Shown here: one piece after another, positions 1-53,020 of the stretch
Position numbering within the stretch: position 1 is the first letter of the stretch
Layout: every line of letters begins with the position of its first letter
Source: Clostridiaceae bacterium
GTDB lineage: Bacteria; Bacillota; Clostridia; Oscillospirales; Acutalibacteraceae
Direction of reading: 5' to 3'
NCBI GenBank assembly: GCA_016282855.1
Contig: JAEELT010000081.1
Location: 1-53,020, forward strand
DNA length: 53,020 nucleotides
Translations under genes and position numbers: made by a program
The notes under the pieces: generated by a model
Databases searched by the model: none
Seen by the model: only the letters and a program-made list of their open reading frames with translations
What the model was told of the DNA's origin: nothing

Positions 1-1358
1 AAAAAAACAAAACTGTGTTTATCTGCTCCGAATGCGGCTATGAAAGCCCGAAGTGGAACGGCTGCTGCCCCGGATGCGGCGAGTGGAACACAATGAATGA
101 AGAGTTTGTCGCTCCCTCATCGCCTAAAAAGACAGATGCTTCCGCGTCTGCGGTTACAGCTCAGAGTATTAACGAAATAACCTCTGAGGATGAGCTCAGG
201 TTTTCAACCGGGCTTGCCGAGCTGGACCGTGTGCTCGGCGGCGGCATTGTTGACGGCTCGCTCGTGCTTCTGAGCGGAGACCCCGGAATAGGTAAATCTA
301 CCATTCTTTTACAGATTTGCGAATATATAGGCAAAACACTTAAAATACTCTATATTTCAGGCGAAGAATCCGCAAGGCAGATAAAACTGCGCGCTGACAG
401 GCTCGGCGTTTCAACCGAAAACCTGCTTATAATGACAAGCACCGATGTTGAAGGCATTATTGAGTATATCCGCCGCACTGCTCCGGGCCTTGTTATTGTG
501 GATTCCATACAGACGATGGACCTGAGTGAGCTGAGCTCATCACCGGGCAGCGTTACTCAGGTGCGCGAGTGCACCAACAGATTTATGCACTGCGCAAAGG
601 ATTACGGTATTCCTACCGTTATTGTAGGCCACGTCAATAAAGACGGCAACATAGCCGGGCCGAAAGTGCTTGAGCACATTGTGGACTGTGTTTTGTATTT
701 TGAAGGTGAAAGGCACCTTTCATATCGTATTTTAAGGGCAATCAAAAACAGATACGGCTCTACCAATGAAATCGGCGTATTCGAAATGCTTGACAGAGGC
801 CTTAAGGAAGTGCCAAACCCGTCGCTTATGCTGATATCAGGCAAGCCCAAAGACACTTCCGGCACTTGTATTGCCTGCGTTATGGAAGGCAGCAGACCGA
901 TTTTAGCTGAGGTTCAGGGTCTTGTAGCGCCTACAAGCTACGGCAACCCCAGAAGGATGAGCAACGGATTTGATTATAACCGGCTTGCGATGATTCTTGC
1001 TGTGCTTGAAAAGCGCTGCGGTTACGGCTTTTCGGGCTTTGATGCCTATGTTAATGTTATAGGCGGCCTGAAGCTTGATGAGCCCGCTACCGACCTTAGT
1101 GTTGCGCTTGCTCTTATATCGGCACTCAAGGATGTGCCTGTCAGAGAAGATACTTTAGCTATAGGAGAAATAGGTCTCGGCGGTGAGCTCAGGTCTGTTT
1201 CTTACTGCGAGCAGAGAATCAAGGAAGCTGACAGGCTCGGCTTCAGAAGGATAATTATTCCAAAGCATAATTTTAAAACGCTCTCAGACAACCTTAAAGG
1301 TGAAATTGAAATAATCGGTGTGAAAAACGCTTATGAAGCTTTTGACGCGGCCACTTGA
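1..1358 (+). CDS. radA: DNA repair protein RadA (Sms), 5' end outside window
   Basis: RadA is a RecA-like ATPase that drives branch migration during recombinational repair in the cytoplasm. The frame stays open to the left edge and encodes Lys-Asn-Lys-Thr before the usual Val-Phe-Ile-Cys-Ser start of the family, so the GTG at 15 is an internal valine and the true start lies upstream. Numbering from that valine, a four-Cys zinc finger (C4, C7, C18, C21) comes first, then a Walker A (GDPGIGKST, about 88-96), the RadA signature KNRYGS (about 244-249) and a C-terminal Lon-like domain. Family members are about 450 aa, so only a few residues are missing. The stop at 1358 overlaps the start of the next gene. 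Confidence 0.95.
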   Translation, partial: KNKTVFICSECGYESPKWNGCCPGCGEWNTMNEEFVAPSSPKKTDASASAVTAQSINEITSEDELRFSTGLAELDRVLGGGIVDGSLVLLSGDPGIGKSTILLQICEYIGKTLKILYISGEESARQIKLRADRLGVSTENLLIMTSTDVEGIIEYIRRTAPGLVIVDSIQTMDLSELSSSPGSVTQVRECTNRFMHCAKDYGIPTVIVGHVNKDGNIAGPKVLEHIVDCVLYFEGERHLSYRILRAIKNRYGSTNEIGVFEMLDRGLKEVPNPSLMLISGKPKDTSGTCIACVMEGSRPILAEVQGLVAPTSYGNPRRMSNGFDYNRLAMILAVLEKRCGYGFSGFDAYVNVIGGLKLDEPATDLSVALALISALKDVPVREDTLAIGEIGLGGELRSVSYCEQRIKEADRLGFRRIIIPKHNFKTLSDNLKGEIEIIGVKNAYEAFDAAT

Positions 1359-2112
1359 ACATTCCGGGTTACCCGACAGCCGAGTAACCCGTGTTCTTAT
1401 AAATTACAAGGCTTTCAAAGCGATAAAAAGCCTTGAAGAGATGAAGATTGAAACTGTGAAAGTGCGCGATTATCCGCTGCTTTCCGGCTCTGTTGCGTCT
1501 CACGCCGATATGAGCTTTTTTCATTACGGCAATGATGAATTATTTTGCCTTAACGGTATTGCGGCAGGGGAGTGGGCGGAAAATTTCAATCTGATTCATG
1601 CGGGGGAGCCTGCAAATGATTCCTACCCCGATAACGTTGTTTTAAACTGTGTAAGGCTTCCGCGTTATTTAATCTGCAACTCAAAAACAGTTTCCGAAAA
1701 GATTCTTGAAAAAGCATACCGTGATTCACTTGGAATCATTGACACAAAACAAGGATATACAAAATGCTCTGTTTGTGTGTTAAACAGCGAATCAATTATT
1801 ACGGACGATGTGTCCATTTATAATTCTGCATCAAAAGTTCTGTCAGATGTTACATTTGTAACAAAAGGATCGATTATACTCGAGAATATGAATTACGGCT
1901 TTATCGGCGGCTGTACAGGGCTGATTGATAAGCAGACTGTAGCTTTTAACGGCAGGATTGATTCTCATCCCGATCATAATAAGATTTACGATGCGCTCGC
2001 AAGAAACGGCCTGACAGCTTTGGAGCTCACAGACGGAAAGCTCGAAGATATCGGCTCAATTATACCGATAAATGAAAAAAACGGGCAAGATACATCGGAT
2101 AGCGTAAATTGA
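1333..2112 (+). CDS. DUF6873-like (GME-fold) protein
   Basis: A 259-aa cytoplasmic protein of unknown function. The opening strand RVLINYKAFKAIKSLEEM, then SHADMSFFHYG and repeated Gly-Gly turns (IGGCTG), resembles the DUF6873 family, which is assigned the GME fold of amidinotransferase-type enzymes. I recognise this from pattern only. The start must precede codon 22 to keep the first strand. Only ATG 1333 or TTG 1342 are available, and both lie inside the end of radA, so translation is probably coupled to it. A hairpin (1365-1391) sits inside this start region. No catalytic role can be assigned. Confidence 0.6.
   Translation: MKLLTRPLEHSGLPDSRVTRVLINYKAFKAIKSLEEMKIETVKVRDYPLLSGSVASHADMSFFHYGNDELFCLNGIAAGEWAENFNLIHAGEPANDSYPDNVVLNCVRLPRYLICNSKTVSEKILEKAYRDSLGIIDTKQGYTKCSVCVLNSESIITDDVSIYNSASKVLSDVTFVTKGSIILENMNYGFIGGCTGLIDKQTVAFNGRIDSHPDHNKIYDALARNGLTALELTDGKLEDIGSIIPINEKNGQDTSDSVN
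1365..1391 (+). other. Hairpin just after the radA stop codon
   Basis: CGGGTTAC (1365-1372) pairs perfectly with GTAACCCG (1384-1391) across an 11-nt loop, 6 nt after the radA stop. The following TGTTCTTAT is only weakly T-rich, so termination would be poor. The hairpin also lies inside the 5' coding part of the next gene, where it could affect coupling or mRNA processing. Confidence 0.5.
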
Positions 2113-2464
2113 ACTTAACGATGTATCGTTTTAAAAATTTCTATCCGATGCAAAGACAAGAGTAAAAGATAACATTAAATGATAATATAAACTGAAAATA
2201 TATTTAATAAATAATTTTTATATTATCCTTATATATAATGTTTGCTTGCCGGTTATTATAATCCCGGTTTCGGCTCAGAGAGCCAAAACTGCCCATTGTA
2301 TGCTTTATTTTAAAAAAATCTCGGTATTCACTCCCCTTAATTACATAAAATTTGTATTTTGTGTAATTATGTGTATTTTTTCAGGGGCAGATATTTATTT
2401 AGAGATTATATAAAAAACTTGCTTCTCCCTGCCGGTTAAGATTAAAAAAAGGAGGTGTCTGCAT
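2113..2464. other. 352-bp structured intergenic spacer
   Basis: AT-rich spacer between the DUF6873-like gene and the recombinase; no ORF of note. It holds a 10-bp perfect inverted repeat, CATCGGATAG (2093-2102, inside the end of the upstream gene) with CTATCCGATG (2141-2150). Inside that lies a small AACGAT/ATCGTT palindrome (2117-2130). A GC-rich patch at about 2248-2292 contains a GGCTC/GAGCC hairpin. A 14-bp stem follows at 2338-2369. The 10-bp repeat could terminate the upstream gene but lacks a T tract. Confidence 0.5.
2338..2369 (+). other. 14-bp stem-loop upstream of the recombinase
   Basis: AATTACATAAAAT (2339-2351) pairs with ATTTTGTGTAATT (2356-2368) with one G-U wobble and a TTGT loop, extended by one further pair (2338/2369). 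ATTTTTT follows about 7 nt later. It could be a weak terminator or a leader structure about 95 nt before the recombinase start. Confidence 0.5.
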
Positions 2465-3469
2465 TTGAGAGAAGAAGAATTATATTCTTTACCCGTTCTT
2501 GTAACCAATTATCTTAACTACCTCGGCGGCACTCTCAACAAATCATCTCTCACCGTGCTCGAGTACGGCTCCGATCTGAGAATGTTTTTCAGATTTCTTA
2601 AGGTGCATCGCAGGCTTGTTCCTCCAGATACCGAATTTGAAACTATTGATATATCGGATATAGACAAAGATTTTATCTGCTCGGTCACTCTTGAAGAAGC
2701 TTACGCTTTCCTCGCCTACTGCCGCAATAAAAGAAATAACGATTCCAACGCCCGTGCCAGAAAGGCTGTGGCAATCAAACGTTTTTACAGATATCTTGAG
2801 GTTCAGAGTATTCTTTCCGGTAAAAATACCATTGCCTTTCTCGATTCGCCCAAAATCAAAAAGTCTCTGCCTAAGTATCTCACTCTTGAGCAGAGCGTTG
2901 CTCTGCTTAACTCTGTTGACGGTAAAAACAAAGAGCGTGATTTTTGCATTATTACTCTCTTTCTTAACTGCGGTCTTAGACTCTCGGAGCTTGTAAACAT
3001 CAATATTTCCGATATTTCTTTTGATAACTGCTCGCTTAAAGTGCTTGGCAAAGGCAATAAAGAGCGCATTGTGTATCTTAATAACAGCTGTATAAACGCC
3101 TTAAACAGCTACCTCAAGGTGCGCCCGAAAGACGCTGTGATTGACAGAGACGCCCTTTTCATAAGCAGCAGACGCACGAGAATAAGCCGCGAATCCGTTC
3201 AGAAAATGGTTGAAAAACAGCTTGAGAAATGCGGCCTTGGCAATATGGGCTTTTCGGTGCACAAGCTCAGGCACACCGCCGCCACCCTGATGTATCAATA
3301 CGGCAACACGGATGTGCTCCAGATTAAATCCTTGCTCGGCCATGAGAATCTCGCCACCACCGAAATCTATACTCACGTGTATGATGAGCAGGTAAGGCAG
3401 GCGGTTGAAAGAAACCCCCTTAACGAACGATTCGGCGCTCTTGCCGATGATGATGTAGATGATGAATAA
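2465..3469 (+). CDS. xerC: Tyrosine recombinase, XerC/XerD type
   Basis: A 334-aa phage-integrase-family recombinase. It has an N-terminal SAM-like core-binding domain (about 1-130) and a C-terminal catalytic domain with all expected residues: R172 (NCGLRLSEL), K196, H266 and R269 (HKLRH), H293 (LGHENL) and the nucleophile Y302 (IYTHV). Length and lack of arm-binding or zinc domains fit the Xer group that resolves chromosome dimers rather than a phage integrase. The start is TTG 2465, placed by a strong AAAGGAGGTG about 8 nt upstream. It stands alone, with a terminator at 3507-3532. Whether it is XerC, XerD or a solitary Xer cannot be told from the window. Confidence 0.85.
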   Translation: MREEELYSLPVLVTNYLNYLGGTLNKSSLTVLEYGSDLRMFFRFLKVHRRLVPPDTEFETIDISDIDKDFICSVTLEEAYAFLAYCRNKRNNDSNARARKAVAIKRFYRYLEVQSILSGKNTIAFLDSPKIKKSLPKYLTLEQSVALLNSVDGKNKERDFCIITLFLNCGLRLSELVNINISDISFDNCSLKVLGKGNKERIVYLNNSCINALNSYLKVRPKDAVIDRDALFISSRRTRISRESVQKMVEKQLEKCGLGNMGFSVHKLRHTAATLMYQYGNTDVLQIKSLLGHENLATTEIYTHVYDEQVRQAVERNPLNERFGALADDDVDDE

Positions 3470-3506
3470 TCATGTGTCTACTCCCCTGCCGTTTGTAATA
3501 AAAACA

Positions 3507-3540
3507 GGACCCGATGCATAAAGCATGGGTCCCTTTTATT
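3507..3540. terminator. Terminator between xerC and pcrA (convergent)
   Basis: GGACCCGATGC (3507-3517), loop ATAAA, GCATGGGTCC (3523-3532), with one unpaired G in the stem, then CTTTTATTATTTATT. It ends the recombinase transcript and, read from the other strand, could also serve the pcrA operon. Confidence 0.85.
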
Positions 3541-3545
3541 ATTTA

Positions 3546-5915
3546 TTATTTCTTTTCCATTTTGGCGAAGTTTGCCATTATTTTTTTTGTTTTGCCTTCG
3601 AGGAAGGCTATTTCAAGCAGCTGGTCGTTGCTCATCGGTGTTACCGACAGCACCACGCCTTCGCCGAAAACCTTGTGAATAACCGTATCACCGGTTTTGT
3701 ATGTTACGTTATTGTTGCTTTTGGGTTTGCTGACACCGGAAAAACCGTAATCCTTCGGCCTCTGCTTAACCTGACGCGGGCTGTAATCCCGAATGGATGT
3801 GCGTTCTTTTTCTTTATAAGCCCTTTTGTTTTCTTCGCTCGGTTCAATCAGGTCAGAAGGAATTTCGGAAATGAATCTTGAAGGCATATTATACCTGGTC
3901 ATTCCGAAAAGCATTCTTGTCTGTGAAGCGGTTATATAAAGCTTTTTCTTTGCTCTTGTAATAGCAACATAGGCAAGTCTTCTCTCTTCCTCTATGCCGC
4001 TGTCACCCTCTTCGATTGACAGCTGAGAGGGAAAAATGTTTTCCTCCATACCGGCGAGAAACACATTTTCAAATTCAAGTCCCTTAGCCGAATGAATTGT
4101 CATCATTACAACAGCATCGGAATCTGTATTATAGGAGTCAATATCTGTCATAAGAGATACTTCATTAAGAAAATCGTTGAGGTCCGCCTCGGGGTTTTCG
4201 TTTTCAAAGTTTACAATGTTATTATAAAGCTGGTCAAGGTTTTCGAGCCTGTCCTGTTTCCTGAGAGGGTCTGAATCAAGAGACTGAATATAGCCGGATG
4301 TGTTGAGCAGCTCTCTGAGCATATCGCTTACTGAGTGTGTTTCGCCAAACTCTGTTATACCGTCAATAAAAGAGGTAAACTCAATAAGCTTTTTCGCCGT
4401 TCTTGAGAGCATGGGATAATCATCGGCGGTTTTCATCACATCAAAAAGCGGCATGCCGAGATCCACCGAAATCTGCTGCGCCTTAATAAATGTGCTGTCA
4501 CCTATTCCCCTCTTGGGCTCATTGATTATTCTTGCCATTCTTACGCTGTCGTTATGATTGGATATAACGCTCAGATATGCAATGGCGTCTTTTATTTCTT
4601 TTCTGTCATAAAACTTATGACCGCCGATTATTCTATATGGTACGGCGTTTCTTACGAAAGCCTGCTCAATAAGGTTGGACTGAGAGTTCATTCTGTAAAG
4701 CACGGCGTAATCAGAGTAATTATCACCGCCCCTGATGCCTTTAATGACAGTGTCTGAGATAAAGTAACCCTCTCCCCTGTCGTCATCGGATTTGTGGAAG
4801 GTTATTGGGTCGCCGCCCGATTTATCGGTCCATAAGTTTTTGCCTTTTCTGTTTCTGTTGTTTGCGATTACGGCATTTGCGGCATCAAGAATAGTCTGTG
4901 TGGAGCGGTAATTCTGCTCAAGGCGTATTACTTTTGCGTTGCGGTATTCGCTTTCAAACGAAAGAATATTCTCTATGGTAGCGCCTCTGAATCTGTAAAT
5001 GCTCTGGTCATCATCGCCCACAACGCATATATTGTTGTGGCCGGCAGCGAGAAGAGAAATCAGACGGTACTGCATATGGTTTGTATCCTGATACTCATCA
5101 ACAAGGATATATCTGAATTTGGTCTGATAGTATTCAAGTATCTGCGGATTATCCTCAAGCAGTTTAACCGTGTAATAGATAATATCGTCAAAGTCAAGCG
5201 CATCGGCCGATGAAAGTTTCTCCTGATAAAGCGAATAGACATCGGCGATATTTTTTTTGAGAAAATCAGATGAATTCTGAGCAGCATATTCCGAAGGGGA
5301 AATCATGCTGTTTTTTGCGTTGCTGATTTCAGACAGACAGTATTTCGGGGTGATTATCTTATCGCTGTAATTAAGCTGTTTTAGGCAGTCCTTTATAACC
5401 CTCTTGCTGTCATCGGTGTCATAAATCGTGAAGTTTGAAGAAAACTTAGTATATCCGGAGTTCCTTCTGAGTATCTTAACGCAGGCGGCATGAAAGGTTG
5501 AGGCCCATATATCCTCAGCCTCGGGGCCTATCATATCAACAAGCCTGTTTTTGAGCTCATTTGCGGCTTTGTTGGTAAATGTAATGGCGAGTATCTGCCA
5601 GGGACGGGCGGGATTAACTTTTAAAAAGCTTTTAAGATTTTCCGGTATATCCTCCTCGCTCTGAGCGGAGAGAAGAAGGGCGGTTTCATATCCGTCCGGC
5701 TCAAACGCAAGCACATCACTGTAATAAGCCATACCGTATTTTATTATATTGGCAATCCTGTTTACAAGCACGGTAGTTTTGCCGCTGCCTGCACCTGCCA
5801 GCACCAAAAGCGGCCCCTCCGTGGAGAAGACCGCTTCTTTCTGCATATTGTTCAGTTTGGTAAAATCACGCTCAATAATCTTCTGCCTTAAAGACAGATA
5901 ATCTTTTTCAGTCAT
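3546..5915 (-). CDS. pcrA: ATP-dependent DNA helicase PcrA/UvrD
   Basis: A 789-aa superfamily 1A 3'-5' helicase used in repair, replication and plasmid rolling-circle unwinding. Visible motifs in order are Walker A GAGSGKTT (about 41-48), DEYQDTNH (motif II), GDDDQSIYRFRGA (III), TIHSAKGLEFENVF (V) and VAITRAKK (VI). A C-terminal KOW/Tudor-like segment (YKTGDTVIHKVFGEG) binds RNA polymerase in PcrA. The start is ATG 5915, about 6 nt after a GAGGT; a TTG one codon earlier is too close to it. It follows pfkA by 9 nt and probably shares its promoter. Confidence 0.95.
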   Translation of the reverse strand: MTEKDYLSLRQKIIERDFTKLNNMQKEAVFSTEGPLLVLAGAGSGKTTVLVNRIANIIKYGMAYYSDVLAFEPDGYETALLLSAQSEEDIPENLKSFLKVNPARPWQILAITFTNKAANELKNRLVDMIGPEAEDIWASTFHAACVKILRRNSGYTKFSSNFTIYDTDDSKRVIKDCLKQLNYSDKIITPKYCLSEISNAKNSMISPSEYAAQNSSDFLKKNIADVYSLYQEKLSSADALDFDDIIYYTVKLLEDNPQILEYYQTKFRYILVDEYQDTNHMQYRLISLLAAGHNNICVVGDDDQSIYRFRGATIENILSFESEYRNAKVIRLEQNYRSTQTILDAANAVIANNRNRKGKNLWTDKSGGDPITFHKSDDDRGEGYFISDTVIKGIRGGDNYSDYAVLYRMNSQSNLIEQAFVRNAVPYRIIGGHKFYDRKEIKDAIAYLSVISNHNDSVRMARIINEPKRGIGDSTFIKAQQISVDLGMPLFDVMKTADDYPMLSRTAKKLIEFTSFIDGITEFGETHSVSDMLRELLNTSGYIQSLDSDPLRKQDRLENLDQLYNNIVNFENENPEADLNDFLNEVSLMTDIDSYNTDSDAVVMMTIHSAKGLEFENVFLAGMEENIFPSQLSIEEGDSGIEEERRLAYVAITRAKKKLYITASQTRMLFGMTRYNMPSRFISEIPSDLIEPSEENKRAYKEKERTSIRDYSPRQVKQRPKDYGFSGVSKPKSNNNVTYKTGDTVIHKVFGEGVVLSVTPMSNDQLLEIAFLEGKTKKIMANFAKMEKK

Positions 5916-5924
5916 CAAGTTACC

Positions 5925-6887
5925 TCAGATTGAAATTTCGTGAGCAATATTATAAAGTGTGGTGTCAATTTCTTTGGTCATTGTAAGAGCTTCGATAATA
6001 TCGTAGTCAACAATTTCGTCTTTTCTCATAACAACAACTCTGTTGCCTATGCCCTTCATAAGAAGCTGAACGGCGTGGTAGCCCATTTCGCTGGCTATAA
6101 CTCTGTCACGGGCTGTCGGTGAGCCGCCTCTTTGAACATGGCCGAGAACTATTGACCTTGTTTCAACGCCGCATTCCTCCTGGATTTTCTTTGCGAGAGC
6201 CGCAACGCCGCCGATACCTTCGGCAACCATAATAATAAAGTGTTTTTTATCGGTTTTCTGAGTTCTGCGGATTCTCTCAATGACATGCTTTTCAATATCA
6301 CTCTGGATTTCGGGTATGACAATGGCAGTAGCGCCAACGGCAATACCGGAGTTTAATGTTAAATCTCCGCAGCGGTTGCCCATAACCTCAACAACCATGC
6401 AGCGGCTGTGAGACTCAACTGTATCCCTGAGCCTGTCAACCATATCCATAATTGTATTAAGGCAGGTATCGTAACCGATAGTATAGTCGGAGCTTACAAT
6501 ATCGTTATCAATAGTGCCGGGCACGCCTATGCAGGGAATGCCTCTGAGTGAAAGATCTCTCGCACCTCTGAATGAGCCGTCACCGCCGATGACAACGATG
6601 CCTTCAATGCCGTGCTTTTTGCAGGTCTCTATAGCTTTCTGCATGCCTTCCTCCTCTTTGAAAGCAAGGCATCTTGCAGAGTGAAGCATAGTGCCGCCTC
6701 TGTGAATGATATCGGAAACACTTCTTATATTCAGCTCAATAAGATCATCGTCAATAAGGCCCTGATAGCCTCTGTTGATTCCGTAGACAGACATACCGTT
6801 TTCACAGCCGGTCCTAACAACCGCTCTTATTGCGGCGTTCATGCCGGGGGCGTCTCCGCCACTGGTTAATACAGCTATTGTTTTCAT
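5925..6887 (-). CDS. pfkA: 6-phosphofructokinase
   Basis: A 320-aa ATP-dependent phosphofructokinase, the committed step of glycolysis: fructose 6-phosphate to fructose 1,6-bisphosphate. It shows the N-terminal TSGGDAPGMNAAIR, the nucleotide motif GGDGSFRGA and the substrate motif PGTIDND. The length is that of bacterial PfkA (about 320). The start has GGGAGA 8 nt upstream. A consensus-like promoter lies directly in front, so pfkA-pcrA form a transcription unit separate from dnaE. Confidence 0.96.
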   Translation of the reverse strand: MKTIAVLTSGGDAPGMNAAIRAVVRTGCENGMSVYGINRGYQGLIDDDLIELNIRSVSDIIHRGGTMLHSARCLAFKEEEGMQKAIETCKKHGIEGIVVIGGDGSFRGARDLSLRGIPCIGVPGTIDNDIVSSDYTIGYDTCLNTIMDMVDRLRDTVESHSRCMVVEVMGNRCGDLTLNSGIAVGATAIVIPEIQSDIEKHVIERIRRTQKTDKKHFIIMVAEGIGGVAALAKKIQEECGVETRSIVLGHVQRGGSPTARDRVIASEMGYHAVQLLMKGIGNRVVVMRKDEIVDYDIIEALTMTKEIDTTLYNIAHEISI

Positions 6888-6919
6888 AATAAAAATCTCC
6901 CTTTTATTAAGCTTTTCTT

Positions 6920-6949
6920 ATAATACTATACTTTATAATGTATTGTCAA
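6920..6949 (-). promoter_or_regulatory. Promoter of pfkA-pcrA
   Basis: On the minus strand, a -35 TTGACA (6949-6944), 18-bp spacer, and -10 TATTAT (6925-6920). Transcription would start near 6913, giving a leader of about 26 nt. Confidence 0.75.
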
Positions 6950-6968
6950 TGAAAATGATACACATAAG

Positions 6969-9900
6969 TTATTTCAGCACTGCGTTATCGCTGCCGAGTA
7001 TTTTTTTCAGCTCTCTGAGAAGAACTTCGTTGGCATCGCAGGAAAAGACCTTCACATATTCACGGGTATTCTCATAGAAATAATAAACAGGTGTTTTTCC
7101 GTCAAAGATTGAAATAAGATTGCTGCACACTTTTATCTGAGGCGAAGCGCTGTCAGTAAAGCGTAAATAAAGCCTGCAGTTTCCTGTTTTTACAGGTTCA
7201 GGTTCTTTGACGGCACCGGCTGCCGAAACGGCTTCAGATGATTTTGCATCGGTAAGCGTAACCGGTTCAACTGAATCGGCAAGCAAAGTTACGGTATCAT
7301 CATCATTGTAAGAAACGCCAGCGTTCAGTGATATAACGCTGCCTTCAGAAAGCTGCTGCTTATATTTTTCATAGACTTTGCTGAAAGCAATACATTCGCA
7401 CGAACCTGTCTCATCCTCTAAGGTGAAGAAGGCAAAGGGCGTGTTGTTTTTTGATATTTTTTTGTTGACGGAAGAAATAATTCCGAACACAAGCACCTTG
7501 GATGTATCGTGATATGTAACCCTGTCCGTATTTACAGCGGATAGCTTATCAAACCTGCGTGACGAGGCGTAAGCGGAGTAATCCGAAAGAGGGTTGCCGG
7601 AAAGATAAAGCCCGGTTATTTCTTTTTCATACTTCAGTTTTTCTTCGTTTGAATAATCAGGTACATCAGGATAAACAAATTTGGCGCTTACTATCGGTTC
7701 ATCATCCGAAGGTATGTCGCCGAAGCTTATCTGGCCGGAAATATTTCTTCTTTTTGTGCTGTCAAGAGAGTCAAAAACAGCGTCAATTGACTGAATCATC
7801 TGCCGCCTGTTTGGCCCTGTGCCGTCAAAAGCGCCGCATTTAATCAGGCTTTCAACCGCGCGTCTGTTGAGCTCTTTGCCGTACATTCTTTCGCAGAAGT
7901 CATACAAGTCTTTAAAATCACCTGATGAATCTCTTTCATCTGTTATTTTATTGATAAAAGCCGCTCCGATATTTTTCACCGCGGCAAGTGAAAACGAAAT
8001 CCCTTCTTCACTTGCTACAAAAGCAGCTGAGCTGCTGTTAATATGCGGCGGCAATATTTTTATGCCGGCCTTCTCTATTTCGTTTATATATTCGGATATT
8101 TTGCCGGTATTATCAATTATGCTTGTAAGAAGAGAGGCAAAATATATTTTGGGATAATAGTATTTAAGATAAGCCGTCTGATATGAAACATAAGCGTATG
8201 CGGCTGCGTGCGCCTTGTTGAAAGCGTATGAAGCAAATGAAACCATCTCATCAAATATTTCATTTGCCGCTTTTTCGCTTACTCCCCTTCTGACAGCGCC
8301 GTCACAAATGACTTTACCGCTGTCGTCGGTTATGCCGTAAACAAAATTGTTTCTTTCTTTGAGCATAACATCGCGTTGCTTTTTAGCCATAGCTCTGCGT
8401 ACTATATCGGACCTTCCGAATGAGTAGCCGGCTATTTCGCGGCAAATCTGCATTACCTGCTCCTGATAAACAATGCAGCCGTAGGTAACATCAAGGATGT
8501 TTTTGAGCCTGGGAGTTTTGTACTTGATAAGAGCGGGGTTTGTTTTATTGCGGACATACTGAGGTATGGAATCCATTGGTCCCGGTCTGTAAAGAGCGAT
8601 GACCGCTACAATATCTTCAAAACACCGCGGCATCAGCTGAGTCAGCACACGCTTCATCCCGGCTGATTCAAACTGGAACACTCCTTCTGTGCGCCCGGAT
8701 GAAAACATTTTATATATTTTCGGGTCATCAATATTGATTTTATCTATATCAAAATCAGGATTGGTCTTTTTGATTGTATTCTCCGCGGATTTAATAACCG
8801 TAAGAGTTCTCAGCCCGAGGAAATCCATTTTAAGAAGACCGAGCTGCTCAAGGTCCTTCATTGTGAACTGAGTAACAATCGCGTCTTCATTTTTGGACAG
8901 AGGAACATAGTCGTCCACGGGATTTGCGGTTATAACCACTCCCGCGGCGTGAGTTGAGGCGTGGCGGGGCATACCCTCAACTTTTATTGACATATCTATT
9001 ATTTCTTTTGCCGTGGAATCTGATTCATAAATATCCCTGAATTCTTTTGATTCCTCAAGAGCTTTTTCAAGAGTTATATTCAGCTCATTGGGTATGGCTT
9101 TGGCTATCATATCAACAGAGGCATAAGGCACTCCCATTACTCTGCCTACATCTCTGACAGAAGCCTTTGCGGCCATTGTACCGAAGGTGACAATCTGAGC
9201 TACATGATCGGAGCCGTATTTATTGACTGTGTAGTCAATAACCTCTCCCCTTCTTTCGTAGCAGAAGTCAATATCAAAATCCGGCATGCTGACTCTCTCG
9301 GGATTGAGAAAGCGTTCAAACAGCAGATTGTTTTTCATCGGGTCTATTCCGGTTATTCCGCAGCAGTAAGCGCAGATGCTCGCGGCGCCGCTCCCCCTGC
9401 CGGGGCCGACCGGTATGCCCTGAGATTTCGCGTAGCTTACAAAATCCTGAACTATGAGATAATAATCAATATATCCCATCCTGTTGATTACATCGAGCTC
9501 ATAATTCATCCTTGACATATAGTCTTGCGGCGGATTATCGCCGTATCTTTTCTTAAAACCTTCAAGACACATATTCCTGAAATATTCAAAGTGATCGGCG
9601 CCCCCGGGCACTTCGAAATGCGGGAGCTTGGTATTGCCGAATTCAAAATCAACATGGCATCTTGACGCTATATCACCGGTGTTGCTGACAGCCTCGGGAC
9701 AGAATGAGAAGAACTCATTCATTTCATCCTCAGATTTAAGATAAAACTCCTGAGCGCCGAATTCGAGGCCGGTATCTTCGCCGAGAAGATGGTTGGTCTG
9801 AATACATATAAGAATCTGCTGGATTTTGCTGTCTTCCTTATTTATATAATGTGCGTCGTTTGTTGCGGCAAGAGGGATACCTGTTTCTCGCGAGAGCTTA

Positions 9901-10469
9901 ACAATATCGGGGTTTATTCTCTGCTGGTCATCAAGTCCGTGATTCTGTATTTCAAGATAATAATTATTCTCTCCGAAAACATTTCTGTACCACAAAGCGG
10001 TATCTCTGGCTCTGTCGTATTCACCTTTCAGCAGATTCTGTGATACTTCGCCGAAAAGGCAGCCGGAGAGCGCTATAATACCTTCGTGATACTTTTCAAG
10101 CACCTCGCGGTCAACTCGCGGCTTTACATAAAAGCCGTTAACCCATCCTTCCGAAACAATCTTAATCAGATTTTTATATCCGGTGTTGTTTTCGCAAAGA
10201 AGTATAAGGTGGTATCTTTCGTTATCAATGCCGTGCACTTTGTCAAAGCGTGATCTGGGGGCGACATAAACCTCACAGCCTATAACGGGGTTAATCCCTC
10301 TCTCTTTTGCGGCTTTGTAAAATTTGAGCGCGCCGTACATTACCCCGTGGTCTGTTACGGCAACAGATGTCTGCCCCATACTTTTGATTTTATCAAGCAT
10401 AGGTTCAATTCTGCATGCGCCGTCAAGCAGACTGTATTCGGTATGTACGTGAAGATGGGCAAAAGACAT
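6969..10469 (-). CDS. dnaE: DNA polymerase III alpha subunit (DnaE)
   Basis: A 1166-aa replicative polymerase of the C family. It has an N-terminal PHP domain (HLHVHTEYSLLDGA near residue 5), polymerase palm signatures (PGRGSGAASICAYC, PDFDIDFCYERR), the finger region, then a helix-hairpin-helix and an OB-fold domain (VLVFGIISSVNKK). There is no proofreading exonuclease insertion, so this is DnaE rather than Gram-positive PolC. In Firmicutes DnaE extends primers before hand-over to PolC, which would lie elsewhere. It sits 15 nt downstream of whiA in the long minus-strand run. Confidence 0.96.
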   Translation of the reverse strand: MSFAHLHVHTEYSLLDGACRIEPMLDKIKSMGQTSVAVTDHGVMYGALKFYKAAKERGINPVIGCEVYVAPRSRFDKVHGIDNERYHLILLCENNTGYKNLIKIVSEGWVNGFYVKPRVDREVLEKYHEGIIALSGCLFGEVSQNLLKGEYDRARDTALWYRNVFGENNYYLEIQNHGLDDQQRINPDIVKLSRETGIPLAATNDAHYINKEDSKIQQILICIQTNHLLGEDTGLEFGAQEFYLKSEDEMNEFFSFCPEAVSNTGDIASRCHVDFEFGNTKLPHFEVPGGADHFEYFRNMCLEGFKKRYGDNPPQDYMSRMNYELDVINRMGYIDYYLIVQDFVSYAKSQGIPVGPGRGSGAASICAYCCGITGIDPMKNNLLFERFLNPERVSMPDFDIDFCYERRGEVIDYTVNKYGSDHVAQIVTFGTMAAKASVRDVGRVMGVPYASVDMIAKAIPNELNITLEKALEESKEFRDIYESDSTAKEIIDMSIKVEGMPRHASTHAAGVVITANPVDDYVPLSKNEDAIVTQFTMKDLEQLGLLKMDFLGLRTLTVIKSAENTIKKTNPDFDIDKINIDDPKIYKMFSSGRTEGVFQFESAGMKRVLTQLMPRCFEDIVAVIALYRPGPMDSIPQYVRNKTNPALIKYKTPRLKNILDVTYGCIVYQEQVMQICREIAGYSFGRSDIVRRAMAKKQRDVMLKERNNFVYGITDDSGKVICDGAVRRGVSEKAANEIFDEMVSFASYAFNKAHAAAYAYVSYQTAYLKYYYPKIYFASLLTSIIDNTGKISEYINEIEKAGIKILPPHINSSSAAFVASEEGISFSLAAVKNIGAAFINKITDERDSSGDFKDLYDFCERMYGKELNRRAVESLIKCGAFDGTGPNRRQMIQSIDAVFDSLDSTKRRNISGQISFGDIPSDDEPIVSAKFVYPDVPDYSNEEKLKYEKEITGLYLSGNPLSDYSAYASSRRFDKLSAVNTDRVTYHDTSKVLVFGIISSVNKKISKNNTPFAFFTLEDETGSCECIAFSKVYEKYKQQLSEGSVISLNAGVSYNDDDTVTLLADSVEPVTLTDAKSSEAVSAAGAVKEPEPVKTGNCRLYLRFTDSASPQIKVCSNLISIFDGKTPVYYFYENTREYVKVFSCDANEVLLRELKKILGSDNAVLK

Positions 10470-10484
10470 ATTATTCTCCGTTTA

Positions 10485-11393
10485 TCAGAGCTTACTGTTC
10501 TTTTCTTCTAAATCCGATGCTATTTCAACAATTTTATCAAGGCGGTGTTTAAGGCCTGATTTTGATATTTTTTCTTCGCTGAGCGTCTGTAACTGAGACA
10601 GAGATGCTTCGGGATTATTCAGCCTCAGAACAGCGATTGCCCTGAGGTTGTCAGGCAGTATATGCAAGTCCGAATGTTCGGTTATGTAATTGATTGCTTT
10701 TATCTGATTATCGGCCGCGAGAGAAGCTTTGCCGATATTGTAAACCTCAAAATTGATTTTTCTGTTTATGTTGTTTTTAACATCCTTTTCTATCTTAACA
10801 TTCATAAGATAAAGGCAGGCGTTCTGTGCGCCTATATAAGCGAGCAGATCCTCAATGTTTTCGCTGTCTTTGAAATATACTATATGATTGCCTTTGCGCT
10901 GAATGTATTTGGGGCTCAGCTCAAGCTCTGAAAGCACTCTCATGAGATCCTGGCTGAGCTTTTTATATGGCACAACAAATTCAAGATGATAATTGCTCTC
11001 CGGGTCTGAAACAGAGCCGCACGCGAGAAATGCGCCGCGTAAAAAAGAACTTATGCAACAGTCATTCTGAAAATTAGCGTGATTGATTCTTACAGTCATA
11101 TCTTTTTCGGAGTGACCGAACATGGAAAAAGCTTTTTTGATATCTTCCGGGTCTTCAACTCTGGCAAGATACATTCTGCTGCCGGTTTTACTCTCCGTAA
11201 CATTGCAGCCGATATGCTCTCTTACGCAATCACGGTATAATTCAAACACTTCTTTATTCTCGGTTTTTATGGAAAAGTTTGAAAGCGAGAAATGAGCAAA
11301 AAGCACAAGCCCATAGACTTGTGCATGATAGCAGCATTGAGCGATTGAGTCAATCTCCGCCAATTCAGTTTTTATACGGGATGAAAATGACAT
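10485..11393 (-). CDS. whiA: DNA-binding protein WhiA
   Basis: A 302-aa WhiA, a protein combining a LAGLIDADG-type fold with a C-terminal helix-turn-helix. It controls cell division, chromosome segregation and sporulation-related genes in Gram-positive bacteria. The N-terminus SFSSRIKTELAEI, the middle FLRGAFLACGSVSDPE and the C-terminal SLSQLQTLSEEKISKSGLKH are the usual landmarks. AGAGGT lies 6 nt before ATG 11393. It is 11 nt downstream of murB. The frequent partners rapZ and yvcK are absent here, though hprK and murB are in the same run. Confidence 0.94.
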   Translation of the reverse strand: MSFSSRIKTELAEIDSIAQCCYHAQVYGLVLFAHFSLSNFSIKTENKEVFELYRDCVREHIGCNVTESKTGSRMYLARVEDPEDIKKAFSMFGHSEKDMTVRINHANFQNDCCISSFLRGAFLACGSVSDPESNYHLEFVVPYKKLSQDLMRVLSELELSPKYIQRKGNHIVYFKDSENIEDLLAYIGAQNACLYLMNVKIEKDVKNNINRKINFEVYNIGKASLAADNQIKAINYITEHSDLHILPDNLRAIAVLRLNNPEASLSQLQTLSEEKISKSGLKHRLDKIVEIASDLEEKNSKL

Positions 11394-11404
11394 AAGATTA
11401 CCTC

Positions 11405-12298
11405 TTATCTGATAATCCGGACCTCCGGCTCAAGCATAACTCCTTTTTGCTCAAAAACGGTTTCCTTGCAGTGGTTAATCACAGCAAGGATATCAGCACT
11501 TGAGGCGTTGCCTTTATTGACAACAAAACCGGCGTGCTTATCGCTCACGCAGGCGTCCCCGACGCAATATCCTTTAAGACCGCACTCCTCAATTAAAGCT
11601 CCGGCAAAATAGCCTTCGGGCCTTTTAAAGGTGCTTCCGGCGCTTGCGTATTCGAGAGGCTGTTTATCCTTTCTTTTGCCGATAAGCTCATCCATACGGG
11701 CTTTTATTGCCTGCTTATCGCCTTTATTAAGCTTAAGAGTGAGAGAAAGGATGAAATACTGCTTGCCGGTAAACATGCTTTTTCTGTAACCTAAATGCAT
11801 ATCCTGATTGACGGCAGTAACAATGTTGCCGTTTTCATCGATATAATCGCATTTAATAAGCACGTCTTTCATTTCGCCGCCGTATGCGCCGGCATTCATA
11901 TAAACAGCGCCGCCCGCGCTGCCGGGAATACCATAAGCAAATTCAAGACCGCTGAGAGAGTTTTCCAGTGCGGCGCGGCAAATCCTGTTAAGCGAAACAC
12001 CGGCGGAGCAGTTGATTATATCATCATTAACACATAAATCATTCATTTCGCATGTGTTAATAATTACGCCGTCATATCCTTCATCATAAGCGAAAAGATT
12101 GGTGCCGTTACCGATAATATAAAATTCTATATCATTATACCTGAGAAATCTGAGGCAGATTATGGCTTTTTCGGCGGTATCAGGGAAAACCATAACTCTG
12201 CACGGCCCTCCCGCTCTGAAAGAAAGATAATTGCGAAGAGGAGCGTTCAGCTCATATTTTATATTTTCTTTTTCGCAGAAATCCGTAAATAATTTCAT
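11405..12298 (-). CDS. murB: UDP-N-acetylenolpyruvoylglucosamine reductase MurB
   Basis: A 297-aa FAD-dependent reductase that completes UDP-MurNAc for peptidoglycan synthesis. The FAD-binding part shows YIIGNGTNL and GIPGSAGGAVYMNAGAYGGE. The substrate domain has SAGSTFKRPEGYFAGALIEECGLKG with the catalytic serine in the type II arrangement and a C-terminal LEPEVRII. Its start abuts the stop of the ROK kinase with no spacer and only a weak Shine-Dalgarno, suggesting coupling. Confidence 0.96.
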   Translation of the reverse strand: MKLFTDFCEKENIKYELNAPLRNYLSFRAGGPCRVMVFPDTAEKAIICLRFLRYNDIEFYIIGNGTNLFAYDEGYDGVIINTCEMNDLCVNDDIINCSAGVSLNRICRAALENSLSGLEFAYGIPGSAGGAVYMNAGAYGGEMKDVLIKCDYIDENGNIVTAVNQDMHLGYRKSMFTGKQYFILSLTLKLNKGDKQAIKARMDELIGKRKDKQPLEYASAGSTFKRPEGYFAGALIEECGLKGYCVGDACVSDKHAGFVVNKGNASSADILAVINHCKETVFEQKGVMLEPEVRIIR

Positions 12299-13246
12299 TT
12301 ATTCGTCAAGCAATGCGGCGCCGAATATTCCGGCATCGTTGCCAAGCTCAGCCGCAATGATTTCAGTCTGCTTTGTGGCGTATCTGCTGTAACGCTCTCT
12401 CATAATATGCTTTCTGATAGGCTCAAGCAGAGTTTCTTTTTCATTGGCGACTCCGCCGCCTACACATATGAACTCAGGCTGAAGAGCGTTTATAATATTG
12501 ATAATACCGCTCGCAACATAGTAAATATATTTGTCAACTACAGCTTTACCGGCTTCATCATTGAGACGCATGGCATCAAACGCGGTTCTGCCGTTTACTT
12601 CATCAATGTTGTCATTAACAAGCTGCCACATAACAGAATCCTGATTATGTTTCATTGCGTCTTTGGTCTGAGAGATAAGAGCGGTCGCGCTGGCGTAGCA
12701 CTCCCAGCAGCCTCTTCTGCCGCAGTTGCACTGTTCGCCGTCAACACAGATAACCATATGGCCCATTTCACCTGCGGCAAAGTTAGAGCCGTTAATGATT
12801 TTACCGTCAATGATAATGCCTGAACCAACGCCCGTGCCGAGTGTTATGGCTACAAAGTTTTTGCTGCCCTTACCCGAGCCGGCAATTGCCTCGCCGAGTG
12901 CTGCGCAGTTTGCGTCATTATCGAGGAATACTTTCATATGAAGTCTTTCCTCAAGCATTTGCTTAGCCGGAACCTGTTTGAATTCAAGATTGTTCGCAAA
13001 TTCTATATATCCTGAATTCTTGTTGACAGTGCCGGGAGTACCGAGACCGAGCGATATTACCTCATCAGCAGTAATGCCGGCATCTGCCATGGCAAGGTCA
13101 ACAGCAATTTTTATATCGTCAAATATTTCTTCGGCAGGTCTGGGAGCTCTTGTTTTAACGCTTCCTCTGCCGACAATTTTAAGATCTTCAGATACAATAC
13201 CGACAGCAATATTTGTGCCGCCGAGATCAACGCCTATTCTGTACAT
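12299..13246 (-). CDS. glcK: ROK-family glucokinase
   Basis: A 315-aa ROK kinase, most likely ATP-dependent glucokinase. It has an N-terminal phosphate loop DLGGTNIAVGIV, GTPGTVNK, catalytic DNDANCAALGE and LGTGVGSGIIIDG. A ROK zinc-binding cluster follows (CNCGRRGCWECYAS). It lacks the N-terminal HTH of ROK repressors. The position beside hprK fits sugar metabolism and carbon control. AGGAGG lies 8-9 nt before ATG 13246. A different hexose substrate cannot be excluded. Confidence 0.88.
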   Translation of the reverse strand: MYRIGVDLGGTNIAVGIVSEDLKIVGRGSVKTRAPRPAEEIFDDIKIAVDLAMADAGITADEVISLGLGTPGTVNKNSGYIEFANNLEFKQVPAKQMLEERLHMKVFLDNDANCAALGEAIAGSGKGSKNFVAITLGTGVGSGIIIDGKIINGSNFAAGEMGHMVICVDGEQCNCGRRGCWECYASATALISQTKDAMKHNQDSVMWQLVNDNIDEVNGRTAFDAMRLNDEAGKAVVDKYIYYVASGIINIINALQPEFICVGGGVANEKETLLEPIRKHIMRERYSRYATKQTEIIAAELGNDAGIFGAALLDE

Positions 13247-13266
13247 AATAATATCCTCCTGTTTTT

Positions 13267-14229
13267 TTATTCGTCCTGCCAGAATTCAAGTTCAACTTTT
13301 CTGGGCTCGTCATCTTCTATGCCGAGCTTGTGAAGAAGCTCACGGGCTGCGTTATAGCCCATCTTTTTCTGCCTGTTATTCATCGCGGCAGCTTCAATAA
13401 TGATTGAAAGATTTCGTCCGGGCTTTACGGGAACGGTAGTTACCGGAATCTCAATGCCGAGAATCTTCATCACTTCATTATCAAGCCCGAGCCGGTCATA
13501 GTTTTTGTCGCTGTCCCAGGGCTCCATATTGACTATCATATCAATTTTTTCGGTGAGTTTGACCGAGCCGATACCGAAAAGCCTGCGGGCGTTTATTACA
13601 CCTACACCGCGAAGTTCAATAAAATGCCTTATATTGTCGGGAGCTGAGCCTACAAGCGTTTTGTCGGATACCCTTCTGATTTCAACGGCGTCATCGGCAA
13701 TAAGCCGGTGGCCTCTTTTGATAAGTTCAAGCGCAGTTTCGCTCTTACCTACTCCGCTGTCACCGAGCAAAAGTACACCTTCGCCGTAAACTTCAACAAG
13801 CACACCGTGCCTTGTGATTCTCGGGGCAAGTTCTACGCCAAGATAAGAAATGGTGGCGGACATACAGCCAGAAGTGCTGTCATTGCTCGATACTACGGGA
13901 ACCTCATATTTACGGGCAAGCTCAAGAATATAGTCTTCAATAATAAGCCCTCTTGTAAATATGACAAGAGCAGGTTCCTGGGCAAAGAAGTTTTCCATAA
14001 TCTGCCTGCTTATATCTCCCCTGCTTTTAACGTATTCGAGCTCAGCAAGCCCCAGAAACTGCACACGCCGCGGGTCAAAATACTCTTTGTACCCCGCAAG
14101 CATCAGACCCGGTCTGTTGACATCCTGTGTAGTAATATAAATCTCAGTTACATCTTTGGGGGTATAAATAACACTAAGAGAGAGATTTTCAATTATCTTG
14201 TCGAGAGAAACGGAATATTCTCCTGGCAT
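13267..14229 (-). CDS. hprK: HPr kinase/phosphorylase
   Basis: A 320-aa bifunctional enzyme that phosphorylates HPr on Ser46, or removes that phosphate, to set carbon catabolite control in Firmicutes. It has an N-terminal HprK domain (about 1-130), H141 before the P-loop, Walker A GDSGVGKS (156-163), then RLIADDAVE and the C-terminal HprK signature (MNMEPWD-type region followed by PVTTVPVKPGRNLSIIIEAAA). GGAGGCTTTAT precedes ATG 14229. Confidence 0.95.
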   Translation of the reverse strand: MPGEYSVSLDKIIENLSLSVIYTPKDVTEIYITTQDVNRPGLMLAGYKEYFDPRRVQFLGLAELEYVKSRGDISRQIMENFFAQEPALVIFTRGLIIEDYILELARKYEVPVVSSNDSTSGCMSATISYLGVELAPRITRHGVLVEVYGEGVLLLGDSGVGKSETALELIKRGHRLIADDAVEIRRVSDKTLVGSAPDNIRHFIELRGVGVINARRLFGIGSVKLTEKIDMIVNMEPWDSDKNYDRLGLDNEVMKILGIEIPVTTVPVKPGRNLSIIIEAAAMNNRQKKMGYNAARELLHKLGIEDDEPRKVELEFWQDE

Positions 14230-14248
14230 ATAAAGCCTCCATCAGAGT

Positions 14249-15097
14249 TTAAATAATAAAACCGGACGCAAAATCATCTTCGTTTACGCTGATTTCCTTA
14301 AGTGTGCCGGTGCTGGAATCCTGATGAGTCAGAATTCTGTCTTTGAATTCAATTATGCTGCTGTAAGTAACGGTCTTGTTGTTGGTAACCCAGCTTTTAC
14401 CGATTACGGCAGATGACTTGAAAATGCTGTTTCCGATATCGTTGATTCCGTCTTTGATCTGAGAAAACCTGAAATAATCGATATGCCCTTCGGAGTCAAA
14501 CTGAATATAGCATCTGTTAAGCGAGCTCTGAATGGCATATGTGTTGTCGGAAATGCGCACAAAATCGAGAAAATCTTCGCAGTTTTCACCGTCTGATGAA
14601 ACCGTGAGATGCTCAAAACGGAAGGAATCGAAATTATCAGAACATATAACAGAATAAATCTCGTTCATACCGTCAGAAATAAACTTCAGATTATACTCTT
14701 TATCTGATGACGAATACTGAATATCTCTCCCTGCGGCATAATTTGAATAAAAAGTCTGAGCAAGAGACTGATCGGTCTTTTCGTCAAAGAATTCAGAAAG
14801 CGCAAAGTTATCAATATTGAACGGATCAAAAGAGCTGAGAATATACTCATTGTTTAGGAAATAATCATCCGGGTTTTCAACAATGATTTTTTCATTATGA
14901 GCATTTTCGAGTACGGTAACTTCGTTTCGTATTACATTAACCACAGCTTCATATCTGCCCCTTGCGGACAGAAATGACTTGCCTGTATCTTCATAAACAA
15001 ACATATTTGAGGTAACAATTACGGCAGGCTTATTACCTGAACAGCCTGCCGTAAAAAGAATACACAACAGGACGATTATCGCAGAAACTTTTTTCAT
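14249..15097 (-). CDS. Putative lipoprotein, unknown function
   Basis: A 282-aa protein with a clear lipoprotein signal: positively charged start, hydrophobic core, and lipobox TAGC with C19 as the lipidated residue. It should be anchored outside the membrane. The rest is Asp/Ser-rich with beta-sheet character and no family I recognise. It overlaps nrdR by 1 nt (TAATG) and precedes hprK by 19 nt, so it is co-transcribed with both. Confidence 0.8.
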   Translation of the reverse strand: MKKVSAIIVLLCILFTAGCSGNKPAVIVTSNMFVYEDTGKSFLSARGRYEAVVNVIRNEVTVLENAHNEKIIVENPDDYFLNNEYILSSFDPFNIDNFALSEFFDEKTDQSLAQTFYSNYAAGRDIQYSSSDKEYNLKFISDGMNEIYSVICSDNFDSFRFEHLTVSSDGENCEDFLDFVRISDNTYAIQSSLNRCYIQFDSEGHIDYFRFSQIKDGINDIGNSIFKSSAVIGKSWVTNNKTVTYSSIIEFKDRILTHQDSSTGTLKEISVNEDDFASGFII

Positions 15098-15561
15098 TAT
15101 GCCTTATCGGAATCCTTGAGTATCTTTGCGAGCTCTTCCATAAATGTGTTAATATCCTTAAACTGTCTGTAAACAGAAGCGAAACGAACATATGCAACTT
15201 CATCAAGGCCGCGTAATTTTTCCATAGCCATTTCGCCGATTACATCACTGCTGACCTCACGGTCAAAACCATTCTGAAGCTGAACCTCAATATTATTCAC
15301 GGCGCGCTCAAGCTGCTCAAGTGAAACCGGTCTCTTTTCACAAGCTCTGAGCATACCTCTGAGAAGCTTATCCCTGTCAAAGACCTCTCTGGAATGATCC
15401 TTTTTAACAACTATAACGGGAACTGTTTCAATTATCTCGTAAGTTGTGAATCTTTTACCGCAGGATATGCATTCTCTTCTGCGTCTGATTCTTTCGCCCT
15501 CGTCGGTGGGTCTTGAATCGATGACCTTGCTGTCTTCGCAGGAACAAAACGGACATTTCAT
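15097..15561 (-). CDS. nrdR: Transcriptional repressor NrdR
   Basis: A 154-aa regulator that senses ATP/dATP and represses ribonucleotide reductase genes. It has an N-terminal zinc ribbon (CPFC, then CISCGKRF), the conserved linker [20 protein letters not shown] and an ATP-cone ([20 protein letters not shown] onward). Length matches the family (about 150). No ribonucleotide reductase gene lies in the window. Confidence 0.97.
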
Positions 15562-15581
15562 AGTTTTTTCAACCCCTATTT

Positions 15582-16550
15582 TTATTTTTTGATGAATTTA
15601 TCTATAAACTCTTTGACTTTTTCTTCGTAAAGCGCAGAATTCATGCGATAGCTTTCAGCGTGAGCGGCACCGCTGACGAGAAGCAGGTCTTTATATTCGC
15701 TGTTGCAAGCGCCGTAAAGCTGATGAACCATATAAGTGGGAACAAATGTGTCACAGTCGCCGTGAATGAATAACATTGGAACTTTAGCGGTGGAAACGGC
15801 GCTGATAGGACTTGCGTCTTTGAAATCATAGCCGTTAAACAGTTTGTTGAATTCATTTGCGGCATCAATGAACGGATGCTTGGGCAGGTGAACAAAGTTT
15901 TTAATGCAGTGTTCAAATTCTGCCTGTGCTGATGTGTATCCGCAGTCCGCAACGGTGAATTTGACGTTTTCAGGAAGATTTTCATCTCCGCTCATAAGAG
16001 TAACGGTAGCGCAGCCCATTGACACGCCCTGAAGGACAATCTGAATATCCTTGCCGAATTTATCAATCATCCAGCTGAGCCACTCCATGCAGTCTTTGTA
16101 CTCGTGGTAACCGAAACCGATGTACTTGCCGTCGCTGTCTCCGTGAGCCTGATGGTCAACAATAAATACATTGAAGCCGAAATCGTGATAAAACTTTGCC
16201 ATCAGCGAGTATTCTCCGTCGCCGGTGCTTCTGTAACCGTGAGAACAGAAAACATAAAGTTTGCTGTCATTCTCAGCAGGAATCATTTTTGCTTTAAGAC
16301 GGAAATTCTTTGAGTTAATTAACTCGTATGATTCAAATTTTGCGTTCCTGAACCATACCAGGCGCTCATCGTCTTCTTTTCTTTCGGCGTTTTCCATTGC
16401 GGGGCCGGCCTTATTGGCTACAGCTTTGAAAATCTTTGCGTTGCGGTTATGAACTTCATTGAAGAGCATATAACCGGCTCCAAAGCCGAAAGCGGCTGCG
16501 GATGCCGCAACGGCAGAAACCGCTATCAATGCTTTAGTTGATTTTTTCAT
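15582..16550 (-). CDS. Membrane-anchored alpha/beta hydrolase
   Basis: A 322-aa protein. Residues about 7-30 are hydrophobic and Ala-rich, probably an uncleaved N-terminal anchor. The rest is an alpha/beta hydrolase of the serine aminopeptidase/BAAT-like type, with HGY oxyanion strand (about 104), nucleophile elbow GVSMG (S177), acid loop HGDCDTFV and catalytic histidine in GAAHAESY. Substrate unknown; an esterase or peptidase acting at the membrane is likely. GAGGT lies 9 nt before ATG 16550, and dapB ends 11 nt upstream. Confidence 0.85.
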
Positions 16551-16561
16551 TTTATATTACC

Positions 16562-17314
16562 TCACTTAAGCATATCTTTCATTGAATACATACCGGGCTC
16601 TTTTCCGTAAAGAAACAAAGCGGCGTTTATAGCACCTGTTGAAAAAAGAGCTTTGCTGCGTGCAGAGTGAGAAATGGTAATAATTTCATCGTTGCCGGCA
16701 AACATAACCTGATGCTCACCTACTATAGTTCCTCCCCTGACCGAATGAATTCCGATTTCATCCTTCGGCCTTTTAAGGGAACGGGAGTGCCTGTCATATT
16801 CATACTCCACAGGTCTGCTCAGCTCATCTCTTATCGCGTCTGCAATCATATATGCTGTGCCGCTCGGAGAGTCAAGCTTCTGATTGTGATGAGCTTCGAT
16901 TATCTCAATATCAAAACTGTCTCCGAGAACTCTTGCCGCAGATTTTGAAAGCTCAATAATAAGGTTTACACCTATGGACATATTTCCCGAATAAAAAACG
17001 GGAATAACCGAAGAATCGGCTTTAATCCTGTCAACCTGTTCACTGCTCAGACCTGTTGAACACTCGACAAGCGCAACGGAGTTCCCGGTGCAGTAATCAA
17101 GCACGCCGGAAAGAGCCGAGGGATGGCTGAAGTCAATAACGGCGTCCGCTTTTTCGGTAATTTTATCAAATGAATCGTAAACAGGATAAGTATTCGGCAC
17201 TTCAGTATTGAGATCAACACCGGCAATGATTTCTATATCTTCCCTGCCGGCAATGCCGCTTGTTACAAATCTTCCCATGTGGCCGTTACAGCCGTTTAGG
17301 ATTACTCTGAGCAT
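16562..17314 (-). CDS. dapB: 4-hydroxy-tetrahydrodipicolinate reductase
   Basis: A 250-aa NAD(P)H-dependent reductase of lysine/diaminopimelate synthesis. It has the Rossmann loop NGCNGHMGR near the N-terminus, the substrate motif EAHHNQKLDSPSGTA and the DapB C-terminal sequence with SRKALF-like SARSKALFSTGAINAA. It is the last dap gene of asd-dapA-dapB, 2 nt after dapA, with GGAGG as Shine-Dalgarno. Confidence 0.96.
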   Translation of the reverse strand: MLRVILNGCNGHMGRFVTSGIAGREDIEIIAGVDLNTEVPNTYPVYDSFDKITEKADAVIDFSHPSALSGVLDYCTGNSVALVECSTGLSSEQVDRIKADSSVIPVFYSGNMSIGVNLIIELSKSAARVLGDSFDIEIIEAHHNQKLDSPSGTAYMIADAIRDELSRPVEYEYDRHSRSLKRPKDEIGIHSVRGGTIVGEHQVMFAGNDEIITISHSARSKALFSTGAINAALFLYGKEPGMYSMKDMLK

Positions 17315-17316
17315 TA

Positions 17317-18210
17317 TTAAGCCTCCACAAGATTATGCTTCACAAGGCAGGCTCTGAGTTTGGCCTTTGAGGCATCATCCATTTCAACGAGCGGAAGTCT
17401 GACGGGACCTACATCTAGGCCCATCATATTCATTGCTTCTTTAACCGGAATGGGATTGACATCAATAAACAGAGCGTTGCAAAGGTCAAGCCAGGCAAGC
17501 TGAAGATCTCTTGAGCCGATGTAATCGCCGTCAAGATACTTCTGAACTATTTCATGAGCTATACCGGGAACGACATTTGAAAGAACGGATATAACGCCCT
17601 TGCCGCCGAGTGCCATAATAGCTGTGGCCTGGTCGTCATTGCCCGAATAAATAGCAAGATTATCACCGCAGAGTGATGCGGTCCTTGCAATCTGGCTGAT
17701 ATCTCCGTTGGCTTCTTTTGTGCCAACTATCATAGGATGCTTTGCAAGCTCAGCGTAAGTCTCGGGCTGAATATTAACACCCGTTCTTGAAGGAACATTA
17801 TAAAGGATAATGGGAGTCTTAACTCTGTCGGCAATATAGTTGTAGTGAGTTATAAGACCTCTCTGCGAGGTTTTATTATAATAAGGGGTAACAGAAAGCA
17901 GAGCGTCAACGCCGCATTTCTCGGCTTCGTTTGAAAGCTCAACGGCATATCTGGTGTCGTTTGAGCCGGCGCCGGCAATAACGGGAACCTGATGATTGAC
18001 TATGTCAACACAGAGTTTTATAAGCTTCACGTGCTCTTCAGTTGAGAGGGTTTTAGCCTCGCCCGTTGTGCCGCAGACAACAATGGCGTCTGTTCCTTTT
18101 TTCAGCTGATATTCAACTATCTCGCAAAAGCGATCGTAATTAACTGTCTGGTCGTGATTGAACGGGGTGATAATAGCAACGCCCGCGCCTGTGAAAATTA
18201 CCGGTTTCAT
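17317..18210 (-). CDS. dapA: 4-hydroxy-tetrahydrodipicolinate synthase
   Basis: A 297-aa TIM-barrel aldolase that condenses pyruvate with aspartate semialdehyde. The motif VVCGTTGEAKTLS lies near residue 45, YYNKTSQRG and the catalytic Tyr in ILYNVPSRTG follow, and the Schiff-base lysine is in VGTKEANGD. Asd directly upstream supplies the substrate and DapB directly downstream takes the product. Confidence 0.97.
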   Translation of the reverse strand: MKPVIFTGAGVAIITPFNHDQTVNYDRFCEIVEYQLKKGTDAIVVCGTTGEAKTLSTEEHVKLIKLCVDIVNHQVPVIAGAGSNDTRYAVELSNEAEKCGVDALLSVTPYYNKTSQRGLITHYNYIADRVKTPIILYNVPSRTGVNIQPETYAELAKHPMIVGTKEANGDISQIARTASLCGDNLAIYSGNDDQATAIMALGGKGVISVLSNVVPGIAHEIVQKYLDGDYIGSRDLQLAWLDLCNALFIDVNPIPVKEAMNMMGLDVGPVRLPLVEMDDASKAKLRACLVKHNLVEA

Positions 18211-18233
18211 TTTACTAATTCCTTTCAGTCCGA

Positions 18234-19325
18234 TTAAAATTTGGATTCTATGTAGCCCTGGCTGCAGAGCTGCTCAGCCATAAGCACGGCACCGCCTGCC
18301 GCGCCCCTGAGGGTGTTGTGAGAAAGACAAACAAACTTATAATCATACTGCGTGTCTTCCCTGAGCCTGCCGACTGAAATAGCCATGCCGCCTTCAAGAT
18401 TTCTCTGAAGTCTGGTCTGAGGCAGATTATCTTCCTCAAAGTAATTAAGGAACTGTTTGGGGGCGGAGGGAAGAGAAACTTCCTGAGGATATCCTTTGAA
18501 TTCCTTCCACACTTTTTTAATCTGCTCAATTGAAGGCTTGTTTTTGAATCTTACGAATACAGCCGCCATATGGCCGTCGGAAGCGGGCACGCGAAGGCAC
18601 TGAGCTGTGAAATTGGGGGTTTTTGCGGGAACGATTTCTTCGCCTTCGATTTTGCCCCAGATTTTAAGAGGCTCGATTTCGCTTTTTTCTTCTTCTCCGC
18701 CGATATACGGAATAACGTTATCTATCATCTCAGGCCATGTATCAAAAGTTTTGCCCGCGCCTGAAATAGCCTGGTAGGTACAAACAAGAACATCCTGAAC
18801 ACCGTAATCTTTATCAAGCGGATAAAGAGCCGGCACATAGCTCTGAAGTGAGCAGTTTGACTTGACGGCGATAAATCCGCGTTTGGTACCGAGATGTTTT
18901 TTCTGATACTCAATTATCTTGGCGTGATCGGTGTTGAGCTCGGGAATTATCATCGGAACATCGGGGGTGTGTCTGTTTGCGCTGTTATTGGAAATAACGG
19001 GACACTCAGCAAGAGCGTAAGCTTTTTCGAGCGCTTTGATCTCGTCTTTTTTCATGTCTACTGCGCAAAAAACAAAATCAACCGAAGCGGCGATTTCTTC
19101 AATATCGCCTGCAGCGTCTTTAACAATCATATCCCTGACATTTTCAGGAATAGGAACAGTCATAGCCCATTTTGTGCCGACTGCTTCAAAATAAGGTTTG
19201 CCGGCTGACCTGGGGCTTGCAGCAAGGACGGTGAGTTTAAACCAAGGGTGATTCGCAAGCAGAGTGATGAATCTCTGACCGACCATTCCGGTTGCTCCGA
19301 TAATACCTACTTTGTACTCAGGCAT
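18234..19325 (-). CDS. asd: Aspartate-semialdehyde dehydrogenase
   Basis: A 363-aa NADP-dependent enzyme reducing aspartyl phosphate to aspartate semialdehyde. It has N-terminal GATGMVGQRF, the active-site cysteine in VKSNCSLQSY and histidine in ASDGHMAAVFVRF. Its length and N-terminal pattern match the archaeal/fungal-like USG-1-unrelated type common in Clostridia, not the E. coli type. It heads the asd-dapA-dapB operon behind a promoter that overlaps that of queA. Confidence 0.94.
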   Translation of the reverse strand: MPEYKVGIIGATGMVGQRFITLLANHPWFKLTVLAASPRSAGKPYFEAVGTKWAMTVPIPENVRDMIVKDAAGDIEEIAASVDFVFCAVDMKKDEIKALEKAYALAECPVISNNSANRHTPDVPMIIPELNTDHAKIIEYQKKHLGTKRGFIAVKSNCSLQSYVPALYPLDKDYGVQDVLVCTYQAISGAGKTFDTWPEMIDNVIPYIGGEEEKSEIEPLKIWGKIEGEEIVPAKTPNFTAQCLRVPASDGHMAAVFVRFKNKPSIEQIKKVWKEFKGYPQEVSLPSAPKQFLNYFEEDNLPQTRLQRNLEGGMAISVGRLREDTQYDYKFVCLSHNTLRGAAGGAVLMAEQLCSQGYIESKF

Positions 19326-19350
19326 AATAAAAACCTCTTTCCTTTAATCC

Positions 19351-19368
19351 GGCGGAAACAAAGCCGCC
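19351..19368 (-). other. Hairpin in the asd 5' leader
   Basis: GGCGG (19351-19355) pairs with CCGCC (19364-19368) with an 8-nt loop, inside the roughly 72-nt asd leader and about 25 nt before the start codon. It may stabilise the mRNA or affect translation. It is far too small to be a lysine riboswitch. Confidence 0.45.
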
Positions 19369-19376
19369 GAAAAAAC

Positions 19377-19405
19377 TTGACAATTTGTGCTATGAATAAT
19401 AGAAT
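19377..19405 (+). promoter_or_regulatory. Promoter of queA
   Basis: TTGACA (19377-19382), 17-bp spacer, TAGAAT (19400-19405) on the plus strand. Expected start near 19412. The -10 shares two bases with the -10 of the opposing asd promoter. Confidence 0.75.
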
Positions 19406-19432
19406 GATACCACAATAAGTAGTATTAGTCAA
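19404..19432 (-). promoter_or_regulatory. Promoter of asd-dapA-dapB
   Basis: On the minus strand TTGACT (19432-19427), 17-bp spacer, TATCAT (19409-19404). Expected start near 19397. It overlaps the queA promoter, so polymerase binding at the two should compete. Confidence 0.75.
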
Positions 19433-19464
19433 TTATTTTTTAAATAAAGAAAGAGTATTTCGTT

Positions 19465-20490
19465 ATGAAAAAAAGCGACTTTTTTTATGAGCTTCCCGAA
19501 GAACTGATCGCCCAGCATCCCGCAAATCCCCGCGACAGCTCCAGGCTTATGGTTTTACACAAAGACACAGGATTGTGCGAACATAAAAAATTCAGCGATA
19601 TTATAGACTATCTGGAGCCCGGTGACTGTCTGATTCTCAATAACACAAGGGTTATTCCCGCCAGGATGTACGGAACGAGAACAGATACGGGAGCTGTTGT
19701 GGAGTTCCTTCTTCTGAAACAGCTCAGCTCAAACGAATGGGAAGTTATTACGGGTCCGGGTAAAAAAGCAAGAGCCGGTCACCGCTTCACATTCGGAGAC
19801 GGAGAGCTGACCGCTGAAATAACAGAAGTCCTCCCAGACGGCAACAGAATAGCCCGCTTCGGTTTTGAGGGCAATTTTTACAGTATAATAGATAAAATCG
19901 GCGAAATGCCGCTCCCCCACTATATCACAGAGAAACTTGAGGACAAAGAAAGATACCAGACTGTTTATTCAAAGGAAAAAGGCAGCGCTGCCGCACCGAC
20001 TGCCGGGCTTCATTTCACTCCGGAATTACTAAAAAAAATTGAAGATAAAGGCATAAAAATCGGTTATGTAACTCTTCATGTCGGTCTCGGAACATTCAGA
20101 CCTGTTAAAGCTGAAAACATTGAAGACCATCATATGCATTCCGAGCATTATACCCTTCCCGCCGAAACAGCCGAAATAATAAACAGCACCCGGAAAAACG
20201 CAGGCAGGATATTTGCTGTCGGAACAACCTGTACGAGAACACTTGAGTCCGTTGCCTCAGCCAAAGGAGAAATAACCGCCGATGACGGAGACACAAGCAT
20301 TTTTATTTATCCCGGATATAAATTCAAATGTATTGACTGCCTGATTACAAATTTTCATCTTCCCGAAAGCACATTGATAATGCTCGTGAGCGCTTTCAGC
20401 GGATACGATAACACTATGAATGCATATAAAACAGCCGTTAATGAAAAATACAGATTCTTTTCATTCGGTGATGCAATGCTGATTATTTAG
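19465..20490 (+). CDS. queA: tRNA preQ1(34) S-adenosylmethionine ribosyltransferase-isomerase
   Basis: A 341-aa enzyme that adds the ribosyl group of SAM to preQ1 at tRNA position 34 to make epoxyqueuosine. Landmarks are [14 protein letters not shown] at the N-terminus, [35 protein letters not shown] and the C-terminal [19 protein letters not shown]. Length is standard. It stands alone on plus with its own promoter. The usual partner tgt is not in the window. Confidence 0.97.
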
Positions 20491-20581
20491 ATTTTTTAGA
20501 GCAAGCTTTACAGCCGTTTCTTCGGCTTCAAAATAGGTCATTTCTCCGAAAATGACTGTATAATTTTTATTATCAAAACGG

Positions 20582-20587
20582 TATAAT
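20582..20587 (+). promoter_or_regulatory. -10-like TATAAT before the 39-aa small ORF
   Basis: A perfect TATAAT lies 50 nt before the ATG; another sits at 20559-20564. Neither has a convincing -35, so the promoter call is tentative. Confidence 0.35.
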
Positions 20588-20636
20588 TTAATTGTAAAAA
20601 GGGTAACACCTTTAATATTGCTAAGGAGGTTTAATT

Positions 20637-20756
20637 ATGGATTTTGTAGCTCAGATTCTAGAATCAGTCCGCACACTTCTCGCTTTCCTCGGTGAATTCA
20701 AAGCATCGGGTATAGTTGATATTATTGCGCAGTTTTTCGGAAGCATGCCTTTCTGA
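20637..20756 (+). CDS. 39-aa small protein, predicted amphipathic helix
   Basis: A short ORF of 39 codons starting MDFVAQILESVRTLL and ending GSMPF, with a perfect AAGGAGGT (20623-20630) placed 6 nt before the ATG. A strong terminator begins 19 nt after its stop. The sequence alternates hydrophobic and polar residues as in an amphipathic helix, with a Gly-Glu-Phe-Lys-Ala-Ser-Gly turn in the middle, suggesting two short membrane-active helices. There is no signal peptide and no family I recognise. The isolated unit with excellent signals argues that it is translated. A small membrane-associated peptide or toxin is possible but unproven. Confidence 0.6.
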   Translation: MDFVAQILESVRTLLAFLGEFKASGIVDIIAQFFGSMPF

Positions 20757-20774
20757 TTACTATTTAATGCTGAA

Positions 20775-20810
20775 AGCAGCCTGTACAAAATGTACAGGCT
20801 GCTTTGTTTT
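20775..20810 (+). terminator. Strong intrinsic terminator after the small ORF
   Basis: AGCAGCCTGTACA (20775-20787) and TGTACAGGCTGCT (20791-20803) form a perfect 13-bp stem with an AAA loop, followed by TTGTTTTTAT. The T tract is only on the plus strand. The convergent glycoside-hydrolase-like gene ends immediately beyond. Confidence 0.92.
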
Positions 20811-22030
20811 TATCTGAATGCTTCTTTAACTTCGTAAAATGCAGGTTTTGGATTGCCCTGCCCGTCAACTATCCCCCATCCCGTTTCAACAGGACAATCG
20901 CTTTGACCGCAGACATAACAATGATCGGTGTCGTTCCACATATAAATAAAAGAACCTGCGCACCAGGAGAGTGAACGTAGTTTGGGTATAAGATATTTAT
21001 AAAACTTCGCCTGACCTTCCGGAGAGTGCTTATAGCCGTAAAGACCGGTACCCTCCCGAAGCTCGCAGAAAATATGATTTGAAAACTCGCCGTTAAACAA
21101 AAGGTCAAACTTTTCTTCATCACTTCTGTCTGCATATATAGTTTCAAACTCTTTTTTTAATCCTTCGGGCAAACGGGAAATAAAAGTATTTACGTCTTGT
21201 TTTACTTCATCAAGGCTTTCAAAGCCGTATTTTCTGAGAATCTCTCTTTTTTCTTCGTCGCTTTTCGGCTCTCCGTAACCGATGTAACCAAACTCAGTCA
21301 TAATAAGCGGTTTGCGCGTTACAAGGCGAATCAGATTCATAGCCGCAAAGTAAATATCAATATTTTTTACAATGTTTTCAAATGAACCCAGATATAAGTC
21401 AACACCGACATAATCGCAATACTTATTGTATTTGAGCATTTTGAATGTAAGAGTAAGAAAGCCCATTCCGCCGAGGTTGTAACCGATGATTTCATCTTGT
21501 GCGAGAGGATACATAGCTTTCATTGTTTCTCCGACAAAATAAGCGGCTTCCTCCATTGTAAAAGGAGCGGTAAAGCGGTCCACTCCCATTTCATTTGCTA
21601 CCTGATAACCGGAAACAAGTCCTCTGAGGTCTTCCATATAAAAGCGGGCAACATCCATTATCGCTTCATAATCGGCTTCGTTTCTGATATCAAGGCCGTG
21701 CTGAAGAAATTCATTTGGATTGGGCGTAACAAGGAACACTTTGAATCCGTTATCGACATACTGCCTGATCCAGTTCTTAAAATACTGATAATAAAGGCTT
21801 ATTTCTCCGTTTTCATCAAAAGGATAAGTAGCGTCAACCCTTATCCATTCGATATTTGATTCGTGGATCAGTTCATAATCTTCCGAAGGATGACAGACAC
21901 CTTTTATATAGCCTGAATCTTTACCGGATTCAAACGAAGAAGGACCGGAAAAACCGGTAAACGGAAAAGTAAATACATTGACAACAGGAACAAGAACCGC
22001 AAGAATAAAACCGATTATCTTGTTAACCAT
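20810..22030 (-). CDS. Glycoside-hydrolase-like TIM-barrel protein, membrane-anchored or secreted
   Basis: A 406-aa protein with a hydrophobic N-terminal segment (about 5-25; signal peptide or anchor) and a clan GH-A-like (beta/alpha)8 barrel. The probable acid/base is E147 in YQVANEMG (Asn-Glu pair after strand 4) and the nucleophile E246 in PLIMTEFGYIG (strand 7). The C-terminus SFIYMWNDTDH followed by ETGWGIVDGQGNPKPAFY is typical of GH5/GH39/GH2-like barrels. The start is ATG 22030, behind AGGGCGGTG; a longer in-frame reading would overlap alr and lose the signal. Substrate unknown. It is the last gene of the D-amino-acid operon, which may be coincidental. Confidence 0.75.
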   Translation of the reverse strand: MVNKIIGFILAVLVPVVNVFTFPFTGFSGPSSFESGKDSGYIKGVCHPSEDYELIHESNIEWIRVDATYPFDENGEISLYYQYFKNWIRQYVDNGFKVFLVTPNPNEFLQHGLDIRNEADYEAIMDVARFYMEDLRGLVSGYQVANEMGVDRFTAPFTMEEAAYFVGETMKAMYPLAQDEIIGYNLGGMGFLTLTFKMLKYNKYCDYVGVDLYLGSFENIVKNIDIYFAAMNLIRLVTRKPLIMTEFGYIGYGEPKSDEEKREILRKYGFESLDEVKQDVNTFISRLPEGLKKEFETIYADRSDEEKFDLLFNGEFSNHIFCELREGTGLYGYKHSPEGQAKFYKYLIPKLRSLSWCAGSFIYMWNDTDHCYVCGQSDCPVETGWGIVDGQGNPKPAFYEVKEAFR

Positions 22031-22055
22031 GAACGCACCGCCCTTGAATAAAAAA

Positions 22056-23168
22056 TTATTCGGTATAAACTCTCGGAACACGTTTGGAAATTCTGCAGGG
22101 AAGTTCATAATTGAAGGAATACGCTTTTTCGCTTACTTCTTCCATTGAAAGTTCTTCAGAACCCTGCTTACCGACAAGCACGACCTCATCTCCGGGTCTG
22201 CAATCAATACCGGTAACATCAACCATAAACTGATCCATACATACCCTGCCGGTTATAGGAGCTCTTTTGCCTGAGATAAGTACCTCGCCGATATTGGAAA
22301 GGCATCTTGGATAACCGTCGGCATAGCCCACGGGAACAGTAGCGATTACTCTGTCGCCTTTAGCGGTATATGTTCCGCCGTAAGAAATCTCGCGCCCGTC
22401 CTCAAGAGTTTTGATATAAGATATACGGGCTTTCCAGGTAAGCGCAGGCTCAAGTCTGAGAACATTTTTATCCACCTCATCCGAGGGGTAAAGTCCGTAA
22501 GTGATAATACCCATACGGCACATATCAAAATAATCGTCAAAATCGATAATTCCCGCGCTGTTATTGAGATGCCTGAGCGGAATATTAACTCCTCTGCTTT
22601 CGAGCATAGATGCAAACTTTCTGTATTTTTCACGCTGAGCCAGCGCGCGGGTAAGGTCTTTGCAGTCCGCTGTGGCAAAATGTGAGAAAAGCCCCTCGGG
22701 ATAAATACCGGGCAGCGAAGCAATAGCTTTGCATATATCGGCATCTTTCTCGGTAACCTGAAAACCAATACGGCTCATTCCGGTATCAACAGCAAAATGA
22801 AACGGGGTATTTTTTCCGAGTTTAATACTCTGAGCAGAAAGAGCCTCGGCATCTTCCATAGTGAAAATGGGTATTCTTATGCCGTACTTGCAAACCGTTT
22901 CATAATCCCAGGGAAATACTCTGCCTAAAATGAGAACGGGATTCTTAATTCCGTTTTCTTTAAGTTCAACAGCTTCTTCAATTGTAGCTACACCGAAAAA
23001 ATCACATTTGCCGTCAAGAAGTCTGCTTATTCTGACAGCGCCGTGACCGTAAGCATCGGCTTTTACAACCGCAAGTATCGCGGCGCGGTCGCCGATTTTA
23101 TTTTTTACTTCGTTGAAATTGTGCTCAATTGCTTTGAGGTTTATTTCCGCGTATGTTCTCAGATTCAT
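22056..23168 (-). CDS. alr: Alanine racemase
   Basis: A 370-aa fold-type III PLP enzyme interconverting L- and D-alanine. The PLP lysine is K36 in VVKADAYGHGA; further landmarks are GMSRIGF, LNNSAGI, ISYGGTYTAKGDRVIATVPVGYADG and CMDQFMVDVT. Its start overlaps the pxpA stop (ATGA), so it is part of the aminotransferase-Pxp operon rather than a free-standing cell-wall gene. A separate biosynthetic copy may exist elsewhere. Confidence 0.96.
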   Translation of the reverse strand: MNLRTYAEINLKAIEHNFNEVKNKIGDRAAILAVVKADAYGHGAVRISRLLDGKCDFFGVATIEEAVELKENGIKNPVLILGRVFPWDYETVCKYGIRIPIFTMEDAEALSAQSIKLGKNTPFHFAVDTGMSRIGFQVTEKDADICKAIASLPGIYPEGLFSHFATADCKDLTRALAQREKYRKFASMLESRGVNIPLRHLNNSAGIIDFDDYFDMCRMGIITYGLYPSDEVDKNVLRLEPALTWKARISYIKTLEDGREISYGGTYTAKGDRVIATVPVGYADGYPRCLSNIGEVLISGKRAPITGRVCMDQFMVDVTGIDCRPGDEVVLVGKQGSEELSMEEVSEKAYSFNYELPCRISKRVPRVYTE

Positions 23169-23920
23169 TTTATCGCCTCTGAAAGATTAACAGTTTTGAT
23201 ATTGTTTTCGGCAAAAGCTCTGTTAAGAGCCTTAACAAAATTAAGCGCATTTTCGCTGTCGCCGTGTACACAAACGGAATGGGCTTCAATAGATATATCC
23301 TCGCCCGTGTATGCGCGCACCTTCCCTTCGGTAATCATCCTGAGCACACGGAAAATAGCTTCATTCTCATCGGTTATCATTGAACCCTCAAGCTTTCTTG
23401 CTCTTAAAGTGCCGTCGGCTTCATAGGCTCTGTCAGCAAAAACTTCACACGCGTAGTTGATACCGTATTTCCTGGCGGATTCAATCATCTCAGAGCCCGA
23501 AAGAGCAAGCAATATTAAATCTCTGTCAAAATCTTTAACGGCTTTTGCAATCGCATCTGAGAGATCAGGGCTTTTTGCCGCCATATTATACATTGCCCCG
23601 TGAGGCTTTATATGGCAGAGCTTTTTGTCCTTCGCACAGGCAAAGGCTGACAAAGCACCGAGCTGATACAGAGTAAACTCATAAACCTGCATGGGAGAAA
23701 CAGCCATATTTGTTCTGCCGAAGTTTTCTTTGTCCGGATAACCCGGATGCGCGCCGAAGGAAACACCGTTTGAAATACAGTTATCTATTGTTGCGTTCAT
23801 TATTCCTGCGTCACCGGCGTGAAATCCGCAGGCAATATTTGCCGAGGTAATAAGAGGAATGATTTTGCTGTCAAACTCAGCGCCCTCTCCGAGGTCTGAA
23901 TTCAAATCTATTTTATACAT
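23165..23920 (-). CDS. pxpA: 5-oxoprolinase subunit PxpA (LamB/YcsF family)
   Basis: A 251-aa member of the LamB/YcsF family, characterised as PxpA: with PxpB and PxpC it hydrolyses 5-oxoproline (pyroglutamate) to glutamate using ATP. Conserved features are DLNSDLGEG at the N-terminus, SANIACGFHAGD, GAHPGYPD, HIKPHGAMYN and HGDSENALNF near the end. It follows the DUF1445 gene by 9 nt and overlaps alr. Confidence 0.95.
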   Translation of the reverse strand: MYKIDLNSDLGEGAEFDSKIIPLITSANIACGFHAGDAGIMNATIDNCISNGVSFGAHPGYPDKENFGRTNMAVSPMQVYEFTLYQLGALSAFACAKDKKLCHIKPHGAMYNMAAKSPDLSDAIAKAVKDFDRDLILLALSGSEMIESARKYGINYACEVFADRAYEADGTLRARKLEGSMITDENEAIFRVLRMITEGKVRAYTGEDISIEAHSVCVHGDSENALNFVKALNRAFAENNIKTVNLSEAIK

Positions 23921-23929
23921 ACACTCACC

Positions 23930-24715
23930 TCAATATTTGAGACTTACATTTTTAACATCCGTTATAAACATATGGCCGGGCGCGTGAGTAATCGCGATGG
24001 GAGGCTTTGTTTGCATAACAGCATTCTGTGGAGTTACTCCGCAGGCCCAGAAAACAGGTGTTTCGCCCGGATTAACGGTAACTGAATCGCCGTAGTCCGG
24101 CTTTGATATATCGCTTATCCCGATGAATTCCGGGTTGCCTATATGAATCGGCGCGCCGTGAACTCTGGGCATTGCCGCGGTTACATTCACGGATTTAACA
24201 ACAAGTTCATCAGGAATAGGTCTCATTGAAACAACCATATTGCCGTGAAATTTTCCGGCAGGCCTGAGCTCAATATTTGTATTGAACATTGGCACATTTC
24301 TCTTTTCTTCAATGTGCCTTACGGGAATATCCGCCTCGAGCATCTCGCTCTCGAACGAAAATGAACAGCCGATAAGGAAATATACAAAGTTATTCTGCCA
24401 GTAATCCGTAATATCGGTAACCTCTTTAATCAGTTTACCGTCTTTCCAAATTCTGTATTTCGGGAAATCCTTGCATATATCTCCCCCGTTTGCCATCTCT
24501 CTGATATCTTTTGAGCCGACATCCCCCACTTCAAGAACGGGGCAAGGCTTAGGATTTCGCAAACAGAAGAGAAGAAAATCAAATGCGTAGTCCTCGGGCA
24601 GAATGCAAAGATTTGCCTGAGCATAACCGTTGCACATACCCGATGTCTGAAAATCGATTTTTCCTTCTCTGATCAGTTTTTTTACTTCCTGAGGATGCAT
24701 TGAGGAATAATCCAT
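23930..24715 (-). CDS. DUF1445 protein (YcsI type; D-glutamate cyclase N-domain homologue)
   Basis: A 261-aa protein of the DUF1445/putative hydro-lyase family (B. subtilis YcsI). It shows the family features SGMCNGYAQANLCILP, FVYFLIGCSFSFE, RPAGKFHGNMVVSMRPIP and ITHAPGHMFITD. The animal enzyme DGLUCY, D-glutamate cyclase, carries this domain followed by DUF4392, and the DUF4392 partner is in this same operon. It is inferred to form or open 5-oxo-D-proline with that partner. ATG 24715 is chosen because GGAGGT lies 6 nt upstream; an earlier ATG would overlap pxpC. Confidence 0.85.
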   Translation of the reverse strand: MDYSSMHPQEVKKLIREGKIDFQTSGMCNGYAQANLCILPEDYAFDFLLFCLRNPKPCPVLEVGDVGSKDIREMANGGDICKDFPKYRIWKDGKLIKEVTDITDYWQNNFVYFLIGCSFSFESEMLEADIPVRHIEEKRNVPMFNTNIELRPAGKFHGNMVVSMRPIPDELVVKSVNVTAAMPRVHGAPIHIGNPEFIGISDISKPDYGDSVTVNPGETPVFWACGVTPQNAVMQTKPPIAITHAPGHMFITDVKNVSLKY

Positions 24716-24719
24716 TTTA

Positions 24720-25643
24720 TTACCTCCCGGCAAGTTTATTATAGAATTTCATTTCTTTAACAGCGGCTTTTTCAGCCTTTTCAACGGTAATTCTTCTGAA
24801 ACGAATCCTGTCATTCCCTTTCGCCTGGGCAAGCTTGGGCAAATCGGCGGAAATAACTGTGGCAATTTTTGCATATCCGCCCGTAGTCTGATGATCTGCC
24901 ATAAGGATAATAGGCTGACCGTTTCTTGAAATCTGAACTGAGCCGAAAGCGATGCCGTCTGAAATAATATCCATACCGTCCTTGCCTTTGAGAGAAATAC
25001 CGTTGAGTCTGATTCCCATTCTGTCAAAAAAGGGAGATACACAGTAAATCTGGCTGAAAAACAGCTTTAAATCGGTATCGGTAAACATATCATCCTGAGG
25101 CCCCGGTACAGCCCTTACTGTAATTTCATTGGGATAAACATCTTTCTGAACTTCTTTTTTTAAATCCGGAGCCGATTTAAAACCACCGGTTTCAAGAATA
25201 TCCCCGGCTTTGAGCTTTCTGCCTTCAAGCCCGCCTACACCGATTTTCATATTTGTTGATGCACTGCCCATAACAAGAGGAACGGCAAATCCTCCGGAGA
25301 CAGCCAGATATGTTCTTATACCTGAAACGGCTTTTCCCATAGTCAGTTTGCTGCCCGCAGGAGCAAGATACGGTTTATTGTTTTTTATCGGAACGCCGTT
25401 TAATGACGGGCTGAAATTGCCTCCGCTGATGCAGAAATATGTGTCATGAATAAAATCACAGCATATTCCGGTAACGGTCATTTCAAGCACGGGAGCATTG
25501 AAATCATTGCCGCACAAAGTGTTTGCAACAACAGCGCTTCTCTTATCCATAACTCCGCTTTCGGTAAAACCGGTTTTCATAAACCCCGGTCTGCCGAGAT
25601 CCTGTACGGTAGTTATCATACCGGGCGATGTGATTCTTATCAT
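24720..25643 (-). CDS. pxpC: 5-oxoprolinase subunit PxpC (KipA, biotin-dependent carboxyltransferase-like)
   Basis: A 307-aa KipA/PxpC subunit. N-terminal MIRITSPGMITTVQDLGRPG is the family hallmark; later ones are SGVMDKRSAVVANTL, YLAVSGGF and NRMG-type FFDRMGIRLNG followed by GQPIILMADHQTTGGYAKIATV. It is a cyclophilin-like fold that acts with PxpB. ATG 25643 overlaps the pxpB stop as ATGA, with GGAGGTG as Shine-Dalgarno. Confidence 0.94.
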   Translation of the reverse strand: MIRITSPGMITTVQDLGRPGFMKTGFTESGVMDKRSAVVANTLCGNDFNAPVLEMTVTGICCDFIHDTYFCISGGNFSPSLNGVPIKNNKPYLAPAGSKLTMGKAVSGIRTYLAVSGGFAVPLVMGSASTNMKIGVGGLEGRKLKAGDILETGGFKSAPDLKKEVQKDVYPNEITVRAVPGPQDDMFTDTDLKLFFSQIYCVSPFFDRMGIRLNGISLKGKDGMDIISDGIAFGSVQISRNGQPIILMADHQTTGGYAKIATVISADLPKLAQAKGNDRIRFRRITVEKAEKAAVKEMKFYNKLAGR

Positions 25644-26365
25644 AAATTCACCTCCCGGCAAACAGGAGAATAAGTGCCTTGCGCAATCCTGTTTTCAAGC
25701 TCATCGAATTCTTCTCTGCTTATACTGTAAAATTGTATATATTCCCCGGCATTATAAAGAATAGGTGGATTTGCCTTGGGATCATACACATTTACAGGTG
25801 TTTTTCCTATAAGTCTCCAGCCGCCGGGAGAAGCAATCGGATAGATCCCCGTCTGCTCACCGCCTATTCCGACGGCTCCCTTGAAAATTTCAAGGCGTGG
25901 GCTTTCGAGTCTGGGTGTTACAAGGCGCTTGTCCATACCGCCCAGGTAAGCAAAACCGGGGAGAAATCCCAGCATATAAATCAGATAAGGCACGGATGTG
26001 TGGATAGTTATAATTTCGTCCTTTGTAAGGCCCGTATGCTGACAAACGCTTTCAATATCGAGGGCGAATTCATCATCGTAGCAAACAGGTATATCCCATA
26101 CTTTTGCGGCATTAGTGACGCCAACACTCAGATTATCAATTATTTCCGACAGTATTGCTTTCAGCTTGCGGGCTTTTATTACCGTGCAGTCATAAACAAT
26201 CATAAGTGAAGTGAATGTCGGAACGAGCTCCGTAACACCATCAATATGTTTATCCTGCACCGAAGAGGTTAACGCAGTAATATACGCGTTAACCTCTTCG
26301 CTTATTTCTTTTTCAAGCTGAACGGTCAATGCTCTGTCACCGTTTTGTAAAAAAGAATATTTCAT
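25640..26365 (-). CDS. pxpB: 5-oxoprolinase subunit PxpB (KipI)
   Basis: A 241-aa allophanate-hydrolase subunit 1-like protein (KipI/PxpB). The sequence FLQNGDRALTVQLE at the start, the motif YLIYMLGFLPGFAYLGGMD, PRLESPRLEIFKGAVGIGGEQTGIYPIASPGGWRLIG are diagnostic. In B. subtilis KipI also inhibits the sporulation kinase KinA, but the proven ancestral role is in 5-oxoprolinase. It overlaps the stop of the DUF4392 gene by 4 nt. Confidence 0.95.
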   Translation of the reverse strand: MKYSFLQNGDRALTVQLEKEISEEVNAYITALTSSVQDKHIDGVTELVPTFTSLMIVYDCTVIKARKLKAILSEIIDNLSVGVTNAAKVWDIPVCYDDEFALDIESVCQHTGLTKDEIITIHTSVPYLIYMLGFLPGFAYLGGMDKRLVTPRLESPRLEIFKGAVGIGGEQTGIYPIASPGGWRLIGKTPVNVYDPKANPPILYNAGEYIQFYSISREEFDELENRIAQGTYSPVCREVNL

Positions 26366-27420
26366 TTGTAAAACCCTTTTGATATAGTTTTGTCAAACCA
26401 TAAAGCTGTTTTATCCTCAACAGTCGGAGGATATTCAATAAGCGCTTTCATAAGGGAAACCATCGGCAGCACAATGTTTTTGCCGATTCCGTCAATATAA
26501 GGCCTTGCCTCGCCGTACATATCGAGCATACCGGCTCCGGCGGCGGCATCCATCACGGCAGACTGAATATCAGCTGAATGGAAAAGATCCGTATTGCCGA
26601 GAATAAATGCGGCTGCTGCCATAACTGCGTTACAGCCCCAGTCGGAAACGGTCGCGGTAAGGATATTGTCTGCCTTTGTGTCAGCAAGAATACCGTAACC
26701 GGTACCGGCTCTGCATCCGCCGAGTTCAGCGTAGGGAATATACTCTCTTATATGTTCTTCAATAGCGCCCATCCCGATTTCATTACCGAGATCGCCTATT
26801 GACATATTGTATATACCGAGCTCCTGACATTTAACAAACAGCACATCATATTTCGGCTCAATATCAGTAGTATTGAGACCGGTCGCATTATGATAATAAC
26901 CGTTTTTATTTCTGCCGGGCGCTTCATTTGAAATAACCGCGCAGGGTTTGCCGTGCGAAAGAATTTCAAGAGCCTGCTTTTCGGCTTCATTATCGTTTAA
27001 AGTAAAGGAAACGACAATAACCGTGCCGGGGTCACTGCAATCTAGATCAAAGCTTACTTTCATTGAAAGAACCTTGCTCATCGCTTCGACCGCTTTTACG
27101 CACTGCTCGGGAATAATCATCACGGGAATCGCCGAAAAGGCTTTGATAATGAAGCATGAAAGAACGGTTGAAGATATAATACCGTCAGTCTCGGCCTCAT
27201 TCCAGGGAGGAAGGACAAAGCCCGTAAGGATGAAAACTTTTTCGCCGGCTTTAATATTTTTGACAAGCCCTTTTGCGCAGTGAACAGAAAGAGGCTCACC
27301 GGTAAACTTTCTTGAGCCGTCATAAAGAATCCGGCAAACGCCGTATCCCCTGGGGTCGAGATTCATAAGTGTATCAAGATCTTCGCCTATATTAAAGAGA
27401 GTTAATTCTTCTTTGTTCAT
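26362..27420 (-). CDS. DUF4392 protein (D-glutamate cyclase C-domain homologue)
   Basis: A 352-aa protein matching DUF4392, the C-terminal domain of the mitochondrial D-glutamate cyclase DGLUCY. Features are the N-terminal DPRGYGVCRILYDGSRKF, VFILTGFVLPPWNEAETDG, VISNEAPGRNKNGYYHNATG and the glycine-rich GNEIGMGAIEEHI plus GGCRAGTGYGILADTK. A Glu-Xaa-Asp (EAETDG) cluster and conserved Glu/Asn residues may bind substrate or metal. It lies between the aminotransferase (11 nt upstream) and pxpB (4-nt overlap). Its role is inferred from family and context. Confidence 0.85.
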   Translation of the reverse strand: MNKEELTLFNIGEDLDTLMNLDPRGYGVCRILYDGSRKFTGEPLSVHCAKGLVKNIKAGEKVFILTGFVLPPWNEAETDGIISSTVLSCFIIKAFSAIPVMIIPEQCVKAVEAMSKVLSMKVSFDLDCSDPGTVIVVSFTLNDNEAEKQALEILSHGKPCAVISNEAPGRNKNGYYHNATGLNTTDIEPKYDVLFVKCQELGIYNMSIGDLGNEIGMGAIEEHIREYIPYAELGGCRAGTGYGILADTKADNILTATVSDWGCNAVMAAAAFILGNTDLFHSADIQSAVMDAAAGAGMLDMYGEARPYIDGIGKNIVLPMVSLMKALIEYPPTVEDKTALWFDKTISKGFYK

Positions 27421-27431
27421 ATTATCATCTC

Positions 27432-28274
27432 TTATGCTTTACACTGATTTTCAAAGTCGGCAACAAGCGCATCCTGAATTGTTTTGAGCATTTCGGGAGC
27501 TTTTCCGCCGACCGGCTTTCCGTCAACGGTTTTTACGGGAATGCAGAAAGAACCGGTTGAATGAACAATAACTTCATCTGCGTTCATCAGCTCGTCAAGC
27601 GTATAATCTCTCTCCTGAGTTTCAAAACCGAGATCCTTCGCAAATCTGAGCAGTCTGATGCGGGCGGTACCGGGAAGAATTTTATCATCAAGCGGATGAG
27701 TGATGACTTTTCCGTCTTTGAATATAGATACATTTGAGTGCGCGCATTCGGTGACAATATCACCTCTGTGGAATATAGCTTCCTGACAGCCTGCTCTTTT
27801 TGCGGCTGTTGCGCCAAGGCACGAAGGAATAAGGTTAAGTGTTTTGCAGTTGCAGTATAAGAATCTCTTATCTTCAAATGTTATAACATCAATGGGCTTA
27901 TATGTATCCTGTGTTTTGCAGGGAGTAAGAGTAATCCAGAGATTGCCCTTCATATTTTCATCAAATACATGCTCTCTGAGCCCGCTTCCTCTGGTAACCT
28001 GCATATATACAAACTGATCGGGGTCATCCACCTTAAGAACAAGATCCTTAAGGAGAGCTTCAAGCTCGCTGCGCTCAACAGGAATATTTATCTCAAGAAT
28101 TTTTGCGCTGTTATAAAACCTGTTAAGGTGGGCATCGATATCAAAGATTTTATGGTTATGAGCGTAAGTGGCATCATAAATGCCGTCTCCGAACCAGCAA
28201 ACTCTGTCAAGCATCGGAATACTCATCTTTTCAATTTCGTCGTATTTTCCGTTGTAGTAACCTAAATTCTGCAT
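27432..28274 (-). CDS. dat: D-amino acid aminotransferase (class IV PLP)
   Basis: A 280-aa fold-type IV aminotransferase. The PLP lysine is K144 in YCNCKTLNLIP. HRGDIVTECAHSNVSIFKDG and ITHPLDDKILPGTARIRLLRFA are close to bacterial D-alanine transaminase rather than branched-chain or lyase relatives. The expected reaction is D-alanine plus 2-oxoglutarate to pyruvate plus D-glutamate. First gene of the minus operon, behind a good promoter. An L-branched-chain specificity is less likely given Alr and D-glutamate-cyclase homologues in the operon. Confidence 0.87.
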   Translation of the reverse strand: MQNLGYYNGKYDEIEKMSIPMLDRVCWFGDGIYDATYAHNHKIFDIDAHLNRFYNSAKILEINIPVERSELEALLKDLVLKVDDPDQFVYMQVTRGSGLREHVFDENMKGNLWITLTPCKTQDTYKPIDVITFEDKRFLYCNCKTLNLIPSCLGATAAKRAGCQEAIFHRGDIVTECAHSNVSIFKDGKVITHPLDDKILPGTARIRLLRFAKDLGFETQERDYTLDELMNADEVIVHSTGSFCIPVKTVDGKPVGGKAPEMLKTIQDALVADFENQCKA

Positions 28275-28333
28275 ATCGATTTACCTTCTTTTAGAAAATT
28301 TCGGGCAAATTCAATTATTGCTCGTTACAAAAA

Positions 28334-28362
28334 ATTCTAATACAAATTTCAGCGTATGTAAA
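28334..28362 (-). promoter_or_regulatory. Promoter of the dat-pxp-alr operon
   Basis: On the minus strand, TTTACA (28362-28357), 17-bp spacer, TAGAAT (28339-28334); start expected near 28327, leader about 53 nt. The rhamnosidase promoter lies about 45 bp away on the other strand. Confidence 0.65.
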
Positions 28363-28406
28363 GTAGTAATATGTATTTTTTTCAATAAAATTATCATAAA
28401 TTTGTG

Positions 28407-28435
28407 TTGTAATATGAAGACAAATTAACTATAAT
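28407..28435 (+). promoter_or_regulatory. Promoter of the GH78 rhamnosidase
   Basis: TTGTAA (28407-28412), 17-bp spacer, TATAAT (28430-28435) on plus; start near 28442, giving a leader of about 27 nt with CGGAGGT before the ATG. Confidence 0.65.
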
Positions 28436-28468
28436 GAAACTAATATAATTTTTATCGGAGGTCATAAT

Positions 28469-30823
28469 ATGAAGTTTCCGTGCAGGTTTTATCGGGCACA
28501 GTCAGATTATAACTCTTATGAAAAACATGTTAACGCTCCCCTTATCAGAAAAGAAATAGAGATTGAGAGCTTTATTAACGCTGCAGTTCTTATTTCGGGT
28601 CTCGGTTTTTACAGATTGTTTATCAACGGCAACGAAATAAAAAAAGGCTTGCTGGCGCCTTACATTTCAAACCCCGATGATTATGTTTATTTTGATTTAT
28701 TTAATGTAACCAAATACCTTAACAAAGGTAAAAACGCAATTTGCATTATTCTCGGAAACGGTATGCAGAATGCTCCCGGTGGAAGAGTGTGGGACTTTGA
28801 TACAGCGCGATTCAGAGGAACTCCCAGATTTGCTTTTTCATTAGCGGTTGAAAAAAGCGGTGAAGAGACCGAAATAATCGAAGCGGACGAATCATTCAAA
28901 TGGACTGCCTCTCCGATAGTATTTGATGATATAAGAAGCGGATGCTTCTATGACGCCAATCTCGAAATCGACGGCTGCTATCTGCCCGGTTTTGATGATT
29001 CTTCCTGGAATAATGTCTCTGCAACGGAATCCCCCCGCGGAAAATACAGAATCTGCGAAGCCGATCCTGTAGTTATAACAGAAGAATTAAAAGCAGTTAA
29101 CATACGCGAAGGTGTTCTAAGTGAAGATTTCGGAAACCGAGACAATATGAAGCTTGACACTCAGTTCAAGTTTAACTGCAGAGGAAAAAAAGGATATATA
29201 TTTGATTTCGGAGTTAATTCGGCAGGTATTTTCCGGCTGACGGTTGACGGCATAAAAAACCGGCAGATATTCATTCAGCTGTGTGAATTTGAAAACACGA
29301 GAGGCGAACCGTCGTATATAACTACAGGCTCGTTTTATCCTGATGGTTACGGACAGACGGCATTATACATCTGCAAAGGAGAAAAAGAAGAGGTTTTTGA
29401 GCCCTCATTCACTTATTTCGGTTACAGATACGCATTTGTTTACGGTCTTGAAAAAGATCAGGTTAACGAAAACACTCTTGTAATGCTGAAAGCGAGCTCG
29501 GAACTTAAAGAAAGAGCGTCATTTAAGTGCAGCGACCCCGTAATGAATGAGCTCGGAAAAATGAGCAGGACAAGCGACCTGGCAAACTTTTATTATTTCC
29601 CAACCGATTGTCCGCACAGAGAGAAAAACGGCTGGACAGGCGATGCGGCAGTTTCCTGCGAAAGACTGCTGCTCACACTTACGCCGGAAAAAAGCTACCG
29701 TGAATGGCTGAGAAATATATGCGCTTCACAGCGCGAAGACGGCTCTCTGCCCGGGATTGTACCTACCGGAGGCTGGGGCTTCGAATGGGGTAACGGTCCC
29801 GCTTGGGACAATGTTCTCACCGAGCTTTGCTGGCAGATTTACAGACTCAGAGGAGACCTCGAGCCGGCGCGTGAGTGCAGTGAATCAATGCTGAGATATC
29901 TTTCCTATCTTTCCGCAAAAAGACGTGACGACGGCCTTATTGCAATCGGTCTGGGCGACTGGCTGCAGCCCGGAAAGGGAGCCGGAAGCCCGACCGCTCC
30001 ACTTTATCTTACGGACAGCGTAATATCAATGTATATCAGCAGAAAATCCGCAGATTTATTCAAGGCTCTCGGTATGGAAATTCAATATAAGTTTGCCGAA
30101 AGTCTTTCCCGCTCATTCAGGCAGGCAATCAGAGATAATCTGATTGATTTCAGCACAATGACAGTCAAATCAAGATGCCAGACAGCTCAGGCAATCTGCA
30201 TTTATTACGGAGTATTTGAGAAAGGAGAAGTGCTTCAGGCAGCGAAAGTTTTATCAGAGATTTGCCGCGAGAATAAAGAATTCATAAACTGCGGTATGAT
30301 TGGTCTGAGAACGATTTTTCATGTTCTTTCCGATGCGGGCGAGGGCGAGCTCGCATATAAAATGATTACCAGACCCGAATATCCTTCATACGGTCACTTT
30401 GTTGCCCGCGGCTTTACTTCATTGCCTGAGGACTTTCTTGATGATGACAGAGCCGATACACCTAATTCACTTAACCATCATTTCTTCGGCGATATAATCA
30501 GCTGGTTTATCCAAAGAGTTGCAGGTATAAGAGTAAATCCGCGTAATACAAGCTGCAAAGACTTTGATATCTGCCCCGATTTTATCGAGTCGCTTAACTT
30601 TGCAGAGGCTTACTATGACGCCCCTTGCGGACGCGTTGCTGTTAAATGGAAAAAGCAGAGCGGCAGAGCTGATATTATTATTGAATGCCCCGACAACGCT
30701 ACAGGATTTATCAGAATGCCCTCGGGTTGGTCATTTTCAGATGATAACACCGAATCTTCTCTGCACGGATCAGACATCGCAGTATTGAAGGCGGGTAAGT
30801 ACTTTGCTGATAAAGTAAGATAA
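28469..30823 (+). CDS. Alpha-L-rhamnosidase, GH78
   Basis: A 784-aa glycoside hydrolase removing terminal alpha-L-rhamnose from plant or bacterial glycans. It carries N-terminal beta-sandwich domains (GFYRLFINGNEI; NGMQNAPGGRVWDF), a rhamnosidase concanavalin-like domain around 240-330, and an (alpha/alpha)6 catalytic barrel with the diagnostic PTDCPHREKNGWTGDA near 380. A C-terminal beta domain follows. There is no signal peptide, so it probably acts on imported oligosaccharides in the cytoplasm. No transporter or rhamnose catabolic genes are adjacent. CGGAGGT lies 7 nt before ATG 28469. Confidence 0.93.
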   Translation: MKFPCRFYRAQSDYNSYEKHVNAPLIRKEIEIESFINAAVLISGLGFYRLFINGNEIKKGLLAPYISNPDDYVYFDLFNVTKYLNKGKNAICIILGNGMQNAPGGRVWDFDTARFRGTPRFAFSLAVEKSGEETEIIEADESFKWTASPIVFDDIRSGCFYDANLEIDGCYLPGFDDSSWNNVSATESPRGKYRICEADPVVITEELKAVNIREGVLSEDFGNRDNMKLDTQFKFNCRGKKGYIFDFGVNSAGIFRLTVDGIKNRQIFIQLCEFENTRGEPSYITTGSFYPDGYGQTALYICKGEKEEVFEPSFTYFGYRYAFVYGLEKDQVNENTLVMLKASSELKERASFKCSDPVMNELGKMSRTSDLANFYYFPTDCPHREKNGWTGDAAVSCERLLLTLTPEKSYREWLRNICASQREDGSLPGIVPTGGWGFEWGNGPAWDNVLTELCWQIYRLRGDLEPARECSESMLRYLSYLSAKRRDDGLIAIGLGDWLQPGKGAGSPTAPLYLTDSVISMYISRKSADLFKALGMEIQYKFAESLSRSFRQAIRDNLIDFSTMTVKSRCQTAQAICIYYGVFEKGEVLQAAKVLSEICRENKEFINCGMIGLRTIFHVLSDAGEGELAYKMITRPEYPSYGHFVARGFTSLPEDFLDDDRADTPNSLNHHFFGDIISWFIQRVAGIRVNPRNTSCKDFDICPDFIESLNFAEAYYDAPCGRVAVKWKKQSGRADIIIECPDNATGFIRMPSGWSFSDDNTESSLHGSDIAVLKAGKYFADKVR

Positions 30824-30872
30824 ACAAGTAATCAGCGCAGGTTTTAATCAGATAATAGCTTACATAATAATC

Positions 30873-30912
30873 AATCACCCCGGAACATCCTGTACCGGGG
30901 TGATTCTTAATA
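30873..30912. terminator. Terminator between rhamnosidase and ferredoxin genes (convergent)
   Basis: AATCACCCCGG (30873-30883) and CCGGGGTGATT (30895-30905) form a perfect 11-bp stem with an 11-nt loop, followed by CTTAATAAT. It lies between convergent genes and likely serves both; the plus-side T tract is weak. Confidence 0.8.
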
Positions 30913-30920
30913 ATATAGTA

Positions 30921-31298
30921 TCAGTATTGAACTTCGATTGCGTCAAACTTACATTTTGAAGCGCAGACGCCGCACTGAAAACATTTTTCCTGGTCGATAA
31001 TAAACGGTTCTTTTATTTTACCTTCCGGAGCGCCCGCCTTGCAGACTCTGCTGCACATGGAACACCCTTTGCATTTATCCGCTATTACAGTAACCTTTTT
31101 AATCTGTCTGTATTCTTCGGGTGCACTAATTGCGCTGACAGGGCATACATGAGAGCACTGTGAGCATTCAACGCACTTTGTATCGTCGATAATATAAAGA
31201 GAAGAATCGTCATTTGCAGCACTGATTGCTCCGAAAAGACAGGTGAAAGCACATGCACCGCAGCCGACACAGATATTTTCATCAATTCTGAAAGCCAT
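30921..31298 (-). CDS. Four-cluster [4Fe-4S] ferredoxin, AOR/WOR electron-transfer subunit
   Basis: A 125-aa polyferredoxin with four CxxCxxCxxxC motifs: the first at C10/C13/C16/C20, then CVECSQCSHVC, CKGCSMCSRVC and CFQCGVCASKC. Four cubane clusters are expected. It is the last gene of the operon after the tungsten oxidoreductase and moaD. The large subunit of the gut-bacterial WOR-type enzymes is described with such a small Fe-S partner (WorS), so this is probably its electron carrier or subunit. ATG 31298 is chosen because AGGAGGT sits 6 nt upstream. Confidence 0.9.
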   Translation of the reverse strand: MAFRIDENICVGCGACAFTCLFGAISAANDDSSLYIIDDTKCVECSQCSHVCPVSAISAPEEYRQIKKVTVIADKCKGCSMCSRVCKAGAPEGKIKEPFIIDQEKCFQCGVCASKCKFDAIEVQY

Positions 31299-31300
31299 AA

Positions 31301-31552
31301 TCAACCTCCTGAAGCGGGCGAGAGAATCCAAACCTCGTCTCCGGAATTAAGTTTTTGCTTTTTCTTTTTGCAGTTTGTTCCGTTTATAAATACGGAAGCA
31401 TCGGTAAATGAAATGCTGCTTTTGCGCTCCCCTACTGCAATTTTATTAAGTTCTTCAAGCAAATCAGAGAGCTTTTCCGCATCAATTTCAATATCGGAAA
31501 TATGAGTGTCAACTCTGTAAACTCCGAACAGTTTAACATTGACTTTAGCCAT
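31301..31552 (-). CDS. moaD: MoaD/ThiS-family sulfur carrier protein
   Basis: An 83-aa ubiquitin-fold sulfur carrier ending in the required Gly-Gly (SPASGG). The terminal glycine is adenylated by a MoeB/ThiF enzyme and then carries a thiocarboxylate used to make the dithiolene of molybdopterin. The E1-like partner is two genes upstream in the same operon. The two Gly codons (GGA GGT) also form the Shine-Dalgarno of the ferredoxin gene. No MoaE partner is in the window. Confidence 0.9.
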   Translation of the reverse strand: MAKVNVKLFGVYRVDTHISDIEIDAEKLSDLLEELNKIAVGERKSSISFTDASVFINGTNCKKKKQKLNSGDEVWILSPASGG

Positions 31553-31554
31553 AA

Positions 31555-33501
31555 TCAATCCTCCCCGTCTTTCTTGTAAGCGGCAGCAACAGCTTTATCA
31601 TAAACAGCTTTATCAATCTTTATACCGAGAGTTTTAAGACGGTGCCAGGTGGGAATGCCGTCTTTCCAGCCTCTGGCCCGGTAGAAGACTTTTTTCATCT
31701 GTTCAAGAGGAACCTTGGTTTTGGGATTATTTGGATCCTGAAGCTCTTCAGTCAGGCGTTTGGGCAGCTTATCGGCACCGGCTTTCTGGCCGAGAATGAC
31801 ATTTGACATTCTCTCGGCATTCCATCCGTAAGCGCCCCAGGTGAGGAATTTTGCCATATTTGATTTCATACCTGTTGCGAGCTTAACCGCAATTGCGTGC
31901 GGAAGAAGCGGGATATTGATTTGAGGCACTTTGGTAAAATGACTCAAAAGATTAACAACGGGACCGACATAAGGAAAGGCCGCGAGAATTATTTTGGTTA
32001 AAACAAGATTAGGCTTTGCAATAAGGAAACCCGGAAGAACAGCATAGCTTGTAAACATGCAACTGCCCGCGCCCGATATTGATTCCATAAGATTCTGGAA
32101 CATAATTCCGATGGCAGCTTTGCCGTGAGGAGTAAGAGAATTGACATCGAGACCGAGGCCTTCAACAACAACCATATATCCTGCGTTGAGGTGGCATCCG
32201 CCCCTGTTTGCAGTTGCATAGCCGAGTCCCTGACCGACGGCGTGACGAGGCTCATAAGCTGCAAGTTCCATACCTTTAGCGTTAATGGCGAATTCCTTGC
32301 CGCCGAACTTGTCGCTCATTCGTTTGGAACCTTCGGCAATTTCATTGCCATCTCCCCTGCGGTATGCTATATCTTCAAACATCTGAGAAATATTATCGGT
32401 TTCACCGAAATGAACTCCGAAATCGTGTATTCCTTTTTCGGCAAGCTCCATTGCAAAGGCTATCGAACCGGCGCAGGAAATAGCGTCCATTCCCAGCTCA
32501 TCAAGCTCATAATTCCATTTAAGAATTTTTTCAATATCATCATTTAAAATATTCGGCCCGAAAAGACCGAGAGTTTCAAGCTCGGGACCTTTTACAATCT
32601 TATCATTTACAACAACTTTTCTCGCGCATCTGATTACGCAGCCCGTGCAGGCTCCGTTTGAAACAAGGTGTTTTTCTGCAAGCTCTTCGCCTGAAACTTT
32701 CTCAAACCCGTCAAATCTGCCTGCGGAGAAGTTCTTGGTAGCGAGAATGGAATGCGCCTGCATAGGAGCAATAAGCCCTGCGCTTCCGAGCTTTGGCAGC
32801 TGCCTGCCGGTGAGTGGATGAGTTTTGAGAAGCTTTGTCCATTTAATGTTGAAATCCCTTAGTTTCTCTTCATCGGCAATCTTTGGGAGCATTGTTCCCA
32901 CGGCTGTAACTGCTTTCAGCTTTTTGTCGCCGAATACGGCACCGACACCACCTCTTCCGGCGGTCCTTTCATTGCTGAAGACGCAGGCATACCTTACTTT
33001 GTTTTCGCCTGCAGGGCCGATAACAAGCCTGCCCGGATAATCGAGCAGCTTTTCCTGAGTTTCACCTGTTGTGAGACCCCAAAGCTCCTCTGCGCTCTCA
33101 AACTCTGCTTTATTTCTTGAAATGTGAACTGTGACAGGCTTTTCGCTTTTGCCGGTAAAGATAACCGCATCATAGCCGGCTCTTTTGAGAGAAAGACCGA
33201 AATCGCCTCCGCAGTTTGAGGAGGTAATGATATTCGTGAGCGGAGAAACAGTGGAAATATTGAATCTTGAAGTGTTCGGACAGCCGCATCCGGTGAGCGG
33301 ACCGGTAGTAACAACAAGCCAGTTATCTTCGTCAAATGCCTTCATTTCGGGAGTAATGTGATGCAGAAGAATATCAGCCGCCATTATTTTACCGCCGAGA
33401 GTACGTTCCCTGTCCTTATCGGTCCAGGGGAACTCGCTGAATGACTGTTTTGTAAGATCTACAAAAAGAACTTTTCCCATATAACCGCAGTATTCAGTCA
33501 A
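31555..33501 (-). CDS. aor: Tungsten-dependent aldehyde:ferredoxin oxidoreductase (AOR family)
   Basis: A 648-aa AOR-family enzyme with two tungstopterins and a [4Fe-4S] cluster that oxidises aldehydes to acids and reduces ferredoxin. The cluster ligands are C285, C288, C292 (CTGCVIRC) and distal C481, matching the C-X2-C-X3-C...C pattern of the family. Pterin motifs include LGGKIMAADIL, ERTAGRGGVGAVFGDKKLKA, LDELGMDAISCAG and ANRGGCHLNAGY. Family length is about 600-650. TTG 33501 is the start (AGAGGTG 8 nt upstream) and overlaps the thiF stop. Context (tup transporter, cofactor genes) supports tungsten over molybdenum. Aldehyde substrate unknown. Confidence 0.93.
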   Translation of the reverse strand: MTEYCGYMGKVLFVDLTKQSFSEFPWTDKDRERTLGGKIMAADILLHHITPEMKAFDEDNWLVVTTGPLTGCGCPNTSRFNISTVSPLTNIITSSNCGGDFGLSLKRAGYDAVIFTGKSEKPVTVHISRNKAEFESAEELWGLTTGETQEKLLDYPGRLVIGPAGENKVRYACVFSNERTAGRGGVGAVFGDKKLKAVTAVGTMLPKIADEEKLRDFNIKWTKLLKTHPLTGRQLPKLGSAGLIAPMQAHSILATKNFSAGRFDGFEKVSGEELAEKHLVSNGACTGCVIRCARKVVVNDKIVKGPELETLGLFGPNILNDDIEKILKWNYELDELGMDAISCAGSIAFAMELAEKGIHDFGVHFGETDNISQMFEDIAYRRGDGNEIAEGSKRMSDKFGGKEFAINAKGMELAAYEPRHAVGQGLGYATANRGGCHLNAGYMVVVEGLGLDVNSLTPHGKAAIGIMFQNLMESISGAGSCMFTSYAVLPGFLIAKPNLVLTKIILAAFPYVGPVVNLLSHFTKVPQINIPLLPHAIAVKLATGMKSNMAKFLTWGAYGWNAERMSNVILGQKAGADKLPKRLTEELQDPNNPKTKVPLEQMKKVFYRARGWKDGIPTWHRLKTLGIKIDKAVYDKAVAAAYKKDGED

Positions 33502-34141
33502 TTAAATCACCTCTTATATTTAAATTGTGAATTTCGTTGTTATCATAAATATACAGTTTTCCTGCATTATGATTATTGCCGAGAAAATAATCAATCGCAA
33601 GCTGAGCCTCAAGAGCACCGATAATAGCAACGGTTGTGCTCGGAGATTTATTTTTGATTCCGGTTTCATTAAGGCAACCGGCCGCCTCTAAATCGGGCGT
33701 AATTCCGGGTAAATAAAGATATGCGTTGCCGAAAAAGCCGTTTATACTTCCGTTTATACATGGTACAGAATTCTTATTTGAGAATTCATTGACCTGAGAT
33801 CTCGCCCGGATATTGTCAACCGCTGCTATAATAATATCATAATCTCTTATCGGTGCATCCTCAAATCTGCCGGAATAATACTTTATGTCTGATTCAGGCG
33901 AATAGGCGCTCAGTCTTTCGGCAAGAAGGCGGGCTTTTTCTTTGCCTGTATCATTTTCAGTATAAAAAAACTGCCTGTTCAGATTGCGTTTTTCGACAGT
34001 ATCGTAATCAATCAGAAGCAATCTGCCTATGCCTGCGCCCGCAAGATGAACGGCGGCGTTTGTGCCCAGCCCTCCGCAGCCGACAATGACAGCGCTGTTT
34101 GCGGATATATCAAAGCCCTGTATTTCGGATTTCAGACTCAT
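33494..34141 (-). CDS. ThiF/MoeB/HesA-family adenylyltransferase
   Basis: A 215-aa E1-like enzyme with the Rossmann nucleotide site VIVGCGGLGTNAAVHLAGAG, the Arg finger region KRNLNRQFFYTENDTGKEKA and IIAAVDNIRARSQVNEF. It should adenylate the C-terminal glycine of the MoaD two genes downstream. It is shorter than E. coli MoeB (about 250), and the paired CxxC zinc ligands are not evident; a single Cys (AAGCLNETG) remains. It overlaps mogA by 4 nt (ATGA). Confidence 0.87.
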   Translation of the reverse strand: MSLKSEIQGFDISANSAVIVGCGGLGTNAAVHLAGAGIGRLLLIDYDTVEKRNLNRQFFYTENDTGKEKARLLAERLSAYSPESDIKYYSGRFEDAPIRDYDIIIAAVDNIRARSQVNEFSNKNSVPCINGSINGFFGNAYLYLPGITPDLEAAGCLNETGIKNKSPSTTVAIIGALEAQLAIDYFLGNNHNAGKLYIYDNNEIHNLNIRGDLID

Positions 34142-34632
34142 TTGCCGTAATTTCCTCCGCAGTTCAGTGTATTGCCGCTTATTGTTTCAACAGCGTGCTC
34201 AAGTATCGGGAGCACTACATCTATACTTTCCTTTACTGCTTTAGGGCTGCCGGGAAGATTGATAATCAGAGTATTACCTCTGATGCCGCTCACTGCTCTT
34301 GAAAGCATAGCTCTGTCTGTAATCTCAAGGCTTTTTGCTCTGACAGCTTCAGAAATTCCCGGCACTTCTTTATCGATAACGACTTTTGTAGCTTCCGGAG
34401 TTATGTCTTTGGGTGCAAAACCAGTTCCGCCTGTCGTAAAAATAACATCGACTTTGCGTCTGTCGGAAAGCTCCGTTATTGCGTCAATTATAAGTTCTTT
34501 CTCATCGGGAACAAGCAGATATTCGTTTTTTTCAGAGAGATCTTTCAGACATTCTGCAACAGCAGGTCCGCTTTTATCCTCGCACTCTCCCCTGAAGCAT
34601 CTGTCACTGACAGTTACAATACCAAATTTCAT
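34138..34632 (-). CDS. mog: Molybdopterin adenylyltransferase MogA/MoaB
   Basis: A 164-aa protein that adenylates molybdopterin before metal insertion by MoeA. It shows the family pattern MKFGIVTVSDRCFRGECEDKSGP, TTGGTGFAPKDITPEAT and IRGNTLIINLPGSPKAVKES. ATG 34632 is chosen by GGAG 9 nt upstream and by family alignment; a longer frame upstream has no site. First gene of the minus cofactor-AOR operon. Confidence 0.93.
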   Translation of the reverse strand: MKFGIVTVSDRCFRGECEDKSGPAVAECLKDLSEKNEYLLVPDEKELIIDAITELSDRRKVDVIFTTGGTGFAPKDITPEATKVVIDKEVPGISEAVRAKSLEITDRAMLSRAVSGIRGNTLIINLPGSPKAVKESIDVVLPILEHAVETISGNTLNCGGNYGK

Positions 34633-34651
34633 ATTTATCAACTCCAAATTA

Positions 34652-34680
34652 TTTATATCATATATTTTCAAATAAATCAA
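34652..34680 (-). promoter_or_regulatory. Promoter of the mog-thiF-aor-moaD-ferredoxin operon
   Basis: On the minus strand TTGATT (34680-34675), 17-bp spacer, TATAAA (34657-34652). Start near 34645 leaves a leader of only about 12 nt, so any cofactor riboswitch control is confined to the opposite, tup-side operon. Confidence 0.6.
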
Positions 34681-34726
34681 TAAAATACTTTATTTATTGA
34701 ATAAAACGTGATATTATTATACTGAT

Positions 34727-34838
34727 ATTATCCGAGCTTTCAAGGCTAAGTGGAAGCAAATCATACGCCTTGTCAGCCGAAGCCGAAATCCACAACGGCT
34801 TAAGGGTATCGCGGGAAACGGCGCTGCCTTCCGTGTTT
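34727..34838 (+). ncRNA. Probable Moco/Tuco (molybdenum/tungsten cofactor) riboswitch
   Basis: A GC-rich, strongly structured leader in otherwise AT-rich DNA directly before tupA. Pairings seen: CAAGGC (34741-34746) with GCCTTG (34767-34772); GTGGA (34750-34754) with TCCAC (34789-34793); AAGCCG (34780-34785) with CGGCTT (34796-34801); AAGG (34802-34805) with CCTT (34827-34830), which encloses a GAAA-type loop. Opening TCCGAGC and the GGGAAACGG segment resemble the Moco RNA motif as I remember it. That motif precedes molybdate/tungstate transport and cofactor genes, exactly the context here. There is no T tract between it and AAGGAG at 34841, so control would be at translation. Identity needs a covariance search. 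Confidence 0.7.
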
Positions 34839-34855
34839 GAAAAGGAGAATATATC

Positions 34856-35734
34856 ATGAAAAAAATAATTGCTCTTGTCCTGGCACTTGTTTTTGTTGCC
34901 GGTTTTACCGCTTGCGGAGCAAAAACAGAAGACGCTTCAGAGCAGGCATCATCAACCTCTTCAGCACAACCTGAAACCCTTGCTCCGGACAACCCTGTTA
35001 TACGACTTTCAACCACTACTTCAGTCAACGACTCGGGCCTTCTCCCCTATCTTCTTCCGGCTTTTGAAGCCGAGACAGGCTATAAGGTTGAAGTTCAGTC
35101 CGCAGGCACAGGCGCAGCTATTCAGAAGGCAATTGACGGAAACGCCGATGTAATTCTCGTTCACGCTAAGGCCTCCGAAGAGGAATTTATAAGCGACGGC
35201 TACGGCATCGAAAGACTTCCGTTTATGTATAATTATTTTGTTATTGCAGGTCCCAAAGACGATCCTGCCGGCATTAAAGGAAGCGCTGATGCTGCTCAGG
35301 CTTTTGATAAGATCGAAGAAACCGAAAGCAAATTTGTTTCCAGAGGCGATGAGAGCGGAACTCACAAGGCCGAGCTTAAAATCTGGGGCGACGATGTTCC
35401 CGACGCAGCTGAAGACAGCTGGTATATCAGCGCAGGTCAGGGAATGGGCGCCTGTCTTACAATGGCAAGCGAACAGCAGGCATACTGCCTGACTGATAAG
35501 GCAACCTTCCTTTCAATGCAGGATGAACTCAATTTAGATATAGTTCTTGCCGAAGGCGAGGACATGAAGAATACTTATTCACTCATAGCGGTCAATCCCG
35601 AAAAGATTGACGGCATCAACACCGAAGGCGCACAGGCATTTATCGATTGGATGCTCAGAGACGAAGCGAGCGCTCTTATCGCAGAATATGGCGAGAAAGA
35701 ATACGGCTCCGCTCTTTTCACTCTTCTTAAATAA
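34856..35734 (+). CDS. tupA: Tungstate ABC transporter, substrate-binding lipoprotein TupA
   Basis: A 292-aa lipoprotein (lipobox FTAC, C20) that binds tungstate with very high affinity outside the cell. The TupA signature STTTSVNDSGLLPYLLPAFE binds the oxyanion, followed by VILVHAKASEEEFI and FVSRGDESGTHKAELKIW. A Ser/Thr-rich linker follows the lipid anchor. AAGGAG precedes ATG 34856. It heads tupABC behind the candidate riboswitch, giving the locus its tungsten assignment. Confidence 0.94.
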   Translation: MKKIIALVLALVFVAGFTACGAKTEDASEQASSTSSAQPETLAPDNPVIRLSTTTSVNDSGLLPYLLPAFEAETGYKVEVQSAGTGAAIQKAIDGNADVILVHAKASEEEFISDGYGIERLPFMYNYFVIAGPKDDPAGIKGSADAAQAFDKIEETESKFVSRGDESGTHKAELKIWGDDVPDAAEDSWYISAGQGMGACLTMASEQQAYCLTDKATFLSMQDELNLDIVLAEGEDMKNTYSLIAVNPEKIDGINTEGAQAFIDWMLRDEASALIAEYGEKEYGSALFTLLK

Positions 35735-35739
35735 CTCAG

Positions 35740-36426
35740 ATGGAAAGCTTCAGACAGGCCTTTGAACTGCTTTTTCCGCCTGACAGAGAGCTCCTGCAGA
35801 TAATCGGAGTCACGCTGAGGATGTCTTTTTTCAGCACGGTGATTTCCTGCCTTATCGGCCTGCCTATCGGCGCGCTTATCGGCTCGAAGTCCTTCCGCGG
35901 AAAATCATTTATAAATAAGCTGATACACACTCTTATGGGCTTGCCTCCGGTGGTGGCAGGTCTGATTGTGTATTCGCTTTTTACTCATTACGGTCCGCTC
36001 GGCAAGCTCAATATGCTCTTTACCGTCAGAGTAATGGTTGTGGCTCAGGTAATGCTTATAACGCCTGTTGTAATCGGCCTGACATCATCATTTATCGAAA
36101 GCGCTTCTAAACCTGTTATAGAAACTGCGCGTGGGCTCGGCTTTTCCGGCTACAAAACAGCGCGTCTCTGTATTGGCGAGGGGCGCTCATCGCTTTTTTC
36201 CGTAGTACTGAATGCTTTCGGACGCTCAATTGCAGAAGTCGGCGCGGTCAGCATTGTCGGCGGAAATATCCAATGGAAAACAAGGGTTATGACTACTGCC
36301 ATAATGCTTGAAACAAATAAAGGTAAATTCTCATTCGCGCTTGCTCTTGGCATAATTCTTCTGATTATCGCATTCATTGTAAACGCTCTTGCCTCTTTTA
36401 TTGTAAAGGAGGTCAGAGATGATTGA
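35740..36426 (+). CDS. tupB: Tungstate ABC transporter permease TupB
   Basis: A 228-aa integral membrane permease with about five transmembrane segments. The EAA-type cytoplasmic loop is visible in ARGLGFSGYKTARLCIGEGRSS, which docks the ATPase. It follows tupA by 5 nt and overlaps tupC by 8 nt. Family size and order (A-B-C) match TupB. Confidence 0.93.
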   Translation: MESFRQAFELLFPPDRELLQIIGVTLRMSFFSTVISCLIGLPIGALIGSKSFRGKSFINKLIHTLMGLPPVVAGLIVYSLFTHYGPLGKLNMLFTVRVMVVAQVMLITPVVIGLTSSFIESASKPVIETARGLGFSGYKTARLCIGEGRSSLFSVVLNAFGRSIAEVGAVSIVGGNIQWKTRVMTTAIMLETNKGKFSFALALGIILLIIAFIVNALASFIVKEVRDD

Positions 36427-37072
36427 GATAAATAATCTTAAAAAATGTTACGGCGAAAGAACAGTCCTGGATATTCCTTCATTAACCATCAATGACGGCG
36501 AAATGCTTGCTGTTGCCGGGGCAAACGGAAGCGGAAAAACCACACTTTTGAAAATACTCGGCGGGATAATAAAAACAAGCGAAGGAAGTTTTGTGGTTCC
36601 TGAAAAAATTCTTTATATGCCTCAGAATTCCTACGCTTTTCATGGAGATTTGATTAAGAATATACTTATTGGCGGAGCTGACCGGAGCAGAGCATTCGAA
36701 ATGCTCGATAAACTTGAGCTCACTCATCTCGCGAAAAAGAAAGCAAAATCACTTTCGGGCGGTGAGCTTCAGCGGCTTTCGCTCTGCCGTGTGCTGTCAA
36801 AAAGCTGTGATTTGTTGCTTCTTGACGAGCCTACATCTGCTTGCGATGCGACAGGTGCGGAGCTTGTAATAAAAGTTGTCACTGAATATAAAGAAAAAAC
36901 GGGTTGTACGGTAATTATCAGCACTCATTCACCGCTGCTGGCTATGAACGCATCGGAAAGGCTCATTATTCTCAACAGCGGAAAAATAGATGCTGACGGC
37001 TCCCCCGAAGAAACGCTCGCACATCCCGGCAGTCAGTGGGCAAAAAGTTTTGTTGCGGGGTGGAAGATATAA
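36419..37072 (+). CDS. tupC: Tungstate ABC transporter ATP-binding protein TupC
   Basis: A 217-aa ABC ATPase energising TupB. It shows Walker A GANGSGKTT (about 34-42), signature LSGGELQRLS, Walker B LLLLDEPTSACD and the switch histidine in STHSP. It is short, without the C-terminal oxyanion-sensing domain of ModC. GGAGGTCAGAG precedes the ATG inside the end of tupB; its stop overlaps the moeA start (TAATG). Confidence 0.93.
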   Translation: MIEINNLKKCYGERTVLDIPSLTINDGEMLAVAGANGSGKTTLLKILGGIIKTSEGSFVVPEKILYMPQNSYAFHGDLIKNILIGGADRSRAFEMLDKLELTHLAKKKAKSLSGGELQRLSLCRVLSKSCDLLLLDEPTSACDATGAELVIKVVTEYKEKTGCTVIISTHSPLLAMNASERLIILNSGKIDADGSPEETLAHPGSQWAKSFVAGWKI

Positions 37073-38268
37073 TGCTTAATGTGCTCAGCAGAGAAGAAGC
37101 TGTTTCGCTCATTAAAGAGAAAACGGCCCAACTGAAATATAAAACGGAAAAATTGAATATCAGAGATTGCGTCGGCAGGGTTTTAGCCGAGGATATCGTT
37201 TCTGTTGAGAACGTTCCATCCTTCAACAGATCAACGGTTGACGGTTACGCAGTCTGTGCCGCCGACACTTTCGGCGCCGGAGATTCAGTCCCCTCTCAAC
37301 TGGAAATAACCGGCGAGATTCTTATGGGAGAAAGCGCGGATTTCAGATTAAAACGCGGTCAATGCGTAAAAATCTCTACAGGAGGTATGATGCCTGCCGG
37401 AGCTGATGCCGCTGTTATGGTAGAGCACACCGACTGCGACGGCAGCCTTTGCCTTATTTATAAATCTGTTGCTCCCGGTGAAAATGTAACTTTAAAAGGT
37501 GATGATATTTGCGAAGGCGAAACCGCTCTGAAAACAGGCTGTATTATTTCTTCACCCCAGACCGGAGTTCTCGCTGCGCTCGGCATAAATGAGTTAAATT
37601 TTTTTAAAAGACCCTTGGTAACGGTTATTTCAACCGGTGATGAGATTGTCAACGGAAAACCCCAACCGGGTCAGATTAGAGACATCAATTCCTACCTTCT
37701 TTGCGCCGCGCTGAACGAATACGGCTGTAACGCCTTTGATTACGGCTCTGTACCTGACATAAGAGAAAGCGTTGAAAAAGCAATAAAAGAGTGTGTCGTA
37801 AAATCAGATGCAGTAATCATATCCGGCGGTTCATCTGCAGGGTCAAGAGATATGACTGTTGATATAATCAACTCTCTCGGCAAAGCTTATTTTCACGGAA
37901 TTGCCATGAAGCCCGGCAAGCCCACAATTTTCGGAATGATTGAAGGCAAGCCTGTTTTCGGTCTTCCGGGGCATCCGCTCGCTGCATATTTTGTGTTCAG
38001 GCTTATTGTTACGGAATATATCAGATCCGTCTTGAAAATGTCGCCTGAAAAGCCTGCCGGAATCGGTATTCTTTCGGAAAACATTCCGTCTAACCACGGC
38101 AGAGAGGAATTCATCTGCATAAAAAAAGGTGAAAACGGCAGACTTATTCCCGTACATACTAAATCGGGCATTATTTCAGTTCTTTCCGTTTCGGAAGGTT
38201 TTATAAAAATTCCGCGGGATAAAGAAGGACTCGCCGCAGGAGAAACCGCTGAGGTATATAAACTATGA
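37072..38268 (+). CDS. moeA: Molybdopterin molybdenumtransferase MoeA (metal insertion)
   Basis: A 398-aa MoeA that inserts molybdate or tungstate into adenylated molybdopterin. Landmarks are PSFNRSTVDGYAV, ISTGGMMPAGADAAVMVEHT, VISTGDEIV, IISGGSSAGSRDMTVD and GKPVFGLPGHPLAAY. ATG 37072 overlaps the tupC stop; earlier in-frame starts lie deep inside tupC. The operon contains two MoeA homologues, possibly one for each metal or pathway step. Confidence 0.94.
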   Translation: MLNVLSREEAVSLIKEKTAQLKYKTEKLNIRDCVGRVLAEDIVSVENVPSFNRSTVDGYAVCAADTFGAGDSVPSQLEITGEILMGESADFRLKRGQCVKISTGGMMPAGADAAVMVEHTDCDGSLCLIYKSVAPGENVTLKGDDICEGETALKTGCIISSPQTGVLAALGINELNFFKRPLVTVISTGDEIVNGKPQPGQIRDINSYLLCAALNEYGCNAFDYGSVPDIRESVEKAIKECVVKSDAVIISGGSSAGSRDMTVDIINSLGKAYFHGIAMKPGKPTIFGMIEGKPVFGLPGHPLAAYFVFRLIVTEYIRSVLKMSPEKPAGIGILSENIPSNHGREEFICIKKGENGRLIPVHTKSGIISVLSVSEGFIKIPRDKEGLAAGETAEVYKL

Positions 38269-40142
38269 AGCACAAATATCTTAACAATATTCCTCTGGAC
38301 GAGGCAAAAAGAACATATTATGAGCATCTTAAAAACGCCGGCTTCGGCTGCTCATCTGAAACAGTTGCTGTTACCGGCGCTTGCGGCAGGATCATTAAAA
38401 ATGCATCTTACGCGGTAATATGCTCGCCTCATTATAACGCGAGCGCTATGGACGGAATTGCGGTTGATTCGCGTATCACCTTCGGAGCGAGCGAAAAAAC
38501 GCCTGTAACTTTAGAGCCTGCCGATTATACGGTTGTTGACACAGGCGACCCGATACCTGATGACTGTGACGCCGTGATAATGGTAGAAGATTTAATAGAA
38601 ACAGGTGAAAACAAGCTTCAGATTATTTCAGCTGTATCTCCCTGGCAGAATGTTCGTCAGGTCGGCGAAGATATATGCATGGGTGATATGATTGCCCCTT
38701 CGGGAACCGAACTTACCGCTTCGCTTTGCGGAGCTCTTCTCGCAGGCGGAATAACTGAAGTTGAGGTTATAAAAAAACCGCTTGTGGGAATAATTCCTAC
38801 AGGTGATGAAATAGTTGCTCCCACAAGTGCCCCCAAAAAGGGCGATATAATCGAATTTAACTCGACTGTTTTTACGGGAATGCTTGATAAATTTAAGGCT
38901 GATTCAAAAATTTATCCGATTACTCCCGATAACAAAGAGCTTTTAAATATTGCCGTTAAAACAGCACTCTCTGAGTGTGACATTGTACTTGTTTCCGCAG
39001 GTTCTTCGGCAGGCAGAGATGATTACACAAGCGATATTATCTCCTCTCTCGGAACGGTTCTCGTTCACGGAATTGCCATTAAGCCCGGCAAACCCGCTGT
39101 TCTCGGTGAGGCAAAAGGTAAGCCGATTATAGGCATACCGGGATATCCTGTTTCTGCAATAGTAATTATGGATGAAATTGTCGGAGATGTTATTTCGGTT
39201 TATTACGGTAAAGAGCGTGCAAACGGTGAAACGGTGAAAGCCGTTCTTTCTAAAAAGATCGTCTCTTCCCTGAAATACAATGAATTCATCAGAGTCTCTC
39301 TCGGCAGAATCGGCGGCAAAATCTCCGCTTCTCCCCTTTCAAGAGGAGCCGGGGTAATAACAAGCTTTACAAAAGCGGACGGAATCTTACAGATACCTCA
39401 GAACTGCGAAGGAATAGAAGCGGGAAAAGAAGTTGAGATTCATCTTAGCCGACCCCTTTGTGAGATTGAAAAAACACTTATTATTACAGGCAGTCATGAT
39501 CCGCTTATAGATGAGGTGACGGATATTCTTTCCAAAAAAGGCTTTCCGTTCAGAGTGTGCTCTACCCACGCAGGAAGCATGGGTGCAATATATGCTGTTC
39601 GAGACGGGTTGGCTCATATGGGCGGTATCCATCTGCTCGATACAGAAACAGGCGAATACAACACGTCATATATTGATAAATACATTCCTTCCGAAAATGC
39701 AACGGCAGTCAGAGGAGTTGGCAGGGTTCAGGGCCTGATGGTAAAAAAAGGCAATCCGCTCGGCATAAAGGAGTTCTCAGATATTACTGATGTTCGCTAT
39801 GTCAACCGTCAGCGTGGCTCAGGCACAAGAATTCTCTGCGATTACCTGCTTGAAAAAAACGGGATTTCTCCCGAAGAGATAAACGGCTACGGTAACGAAG
39901 AGTTCACTCACACCGCAGTAGCGGCTCTAATTGCAGCCGGAAATGCAGACGCAGGTCTCGGAATATACTCCGCCGCCAAAATGTACGGTCTTGATTTTAT
40001 ACCTGTTTGTAACGAAAAGTATGAATTTCTTATAGGCAAAGAGTATCTTGAAGATCCAATGGTGAAGGCCTTTCTTGAAGTGCTGTATTCAGAAAAATTC
40101 AAAGCCCGTCTTGAAGAGATGGGAGGATATACGGAGGCGTGA
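38265..40142 (+). CDS. MoeA fused to a periplasmic-binding-protein-like domain
   Basis: A 625-aa fusion. Residues 1 to about 400 are a second MoeA (SAMDGIAVDS, DTGDPIPDDCDAVIMVED, PTGDEIV, VSAGSSAGRDDYT, GKPIIGIPGYPVSA). Residues about 405-625 are a PBP-like domain of the COG1910/ModA-related type (ITGSHDPLIDEVTDI, HAGSMGAIYAVRDGLAHMGGIH, YVNRQRGSGTRILCDYLL). There is no signal peptide, so the binding domain is cytoplasmic and may sense or present the oxyanion or a small ligand. This fusion is widespread in anaerobes. The start overlaps moeA by 4 nt (ATGA). Confidence 0.93.
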   Translation: MKHKYLNNIPLDEAKRTYYEHLKNAGFGCSSETVAVTGACGRIIKNASYAVICSPHYNASAMDGIAVDSRITFGASEKTPVTLEPADYTVVDTGDPIPDDCDAVIMVEDLIETGENKLQIISAVSPWQNVRQVGEDICMGDMIAPSGTELTASLCGALLAGGITEVEVIKKPLVGIIPTGDEIVAPTSAPKKGDIIEFNSTVFTGMLDKFKADSKIYPITPDNKELLNIAVKTALSECDIVLVSAGSSAGRDDYTSDIISSLGTVLVHGIAIKPGKPAVLGEAKGKPIIGIPGYPVSAIVIMDEIVGDVISVYYGKERANGETVKAVLSKKIVSSLKYNEFIRVSLGRIGGKISASPLSRGAGVITSFTKADGILQIPQNCEGIEAGKEVEIHLSRPLCEIEKTLIITGSHDPLIDEVTDILSKKGFPFRVCSTHAGSMGAIYAVRDGLAHMGGIHLLDTETGEYNTSYIDKYIPSENATAVRGVGRVQGLMVKKGNPLGIKEFSDITDVRYVNRQRGSGTRILCDYLLEKNGISPEEINGYGNEEFTHTAVAALIAAGNADAGLGIYSAAKMYGLDFIPVCNEKYEFLIGKEYLEDPMVKAFLEVLYSEKFKARLEEMGGYTEA

Positions 40143-40143
40143 T

Positions 40144-40611
40144 ATGCTCACTCATATAAATGAAAACGGCGATGCAATAATGGTAGATATAGGTGAAAAA
40201 TCTGTCACTCAGCGTACGGCGTCCGCCTACGCGAGAATCAGAATGAAACCGCAGGCACTTGATGCCCTTCTGAATGCTGACCTGAAAAAAGGTGACGGAC
40301 TTGCAGCCGCAAGGATAGCAGGAATAATGGGAGCTAAAAAGACAAGTGAGCTTATTCCTCTGTGCCACAATATTCCGATAGATAAGATAACCGTTGATTT
40401 TGAAAAGGAGAGCGATACTGCTCTCGGCATATATGTCAGTGCCAAATGCAATTATAAAACAGGCATCGAAATGGAAGCCGTAACCGGTGCATCCATAGCC
40501 GCGCTGACAATATATGATATGTGCAAGGCTATGGGCAAGGATATGGTTATTGAGGAAATTAAACTGCTCGAAAAGACGGGCGGAAAGAGCGATTACCGCA
40601 ATGAAGGATAA
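40144..40611 (+). CDS. moaC: Cyclic pyranopterin monophosphate synthase MoaC
   Basis: A 155-aa enzyme that with MoaA converts GTP to cyclic pyranopterin monophosphate. Typical features are MVDIGEKSVTQRTASAYA, KTSELIPLCHNIPIDK and TGIEMEAVTGASIAALTIYDMCKAMGKDM (in part). The start is ATG 40144 with GGAGGCGTGAT ahead; a longer frame from 40075 lies inside the previous gene and has no site. MoaA starts 11 nt before its stop. Confidence 0.96.
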   Translation: MLTHINENGDAIMVDIGEKSVTQRTASAYARIRMKPQALDALLNADLKKGDGLAAARIAGIMGAKKTSELIPLCHNIPIDKITVDFEKESDTALGIYVSAKCNYKTGIEMEAVTGASIAALTIYDMCKAMGKDMVIEEIKLLEKTGGKSDYRNEG

Positions 40612-41536
40612 TTTCGGAAGAGAAATTTCATATCTGCGGGTTTCCGTTACCCAGCGCTGCAATCTTAACTGTGTTTATTGCGGCAAGATTGAGTGCGCAA
40701 AAAAGGATTCCGAGCTCTCACCGGAAATTATTGAAAAGCTTGTAAGAGCCTTTGCAAAATGCGGGATAAACAAAGTAAGAATCACCGGCGGGGAGCCGCT
40801 TGTAAGAAAAGACATCTGTGAAATCATAGGCAGAACACGCGAAATTGAAGGCATTGAAACAATCGGTATAACAACAAACGGAGTATATCTTTCCGAATAC
40901 GCCAATGAAATGAAAAAAGCCGGTCTTGACAGCGTCAACATCAGTCTTGACAGCACAGACGGCAGCACATACCGCCACCTCACCGGATCGGATGTTCTCA
41001 CAAAAGTTCTTGAAGGAATTGACGCGGCGGAAAGAGCGGGCCTGGCTCCATTAAAAATAAATGCTGTTCTGATGAAAGGCGTAAACAGCGACGGAGCCGG
41101 TGAACTGATAAACATTGCCAGAAACAGAAAAATCGACGTACGATTCATTGAACTGATGCCCTTTTCTGACGATGGAGAAGATTCATCTCTGATTGTTACG
41201 GGTGATGAAATACTCAGGGAATTTTCTTTTCTGAAACCTATGCAATCGGAAGAAGGCACGGCAAAGTATTATTCGGCACAGGGATTCAAAGGCAGAATAG
41301 GGCTGATTAACCCGATAACTCACAAATTCTGTTCCGATTGTAACAGAATACGTCTGCTGTCAGACGGCAAAGTTAAGCCCTGCCTCGGATATGATACAGT
41401 TTATGATATTATGCAATACATTGATTGTGAAAGCAGTCTTATCGAAGAAATAAAAAAAATTATTATGAATAAACCTTCAGGTCACAGCTTTGAAAGCGAA
41501 AGTGCCGGTCACGGCCTGAATAAAACAGGAGGATAA
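40601..41536 (+). CDS. moaA: GTP 3',8-cyclase MoaA (radical SAM)
   Basis: A 311-aa radical SAM enzyme for the first step of molybdopterin synthesis. The N-terminal cluster is C20/C24/C27 (CNLNCVYC); the C-terminal GTP-binding cluster is CSDCNRIRLLSDGKVKPC; the essential C-terminal Gly-Gly is present (NKTGG). ITGGEPLVRKD and TTNGVYL are standard. ATG 40601 is chosen because the family begins here (FGREISYLRVSVTQRC). It overlaps moaC by 11 nt. Confidence 0.96.
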   Translation: MKDNFGREISYLRVSVTQRCNLNCVYCGKIECAKKDSELSPEIIEKLVRAFAKCGINKVRITGGEPLVRKDICEIIGRTREIEGIETIGITTNGVYLSEYANEMKKAGLDSVNISLDSTDGSTYRHLTGSDVLTKVLEGIDAAERAGLAPLKINAVLMKGVNSDGAGELINIARNRKIDVRFIELMPFSDDGEDSSLIVTGDEILREFSFLKPMQSEEGTAKYYSAQGFKGRIGLINPITHKFCSDCNRIRLLSDGKVKPCLGYDTVYDIMQYIDCESSLIEEIKKIIMNKPSGHSFESESAGHGLNKTGG

Positions 41537-41537
41537 A

Positions 41538-41972
41538 ATGGCAAGAGTAGTAGCTATAAATATCAGTGAGAAGAAGAAAACGCCAAAAAAATCAATTCCC
41601 GAAGGCAAGCTTATAAAAGATTTCGGGTTTGAAGGTGACGCTCACGCGGGTAAATGGCACCGCCAGGTAAGCCTGCTTGCGAAAGAGAGCATAGAAAAAG
41701 CTCAGGGAATGCGCACAGACGGTCTGTGTCACGGAATGTTTGCGGAGAATATAACCACAGAAGGAATAGAACTTTACACGCTCCCCATAGGCACAAAGCT
41801 TAAAATCGGCGATGAGGCACTGATTGAAGTGACTCAGATAGGCAAGGAATGCCACGACGGCTGTGCTATAAGAGAGCTTGTAGGGCAGTGCATAATGCCT
41901 AAGGAAGGCATATTCGGCGTAGTCCTTGAGGGCGGCACAGTAAAAGAAAATGACGAAATAACTGTATTATAG
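41538..41972 (+). CDS. MOSC-domain protein
   Basis: A 144-aa single MOSC domain (C-terminal domain of molybdenum-cofactor sulfurases; beta-barrel). Visible features are FGFEGDAHAGKWHRQVSLLA, FAENITTEGIEL, LKIGDEALIEVTQIGKEC and the conserved cysteine(s) in GKECHDGCAI. MOSC proteins bind or transfer sulfur or handle the finished cofactor; this one may sulfurate or chaperone the pterin. It starts 1 nt after the moaA stop, preceded by GGAGG in the moaA Gly-Gly region. Confidence 0.92.
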   Translation: MARVVAINISEKKKTPKKSIPEGKLIKDFGFEGDAHAGKWHRQVSLLAKESIEKAQGMRTDGLCHGMFAENITTEGIELYTLPIGTKLKIGDEALIEVTQIGKECHDGCAIRELVGQCIMPKEGIFGVVLEGGTVKENDEITVL

Positions 41973-42009
41973 TTTTAAGGCATATTTCTTAATGAAAGGA
42001 GTGAAGCAA

Positions 42010-43023
42010 ATGGAGAGGGCCAAATTCAGCGGCAGACTTTCTTTGCCCGTAACTGTTCTGCTTTTGGTTTTACCGTTTGCGACCGTTTTTGCTTCACTGT
42101 TTTTCGGCAGATACCACCTTTCATTAAACGAAGTAATATTGTCTGTTTTCGGTTCGGACAGTATTCCTCTTACTTCACGAGTAACCGTTTTACAGCTCAG
42201 GCTTCCGAGAGCGATTGCCGCAGCTTTCGTCGGCGCGTCCCTCGCAGTATCAGGCGCCGCGTTCCAAAGCGTATTTCGCAACCCGCTTGTAAACTCCGGT
42301 ATTCTTGGAGTGTCAAATGGAGCAGGCTTCGGCGCTTGTCTGGCGATTGTATTTTTCGGCGGCGGTGTATTCACTTATATTTTCTCATTTGTGTTTGCAG
42401 TAGCGGCAGTTGTTCTGAGCTGTTTTGCCGGAAGAGTTTCACGCGTAACCACCTCTGTTACAATGATACTCGGCGGTGTTATAGTAGGTGCTTTTTTCAG
42501 CGCTCTTGTTTCTATTATGAAATTTGTCGCCGATCCCTACAGCCAGCTTCCTTCCATAACTTTCTGGTTTATGGGCAGCTTTGCTTCTGTTAACTATTCT
42601 CATCTTTACGCCGCATTACCGATGAGTATAGGTATGCTTATGATTTTTCTTTCCCGATGGAAGCTCAATGTGCTGTCAATGGGTGAAAGAGAGGCCTCTT
42701 CGCTGGGCGTTGACGTGCGTAAAGCTCAGATTTTGATTATCGGCGGAGCAACTCTCTGCACAGCCTCTGCAGTTTGTATAAGCGGCACAATCGGCTGGGT
42801 AGGTCTGGTTATTCCGCATATCGGTCGAATGATAACAGGAAACAGTAATCAGAAGCTCATACCTGTCAGCATATCTCTCGGATCATCTTTCATGGTAATT
42901 ATGGACCTGCTCTCTCGCACTCTGACGGGCTCTGAAATACCGATTGGTATTCTCTGCGCGCTTATAGGCACACCTTTCTTCGTTTATCTTCTCAAAAAGA
43001 CGAAGGGAGGGTTCAGAGCGTGA
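42010..43023 (+). CDS. BtuC/FecCD-family ABC permease
   Basis: A 337-aa type II importer permease with about 9-10 transmembrane helices. FecCD hallmarks include RLPRAIAAAFVGASLAVSGAAFQ, RNPLVNSGILGVSNGAGFG and GTIGWVGLVIPHIGRMITG. The family imports cobalamin, siderophores and haem, and also molybdate/tungstate (Haemophilus MolB). The location at the end of a cofactor operon favours an oxyanion. ATG 42010 is used because AAGGAG is 8 nt upstream. It overlaps the ATPase gene by 4 nt. Confidence 0.9.
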   Translation: MERAKFSGRLSLPVTVLLLVLPFATVFASLFFGRYHLSLNEVILSVFGSDSIPLTSRVTVLQLRLPRAIAAAFVGASLAVSGAAFQSVFRNPLVNSGILGVSNGAGFGACLAIVFFGGGVFTYIFSFVFAVAAVVLSCFAGRVSRVTTSVTMILGGVIVGAFFSALVSIMKFVADPYSQLPSITFWFMGSFASVNYSHLYAALPMSIGMLMIFLSRWKLNVLSMGEREASSLGVDVRKAQILIIGGATLCTASAVCISGTIGWVGLVIPHIGRMITGNSNQKLIPVSISLGSSFMVIMDLLSRTLTGSEIPIGILCALIGTPFFVYLLKKTKGGFRA

Positions 43024-43829
43024 TTTTACAGATTGATAATCTTTCATTTTCATATGATAATACTCCCCTGATTTCCGGATTGTCTCTTTCTGCGGATAAA
43101 GGTGAAATAGTTAGTCTGCTCGGCCCTAACGGCAGTGGAAAAACGACTTTGCTTGACTGCATACTCGGTTTTCACAAAAATATTTCAGGAAATGTTAAAG
43201 TTTGCGATAAGGATGTACTTTCTCTTTCGCGCCCGGAGCTCGCAAAGCTTGTTTCGTATGTTCCTCAGACTCACACGCCTGTCTTCCCCTACACAGTCAG
43301 GGAAATCGTTCTTATGGGCAGAACGGCTCAGTCCGGGCTTCTCGGCGCCCCCGGCAAAGAAGACTTTGAAAAATGTGATTTCGCTATTGCCCGTATCGGT
43401 ATAGGGCATTTTGCCGATAAACCATACACATCGTTGTCCGGCGGAGAGCGAAAGCTTGTTCTTCTTGCTCGCGCTCTGGCTCAGAAGGCCCCGCTGATTG
43501 TGCTTGACGAGCCTACAAGCTCCCTTGATTTTAAAAATGAGTTACTGTTTCTTGAAATTCTGACAGATCTTGTACGCAGCGACGGAATATCCGCTGTAAT
43601 GGCAACCCATGATTTACAGCACCCGCTCTATTTTGAATCGCAGGGTATAAAAACAAAGGCCGTTATGCTTTGCAAAAACAGCCGTATCAGAACCGGGTGC
43701 CCGGGTAAAATCATCACAGCTGAAACGCTTCTTGATGTGTACGGCGTCATAGCTTCGATTCAGGAAATAAAGTGCGAAGACGGAAGAGTCTTAAAAACCA
43801 TTGCCGTTCTCGGAAATAAGATAAAATAA
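43020..43829 (+). CDS. ABC transporter ATP-binding protein (FecE/BtuD type)
   Basis: A 269-aa ATPase with Walker A GPNGSGKTT, Q-loop YVPQTH, signature LSGGERKLVLLARALAQ, Walker B LIVLDEPTSSLD and switch histidine ATHDLQHP. It starts at GTG 43020 overlapping the permease stop (GTGA). It pairs with the FecCD permease before it and the binding lipoprotein after it. Confidence 0.93.
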   Translation: MILQIDNLSFSYDNTPLISGLSLSADKGEIVSLLGPNGSGKTTLLDCILGFHKNISGNVKVCDKDVLSLSRPELAKLVSYVPQTHTPVFPYTVREIVLMGRTAQSGLLGAPGKEDFEKCDFAIARIGIGHFADKPYTSLSGGERKLVLLARALAQKAPLIVLDEPTSSLDFKNELLFLEILTDLVRSDGISAVMATHDLQHPLYFESQGIKTKAVMLCKNSRIRTGCPGKIITAETLLDVYGVIASIQEIKCEDGRVLKTIAVLGNKIK

Positions 43830-43839
43830 GGAGATTATT

Positions 43840-44916
43840 ATGAAACGATTTGCGGCGCTTGCTTTGGCTCTTTTTATTCCCTTCGCTTCACTTTGCGCCT
43901 GCACCGTAAAACCGGTTCAGACAAAAGGAAGTATCACTGTAAAGGATTCTGTAGGCAGAGAAGTTTCAGTTCCCGATAATCCTCAATCAATCTGCACCCT
44001 TTGCCCCTTTTCGGGTCCTGTAATTGTGATGCTCGGTCTTGGCGAAAGAATAACATCATTTACAAATAATGCTGCCAGAAGCAAGCTCCTGATGCAGATT
44101 TGCCCTTCACTGTCAAATGCCGCGGTAGTCAAAAACAGCGGGTCTGTAAATGCAGAAGAGATTCTTGCAAGGAATACTGACCTGATTATAATTAATTCCG
44201 GAGTATATTACAGCGACACAGAACGCAAAAAAATCGAAGCAATCGGGAAACCCTTTATTGTGATAGATTATGACACGATAGACGATCAGCTGAAAGCAGT
44301 TGAAATACTCGGAAAGGCTCTTGAAAGAGAGAAAAAAGCGAATGAATACATCTCTTATTTCAAATCGGTGACAGAAAAAGCTAAACAGATTGCAAAGGGA
44401 ACCGATATCAGGCTTTATCACTCGGTAAACGAGGCAGTACGTACAGATTATAAAGGCAGTTACTGCGCAGAATGGATTGCTCTGACAGGCGCTGAAAATG
44501 TATCTTTGATGGACTCCGGCCTTAGTATAGAAGGAGATAAAGCTTATACGACTCTTGAACAGATTTATGTATGGAATCCTGACATAATTATCTGCAATGA
44601 ATCAATGGTTGATGATTATATTCTAAGCGATCCAAAATGGAAGGGTCTGTCTTGTGTTCAGAGCAAACAGGTTTATCAGATTCCTATAGGTATAACCAGA
44701 TGGGGGCACCCTTCAAGTTTTGAAACACCTCTTGCGATATTATGGCTTCTGAATCTTCTTTATCCCGACACTTCAGAAATCGATATGAATTATGAAATAA
44801 TAGATTTTTACAAGAAATTCTTTGATTATACAATCTCAAACGAGTGGCTCGAAGCTATTATTGACGGTTCGGAAATGCGTGAGCCCAGAACTGGAAACAG
44901 GGAGGATGCCGCATGA
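43840..44916 (+). CDS. ABC transporter substrate-binding lipoprotein (BtuF/MolA type)
   Basis: A 358-aa lipoprotein with lipobox LCAC (C21), then a PF01497-type periplasmic-binding fold starting ITVKDSVGREVSVPDNPQSI. It has the rigid helix between lobes (about residue 155-185) and WGHPSSFETPLAILWL near 290. The family covers siderophore, haem, B12 and, in MolA, molybdate/tungstate binding proteins. The ligand cannot be read from sequence; cofactor genes upstream make an oxyanion the best guess. GGAG precedes ATG 43840; it overlaps the next gene by 4 nt. Confidence 0.88.
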   Translation: MKRFAALALALFIPFASLCACTVKPVQTKGSITVKDSVGREVSVPDNPQSICTLCPFSGPVIVMLGLGERITSFTNNAARSKLLMQICPSLSNAAVVKNSGSVNAEEILARNTDLIIINSGVYYSDTERKKIEAIGKPFIVIDYDTIDDQLKAVEILGKALEREKKANEYISYFKSVTEKAKQIAKGTDIRLYHSVNEAVRTDYKGSYCAEWIALTGAENVSLMDSGLSIEGDKAYTTLEQIYVWNPDIIICNESMVDDYILSDPKWKGLSCVQSKQVYQIPIGITRWGHPSSFETPLAILWLLNLLYPDTSEIDMNYEIIDFYKKFFDYTISNEWLEAIIDGSEMREPRTGNREDAA

Positions 44917-45641
44917 AAGTATTTGTCTGCATAGACGATACAGATAATTATGACAGCATTGGTACAGGTGAACTTCTTGAAAATATGATGGGTGAAGCGG
45001 CAGTCAAAGGTCTCGCAAAAGCCGGATTCACTGTGCGGTATCAGCTTTATATTCACGATGATATTCCCTACACATCCCATAACAGTTCCATGTGTTGCAG
45101 CGCCGAAGTAACAGACCTTGATGAGTTTACAGAATTCTGTGAAGAATATCTTGAAAAGAATTCAGCAGAAGGTTCCGATCCGGGTTTGTGTATTCTGAAT
45201 GATAATCCGAATATTGATTATTCCCCTCTTATTGAATTCGGAAAAGACGCCCGCTGCAAAGTTCTCACAAAAGAATATGCCGTTAAAAAAGCAGAGGAAT
45301 TCGGCAAAAATGTTCATCTGAGCGAACACGGAGGAACAGGCGGCGGCATAATCGGAGCGCTTGCGGGAGCTGCTTTGCGCGCCGGCAAGGAAGAAGGGCG
45401 AATCAAAGGCAAGCTTCATCCGCTCCCCAATAAAACCGATTGGAGCGCTTCGGAATTTGCTTGTGTATTCGGTGTACAGCGTTTTATAGATGAAGACGGA
45501 ATTGAGATTACGGATAATATTTCCATAAGCTTTTTTCATCCCACAAAACTGCTTTACAGCAACGGGATGATAACAACTGTAATAATAAATGAAAACGGGC
45601 ATTTTATGCCAAAGCCGAAAATCAAAAAGAACAAAGAGTGA
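44913..45641 (+). CDS. TiaS-like ATP-dependent protein (short form)
   Basis: A 242-aa protein resembling the first two domains of archaeal TiaS (tRNA-Ile2 agmatinylcytidine synthetase). The start has an IDDTD motif (about 7-11, VCIDDTDNYDSIGTGEL), and later HLSEHGGTGGGIIGALAGAALR resembles the glycine-rich nucleotide-binding part of TiaS. It lacks the OB-fold and zinc-ribbon tRNA-binding domains. Bacteria use TilS for that tRNA, so a different substrate is likely. ATGA overlap with the transporter lipoprotein and GTGA overlap with the Cys-rich gene tie it to the operon. Function unknown. Confidence 0.65.
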   Translation: MKVFVCIDDTDNYDSIGTGELLENMMGEAAVKGLAKAGFTVRYQLYIHDDIPYTSHNSSMCCSAEVTDLDEFTEFCEEYLEKNSAEGSDPGLCILNDNPNIDYSPLIEFGKDARCKVLTKEYAVKKAEEFGKNVHLSEHGGTGGGIIGALAGAALRAGKEEGRIKGKLHPLPNKTDWSASEFACVFGVQRFIDEDGIEITDNISISFFHPTKLLYSNGMITTVIINENGHFMPKPKIKKNKE

Positions 45642-45850
45642 TAACAGTGACAGACTGGACTGTAAAAAACGAAAAAACAATGTTTACACACGGGAAAGAA
45701 GCGTATACTGAGGCTGCACGTACAGCGGAAAAATGCGGATTATTTTCTGAGGACTGCGAAGACGAGCTTGTGTGTGACGACGCTGTAAGCTGCTATAACT
45801 GCCGATACCGCCGCTGGACTGCGGATAGTTTTGAATGTATTAAGAGGTAA
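45638..45850 (+). CDS. 70-aa Cys-rich protein
   Basis: A small protein with five cysteines in its C-terminal half (EDC, ELVC, CYNC, FEC), including a CxxC, suggesting a zinc or Fe-S binding knuckle. No signal peptide. It starts at GTG 45638, overlapping the stop of the TiaS-like gene by GTGA, with no clear Shine-Dalgarno. It could supply in trans a metal-binding module to the TiaS-like protein, which lacks the zinc ribbon; that is only inference. I do not recognise a named family. Confidence 0.6.
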   Translation: MITVTDWTVKNEKTMFTHGKEAYTEAARTAEKCGLFSEDCEDELVCDDAVSCYNCRYRRWTADSFECIKR

Positions 45851-45855
45851 TGGTA

Positions 45856-47022
45856 ATGAAGAATAATCAGGAAGCCCGTCAGGCAATCTCAACACTGATT
45901 GCGTTTTTTTTGCTGCTGTCTTTTGCTGTTTCAGCCTTTGCAGAGGGAGGCAACGGCGACGGCACGGGAGGCGGTAAAGATAAACCGCTTGCGCTTGAAA
46001 CATCAAGCATAGCTAACGGGGCTCAGAATGTTTCCCTGAAACCTGAAATTGTTCTGAATTTTAATAAAAATGTTGTTCACTTTACCGTGCGCGATAATAA
46101 TATGAAATGCTTTTCAATGACAGATGAAGGCGGCGGAAATGTGCCGGTGAATGTAATTATGGGCGACGACCAGGTTGACCCTTCGATTAAAAGAATTGTC
46201 ACGGTTACTCCCAAAAGCTCACTTGAGCCCGGCACCGTATATCTGCTTAAAATAAGTAAAAATCTCACTTCAAAAAGCGAAGTAACTCTAGGAAAAGATC
46301 TATATATAAGCTTCACAACACAGGAGCCGAAAACAACCGTCCCCGCCCCATCTACAACCAAAACAGCTTCTACCTCAGCTTCTCAGACATCAGCTCCGAA
46401 AGCAATCCCGGATGCCGGCACTGCAGTAACTAAATCAGGCGGTAAAAAAGCCTCCGGCTCATCTTTTTCATCCGAAGCATCACAGCCGGCAACAACAGCT
46501 GTTCCTGTAACTGCCGGTCAGATTCATCAGGTAACCACAACACGTGCGGCACGCACCACCACAACACGATATTACAGGCACTCCGAATCACAGCCTGAGT
46601 ATGAAACAGATCCGGTAACTGCATCACAGATTATTACCGAAAAAACGCGCGAAACTTCATCCGCAGTACCGGTAACAAATACCCGTGAAGAAACTGCAAC
46701 TTACTCTGCTTCATCCGAAACATCTTACTCCGAGCTTAAATTCACAACAGATTTATCATTTATTGATTATCCGGATGATGAAACAGTCTCTTCAGAAATA
46801 ACCGGTTATTCTCTTTCTCCCTTCAACGACAATCCGGTTGACGGGCCGTATTACGAAAAGAGCGAAAATACAGAGTCGTCAGAGAAGCAGGATTCCGGCT
46901 CAGGTCAAAGCAATGTGAAACATTATATTCCTTATATAATTTCCGGCGCGATTGCAATTATCGCCATTCCGGCGGTTTTAGTAATTATAAAAAGAAAAAA
47001 ACGAAAGGAAGTAACTAAATGA
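45856..47022 (+). CDS. Membrane-anchored surface protein with one Ig-like (Big_5/SbsA-type) domain
   Basis: A 388-aa protein. It has a signal peptide (hydrophobic core about 12-28), a Gly-rich segment, one Ig-like domain of the SbsA/Big_5 type (about 40-155; NGAQNVSLKPEIVLNFNK to LGKDLYISFTT), and a long Ser/Thr/Ala-rich stalk (about 160-340). It ends in a C-terminal transmembrane helix with a KRKKRKE tail. The stalk is probably extended and may be glycosylated. ATG 45856 has GAGG 8 nt upstream; an ATG 6 nt earlier is too close to it. It overlaps the next gene by 4 nt. Its link to the transporter operon is unexplained. Confidence 0.8.
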   Translation: MKNNQEARQAISTLIAFFLLLSFAVSAFAEGGNGDGTGGGKDKPLALETSSIANGAQNVSLKPEIVLNFNKNVVHFTVRDNNMKCFSMTDEGGGNVPVNVIMGDDQVDPSIKRIVTVTPKSSLEPGTVYLLKISKNLTSKSEVTLGKDLYISFTTQEPKTTVPAPSTTKTASTSASQTSAPKAIPDAGTAVTKSGGKKASGSSFSSEASQPATTAVPVTAGQIHQVTTTRAARTTTTRYYRHSESQPEYETDPVTASQIITEKTRETSSAVPVTNTREETATYSASSETSYSELKFTTDLSFIDYPDDETVSSEITGYSLSPFNDNPVDGPYYEKSENTESSEKQDSGSGQSNVKHYIPYIISGAIAIIAIPAVLVIIKRKKRKEVTK

Positions 47023-47909
47023 AACGTTTATCCTCAGTCATCAGCATTCTAATCGCACTTCTAATGGTGATGAACATCTCTGCGTATGCCACAGGCGGAG
47101 AGGGCGGCGGCGACAGCGCCCTGACGCTTGTTTCGGCAAAAGTCGGTGAAGCCGATCTTGAAGGATCAAAAATCCCGTCAGGCTCCGAGATAGTTCTGAC
47201 ATTCTCAAACAATGTCACTGATGAAACCGTGCTCGCAAACAACATCAGCAAAATCAAGGTTAAAAACGCCGAAGGCACAGAAGCTGACTGCACCGTATCT
47301 GCCGGTGAAGAAAAGACCGTGCTCACAGTAACGCTCGGAACAATTTCCAAGGGCGATTATACTCTCACAATCGGCAAAGAGCTTAAAGCAAAGAATGAAA
47401 ACACTCTTGGCACCAAGGTTGAAATCGCTTTTTCTGTCAAAGGCGACGGATCGGGAACCGGCGGTGGAAACAATCCTCTCAGCCTTGTATCTGTCAAAGC
47501 CGGCAATACGGACCTTAAAGACGCAGAGCTTGAAGGAAGCGGCATAATCGTTATTACATTTGACCGCGGCATGAACGAAAATCAAAGTGCAAATTTTGAA
47601 CAGATCGGTATTTACAGCGAAGACGGCACAAAGGTTGTAAGCGGCATTACTTTCAGCGATTTCACAAAAAATGATGAAGGCAACAGCTATACAGAGCTGA
47701 AATACGAAGGTCTCAAGGGCGGTAAATACACACTCAAGCTCGGAAAAGACCTCAAAGCAAACAACGGCAACACTCTTGGTGAAGATGTTGTTATTTCATT
47801 CAGCATAGCCTCACAGGAAGAGCCTTCGTTCATTCAGAGAATACTTGATTTTGTAATGAACATCATTAACACAGTTATAAACTTTGTTAAAGACCTTTTC
47901 AAAAGATAA
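47019..47909 (+). CDS. Secreted protein with two Ig-like repeats and an amphipathic C-terminal helix
   Basis: A 296-aa protein with a signal peptide, a TGGEGGGD start and two related Ig-like repeats (about 33-145 and 152-265). Each ends in a near-identical strand set: IGKELKAKNENTLG in the first, LGKDLKANNGNTLG in the second. The last 28 residues (FIQRILDFVMNIINTVINFV region) form an amphipathic helix that may bind the membrane or the partner protein. It is paralogous to the upstream surface protein and translationally coupled to it (ATGA). Last gene of the plus operon. Confidence 0.8.
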   Translation: MKRLSSVISILIALLMVMNISAYATGGEGGGDSALTLVSAKVGEADLEGSKIPSGSEIVLTFSNNVTDETVLANNISKIKVKNAEGTEADCTVSAGEEKTVLTVTLGTISKGDYTLTIGKELKAKNENTLGTKVEIAFSVKGDGSGTGGGNNPLSLVSVKAGNTDLKDAELEGSGIIVITFDRGMNENQSANFEQIGIYSEDGTKVVSGITFSDFTKNDEGNSYTELKYEGLKGGKYTLKLGKDLKANNGNTLGEDVVISFSIASQEEPSFIQRILDFVMNIINTVINFVKDLFKR

Positions 47910-47963
47910 ACTATTGAATTCATGACATAGCGGCTCTATAAAAACGCTGTCTTTGATACAAAC

Positions 47964-48004
47964 AGAAAAAGCCTTCTCCAGCACATAAGTGCTGAAAAAG
48001 GCTT
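47964..48004 (-). terminator. Hairpin terminator, best T tract on the minus strand
   Basis: Outer stem AAGCCTT (47969-47975) with AAGGCTT (47998-48004), a 3-nt internal loop, and inner stem CAGCAC (47979-47984) with GTGCTG (47989-47994) capped by ATAA. On the minus strand it is followed by TTTTTCTG, so it would end the transcript from the island. It may also help stop the plus operon. Confidence 0.65.
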
Positions 48005-48023
48005 GAAATAAAGGGATTTCGAG
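48002..48023. other. Palindromic core resembling a tyrosine-recombinase site
   Basis: CTTGAAAT (48002-48009), six-base spacer AAAGGG, ATTTCGAG (48016-48023): 8-bp arms matching at seven of eight positions. The arm-6 bp-arm layout is that of integrase core sites. A second copy is not seen in the window, so this is only a candidate attachment site. Confidence 0.3.
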
Positions 48024-48065
48024 GGTCCGCTGTGTTTTACAGCAGAGCTTCGGAAGCCCTTTTTC
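48010..48065 (+). terminator. Possible branched terminator after the plus operon
   Basis: AAAGGG (48010-48015) can pair with CCCTTT (48057-48062), enclosing GCTGT/ACAGC (48029-48033 with 48039-48043) and a small GCTT/AAGC hairpin, and is followed by TTTC. It would stop transcription coming from the Ig-protein genes. It overlaps the palindrome above, so the two readings compete. Confidence 0.4.
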
Positions 48066-48214
48066 TGTTTATTCGATTGTTGCTGGCCGGTTCTGTGGCC
48101 TTTGAAACTTACCCCTCAAAAACGGCTGCTGAAGGAATAATTAAAAAGTGTGGAAAAATTAAAATGTATTGGATTAGCAAATTGTGCGAGGGAATGTCGC
48201 CGTGTGCTTTCTCC

Positions 48215-48955
48215 TCATGTTTCTATGTTCTCTTCTGTAAAGCAGCCTTTCCACGCAGTTTCCAGAAAGTCTTTCAGCAGCTCGGAATAGAACTCTTTCA
48301 TCTCTGGATGAAGGATAAAAATGTAACTGCGTTGTGTTCCTCGATGATATGTAATGCCCAGCATTGCCGCATCGGGGCAAAACTCCAGCATAATGCGCTT
48401 TGCTCTTTCCCATTGGGCTTCTGTTCTTCGTCCCTTGTGGCAGTAGTAAACCACGTTCTGTCCACGGTTATAGTAGCTGTATACCTCTGATGCATAGACG
48501 TATTTCGGAGCATCTTTTCTTGCCGTTGGACTTCCTGCTCTCAATCCATTGTCGGGGTCCATGAATACGAGATCTTGACCGAAGCATCCTGCAAGTGCCT
48601 GCTGATGCCAACGTTCCCGTGCCAATCGCTTCTCAGCCACCGACAATGTTGAATCAGTAAACAATGGCTGAACGATATTATCGAAGTAAACAGCACCCGG
48701 GATCATTTCACGTTTTGCAAAGCAACTAACACTTTTTTCTTTATAGATGCACATCTCCCGCAGTACATCGAATAGTTCCGGATCAAAAATGCGATTCTTT
48801 TCATTTGCAAGATAACCTCGTATGCTCCCGTCATTTGATTGATCATCAGGCGTTAGATACCAATTGACCGCAATTGTTACACCACGCTTTGCAATGAAGC
48901 GTAGCAATCCATATTTCCCATAATCGCCAACATCTCCAAAGTATTGGTGTTTCAT
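48215..48955 (-). CDS. Uncharacterised protein with a DPDNG motif
   Basis: A 246-aa soluble protein I cannot assign to a named family. It opens HQYFGDVGDYGKYGLLRF, and near the middle has LVFMDPDNGL, a strand-then-acidic motif like motif IV of class I methyltransferases or the metal site of nucleases. A late strand pattern GITYHRGTQRSYIFIL follows. Relationship to RlmJ- or three-Cys-partner-type proteins is possible but unproven. It lies in the defence-like island, last on minus. The Shine-Dalgarno is weak (AAGGA about 10 nt upstream). Confidence 0.6.
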   Translation of the reverse strand: MKHQYFGDVGDYGKYGLLRFIAKRGVTIAVNWYLTPDDQSNDGSIRGYLANEKNRIFDPELFDVLREMCIYKEKSVSCFAKREMIPGAVYFDNIVQPLFTDSTLSVAEKRLARERWHQQALAGCFGQDLVFMDPDNGLRAGSPTARKDAPKYVYASEVYSYYNRGQNVVYYCHKGRRTEAQWERAKRIMLEFCPDAAMLGITYHRGTQRSYIFILHPEMKEFYSELLKDFLETAWKGCFTEENIET

Positions 48956-48983
48956 GCCTCAGATATCCTTTATCTCCACAAAA

Positions 48984-49535
48984 CTAATGCGACGCACAAA
49001 GACTGTTGATAACTTCCTCAACTTCTTTCCAGTTATGGACACGAATCATGCCGTGCGCTTCTGCGTCAAAACGAATATTGTGTGGTGCTGTCATCAAGAC
49101 CTTTTTGTACTGCCCACCTTCAAGGTTATGAATTCCATCATCAATGAGGACATCGCCTCTTATCAATTGCTTTCGGCTTGTTACAATAACTTGATCCCAA
49201 GACAGAAATGGAAAGTACTTGAATAATACCTCACTCATCTTTTCAAAGATTGATTCGTATGGTGTGGCTGTAACGATATACACCTCGTTGCCGGAGGCAA
49301 TTAAGCGACTCAATACTTCTGGAGCATCTTCAATAGGCTCGACAGTTTTCCAGAAACCGGGCTTCATCGGAATCTCATATACCTGTTCATGCGTTAAGCC
49401 CGGAAAGGCCGCAGATACATCCCAAGAAACAATCTCATCGCAGGACACGCAACGACCATATTTCTCATTAACACCATTTACCCACGCTTTAAGAAGATGT
49501 TCAATTGTATCGTCCATATCGACAAGAATAATCAT
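48984..49535 (-). CDS. HAD-family 5'(3')-deoxyribonucleotidase-like phosphatase
   Basis: A 183-aa HAD phosphatase of the NT5C type. The catalytic DMDDT (about 7-11) starts it, motif II is VTATP, and the lysine/acid motif is in VTSRKQLIRGDVLIDDG with paired Asp. The family dephosphorylates (deoxy)nucleoside monophosphates. Within a defence-like island it could deplete nucleotides, but metabolic salvage is equally possible. ATG 49535 has GAGGG 6 nt upstream; an earlier TTG is too close to it. Confidence 0.8.
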   Translation of the reverse strand: MIILVDMDDTIEHLLKAWVNGVNEKYGRCVSCDEIVSWDVSAAFPGLTHEQVYEIPMKPGFWKTVEPIEDAPEVLSRLIASGNEVYIVTATPYESIFEKMSEVLFKYFPFLSWDQVIVTSRKQLIRGDVLIDDGIHNLEGGQYKKVLMTAPHNIRFDAEAHGMIRVHNWKEVEEVINSLCASH

Positions 49536-49569
49536 TTCCAACCCTCAAATCTATGAATTACGGAACGAC

Positions 49570-50424
49570 TTACTTGCTCATCTTTTCAAGTTCGCCAAGA
49601 CTGACCCCGTTTTCATCTTTCCATTTAAAATTTCCGCTTAAAGATGCGCCACCAACAAAACTGGCTGCAGCCGAAGGACTTGAAAGAAGAACGTCCGCTG
49701 TGAGCGTATACGTCTCGTCTATTAACTCCGCATATTTGTTGCGGTCCTTTATTGCCCTCTTCGGACACGCCTTTGAAATCTGCGGATTGAGAGTACTTCC
49801 TTTCAGAACAACAAAACCATCGCTTGTCCTTTTTCCGGTGGCTTTTGAACCGCTGTATTCAAGATACAGCAGCGGTTCAGCTTCGCTCTCTGGACTGGAA
49901 GAAATAAACGGCTCAAAAACCTTATGTCCAAGAGCACCCATAACTATTTTTGCATAGTCAATGAACTCTTCAAGTTCGCTTTCGGTTTCCTCTGTGATAT
50001 TGCCCGGATTGGGGTCATTACCATTCTTAACAATATAGCGGTTTGCCTGAATAGCCAAATTACAAAAGCGATTCTCAAGATAACTTATTTCTGTTGGGCC
50101 AAAGGAATTATTAGAGGTAGTGAACATTATTGTCTCTGTCCAATAGTCTATGGACGGATGGGCCTCTTGCACCCGAAGCAATAATCCTTTACCGTTTTTT
50201 CTTACTCCGGCTTGCCCAATGTATACGACGGCATCATCATCTTTGTTTGTGCCGAAGAGGAAATAAACACCGCTTTGTTTTAATATGTCCATGTCCTTGC
50301 ACTTATCAAGAGAGGTCCTTGGTATTTTATAAGCGATTCCAGTCCAATTGGCGAGAGAACATTTTATTCTCCCGCTCGGTTCTCCGTCCATCAAGAACAG
50401 TTTTAATGTCTTACTCCGTGGCAT
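49570..50424 (-). CDS. GIY-YIG nuclease-fold protein with DUF4357
   Basis: A 284-aa protein with an N-terminal GIY-YIG domain (GVYFLFG at about 52-58, VVYIGQAG at about 67-74, then a downstream Arg and Glu as expected). A C-terminal DUF4357 follows (ATGKRTSDGFVVLKGSTL onward to SAAASFVGGASLSG). This architecture is common beside restriction-modification and other defence genes. DNA cleavage is plausible but not shown. AGGAGG lies 7 nt before ATG 50424. It follows the DpnII remnant by about 35 nt. Confidence 0.88.
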   Translation of the reverse strand: MPRSKTLKLFLMDGEPSGRIKCSLANWTGIAYKIPRTSLDKCKDMDILKQSGVYFLFGTNKDDDAVVYIGQAGVRKNGKGLLLRVQEAHPSIDYWTETIMFTTSNNSFGPTEISYLENRFCNLAIQANRYIVKNGNDPNPGNITEETESELEEFIDYAKIVMGALGHKVFEPFISSSPESEAEPLLYLEYSGSKATGKRTSDGFVVLKGSTLNPQISKACPKRAIKDRNKYAELIDETYTLTADVLLSSPSAAASFVGGASLSGNFKWKDENGVSLGELEKMSK

Positions 50425-50458
50425 GATATTCCTCCTCAGCTACAGCAATTCATCTGTT

Positions 50459-50753
50459 TTACGAGAACAACGACAAAAAGACCCCGTTTTCCATGTCGTT
50501 AATGTTATAAAGATGCTGCATTGTGTTAAAGGTTTCTTCGAGGTTCCTCCGTGCGCTTCGCCAACCACCGCCATCTGTCACCCAAACGAACTCAACACCG
50601 ATAACGTCTCGTGCTTCTTCCGCTATCATCTTATAGCTTCTGGCGGTTTCGTTGAGCTTGGAACCACCGCCTCCATAGAAGTTAGTTTCAATGACATAGA
50701 TGGTTTTATCTGTTTTTACTACGAAGTCCCAGCGTTTTGTAGAGGTTTTCGGA
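50459..50753 (-). pseudogene. 3' remnant of a DpnII-type restriction endonuclease
   Basis: The last roughly 97 residues closely resemble the C-terminus of DpnII: RWDFVV, then IETNFYGGGGSKLNETARSY, FVWVTDGGGW and LYNINDMENG. The nuclease strand with the catalytic Asp (WDF) and the ETN acid is kept. The first two-thirds of a normal DpnII (about 290 aa) is missing. Upstream, the frame runs as noise over the HamB-like fragment; its only start is a TTG at 50830 with no ribosome-binding site. No Dam-type methylase is in the window. Confidence 0.8.
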
Positions 50754-50957
50754 TTTTTCAACGTAAACTGATTTAGACAAAAGATCTGCAAACCTAAGAG
50801 CGTCCTCGGTTTCAAATGCGGCAGGAGCAATGGTTTCTATATGGAACAACCGCAAGAAATAGTTTTGCAGAAGAGCGTCATAAATCTCATTTAGGTAATC
50901 ATTGTGTTCCAAACCGTGGAAAATGGCATATCCAAGATTGTTGTTGGGCTCGTTCAT
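50706..50957 (-). pseudogene. Truncated HamB-like helicase N-terminus
   Basis: An 83-codon frame that starts at ATG 50957, overlapping the stop of the HamA-like gene (TGATG) with GGAGGTG 8 nt upstream: the coupled arrangement of a hamA-hamB pair. The sequence DALLQNYFLRLFHIETI and DALRFADLLSKS resembles, from memory, the start of DEAD/DEAH helicases encoded next to DUF1837 proteins. After about residue 68 it loses that character and runs into the DpnII remnant in another frame. All helicase motifs are absent, so the system's motor is lost here. Confidence 0.6.
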
Positions 50958-52420
50958 CAATAAGCACCTCCCAACAACAGCTCATCCATTATTTGCTTCT
51001 TATCCTTTTCAGCATCATTAAATGGCAGGAAGTAGAAGTAATACGAGTGCATTCCAAGGTTTAGGTCAGACACTTTTTTTTCGATGTACGGAATGGCAGC
51101 TTTAATGTCCTCTATCATTTTCCCCGTGGCCATTGCTCTGAAGGCATCATTATCATCAGCGGCAACATCTAAAGAGTATCCAATAAAAACGCCAAAGGCC
51201 ATGTCTGGGTCGGCCTGCCTTTGTTTACTCGGAACAAGAATCTGCTTTAACCGTTCAGTGGTTTCCTTATCATAGGTATGATTAAAAAGCGTGCTATCAA
51301 CCATTTGTCGCTCTCTTCTGCGTCCGTTCTTAATTGCAGACAAAGCATCAAATGCACAGTCAATAGCGTCTTCGATTCTTCCTGATATGCTGGAAGCACC
51401 AAAAACGAGCTGATAGCTAATCTTGCCATTGACCTTTCTTTTCAGAAGATGGACACAATCGCTTTTGCTTTTGAACTGGCTTGCGTCTGTTGTGATTTCA
51501 ACCTTACTGAGCAATTTAGGCGCATGAAGGCTTCCTTCCATAAAGGTAAACAGAAGCATTTCACCCAACTCATTTCCAGTTCCTTTTTCATCAGGGTTTC
51601 CGTTTGCCTTCATTAAGCGCAGAGCTTTTGCCCCGATGCTCCGAGCTTTCTTCTTATCTTCAAACTCTTTTAGTTTTGTTCGGGAATAAACGTACATACC
51701 GACGCTATCAAAAAGGTACTCATTGAGTGCCATATAATCGAACGCTGAATCAGATATATCTAAATAATAGAGGCTAATACCGCTTTTATTTTTCAGCGAA
51801 AGAGCCGCCCCATGGTTCACCTCACGGAATACTGCCTCAAAGCCATCATCGTCCAGAGTACGTTCGAGTTCTTGCGTTTCAACGATGACAGTTTCTTCGA
51901 TAGTTATGGAATCTTTGTTCTTTCCAAAGCTATTAACGTAGTCTTCTGTTACCTTGTCAATTGTTTCTTTACCGGCTTTGTTTTCAATGCCTGTTGCTAC
52001 AAAGTAAAAAATGTCAGCAAAGAAATCCGCCGGATTAAAGGATACCTTTAAAACAAGGTCTGCTCTGCTCAGTCTGCCTATTTTTGCCTCATCAGCAGAG
52101 ACAGTTGAAAGAGCCATATCTTGTAGAGAAAGGAGTGCAAGAGGGATCATGTCTGGATTAAGTAAAGGAATAACATACTTCTCCATTCCTTGTGAAAGCG
52201 AAAGCAGATCCGTCTTTTGCATCGGCTCAATAACGTCAGCAGGGGAAAGATTATAATCACACGACAGAAGATGACTCACTGTGCTGTCGTCAGACTCCAG
52301 AATTCCACCATAATACTCATCGAGTGACTTAACAACGGCACCACAGAGGGTCTTGTTATAGACTTTGGGCTTAGCGCATATTTTTAGAACTTTTATAAGT
52401 GCCGCATAACACAGCGTCAT
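50957..52420 (-). CDS. HamA-like protein (DUF1837), Hachiman-type defence
   Basis: A 487-aa protein. Residues about 283-360 match the HamA/DUF1837 C-terminal domain: GNELGEMLLFTFME, HAPKLLSKVEITTD, SDCVHLLKRK, YQLVFGASSISG and EDAIDCAFDAL. The N-terminal half is helical and unassigned. In Hachiman, HamA is the DNA-degrading effector held in check by the helicase HamB. Here the segment that usually carries the Glu-x-Lys nuclease pair reads FGASSI, so activity may be lost. ATG 52420 follows AAGGAGGG by 7 nt. It is 21 nt downstream of the HTH gene, and HamB beyond it is truncated. Confidence 0.72.
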   Translation of the reverse strand: MTLCYAALIKVLKICAKPKVYNKTLCGAVVKSLDEYYGGILESDDSTVSHLLSCDYNLSPADVIEPMQKTDLLSLSQGMEKYVIPLLNPDMIPLALLSLQDMALSTVSADEAKIGRLSRADLVLKVSFNPADFFADIFYFVATGIENKAGKETIDKVTEDYVNSFGKNKDSITIEETVIVETQELERTLDDDGFEAVFREVNHGAALSLKNKSGISLYYLDISDSAFDYMALNEYLFDSVGMYVYSRTKLKEFEDKKKARSIGAKALRLMKANGNPDEKGTGNELGEMLLFTFMEGSLHAPKLLSKVEITTDASQFKSKSDCVHLLKRKVNGKISYQLVFGASSISGRIEDAIDCAFDALSAIKNGRRRERQMVDSTLFNHTYDKETTERLKQILVPSKQRQADPDMAFGVFIGYSLDVAADDNDAFRAMATGKMIEDIKAAIPYIEKKVSDLNLGMHSYYFYFLPFNDAEKDKKQIMDELLLGGAY

Positions 52421-52440
52421 AAACAAGCCCTCCTTTCTTG

Positions 52441-52650
52441 TTACTCTTCATCCTTTATAAAATCCACAAGGTCGCCAATGTTACAATTTAACACTTCGCA
52501 GATCCTACCAAGCACATCCATGCTTACTGCTTCACCTCTTCCCATTTTTGCAATTGTGGAAGAGGTAATTTTTGTTTTGGCCATAAGGTCTTTTTTCATC
52601 ATGTTTTTATCGATTAGTAGTTTCCAGAGCTTGTTGTAGCTGTATGTCAT
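52441..52650 (-). CDS. Cro/C1-type HTH regulator
   Basis: A 69-aa single-domain repressor of the HTH_26/Cro-C1 type. The sequence KDLMAKTKITSSTIAKMGRGE is the helix-turn-helix and LGRICEVLNCNIGDLVDFI the C-terminal helices. Such small regulators often precede defence operons and autoregulate. AAGGAGGAG lies 8 nt before ATG 52650, with a strong promoter upstream. It probably controls the HamA-like operon. Confidence 0.9.
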   Translation of the reverse strand: MTYSYNKLWKLLIDKNMMKKDLMAKTKITSSTIAKMGRGEAVSMDVLGRICEVLNCNIGDLVDFIKDEE

Positions 52651-52722
52651 AGTGGCTCCTCCTTACCTCCGTATCTGCCAGAGCATCACACACCGTTACC
52701 GTCGTTAGTCAGAGATGTACAT

Positions 52723-52751
52723 ATTATATCACCAATCTTCACGTTTTTCAA
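52723..52751 (-). promoter_or_regulatory. Promoter of the HTH-hamA operon
   Basis: On the minus strand TTGAAA (52751-52746), 17-bp spacer, TATAAT (52728-52723). Start expected near 52716, leader about 66 nt. Strong match for housekeeping sigma. Confidence 0.8.
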
Positions 52752-52820
52752 TCCCGCATTTGTGTTTTATGTGTTTCAACTTTGTAAACTCGAAGTTTTA
52801 CATGTCTATTCTAAATCGCC

Positions 52821-52853
52821 CAAGTCTGCTCCAAGTCTCTTACAAGTCGGCTC
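52821..52853. repeat. Three 11-bp phased direct repeats
   Basis: CAAGTC begins at 52821, 52832 and 52843, each followed by T/G-C/G-C-T-like bases (CAAGTCTGCTC, CAAGTCTCTTA, CAAGTCGGCTC). The 11-bp step is about one helical turn, as in protein-binding arrays. They lie about 70 bp upstream of the HTH promoter. Confidence 0.45.
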
Positions 52854-52879
52854 CATGTAGTTGGGAGCCGATTTTTCTT
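52847..52879 (+). terminator. Intrinsic terminator-like hairpin on plus
   Basis: TCGGCTCC (52847-52854) and GGAGCCGA (52864-52871), 9-nt loop, followed by TTTTTCTTA. No plus-strand gene precedes it here, so it may end a small RNA or act as a leader attenuator for the region to the right. Confidence 0.6.
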
Positions 52880-52894
52880 AAAATCTACTTGTGA

Positions 52895-53020
52895 GTGAAA
52901 GCTCACACCCACAAGCGGTACGTCCACTGGCCCCGGACGATCCAGTGCCGCCTGATGGGACAAGTTAATACGAACAGCTGCCTACTGGATAAGGAAGCTG
53001 CAGACCGGAACGGAGAAATC
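52895..53020 (+). CDS. Possible partial ORF at the right edge
   Basis: An open plus-strand frame from GTG 52895 to the window end (42 codons, KAHTHKRYVHWPRTIQCRL near its start); an internal ATG is at 52955. There is no good Shine-Dalgarno and I recognise no family. The base composition is visibly richer in GC than the neighbours, so a foreign element may begin here. Confidence 0.2.
   Translation, partial: MKAHTHKRYVHWPRTIQCRLMGQVNTNSCLLDKEAADRNGEI

What the first reader, a model, noticed from the sequence alone, without database searches (positions are those of the whole stretch)
22056..28274. Operon linking D-Ala/D-Glu metabolism to 5-oxoproline hydrolysis
Seven tightly packed minus-strand genes encode a D-amino acid aminotransferase, a DUF4392 protein, PxpB, PxpC, a DUF1445 protein, PxpA and alanine racemase. 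DUF1445 plus DUF4392 make up the animal D-glutamate cyclase, and PxpABC is the bacterial ATP-dependent 5-oxoprolinase. Together they suggest a route L-Ala to D-Ala to D-Glu to 5-oxo-D-proline and on to glutamate. This could drain or buffer D-glutamate, competing with peptidoglycan supply, or salvage wall-derived D-Glu. Whether PxpABC accepts the D isomer, or a racemising step exists, is open.
Basis: partly seen in the sequence, partly recalled or inferred. Interest (0 to 1): 0.8.

Follow-up and report, generated by a model that had tools for sequence, protein, structure and literature searches.

The report
Clostridial D-glutamate and 5-oxoproline gene cluster
A gut bacterium keeps genes that could make the cell-wall building block D-glutamate in one tight cluster with genes that could turn it back into ordinary glutamate, and the cluster recurs in many related bacteria, which makes an unproven bacterial D-glutamate disposal route testable.

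Summary
Seven tightly packed minus-strand genes encode Dat, DUF4392, PxpB, PxpC, DUF1445, PxpA and Alr. It is not chance: in 80 related loci Dat directly precedes DUF4392 in 68, and the full set occurs in two gene orders, in 28 and 10 loci. In 291 genomes of the class, 10 of 11 with DUF4392 also have DUF1445, against 19 of 291 overall; five of those pairs are unlinked.

The interpretation needs turning round. The window's genome (85.55% complete) shows no glutamate racemase; its only alanine racemase match and only full-length Dat lie here. Of seven near-complete relatives with the locus, five also show none. So here the cluster probably supplies wall D-glutamate as well as disposing of it. 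In Clostridium-type genomes it mostly coexists with MurI and a second Alr, as expected of a removal route.

Best reading: Alr and Dat make D-glutamate; DUF4392 (conserved di-metal site) cyclises it; DUF1445 and PxpABC return it to glutamate at ATP cost. All activities are inferred. How configuration is inverted is unknown; DUF1445 (three invariant cysteines) is the candidate.

The parts
27432..28274 (-). [quoted passage not shown]
   Evidence: Pfam Aminotran_4; best PDB relatives 3lqs/1daa D-amino acid aminotransferases, 149 bits; TRG..R.H motif in 64 of the 68 Dat proteins of the 80 loci and in the window
26362..27420 (-). DUF4392 / GLUCM-like_C protein (homologue of the C-terminal half of animal D-glutamate cyclase); putative di-metal D-glutamate cyclase
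   Evidence: PF14336 274 bits, profile 1-290 of 291; model TM-score up to 0.86 by target length to TON_0340; the six metal-binding acids of TON_0340 map to E77 D79 E166 D210 E214 D310 and are kept wherever the column is filled in 91 aligned rows
25640..26365 (-). PxpB, 5-oxoprolinase subunit
   Evidence: CT_C_D, TIGR00370 over cut-off
24720..25643 (-). PxpC, 5-oxoprolinase subunit (ORF list gives 25661 as start; ATG at 25643 behind GGGAGG is likelier)
   Evidence: CT_A_B, TIGR00724 over cut-off, start
23930..24715 (-). DUF1445 / D-Glu_cyclase family protein (homologue of the N-terminal half of animal D-glutamate cyclase; B. subtilis YcsI family). ORF list gives 24733 as start; ATG at 24715 is likelier
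   Evidence: PF07286, NF003969 over cut-off, 3db9 and 2pif relatives; Cys64, Cys123 and Cys231 (numbered from the listed start) kept wherever the column is filled in 79 aligned rows; start
23165..23920 (-). PxpA, 5-oxoprolinase subunit
   Evidence: LamB_YcsF, NF003814 over cut-off, closest PDB entry 1xw8 UPF0271 protein ybgL
22056..23168 (-). Alr, alanine racemase; the only TIGR00492 match found in this genome
   Evidence: (378.7 bits, cut-off 168)
28275..28468 (-). intergenic stretch upstream of the operon, between divergent genes; promoter expected here, purine-rich box just before the ATG at 28274
   Evidence: sequence read; promoter scan not above shuffles

Best explanation
The cluster is a D-glutamate hub with a supply arm and a disposal arm. 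Supply: Alr turns L-alanine into D-alanine, and Dat passes its amino group to 2-oxoglutarate, giving D-glutamate and pyruvate. Disposal: DUF4392, a di-manganese-type enzyme, cyclises D-glutamate to 5-oxo-D-proline, a direction favoured thermodynamically. DUF1445 hands the lactam on in a form PxpABC can use, most simply by inverting the alpha carbon to 5-oxo-L-proline, and PxpABC opens it with ATP to glutamate. The net effect is a one-way, ATP-paid conversion of surplus D-glutamate (and, through Dat and Alr, D-alanine) into L-glutamate. In Clostridium-type genomes, which mostly have MurI and a second Alr, it works as a D-amino-acid disposal or salvage route. In the window's lineage, where no glutamate racemase is seen, the same operon also became a source of wall D-glutamate. 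Shown here: gene content, order, conservation, conserved residues, absence of MurI matches. Inferred: every catalytic activity, the direction of flow, the inversion step and its assignment to DUF1445.
For: Families. Neighbourhood: complete seven-gene order in 10 of 23 loci fetched from 22 relatives, parts of it cut by contig ends in 7 more; in 80 loci Dat-DUF4392 adjacent in 68, PxpB-PxpC in 66, DUF1445-PxpA in 56, full sets in two orders (28 and 10 loci), all seven families on one strand in every locus. Pairing without linkage: 10 of 11 genomes with DUF4392 over cut-off also have DUF1445 versus 19 of 291 overall, five of the pairs on different contigs (Fisher p about 1e-12, no correction for kinship). 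A shorter, low-scoring DUF4392 form sits with DUF1445 and PxpABC in L176, in the domain order of the animal fusion. Di-metal site kept. One Alr match and no TIGR00067 or PF01177 match in G000 and in near-complete G007, G016 and G021; the same in G019 apart from a 20-bit second Alr-model match. In order-1 loci holding Alr, that is the only Alr over 280 bits in 19 of 19 genomes and MurI is over cut-off in 4 of 19, against 9 of 12 where Alr is not in the locus (Fisher p 0.0075). In Clostridium-type loci with Alr, MurI is over cut-off in 10 of 11 and at least two strong Alr are found in 10 of 11. Neighbours: Lrp/AsnC regulator just upstream of Dat in 14 of 80 loci, sodium:alanine symporter in 4, branched-chain-type amino-acid permeases in 6. 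Keq [L-Glu]/[5-OP] about 0.035 and the assumed PxpABC mechanism from PMC13274462 (passages).
Against: No activity was measured. TON_0340, the only DUF4392 protein with a structure found, showed weak manganese-dependent phosphatase activity (PMC5132392), and I saw no report of cyclase activity of a bacterial DUF4392. DUF1445 is not tied to this pathway: of 14 loci fetched around DUF1445 without DUF4392, 7 have PxpABC and 7 have no Pxp gene in the stretch fetched. Some of the 80 loci lack core parts without an obvious contig end: L123 and L146 have PxpBC but no DUF1445 or PxpA, L118 and L131 have DUF1445 but no Pxp genes, L115 and L157 have Dat-DUF4392 only, L135, L142 and L151 have DUF4392 alone. 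Four genomes (G002, G011, G023, G028) have a DUF4392-Alr pair with no PxpABC in the stretch fetched and no DUF1445, strong Dat or MurI over cut-off; the model does not explain them (G028 does have a PF01177 protein). Lack of MurI is not special to the locus: 28 of the 76 relatives without PF14336 also lack it over cut-off. Absences rest partly on incomplete MAGs. G000 has three DapF matches and Chlamydia DapF can racemise glutamate (PMC5885031, passages), so D-glutamate need not come from Dat. G000 also holds a second, partial Dat-like match on another contig (95 bits). Five of the 19 order-1 genomes have a second, weaker Alr-model match (165-189 bits, counted over the 168-bit cut-off).
Confidence: 0.42

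Rival explanations
1. Salvage of the D lactam without inversion: PxpABC of this cluster accepts 5-oxo-D-proline and yields D-glutamate, which Dat then converts with pyruvate into 2-oxoglutarate and D-alanine, and Alr into L-alanine. The DUF proteins are accessory (repair phosphatase, sensor or binding protein), not cyclases.
For: Chemically closed without any inversion step; Dat and Alr are reversible (recalled); amino-acid transporter genes lie beside some loci; the DUF4392 protein TON_0340 was assayed as a phosphatase; the DUF1445 model resembles the NrpR-like protein 3nek, and NrpR senses 2-oxoglutarate (recalled).
Against: The animal protein built of these two domains is a D-glutamate cyclase by assay, and its loss raises D-glutamate in mouse heart (PMC5339696, passages). 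DUF1445 keeps 28 polar, Tyr/Trp or Cys positions in at least 97% of up to 79 rows, more like an enzyme than a sensor.
Confidence: 0.2
2. Bookkeeping operon: Alr and Dat are simply the cell-wall D-amino-acid supply, co-expressed with an ordinary L-5-oxoproline repair enzyme (PxpABC plus DUF1445) that mends spontaneously cyclised glutamate. There is no D-glutamate disposal.
For: In G000 Alr and Dat are the only recognisable D-Ala and D-Glu sources apart from possible DapF side activity. DUF1445 with PxpABC is seen without DUF4392 in 7 loci and in B. subtilis beside a Mn importer (PMC10448178, passages).
Against: In Clostridium-type genomes MurI and a second Alr mostly exist, yet the same set is kept together. 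DUF4392 co-occurs with DUF1445 even when unlinked and stays next to Dat in 68 of 80 loci.
Confidence: 0.22
3. One reading: a pure drain of D-glutamate that competes with peptidoglycan supply, fed by alanine.
For: Fits the Clostridium-type genomes that also have MurI and the Lrp-type regulator upstream.
Against: In the window's own genus the operon holds the only recognisable D-glutamate source, so a pure drain would be self-defeating unless another enzyme such as DapF makes D-glutamate.
Confidence: 0.1

Closest known systems
Animal D-glutamate cyclase DGLUCY (mouse 9030617O03Rik, human C14orf159)
   Same: Same two domains, DUF1445 and DUF4392; D-Glu to 5-oxo-D-Pro shown for the mouse protein (PMC5339696, passages). 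Split homologues of GLUCM_HUMAN in gut bacteria were already counted: 6 split, 0 full (PMC11580864, table passage).
   Different: Here two separate genes inside an operon with Dat, Alr and an ATP-dependent 5-oxoprolinase; in mammals 5-oxo-D-proline is a measured end product.
Bacterial PxpABC 5-oxoprolinase operons (B. subtilis pxpA-ycsG-ycsI-pxpB-pxpC; C. glutamicum pxpTABC)
   Same: PxpA, PxpB, PxpC; B. subtilis also has YcsI in the operon (PMC10448178, passages) and is the one of 14 control genomes that matches the DUF1445 family (that YcsI is that protein is recalled).
   Different: From the passages, those carry a Mn importer (B. subtilis) or an APC-type transporter (C. glutamicum); no Dat, Alr or DUF4392 was mentioned. 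The window operon has no such transporter. DUF1445 of the Dat/DUF4392 loci forms a clan apart from 15 outside rows (14 without DUF4392, plus L176; FastTree support 0.999), PxpA apart from 8 (0.907); PxpB and PxpC do not clearly do so.
Dat-based D-amino-acid supply in bacteria (Dat beside or instead of MurI)
   Same: Dat can make D-amino acids from other D-amino acids (PMC5885031, passage); Alr feeds it.
   Different: Supply genes are embedded in one operon with the putative disposal genes.
TON_0340 of Thermococcus onnurineus (DUF4392, PDB 4dwz, 4fc5, 5gkx, 5gl2-5gl4)
   Same: Fold and six metal-binding acids.
   Different: TON_0340 is shorter (268 aa), archaeal, and assayed as a weak Mn-dependent phosphatase; the window protein has 352 aa and is linked to Dat.

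Membership tests
PxpABC ATP-dependent 5-oxoprolinase | Clustered PxpA, PxpB and PxpC homologues | tested here: met
PxpABC ATP-dependent 5-oxoprolinase | NCBIfam equivalog cut-off for PxpC (NF045499, 500 bits) | tested here: not met
   262 bits; 3 other PxpC proteins tried (L127 Clostridium-type cluster, L176, L187 without DUF4392) score 226-275, so the cut-off does not separate this cluster from those
PxpABC ATP-dependent 5-oxoprolinase | ATP-dependent hydrolysis of 5-oxoproline, and which isomer | not testable with these tools
   needs enzyme assay
D-glutamate cyclase (DGLUCY type) | Both domains, PF07286 and PF14336 | tested here: met
   as two genes
D-glutamate cyclase (DGLUCY type) | Fusion of the two domains in one chain | tested here: not met
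   separate ORFs with PxpB and PxpC between them
D-glutamate cyclase (DGLUCY type) | Conversion of D-Glu to 5-oxo-D-Pro | not testable with these tools
   needs chiral assay
DUF4392 metal enzyme (TON_0340 type) | Six acidic metal ligands | tested here: met
   E77 D79 E166 D210 E214 D310
D-amino-acid aminotransferase | Fold-IV aminotransferase with R.H carboxylate trap (role recalled) | tested here: met
D-amino-acid aminotransferase | NCBIfam TIGR01121 cut-off 277 bits | tested here: not met
   211 bits; 0 of 99 relatives reach it
Alanine racemase | TIGR00492 over cut-off, both Pfam domains | tested here: met
Two-cysteine cofactor-independent racemase (for DUF1445) | Cysteine pair facing one active site | tested here: inconclusive
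   three invariant cysteines, but no coordinates to measure whether two face one site; no racemase among the Foldseek matches with E <= 0.001

The most novel reading that the evidence does not exclude
DUF1445 is a cofactor-independent two-cysteine 5-oxoproline racemase. With DUF4392 as cyclase and PxpABC as ATP-driven lactam opener it forms an 'anti-MurI': an irreversible, ATP-paid inversion of D-glutamate to L-glutamate through the lactam. The same logic would explain why a DUF1445 protein accompanies PxpABC in B. subtilis (use of 5-oxo-D-proline) and why it is fused to the cyclase in animals.
Probability: 0.17. Interest if true: 0.85.

Novelty: new variant of a known kind. Interest (0 to 1): 0.6.

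Why it matters
How bacteria dispose of D-glutamate other than through a racemase is not clear from the papers I saw, and I saw no function assigned to bacterial DUF1445 proteins although one sits in the B. subtilis pxp operon. This cluster ties both halves of the animal D-glutamate cyclase to a 5-oxoprolinase and to D-alanine metabolism across Clostridia, and gives a direct test of which domain does what and of how the lactam's configuration is handled. It also points to a gut lineage in which D-glutamate supply and disposal may share one operon after apparent loss of MurI.

Tried and rejected
Independent recruitment of PxpBC. In FastTree trees the Clostridium-type PxpB and PxpC lie far from the order-1 ones (mean distance 3.15 and 2.68, against 2.0-2.6 from either to outside loci), which suggested separate recruitment. 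The AU test on 44 of 80 PxpB rows and 44 of 75 PxpC rows does not reject a single clade (p 0.65 and 0.62), so the claim was dropped.

A divergent, D-specific PxpC. The failed PxpC cut-off is shared by the 3 other PxpC proteins tried: no evidence.

'Cluster replaces MurI everywhere': rejected, since MurI is over cut-off in 27 of the 50 cluster-bearing genomes examined, and 28 of 76 relatives without DUF4392 lack MurI as well.

Dat as the only possible D-glutamate source: weakened by three DapF matches in G000 and the Chlamydia DapF precedent.

'DUF1445 always travels with PxpABC': rejected on recount; 7 of 14 DUF1445 loci without DUF4392 have no Pxp gene in the stretch fetched (at least one, L190, is at a contig end). 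Two of the seven with PxpABC (L179, L182) come from genomes that have a DUF4392 elsewhere. For this, and for the MurI recount, I lowered the best explanation from 0.45 to 0.42 and the novel case from 0.20 to 0.17, and raised the bookkeeping rival from 0.20 to 0.22.

DUF1445 as a regulator: the NrpR-like match (E 4e-4, TM about 0.4, model pLDDT 69) is weak and the invariant residues argue for catalysis; left open as part of a rival.

RNA elements and promoter: nothing in Rfam at the operon, and promoter hits are at shuffle level.

Literature: searches. Listings are capped (30 of 133; 40 of 96; 15 of 20; 25 of 40; 8 of 86), and I judged most papers by title and start of abstract. None listed looked like a description of this cluster. 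The library holds only open-licence papers, and the founding PxpABC paper (identifier recalled) was not held. One search found 0 papers with the four racemase or epimerase phrases searched.

Full report
WHAT IS THERE. The seven reported genes exist at 22056-28274 on the minus strand, in transcription order Dat, DUF4392, PxpB, PxpC, DUF1445, PxpA, Alr. All match their Pfam families well over the cut-offs. With starts at 24715 (DUF1445) and 25643 (PxpC), each behind a GGGAGG box, neighbours overlap by 4 bases or are 4 to 11 bases apart, so one transcript is likely. The ORF downstream (20810-22108) has no Pfam match and the gene upstream (28469-30823, plus strand) is a rhamnosidase-type enzyme; neither belongs to the set. 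The window lies in G000:C105, a 2.32 Mb assembly in 140 contigs, 85.55% complete.

THE PARTS. Dat: closest solved structures are D-amino-acid aminotransferases (149 bits); the TRG..R.H stretch is kept in the window and in 64 of the 68 Dat proteins of the 80 loci (that R and H hold the carboxylate is recalled). DUF4392: Foldseek places the model (pLDDT 84) on TON_0340 (TM up to 0.86 by target length). The six acids that bind metal in TON_0340 (PMC5132392, passages) map to E77, D79, E166, D210, E214 and D310 and are unchanged in 91 aligned DUF4392 rows, apart from one gap at each of the first two. A di-metal site that activates a carboxylate for ring closure would resemble dihydroorotase (analogy from recall). 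DUF1445: homologues 3db9 and 2pif. Across up to 79 rows, 28 polar, Tyr/Trp or Cys positions are kept in at least 97%, among them Cys64 and Cys123 in 79 of 79 and Cys231 in 78 of 78 rows with a letter. Outside its own family the model (pLDDT 69) finds, at E <= 0.001, only the NrpR-like protein 3nek (E 4e-4). PxpABC: the assumed mechanism is phosphorylation of 5-oxoproline by PxpB and PxpC, then opening and dephosphorylation with PxpA (PMC13274462, passages).

CONSERVATION. Relatives (99 genomes, the window's own included): PF14336 in 23, PF07286 in 15, all 15 among the 23; a Dat-type match over 200 bits in 20, in 17 of them at the PF14336 locus. Of 23 loci fetched around PF14336 from the 22 other genomes, 10 show the complete seven-gene order, 7 show parts of it cut by contig ends, 4 show only DUF4392 followed by Alr, and 2 show DUF4392 without the other six (L032, whose Dat side is cut by a contig end, and L045). 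Titled genomes: a scan with the DUF4392 alignment found 221 relatives and kept the best 80; some are the same genomes as above. In the 80, Dat is present in 68 and always directly before DUF4392; PxpB in 70, PxpC in 66, DUF1445 in 60, PxpA in 56, Alr in 45; many short loci end at contig ends, so these are lower bounds. Full sets come in two orders: Dat-DUF4392-PxpB-PxpC-DUF1445-PxpA-Alr (28 loci) and Dat-DUF4392-DUF1445-PxpA-Alr-PxpB-PxpC (10 loci, among them C. chromiireducens, C. neonatale, C. acidisoli, C. tyrobutyricum and C. akagii), with all family members on one strand in every locus. Exceptions not explained by contig ends: L123 and L146 have PxpBC but no DUF1445 or PxpA; L118 and L131 have DUF1445 but no Pxp genes; L115 and L157 have only Dat-DUF4392; L135, L142 and L151 only DUF4392; L126, L137, L141 and L149 lack Dat. 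The profiles used for these loci were built from the window and nine relatives' loci.

CO-OCCURRENCE. Class sample: 291 genomes drawn evenly; PF14336 over cut-off in 11, PF07286 in 19, both in 10. Of the 10, five are linked (G000, G312, G317, G355, G387) and five lie on different contigs (G168, G201, G255, G279, G413). One genome, G355, has DUF1445-DUF4392-PxpA-PxpB-PxpC with a shorter DUF4392 and no Dat or Alr (L176). I fetched the 14 remaining DUF1445 loci of the sample, those with no DUF4392 beside them: 7 have PxpABC there, of which 6 also carry an Nramp-like gene judged by its translated start (in the seventh, L182, only a short ORF), and 7 have no Pxp gene in the stretch fetched. So DUF1445 is wider than this pathway, with PxpABC a frequent but not constant partner, and DUF4392 with Dat is what this cluster adds.

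D-GLUTAMATE SUPPLY. Glutamate racemase (TIGR00067) is over cut-off in 50 of 99 relatives but in only 2 of the 23 with PF14336 (G047, G092), and absent from G000. This is not special to the locus: 28 of the 76 without PF14336 lack it too. PF01177 also finds none in G000. G000 has one Alr match, the window gene, and one full-length Dat, the window gene, plus a partial Dat-like match (95 bits) and a weak one. Seven relatives at least 95% complete carry Dat with DUF4392: G007, G016, G019, G021 and G069 match neither racemase model, G047 has MurI, and G052 has a PF01177 protein. Of those five, G007, G016, G019 and G021 have one Alr over cut-off, in the locus; G069 has two. For 50 of the 80 loci (chosen by me, mostly long ones) the genome was searched for MurI and Alr. 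Order-1 loci with Alr: 19 genomes, each with a single Alr over 280 bits (five also have a second match of 165-189 bits counted over the cut-off), MurI over cut-off in 4; of the other 15, 8 have no match and 7 a weak one. Order-1 loci without Alr: 12 genomes, MurI in 9 (four of the 12 also lack Dat, and L126 ends soon after PxpA). Order-2 loci with Alr: 11 genomes, MurI in 10, two or more strong Alr in 10. Fisher p for the order-1 contrast is 0.0075, without correction for kinship or completeness. Reading: where MurI exists, the cluster is mostly an accessory route with its own extra Alr or none; where it is missing, the cluster's Alr and Dat are the only recognisable D-Ala and D-Glu makers, apart from possible DapF side activity.

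NEIGHBOURS. Of the 80 loci, 14 carry an Lrp/AsnC-type regulator directly upstream of Dat, 4 a sodium:alanine symporter nearby, 6 branched-chain-type amino-acid permeases, and 5 (Clostridium-type) biotin carrier and biotin carboxylase genes after PxpC. These fit a route for amino acids rather than a wall-only role. The families were assigned on one representative per sequence cluster.

HOW IT MOST LIKELY WORKS. Alr and Dat make D-glutamate from alanine and 2-oxoglutarate. DUF4392 closes D-glutamate to the lactam, which equilibrium favours (Keq [L-Glu]/[5-OP] about 0.035, PMC13274462, passage). PxpABC reopens it at ATP cost. If both steps kept the D configuration the pair would only burn ATP; since the set is conserved, I infer that configuration is inverted on the way, or that the pools differ. 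DUF1445 is the best candidate for the inversion because it is the conserved partner of DUF4392 with no other assigned role, often stands with PxpABC, and keeps three cysteines, where two-cysteine racemases need two. This step is a guess with no test here. Against it: mouse DGLUCY, with the same domain, yields 5-oxo-D-proline (PMC5339696), no racemase fold was found, and DUF1445 also occurs away from Pxp genes.

NOVELTY. Each family is known, and YcsI in the B. subtilis pxp operon (PMC10448178) and split cyclase homologues in gut bacteria (PMC11580864, a table row) are in print. I found no description of this seven-gene cluster in the listings of searches, which were capped, and subscription papers are not covered. 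I rate it a new variant of a known kind. Papers were seen only as search listings or passages; none was read whole.

Noticed in passing
L035, L039, L043 (G011, G002, G023) and L044 (G028): DUF4392 directly followed by Alr, in three of them downstream of genes that look like dnaG and rpoD by their translated starts. These genomes have no MurI over cut-off and no strong Dat (G028 has a PF01177 protein), so their D-glutamate source is unclear; a promiscuous DapF is possible in three, while G023 (63% complete) shows no DapF match.
   Followed up: partly
G000:C122 (L193:4297-8289, minus strand): A 1330-aa ORF joins carbamoyl-phosphate synthase large-chain domains to a diaminopimelate epimerase domain. 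Many relatives have a DapF match inside an open frame of about 1350 aa.
   Followed up: partly
L107, L116, L127, L129, L139; also L169 by translated start: Biotin carrier and biotin carboxylase genes follow PxpBC in Clostridium-type loci, recalling urea carboxylase architecture.
   Followed up: no
L092, L097, L098: A tRNA_edit domain protein follows Alr in three loci.
   Followed up: no
L106, L108, L148; also L178 by translated start: A cytidylate-kinase-like protein lies just upstream of Dat, behind ABC transporter genes.
   Followed up: no
window 34718-34863 (+) and 31555-33501 (-): A molybdenum/tungsten cofactor riboswitch (78.6 bits) lies near an aldehyde ferredoxin oxidoreductase gene on the other strand.
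   Followed up: no
window 52908-53020 (+): DUF2800 RNA motif cut off by the end of the window.
   Followed up: no
DUF1445 model md9f6cdee3ed9: The only fold match outside the family at E <= 0.001 is an NrpR-like archaeal protein (3nek), hinting at a shared small-acid-binding fold.
   Followed up: partly
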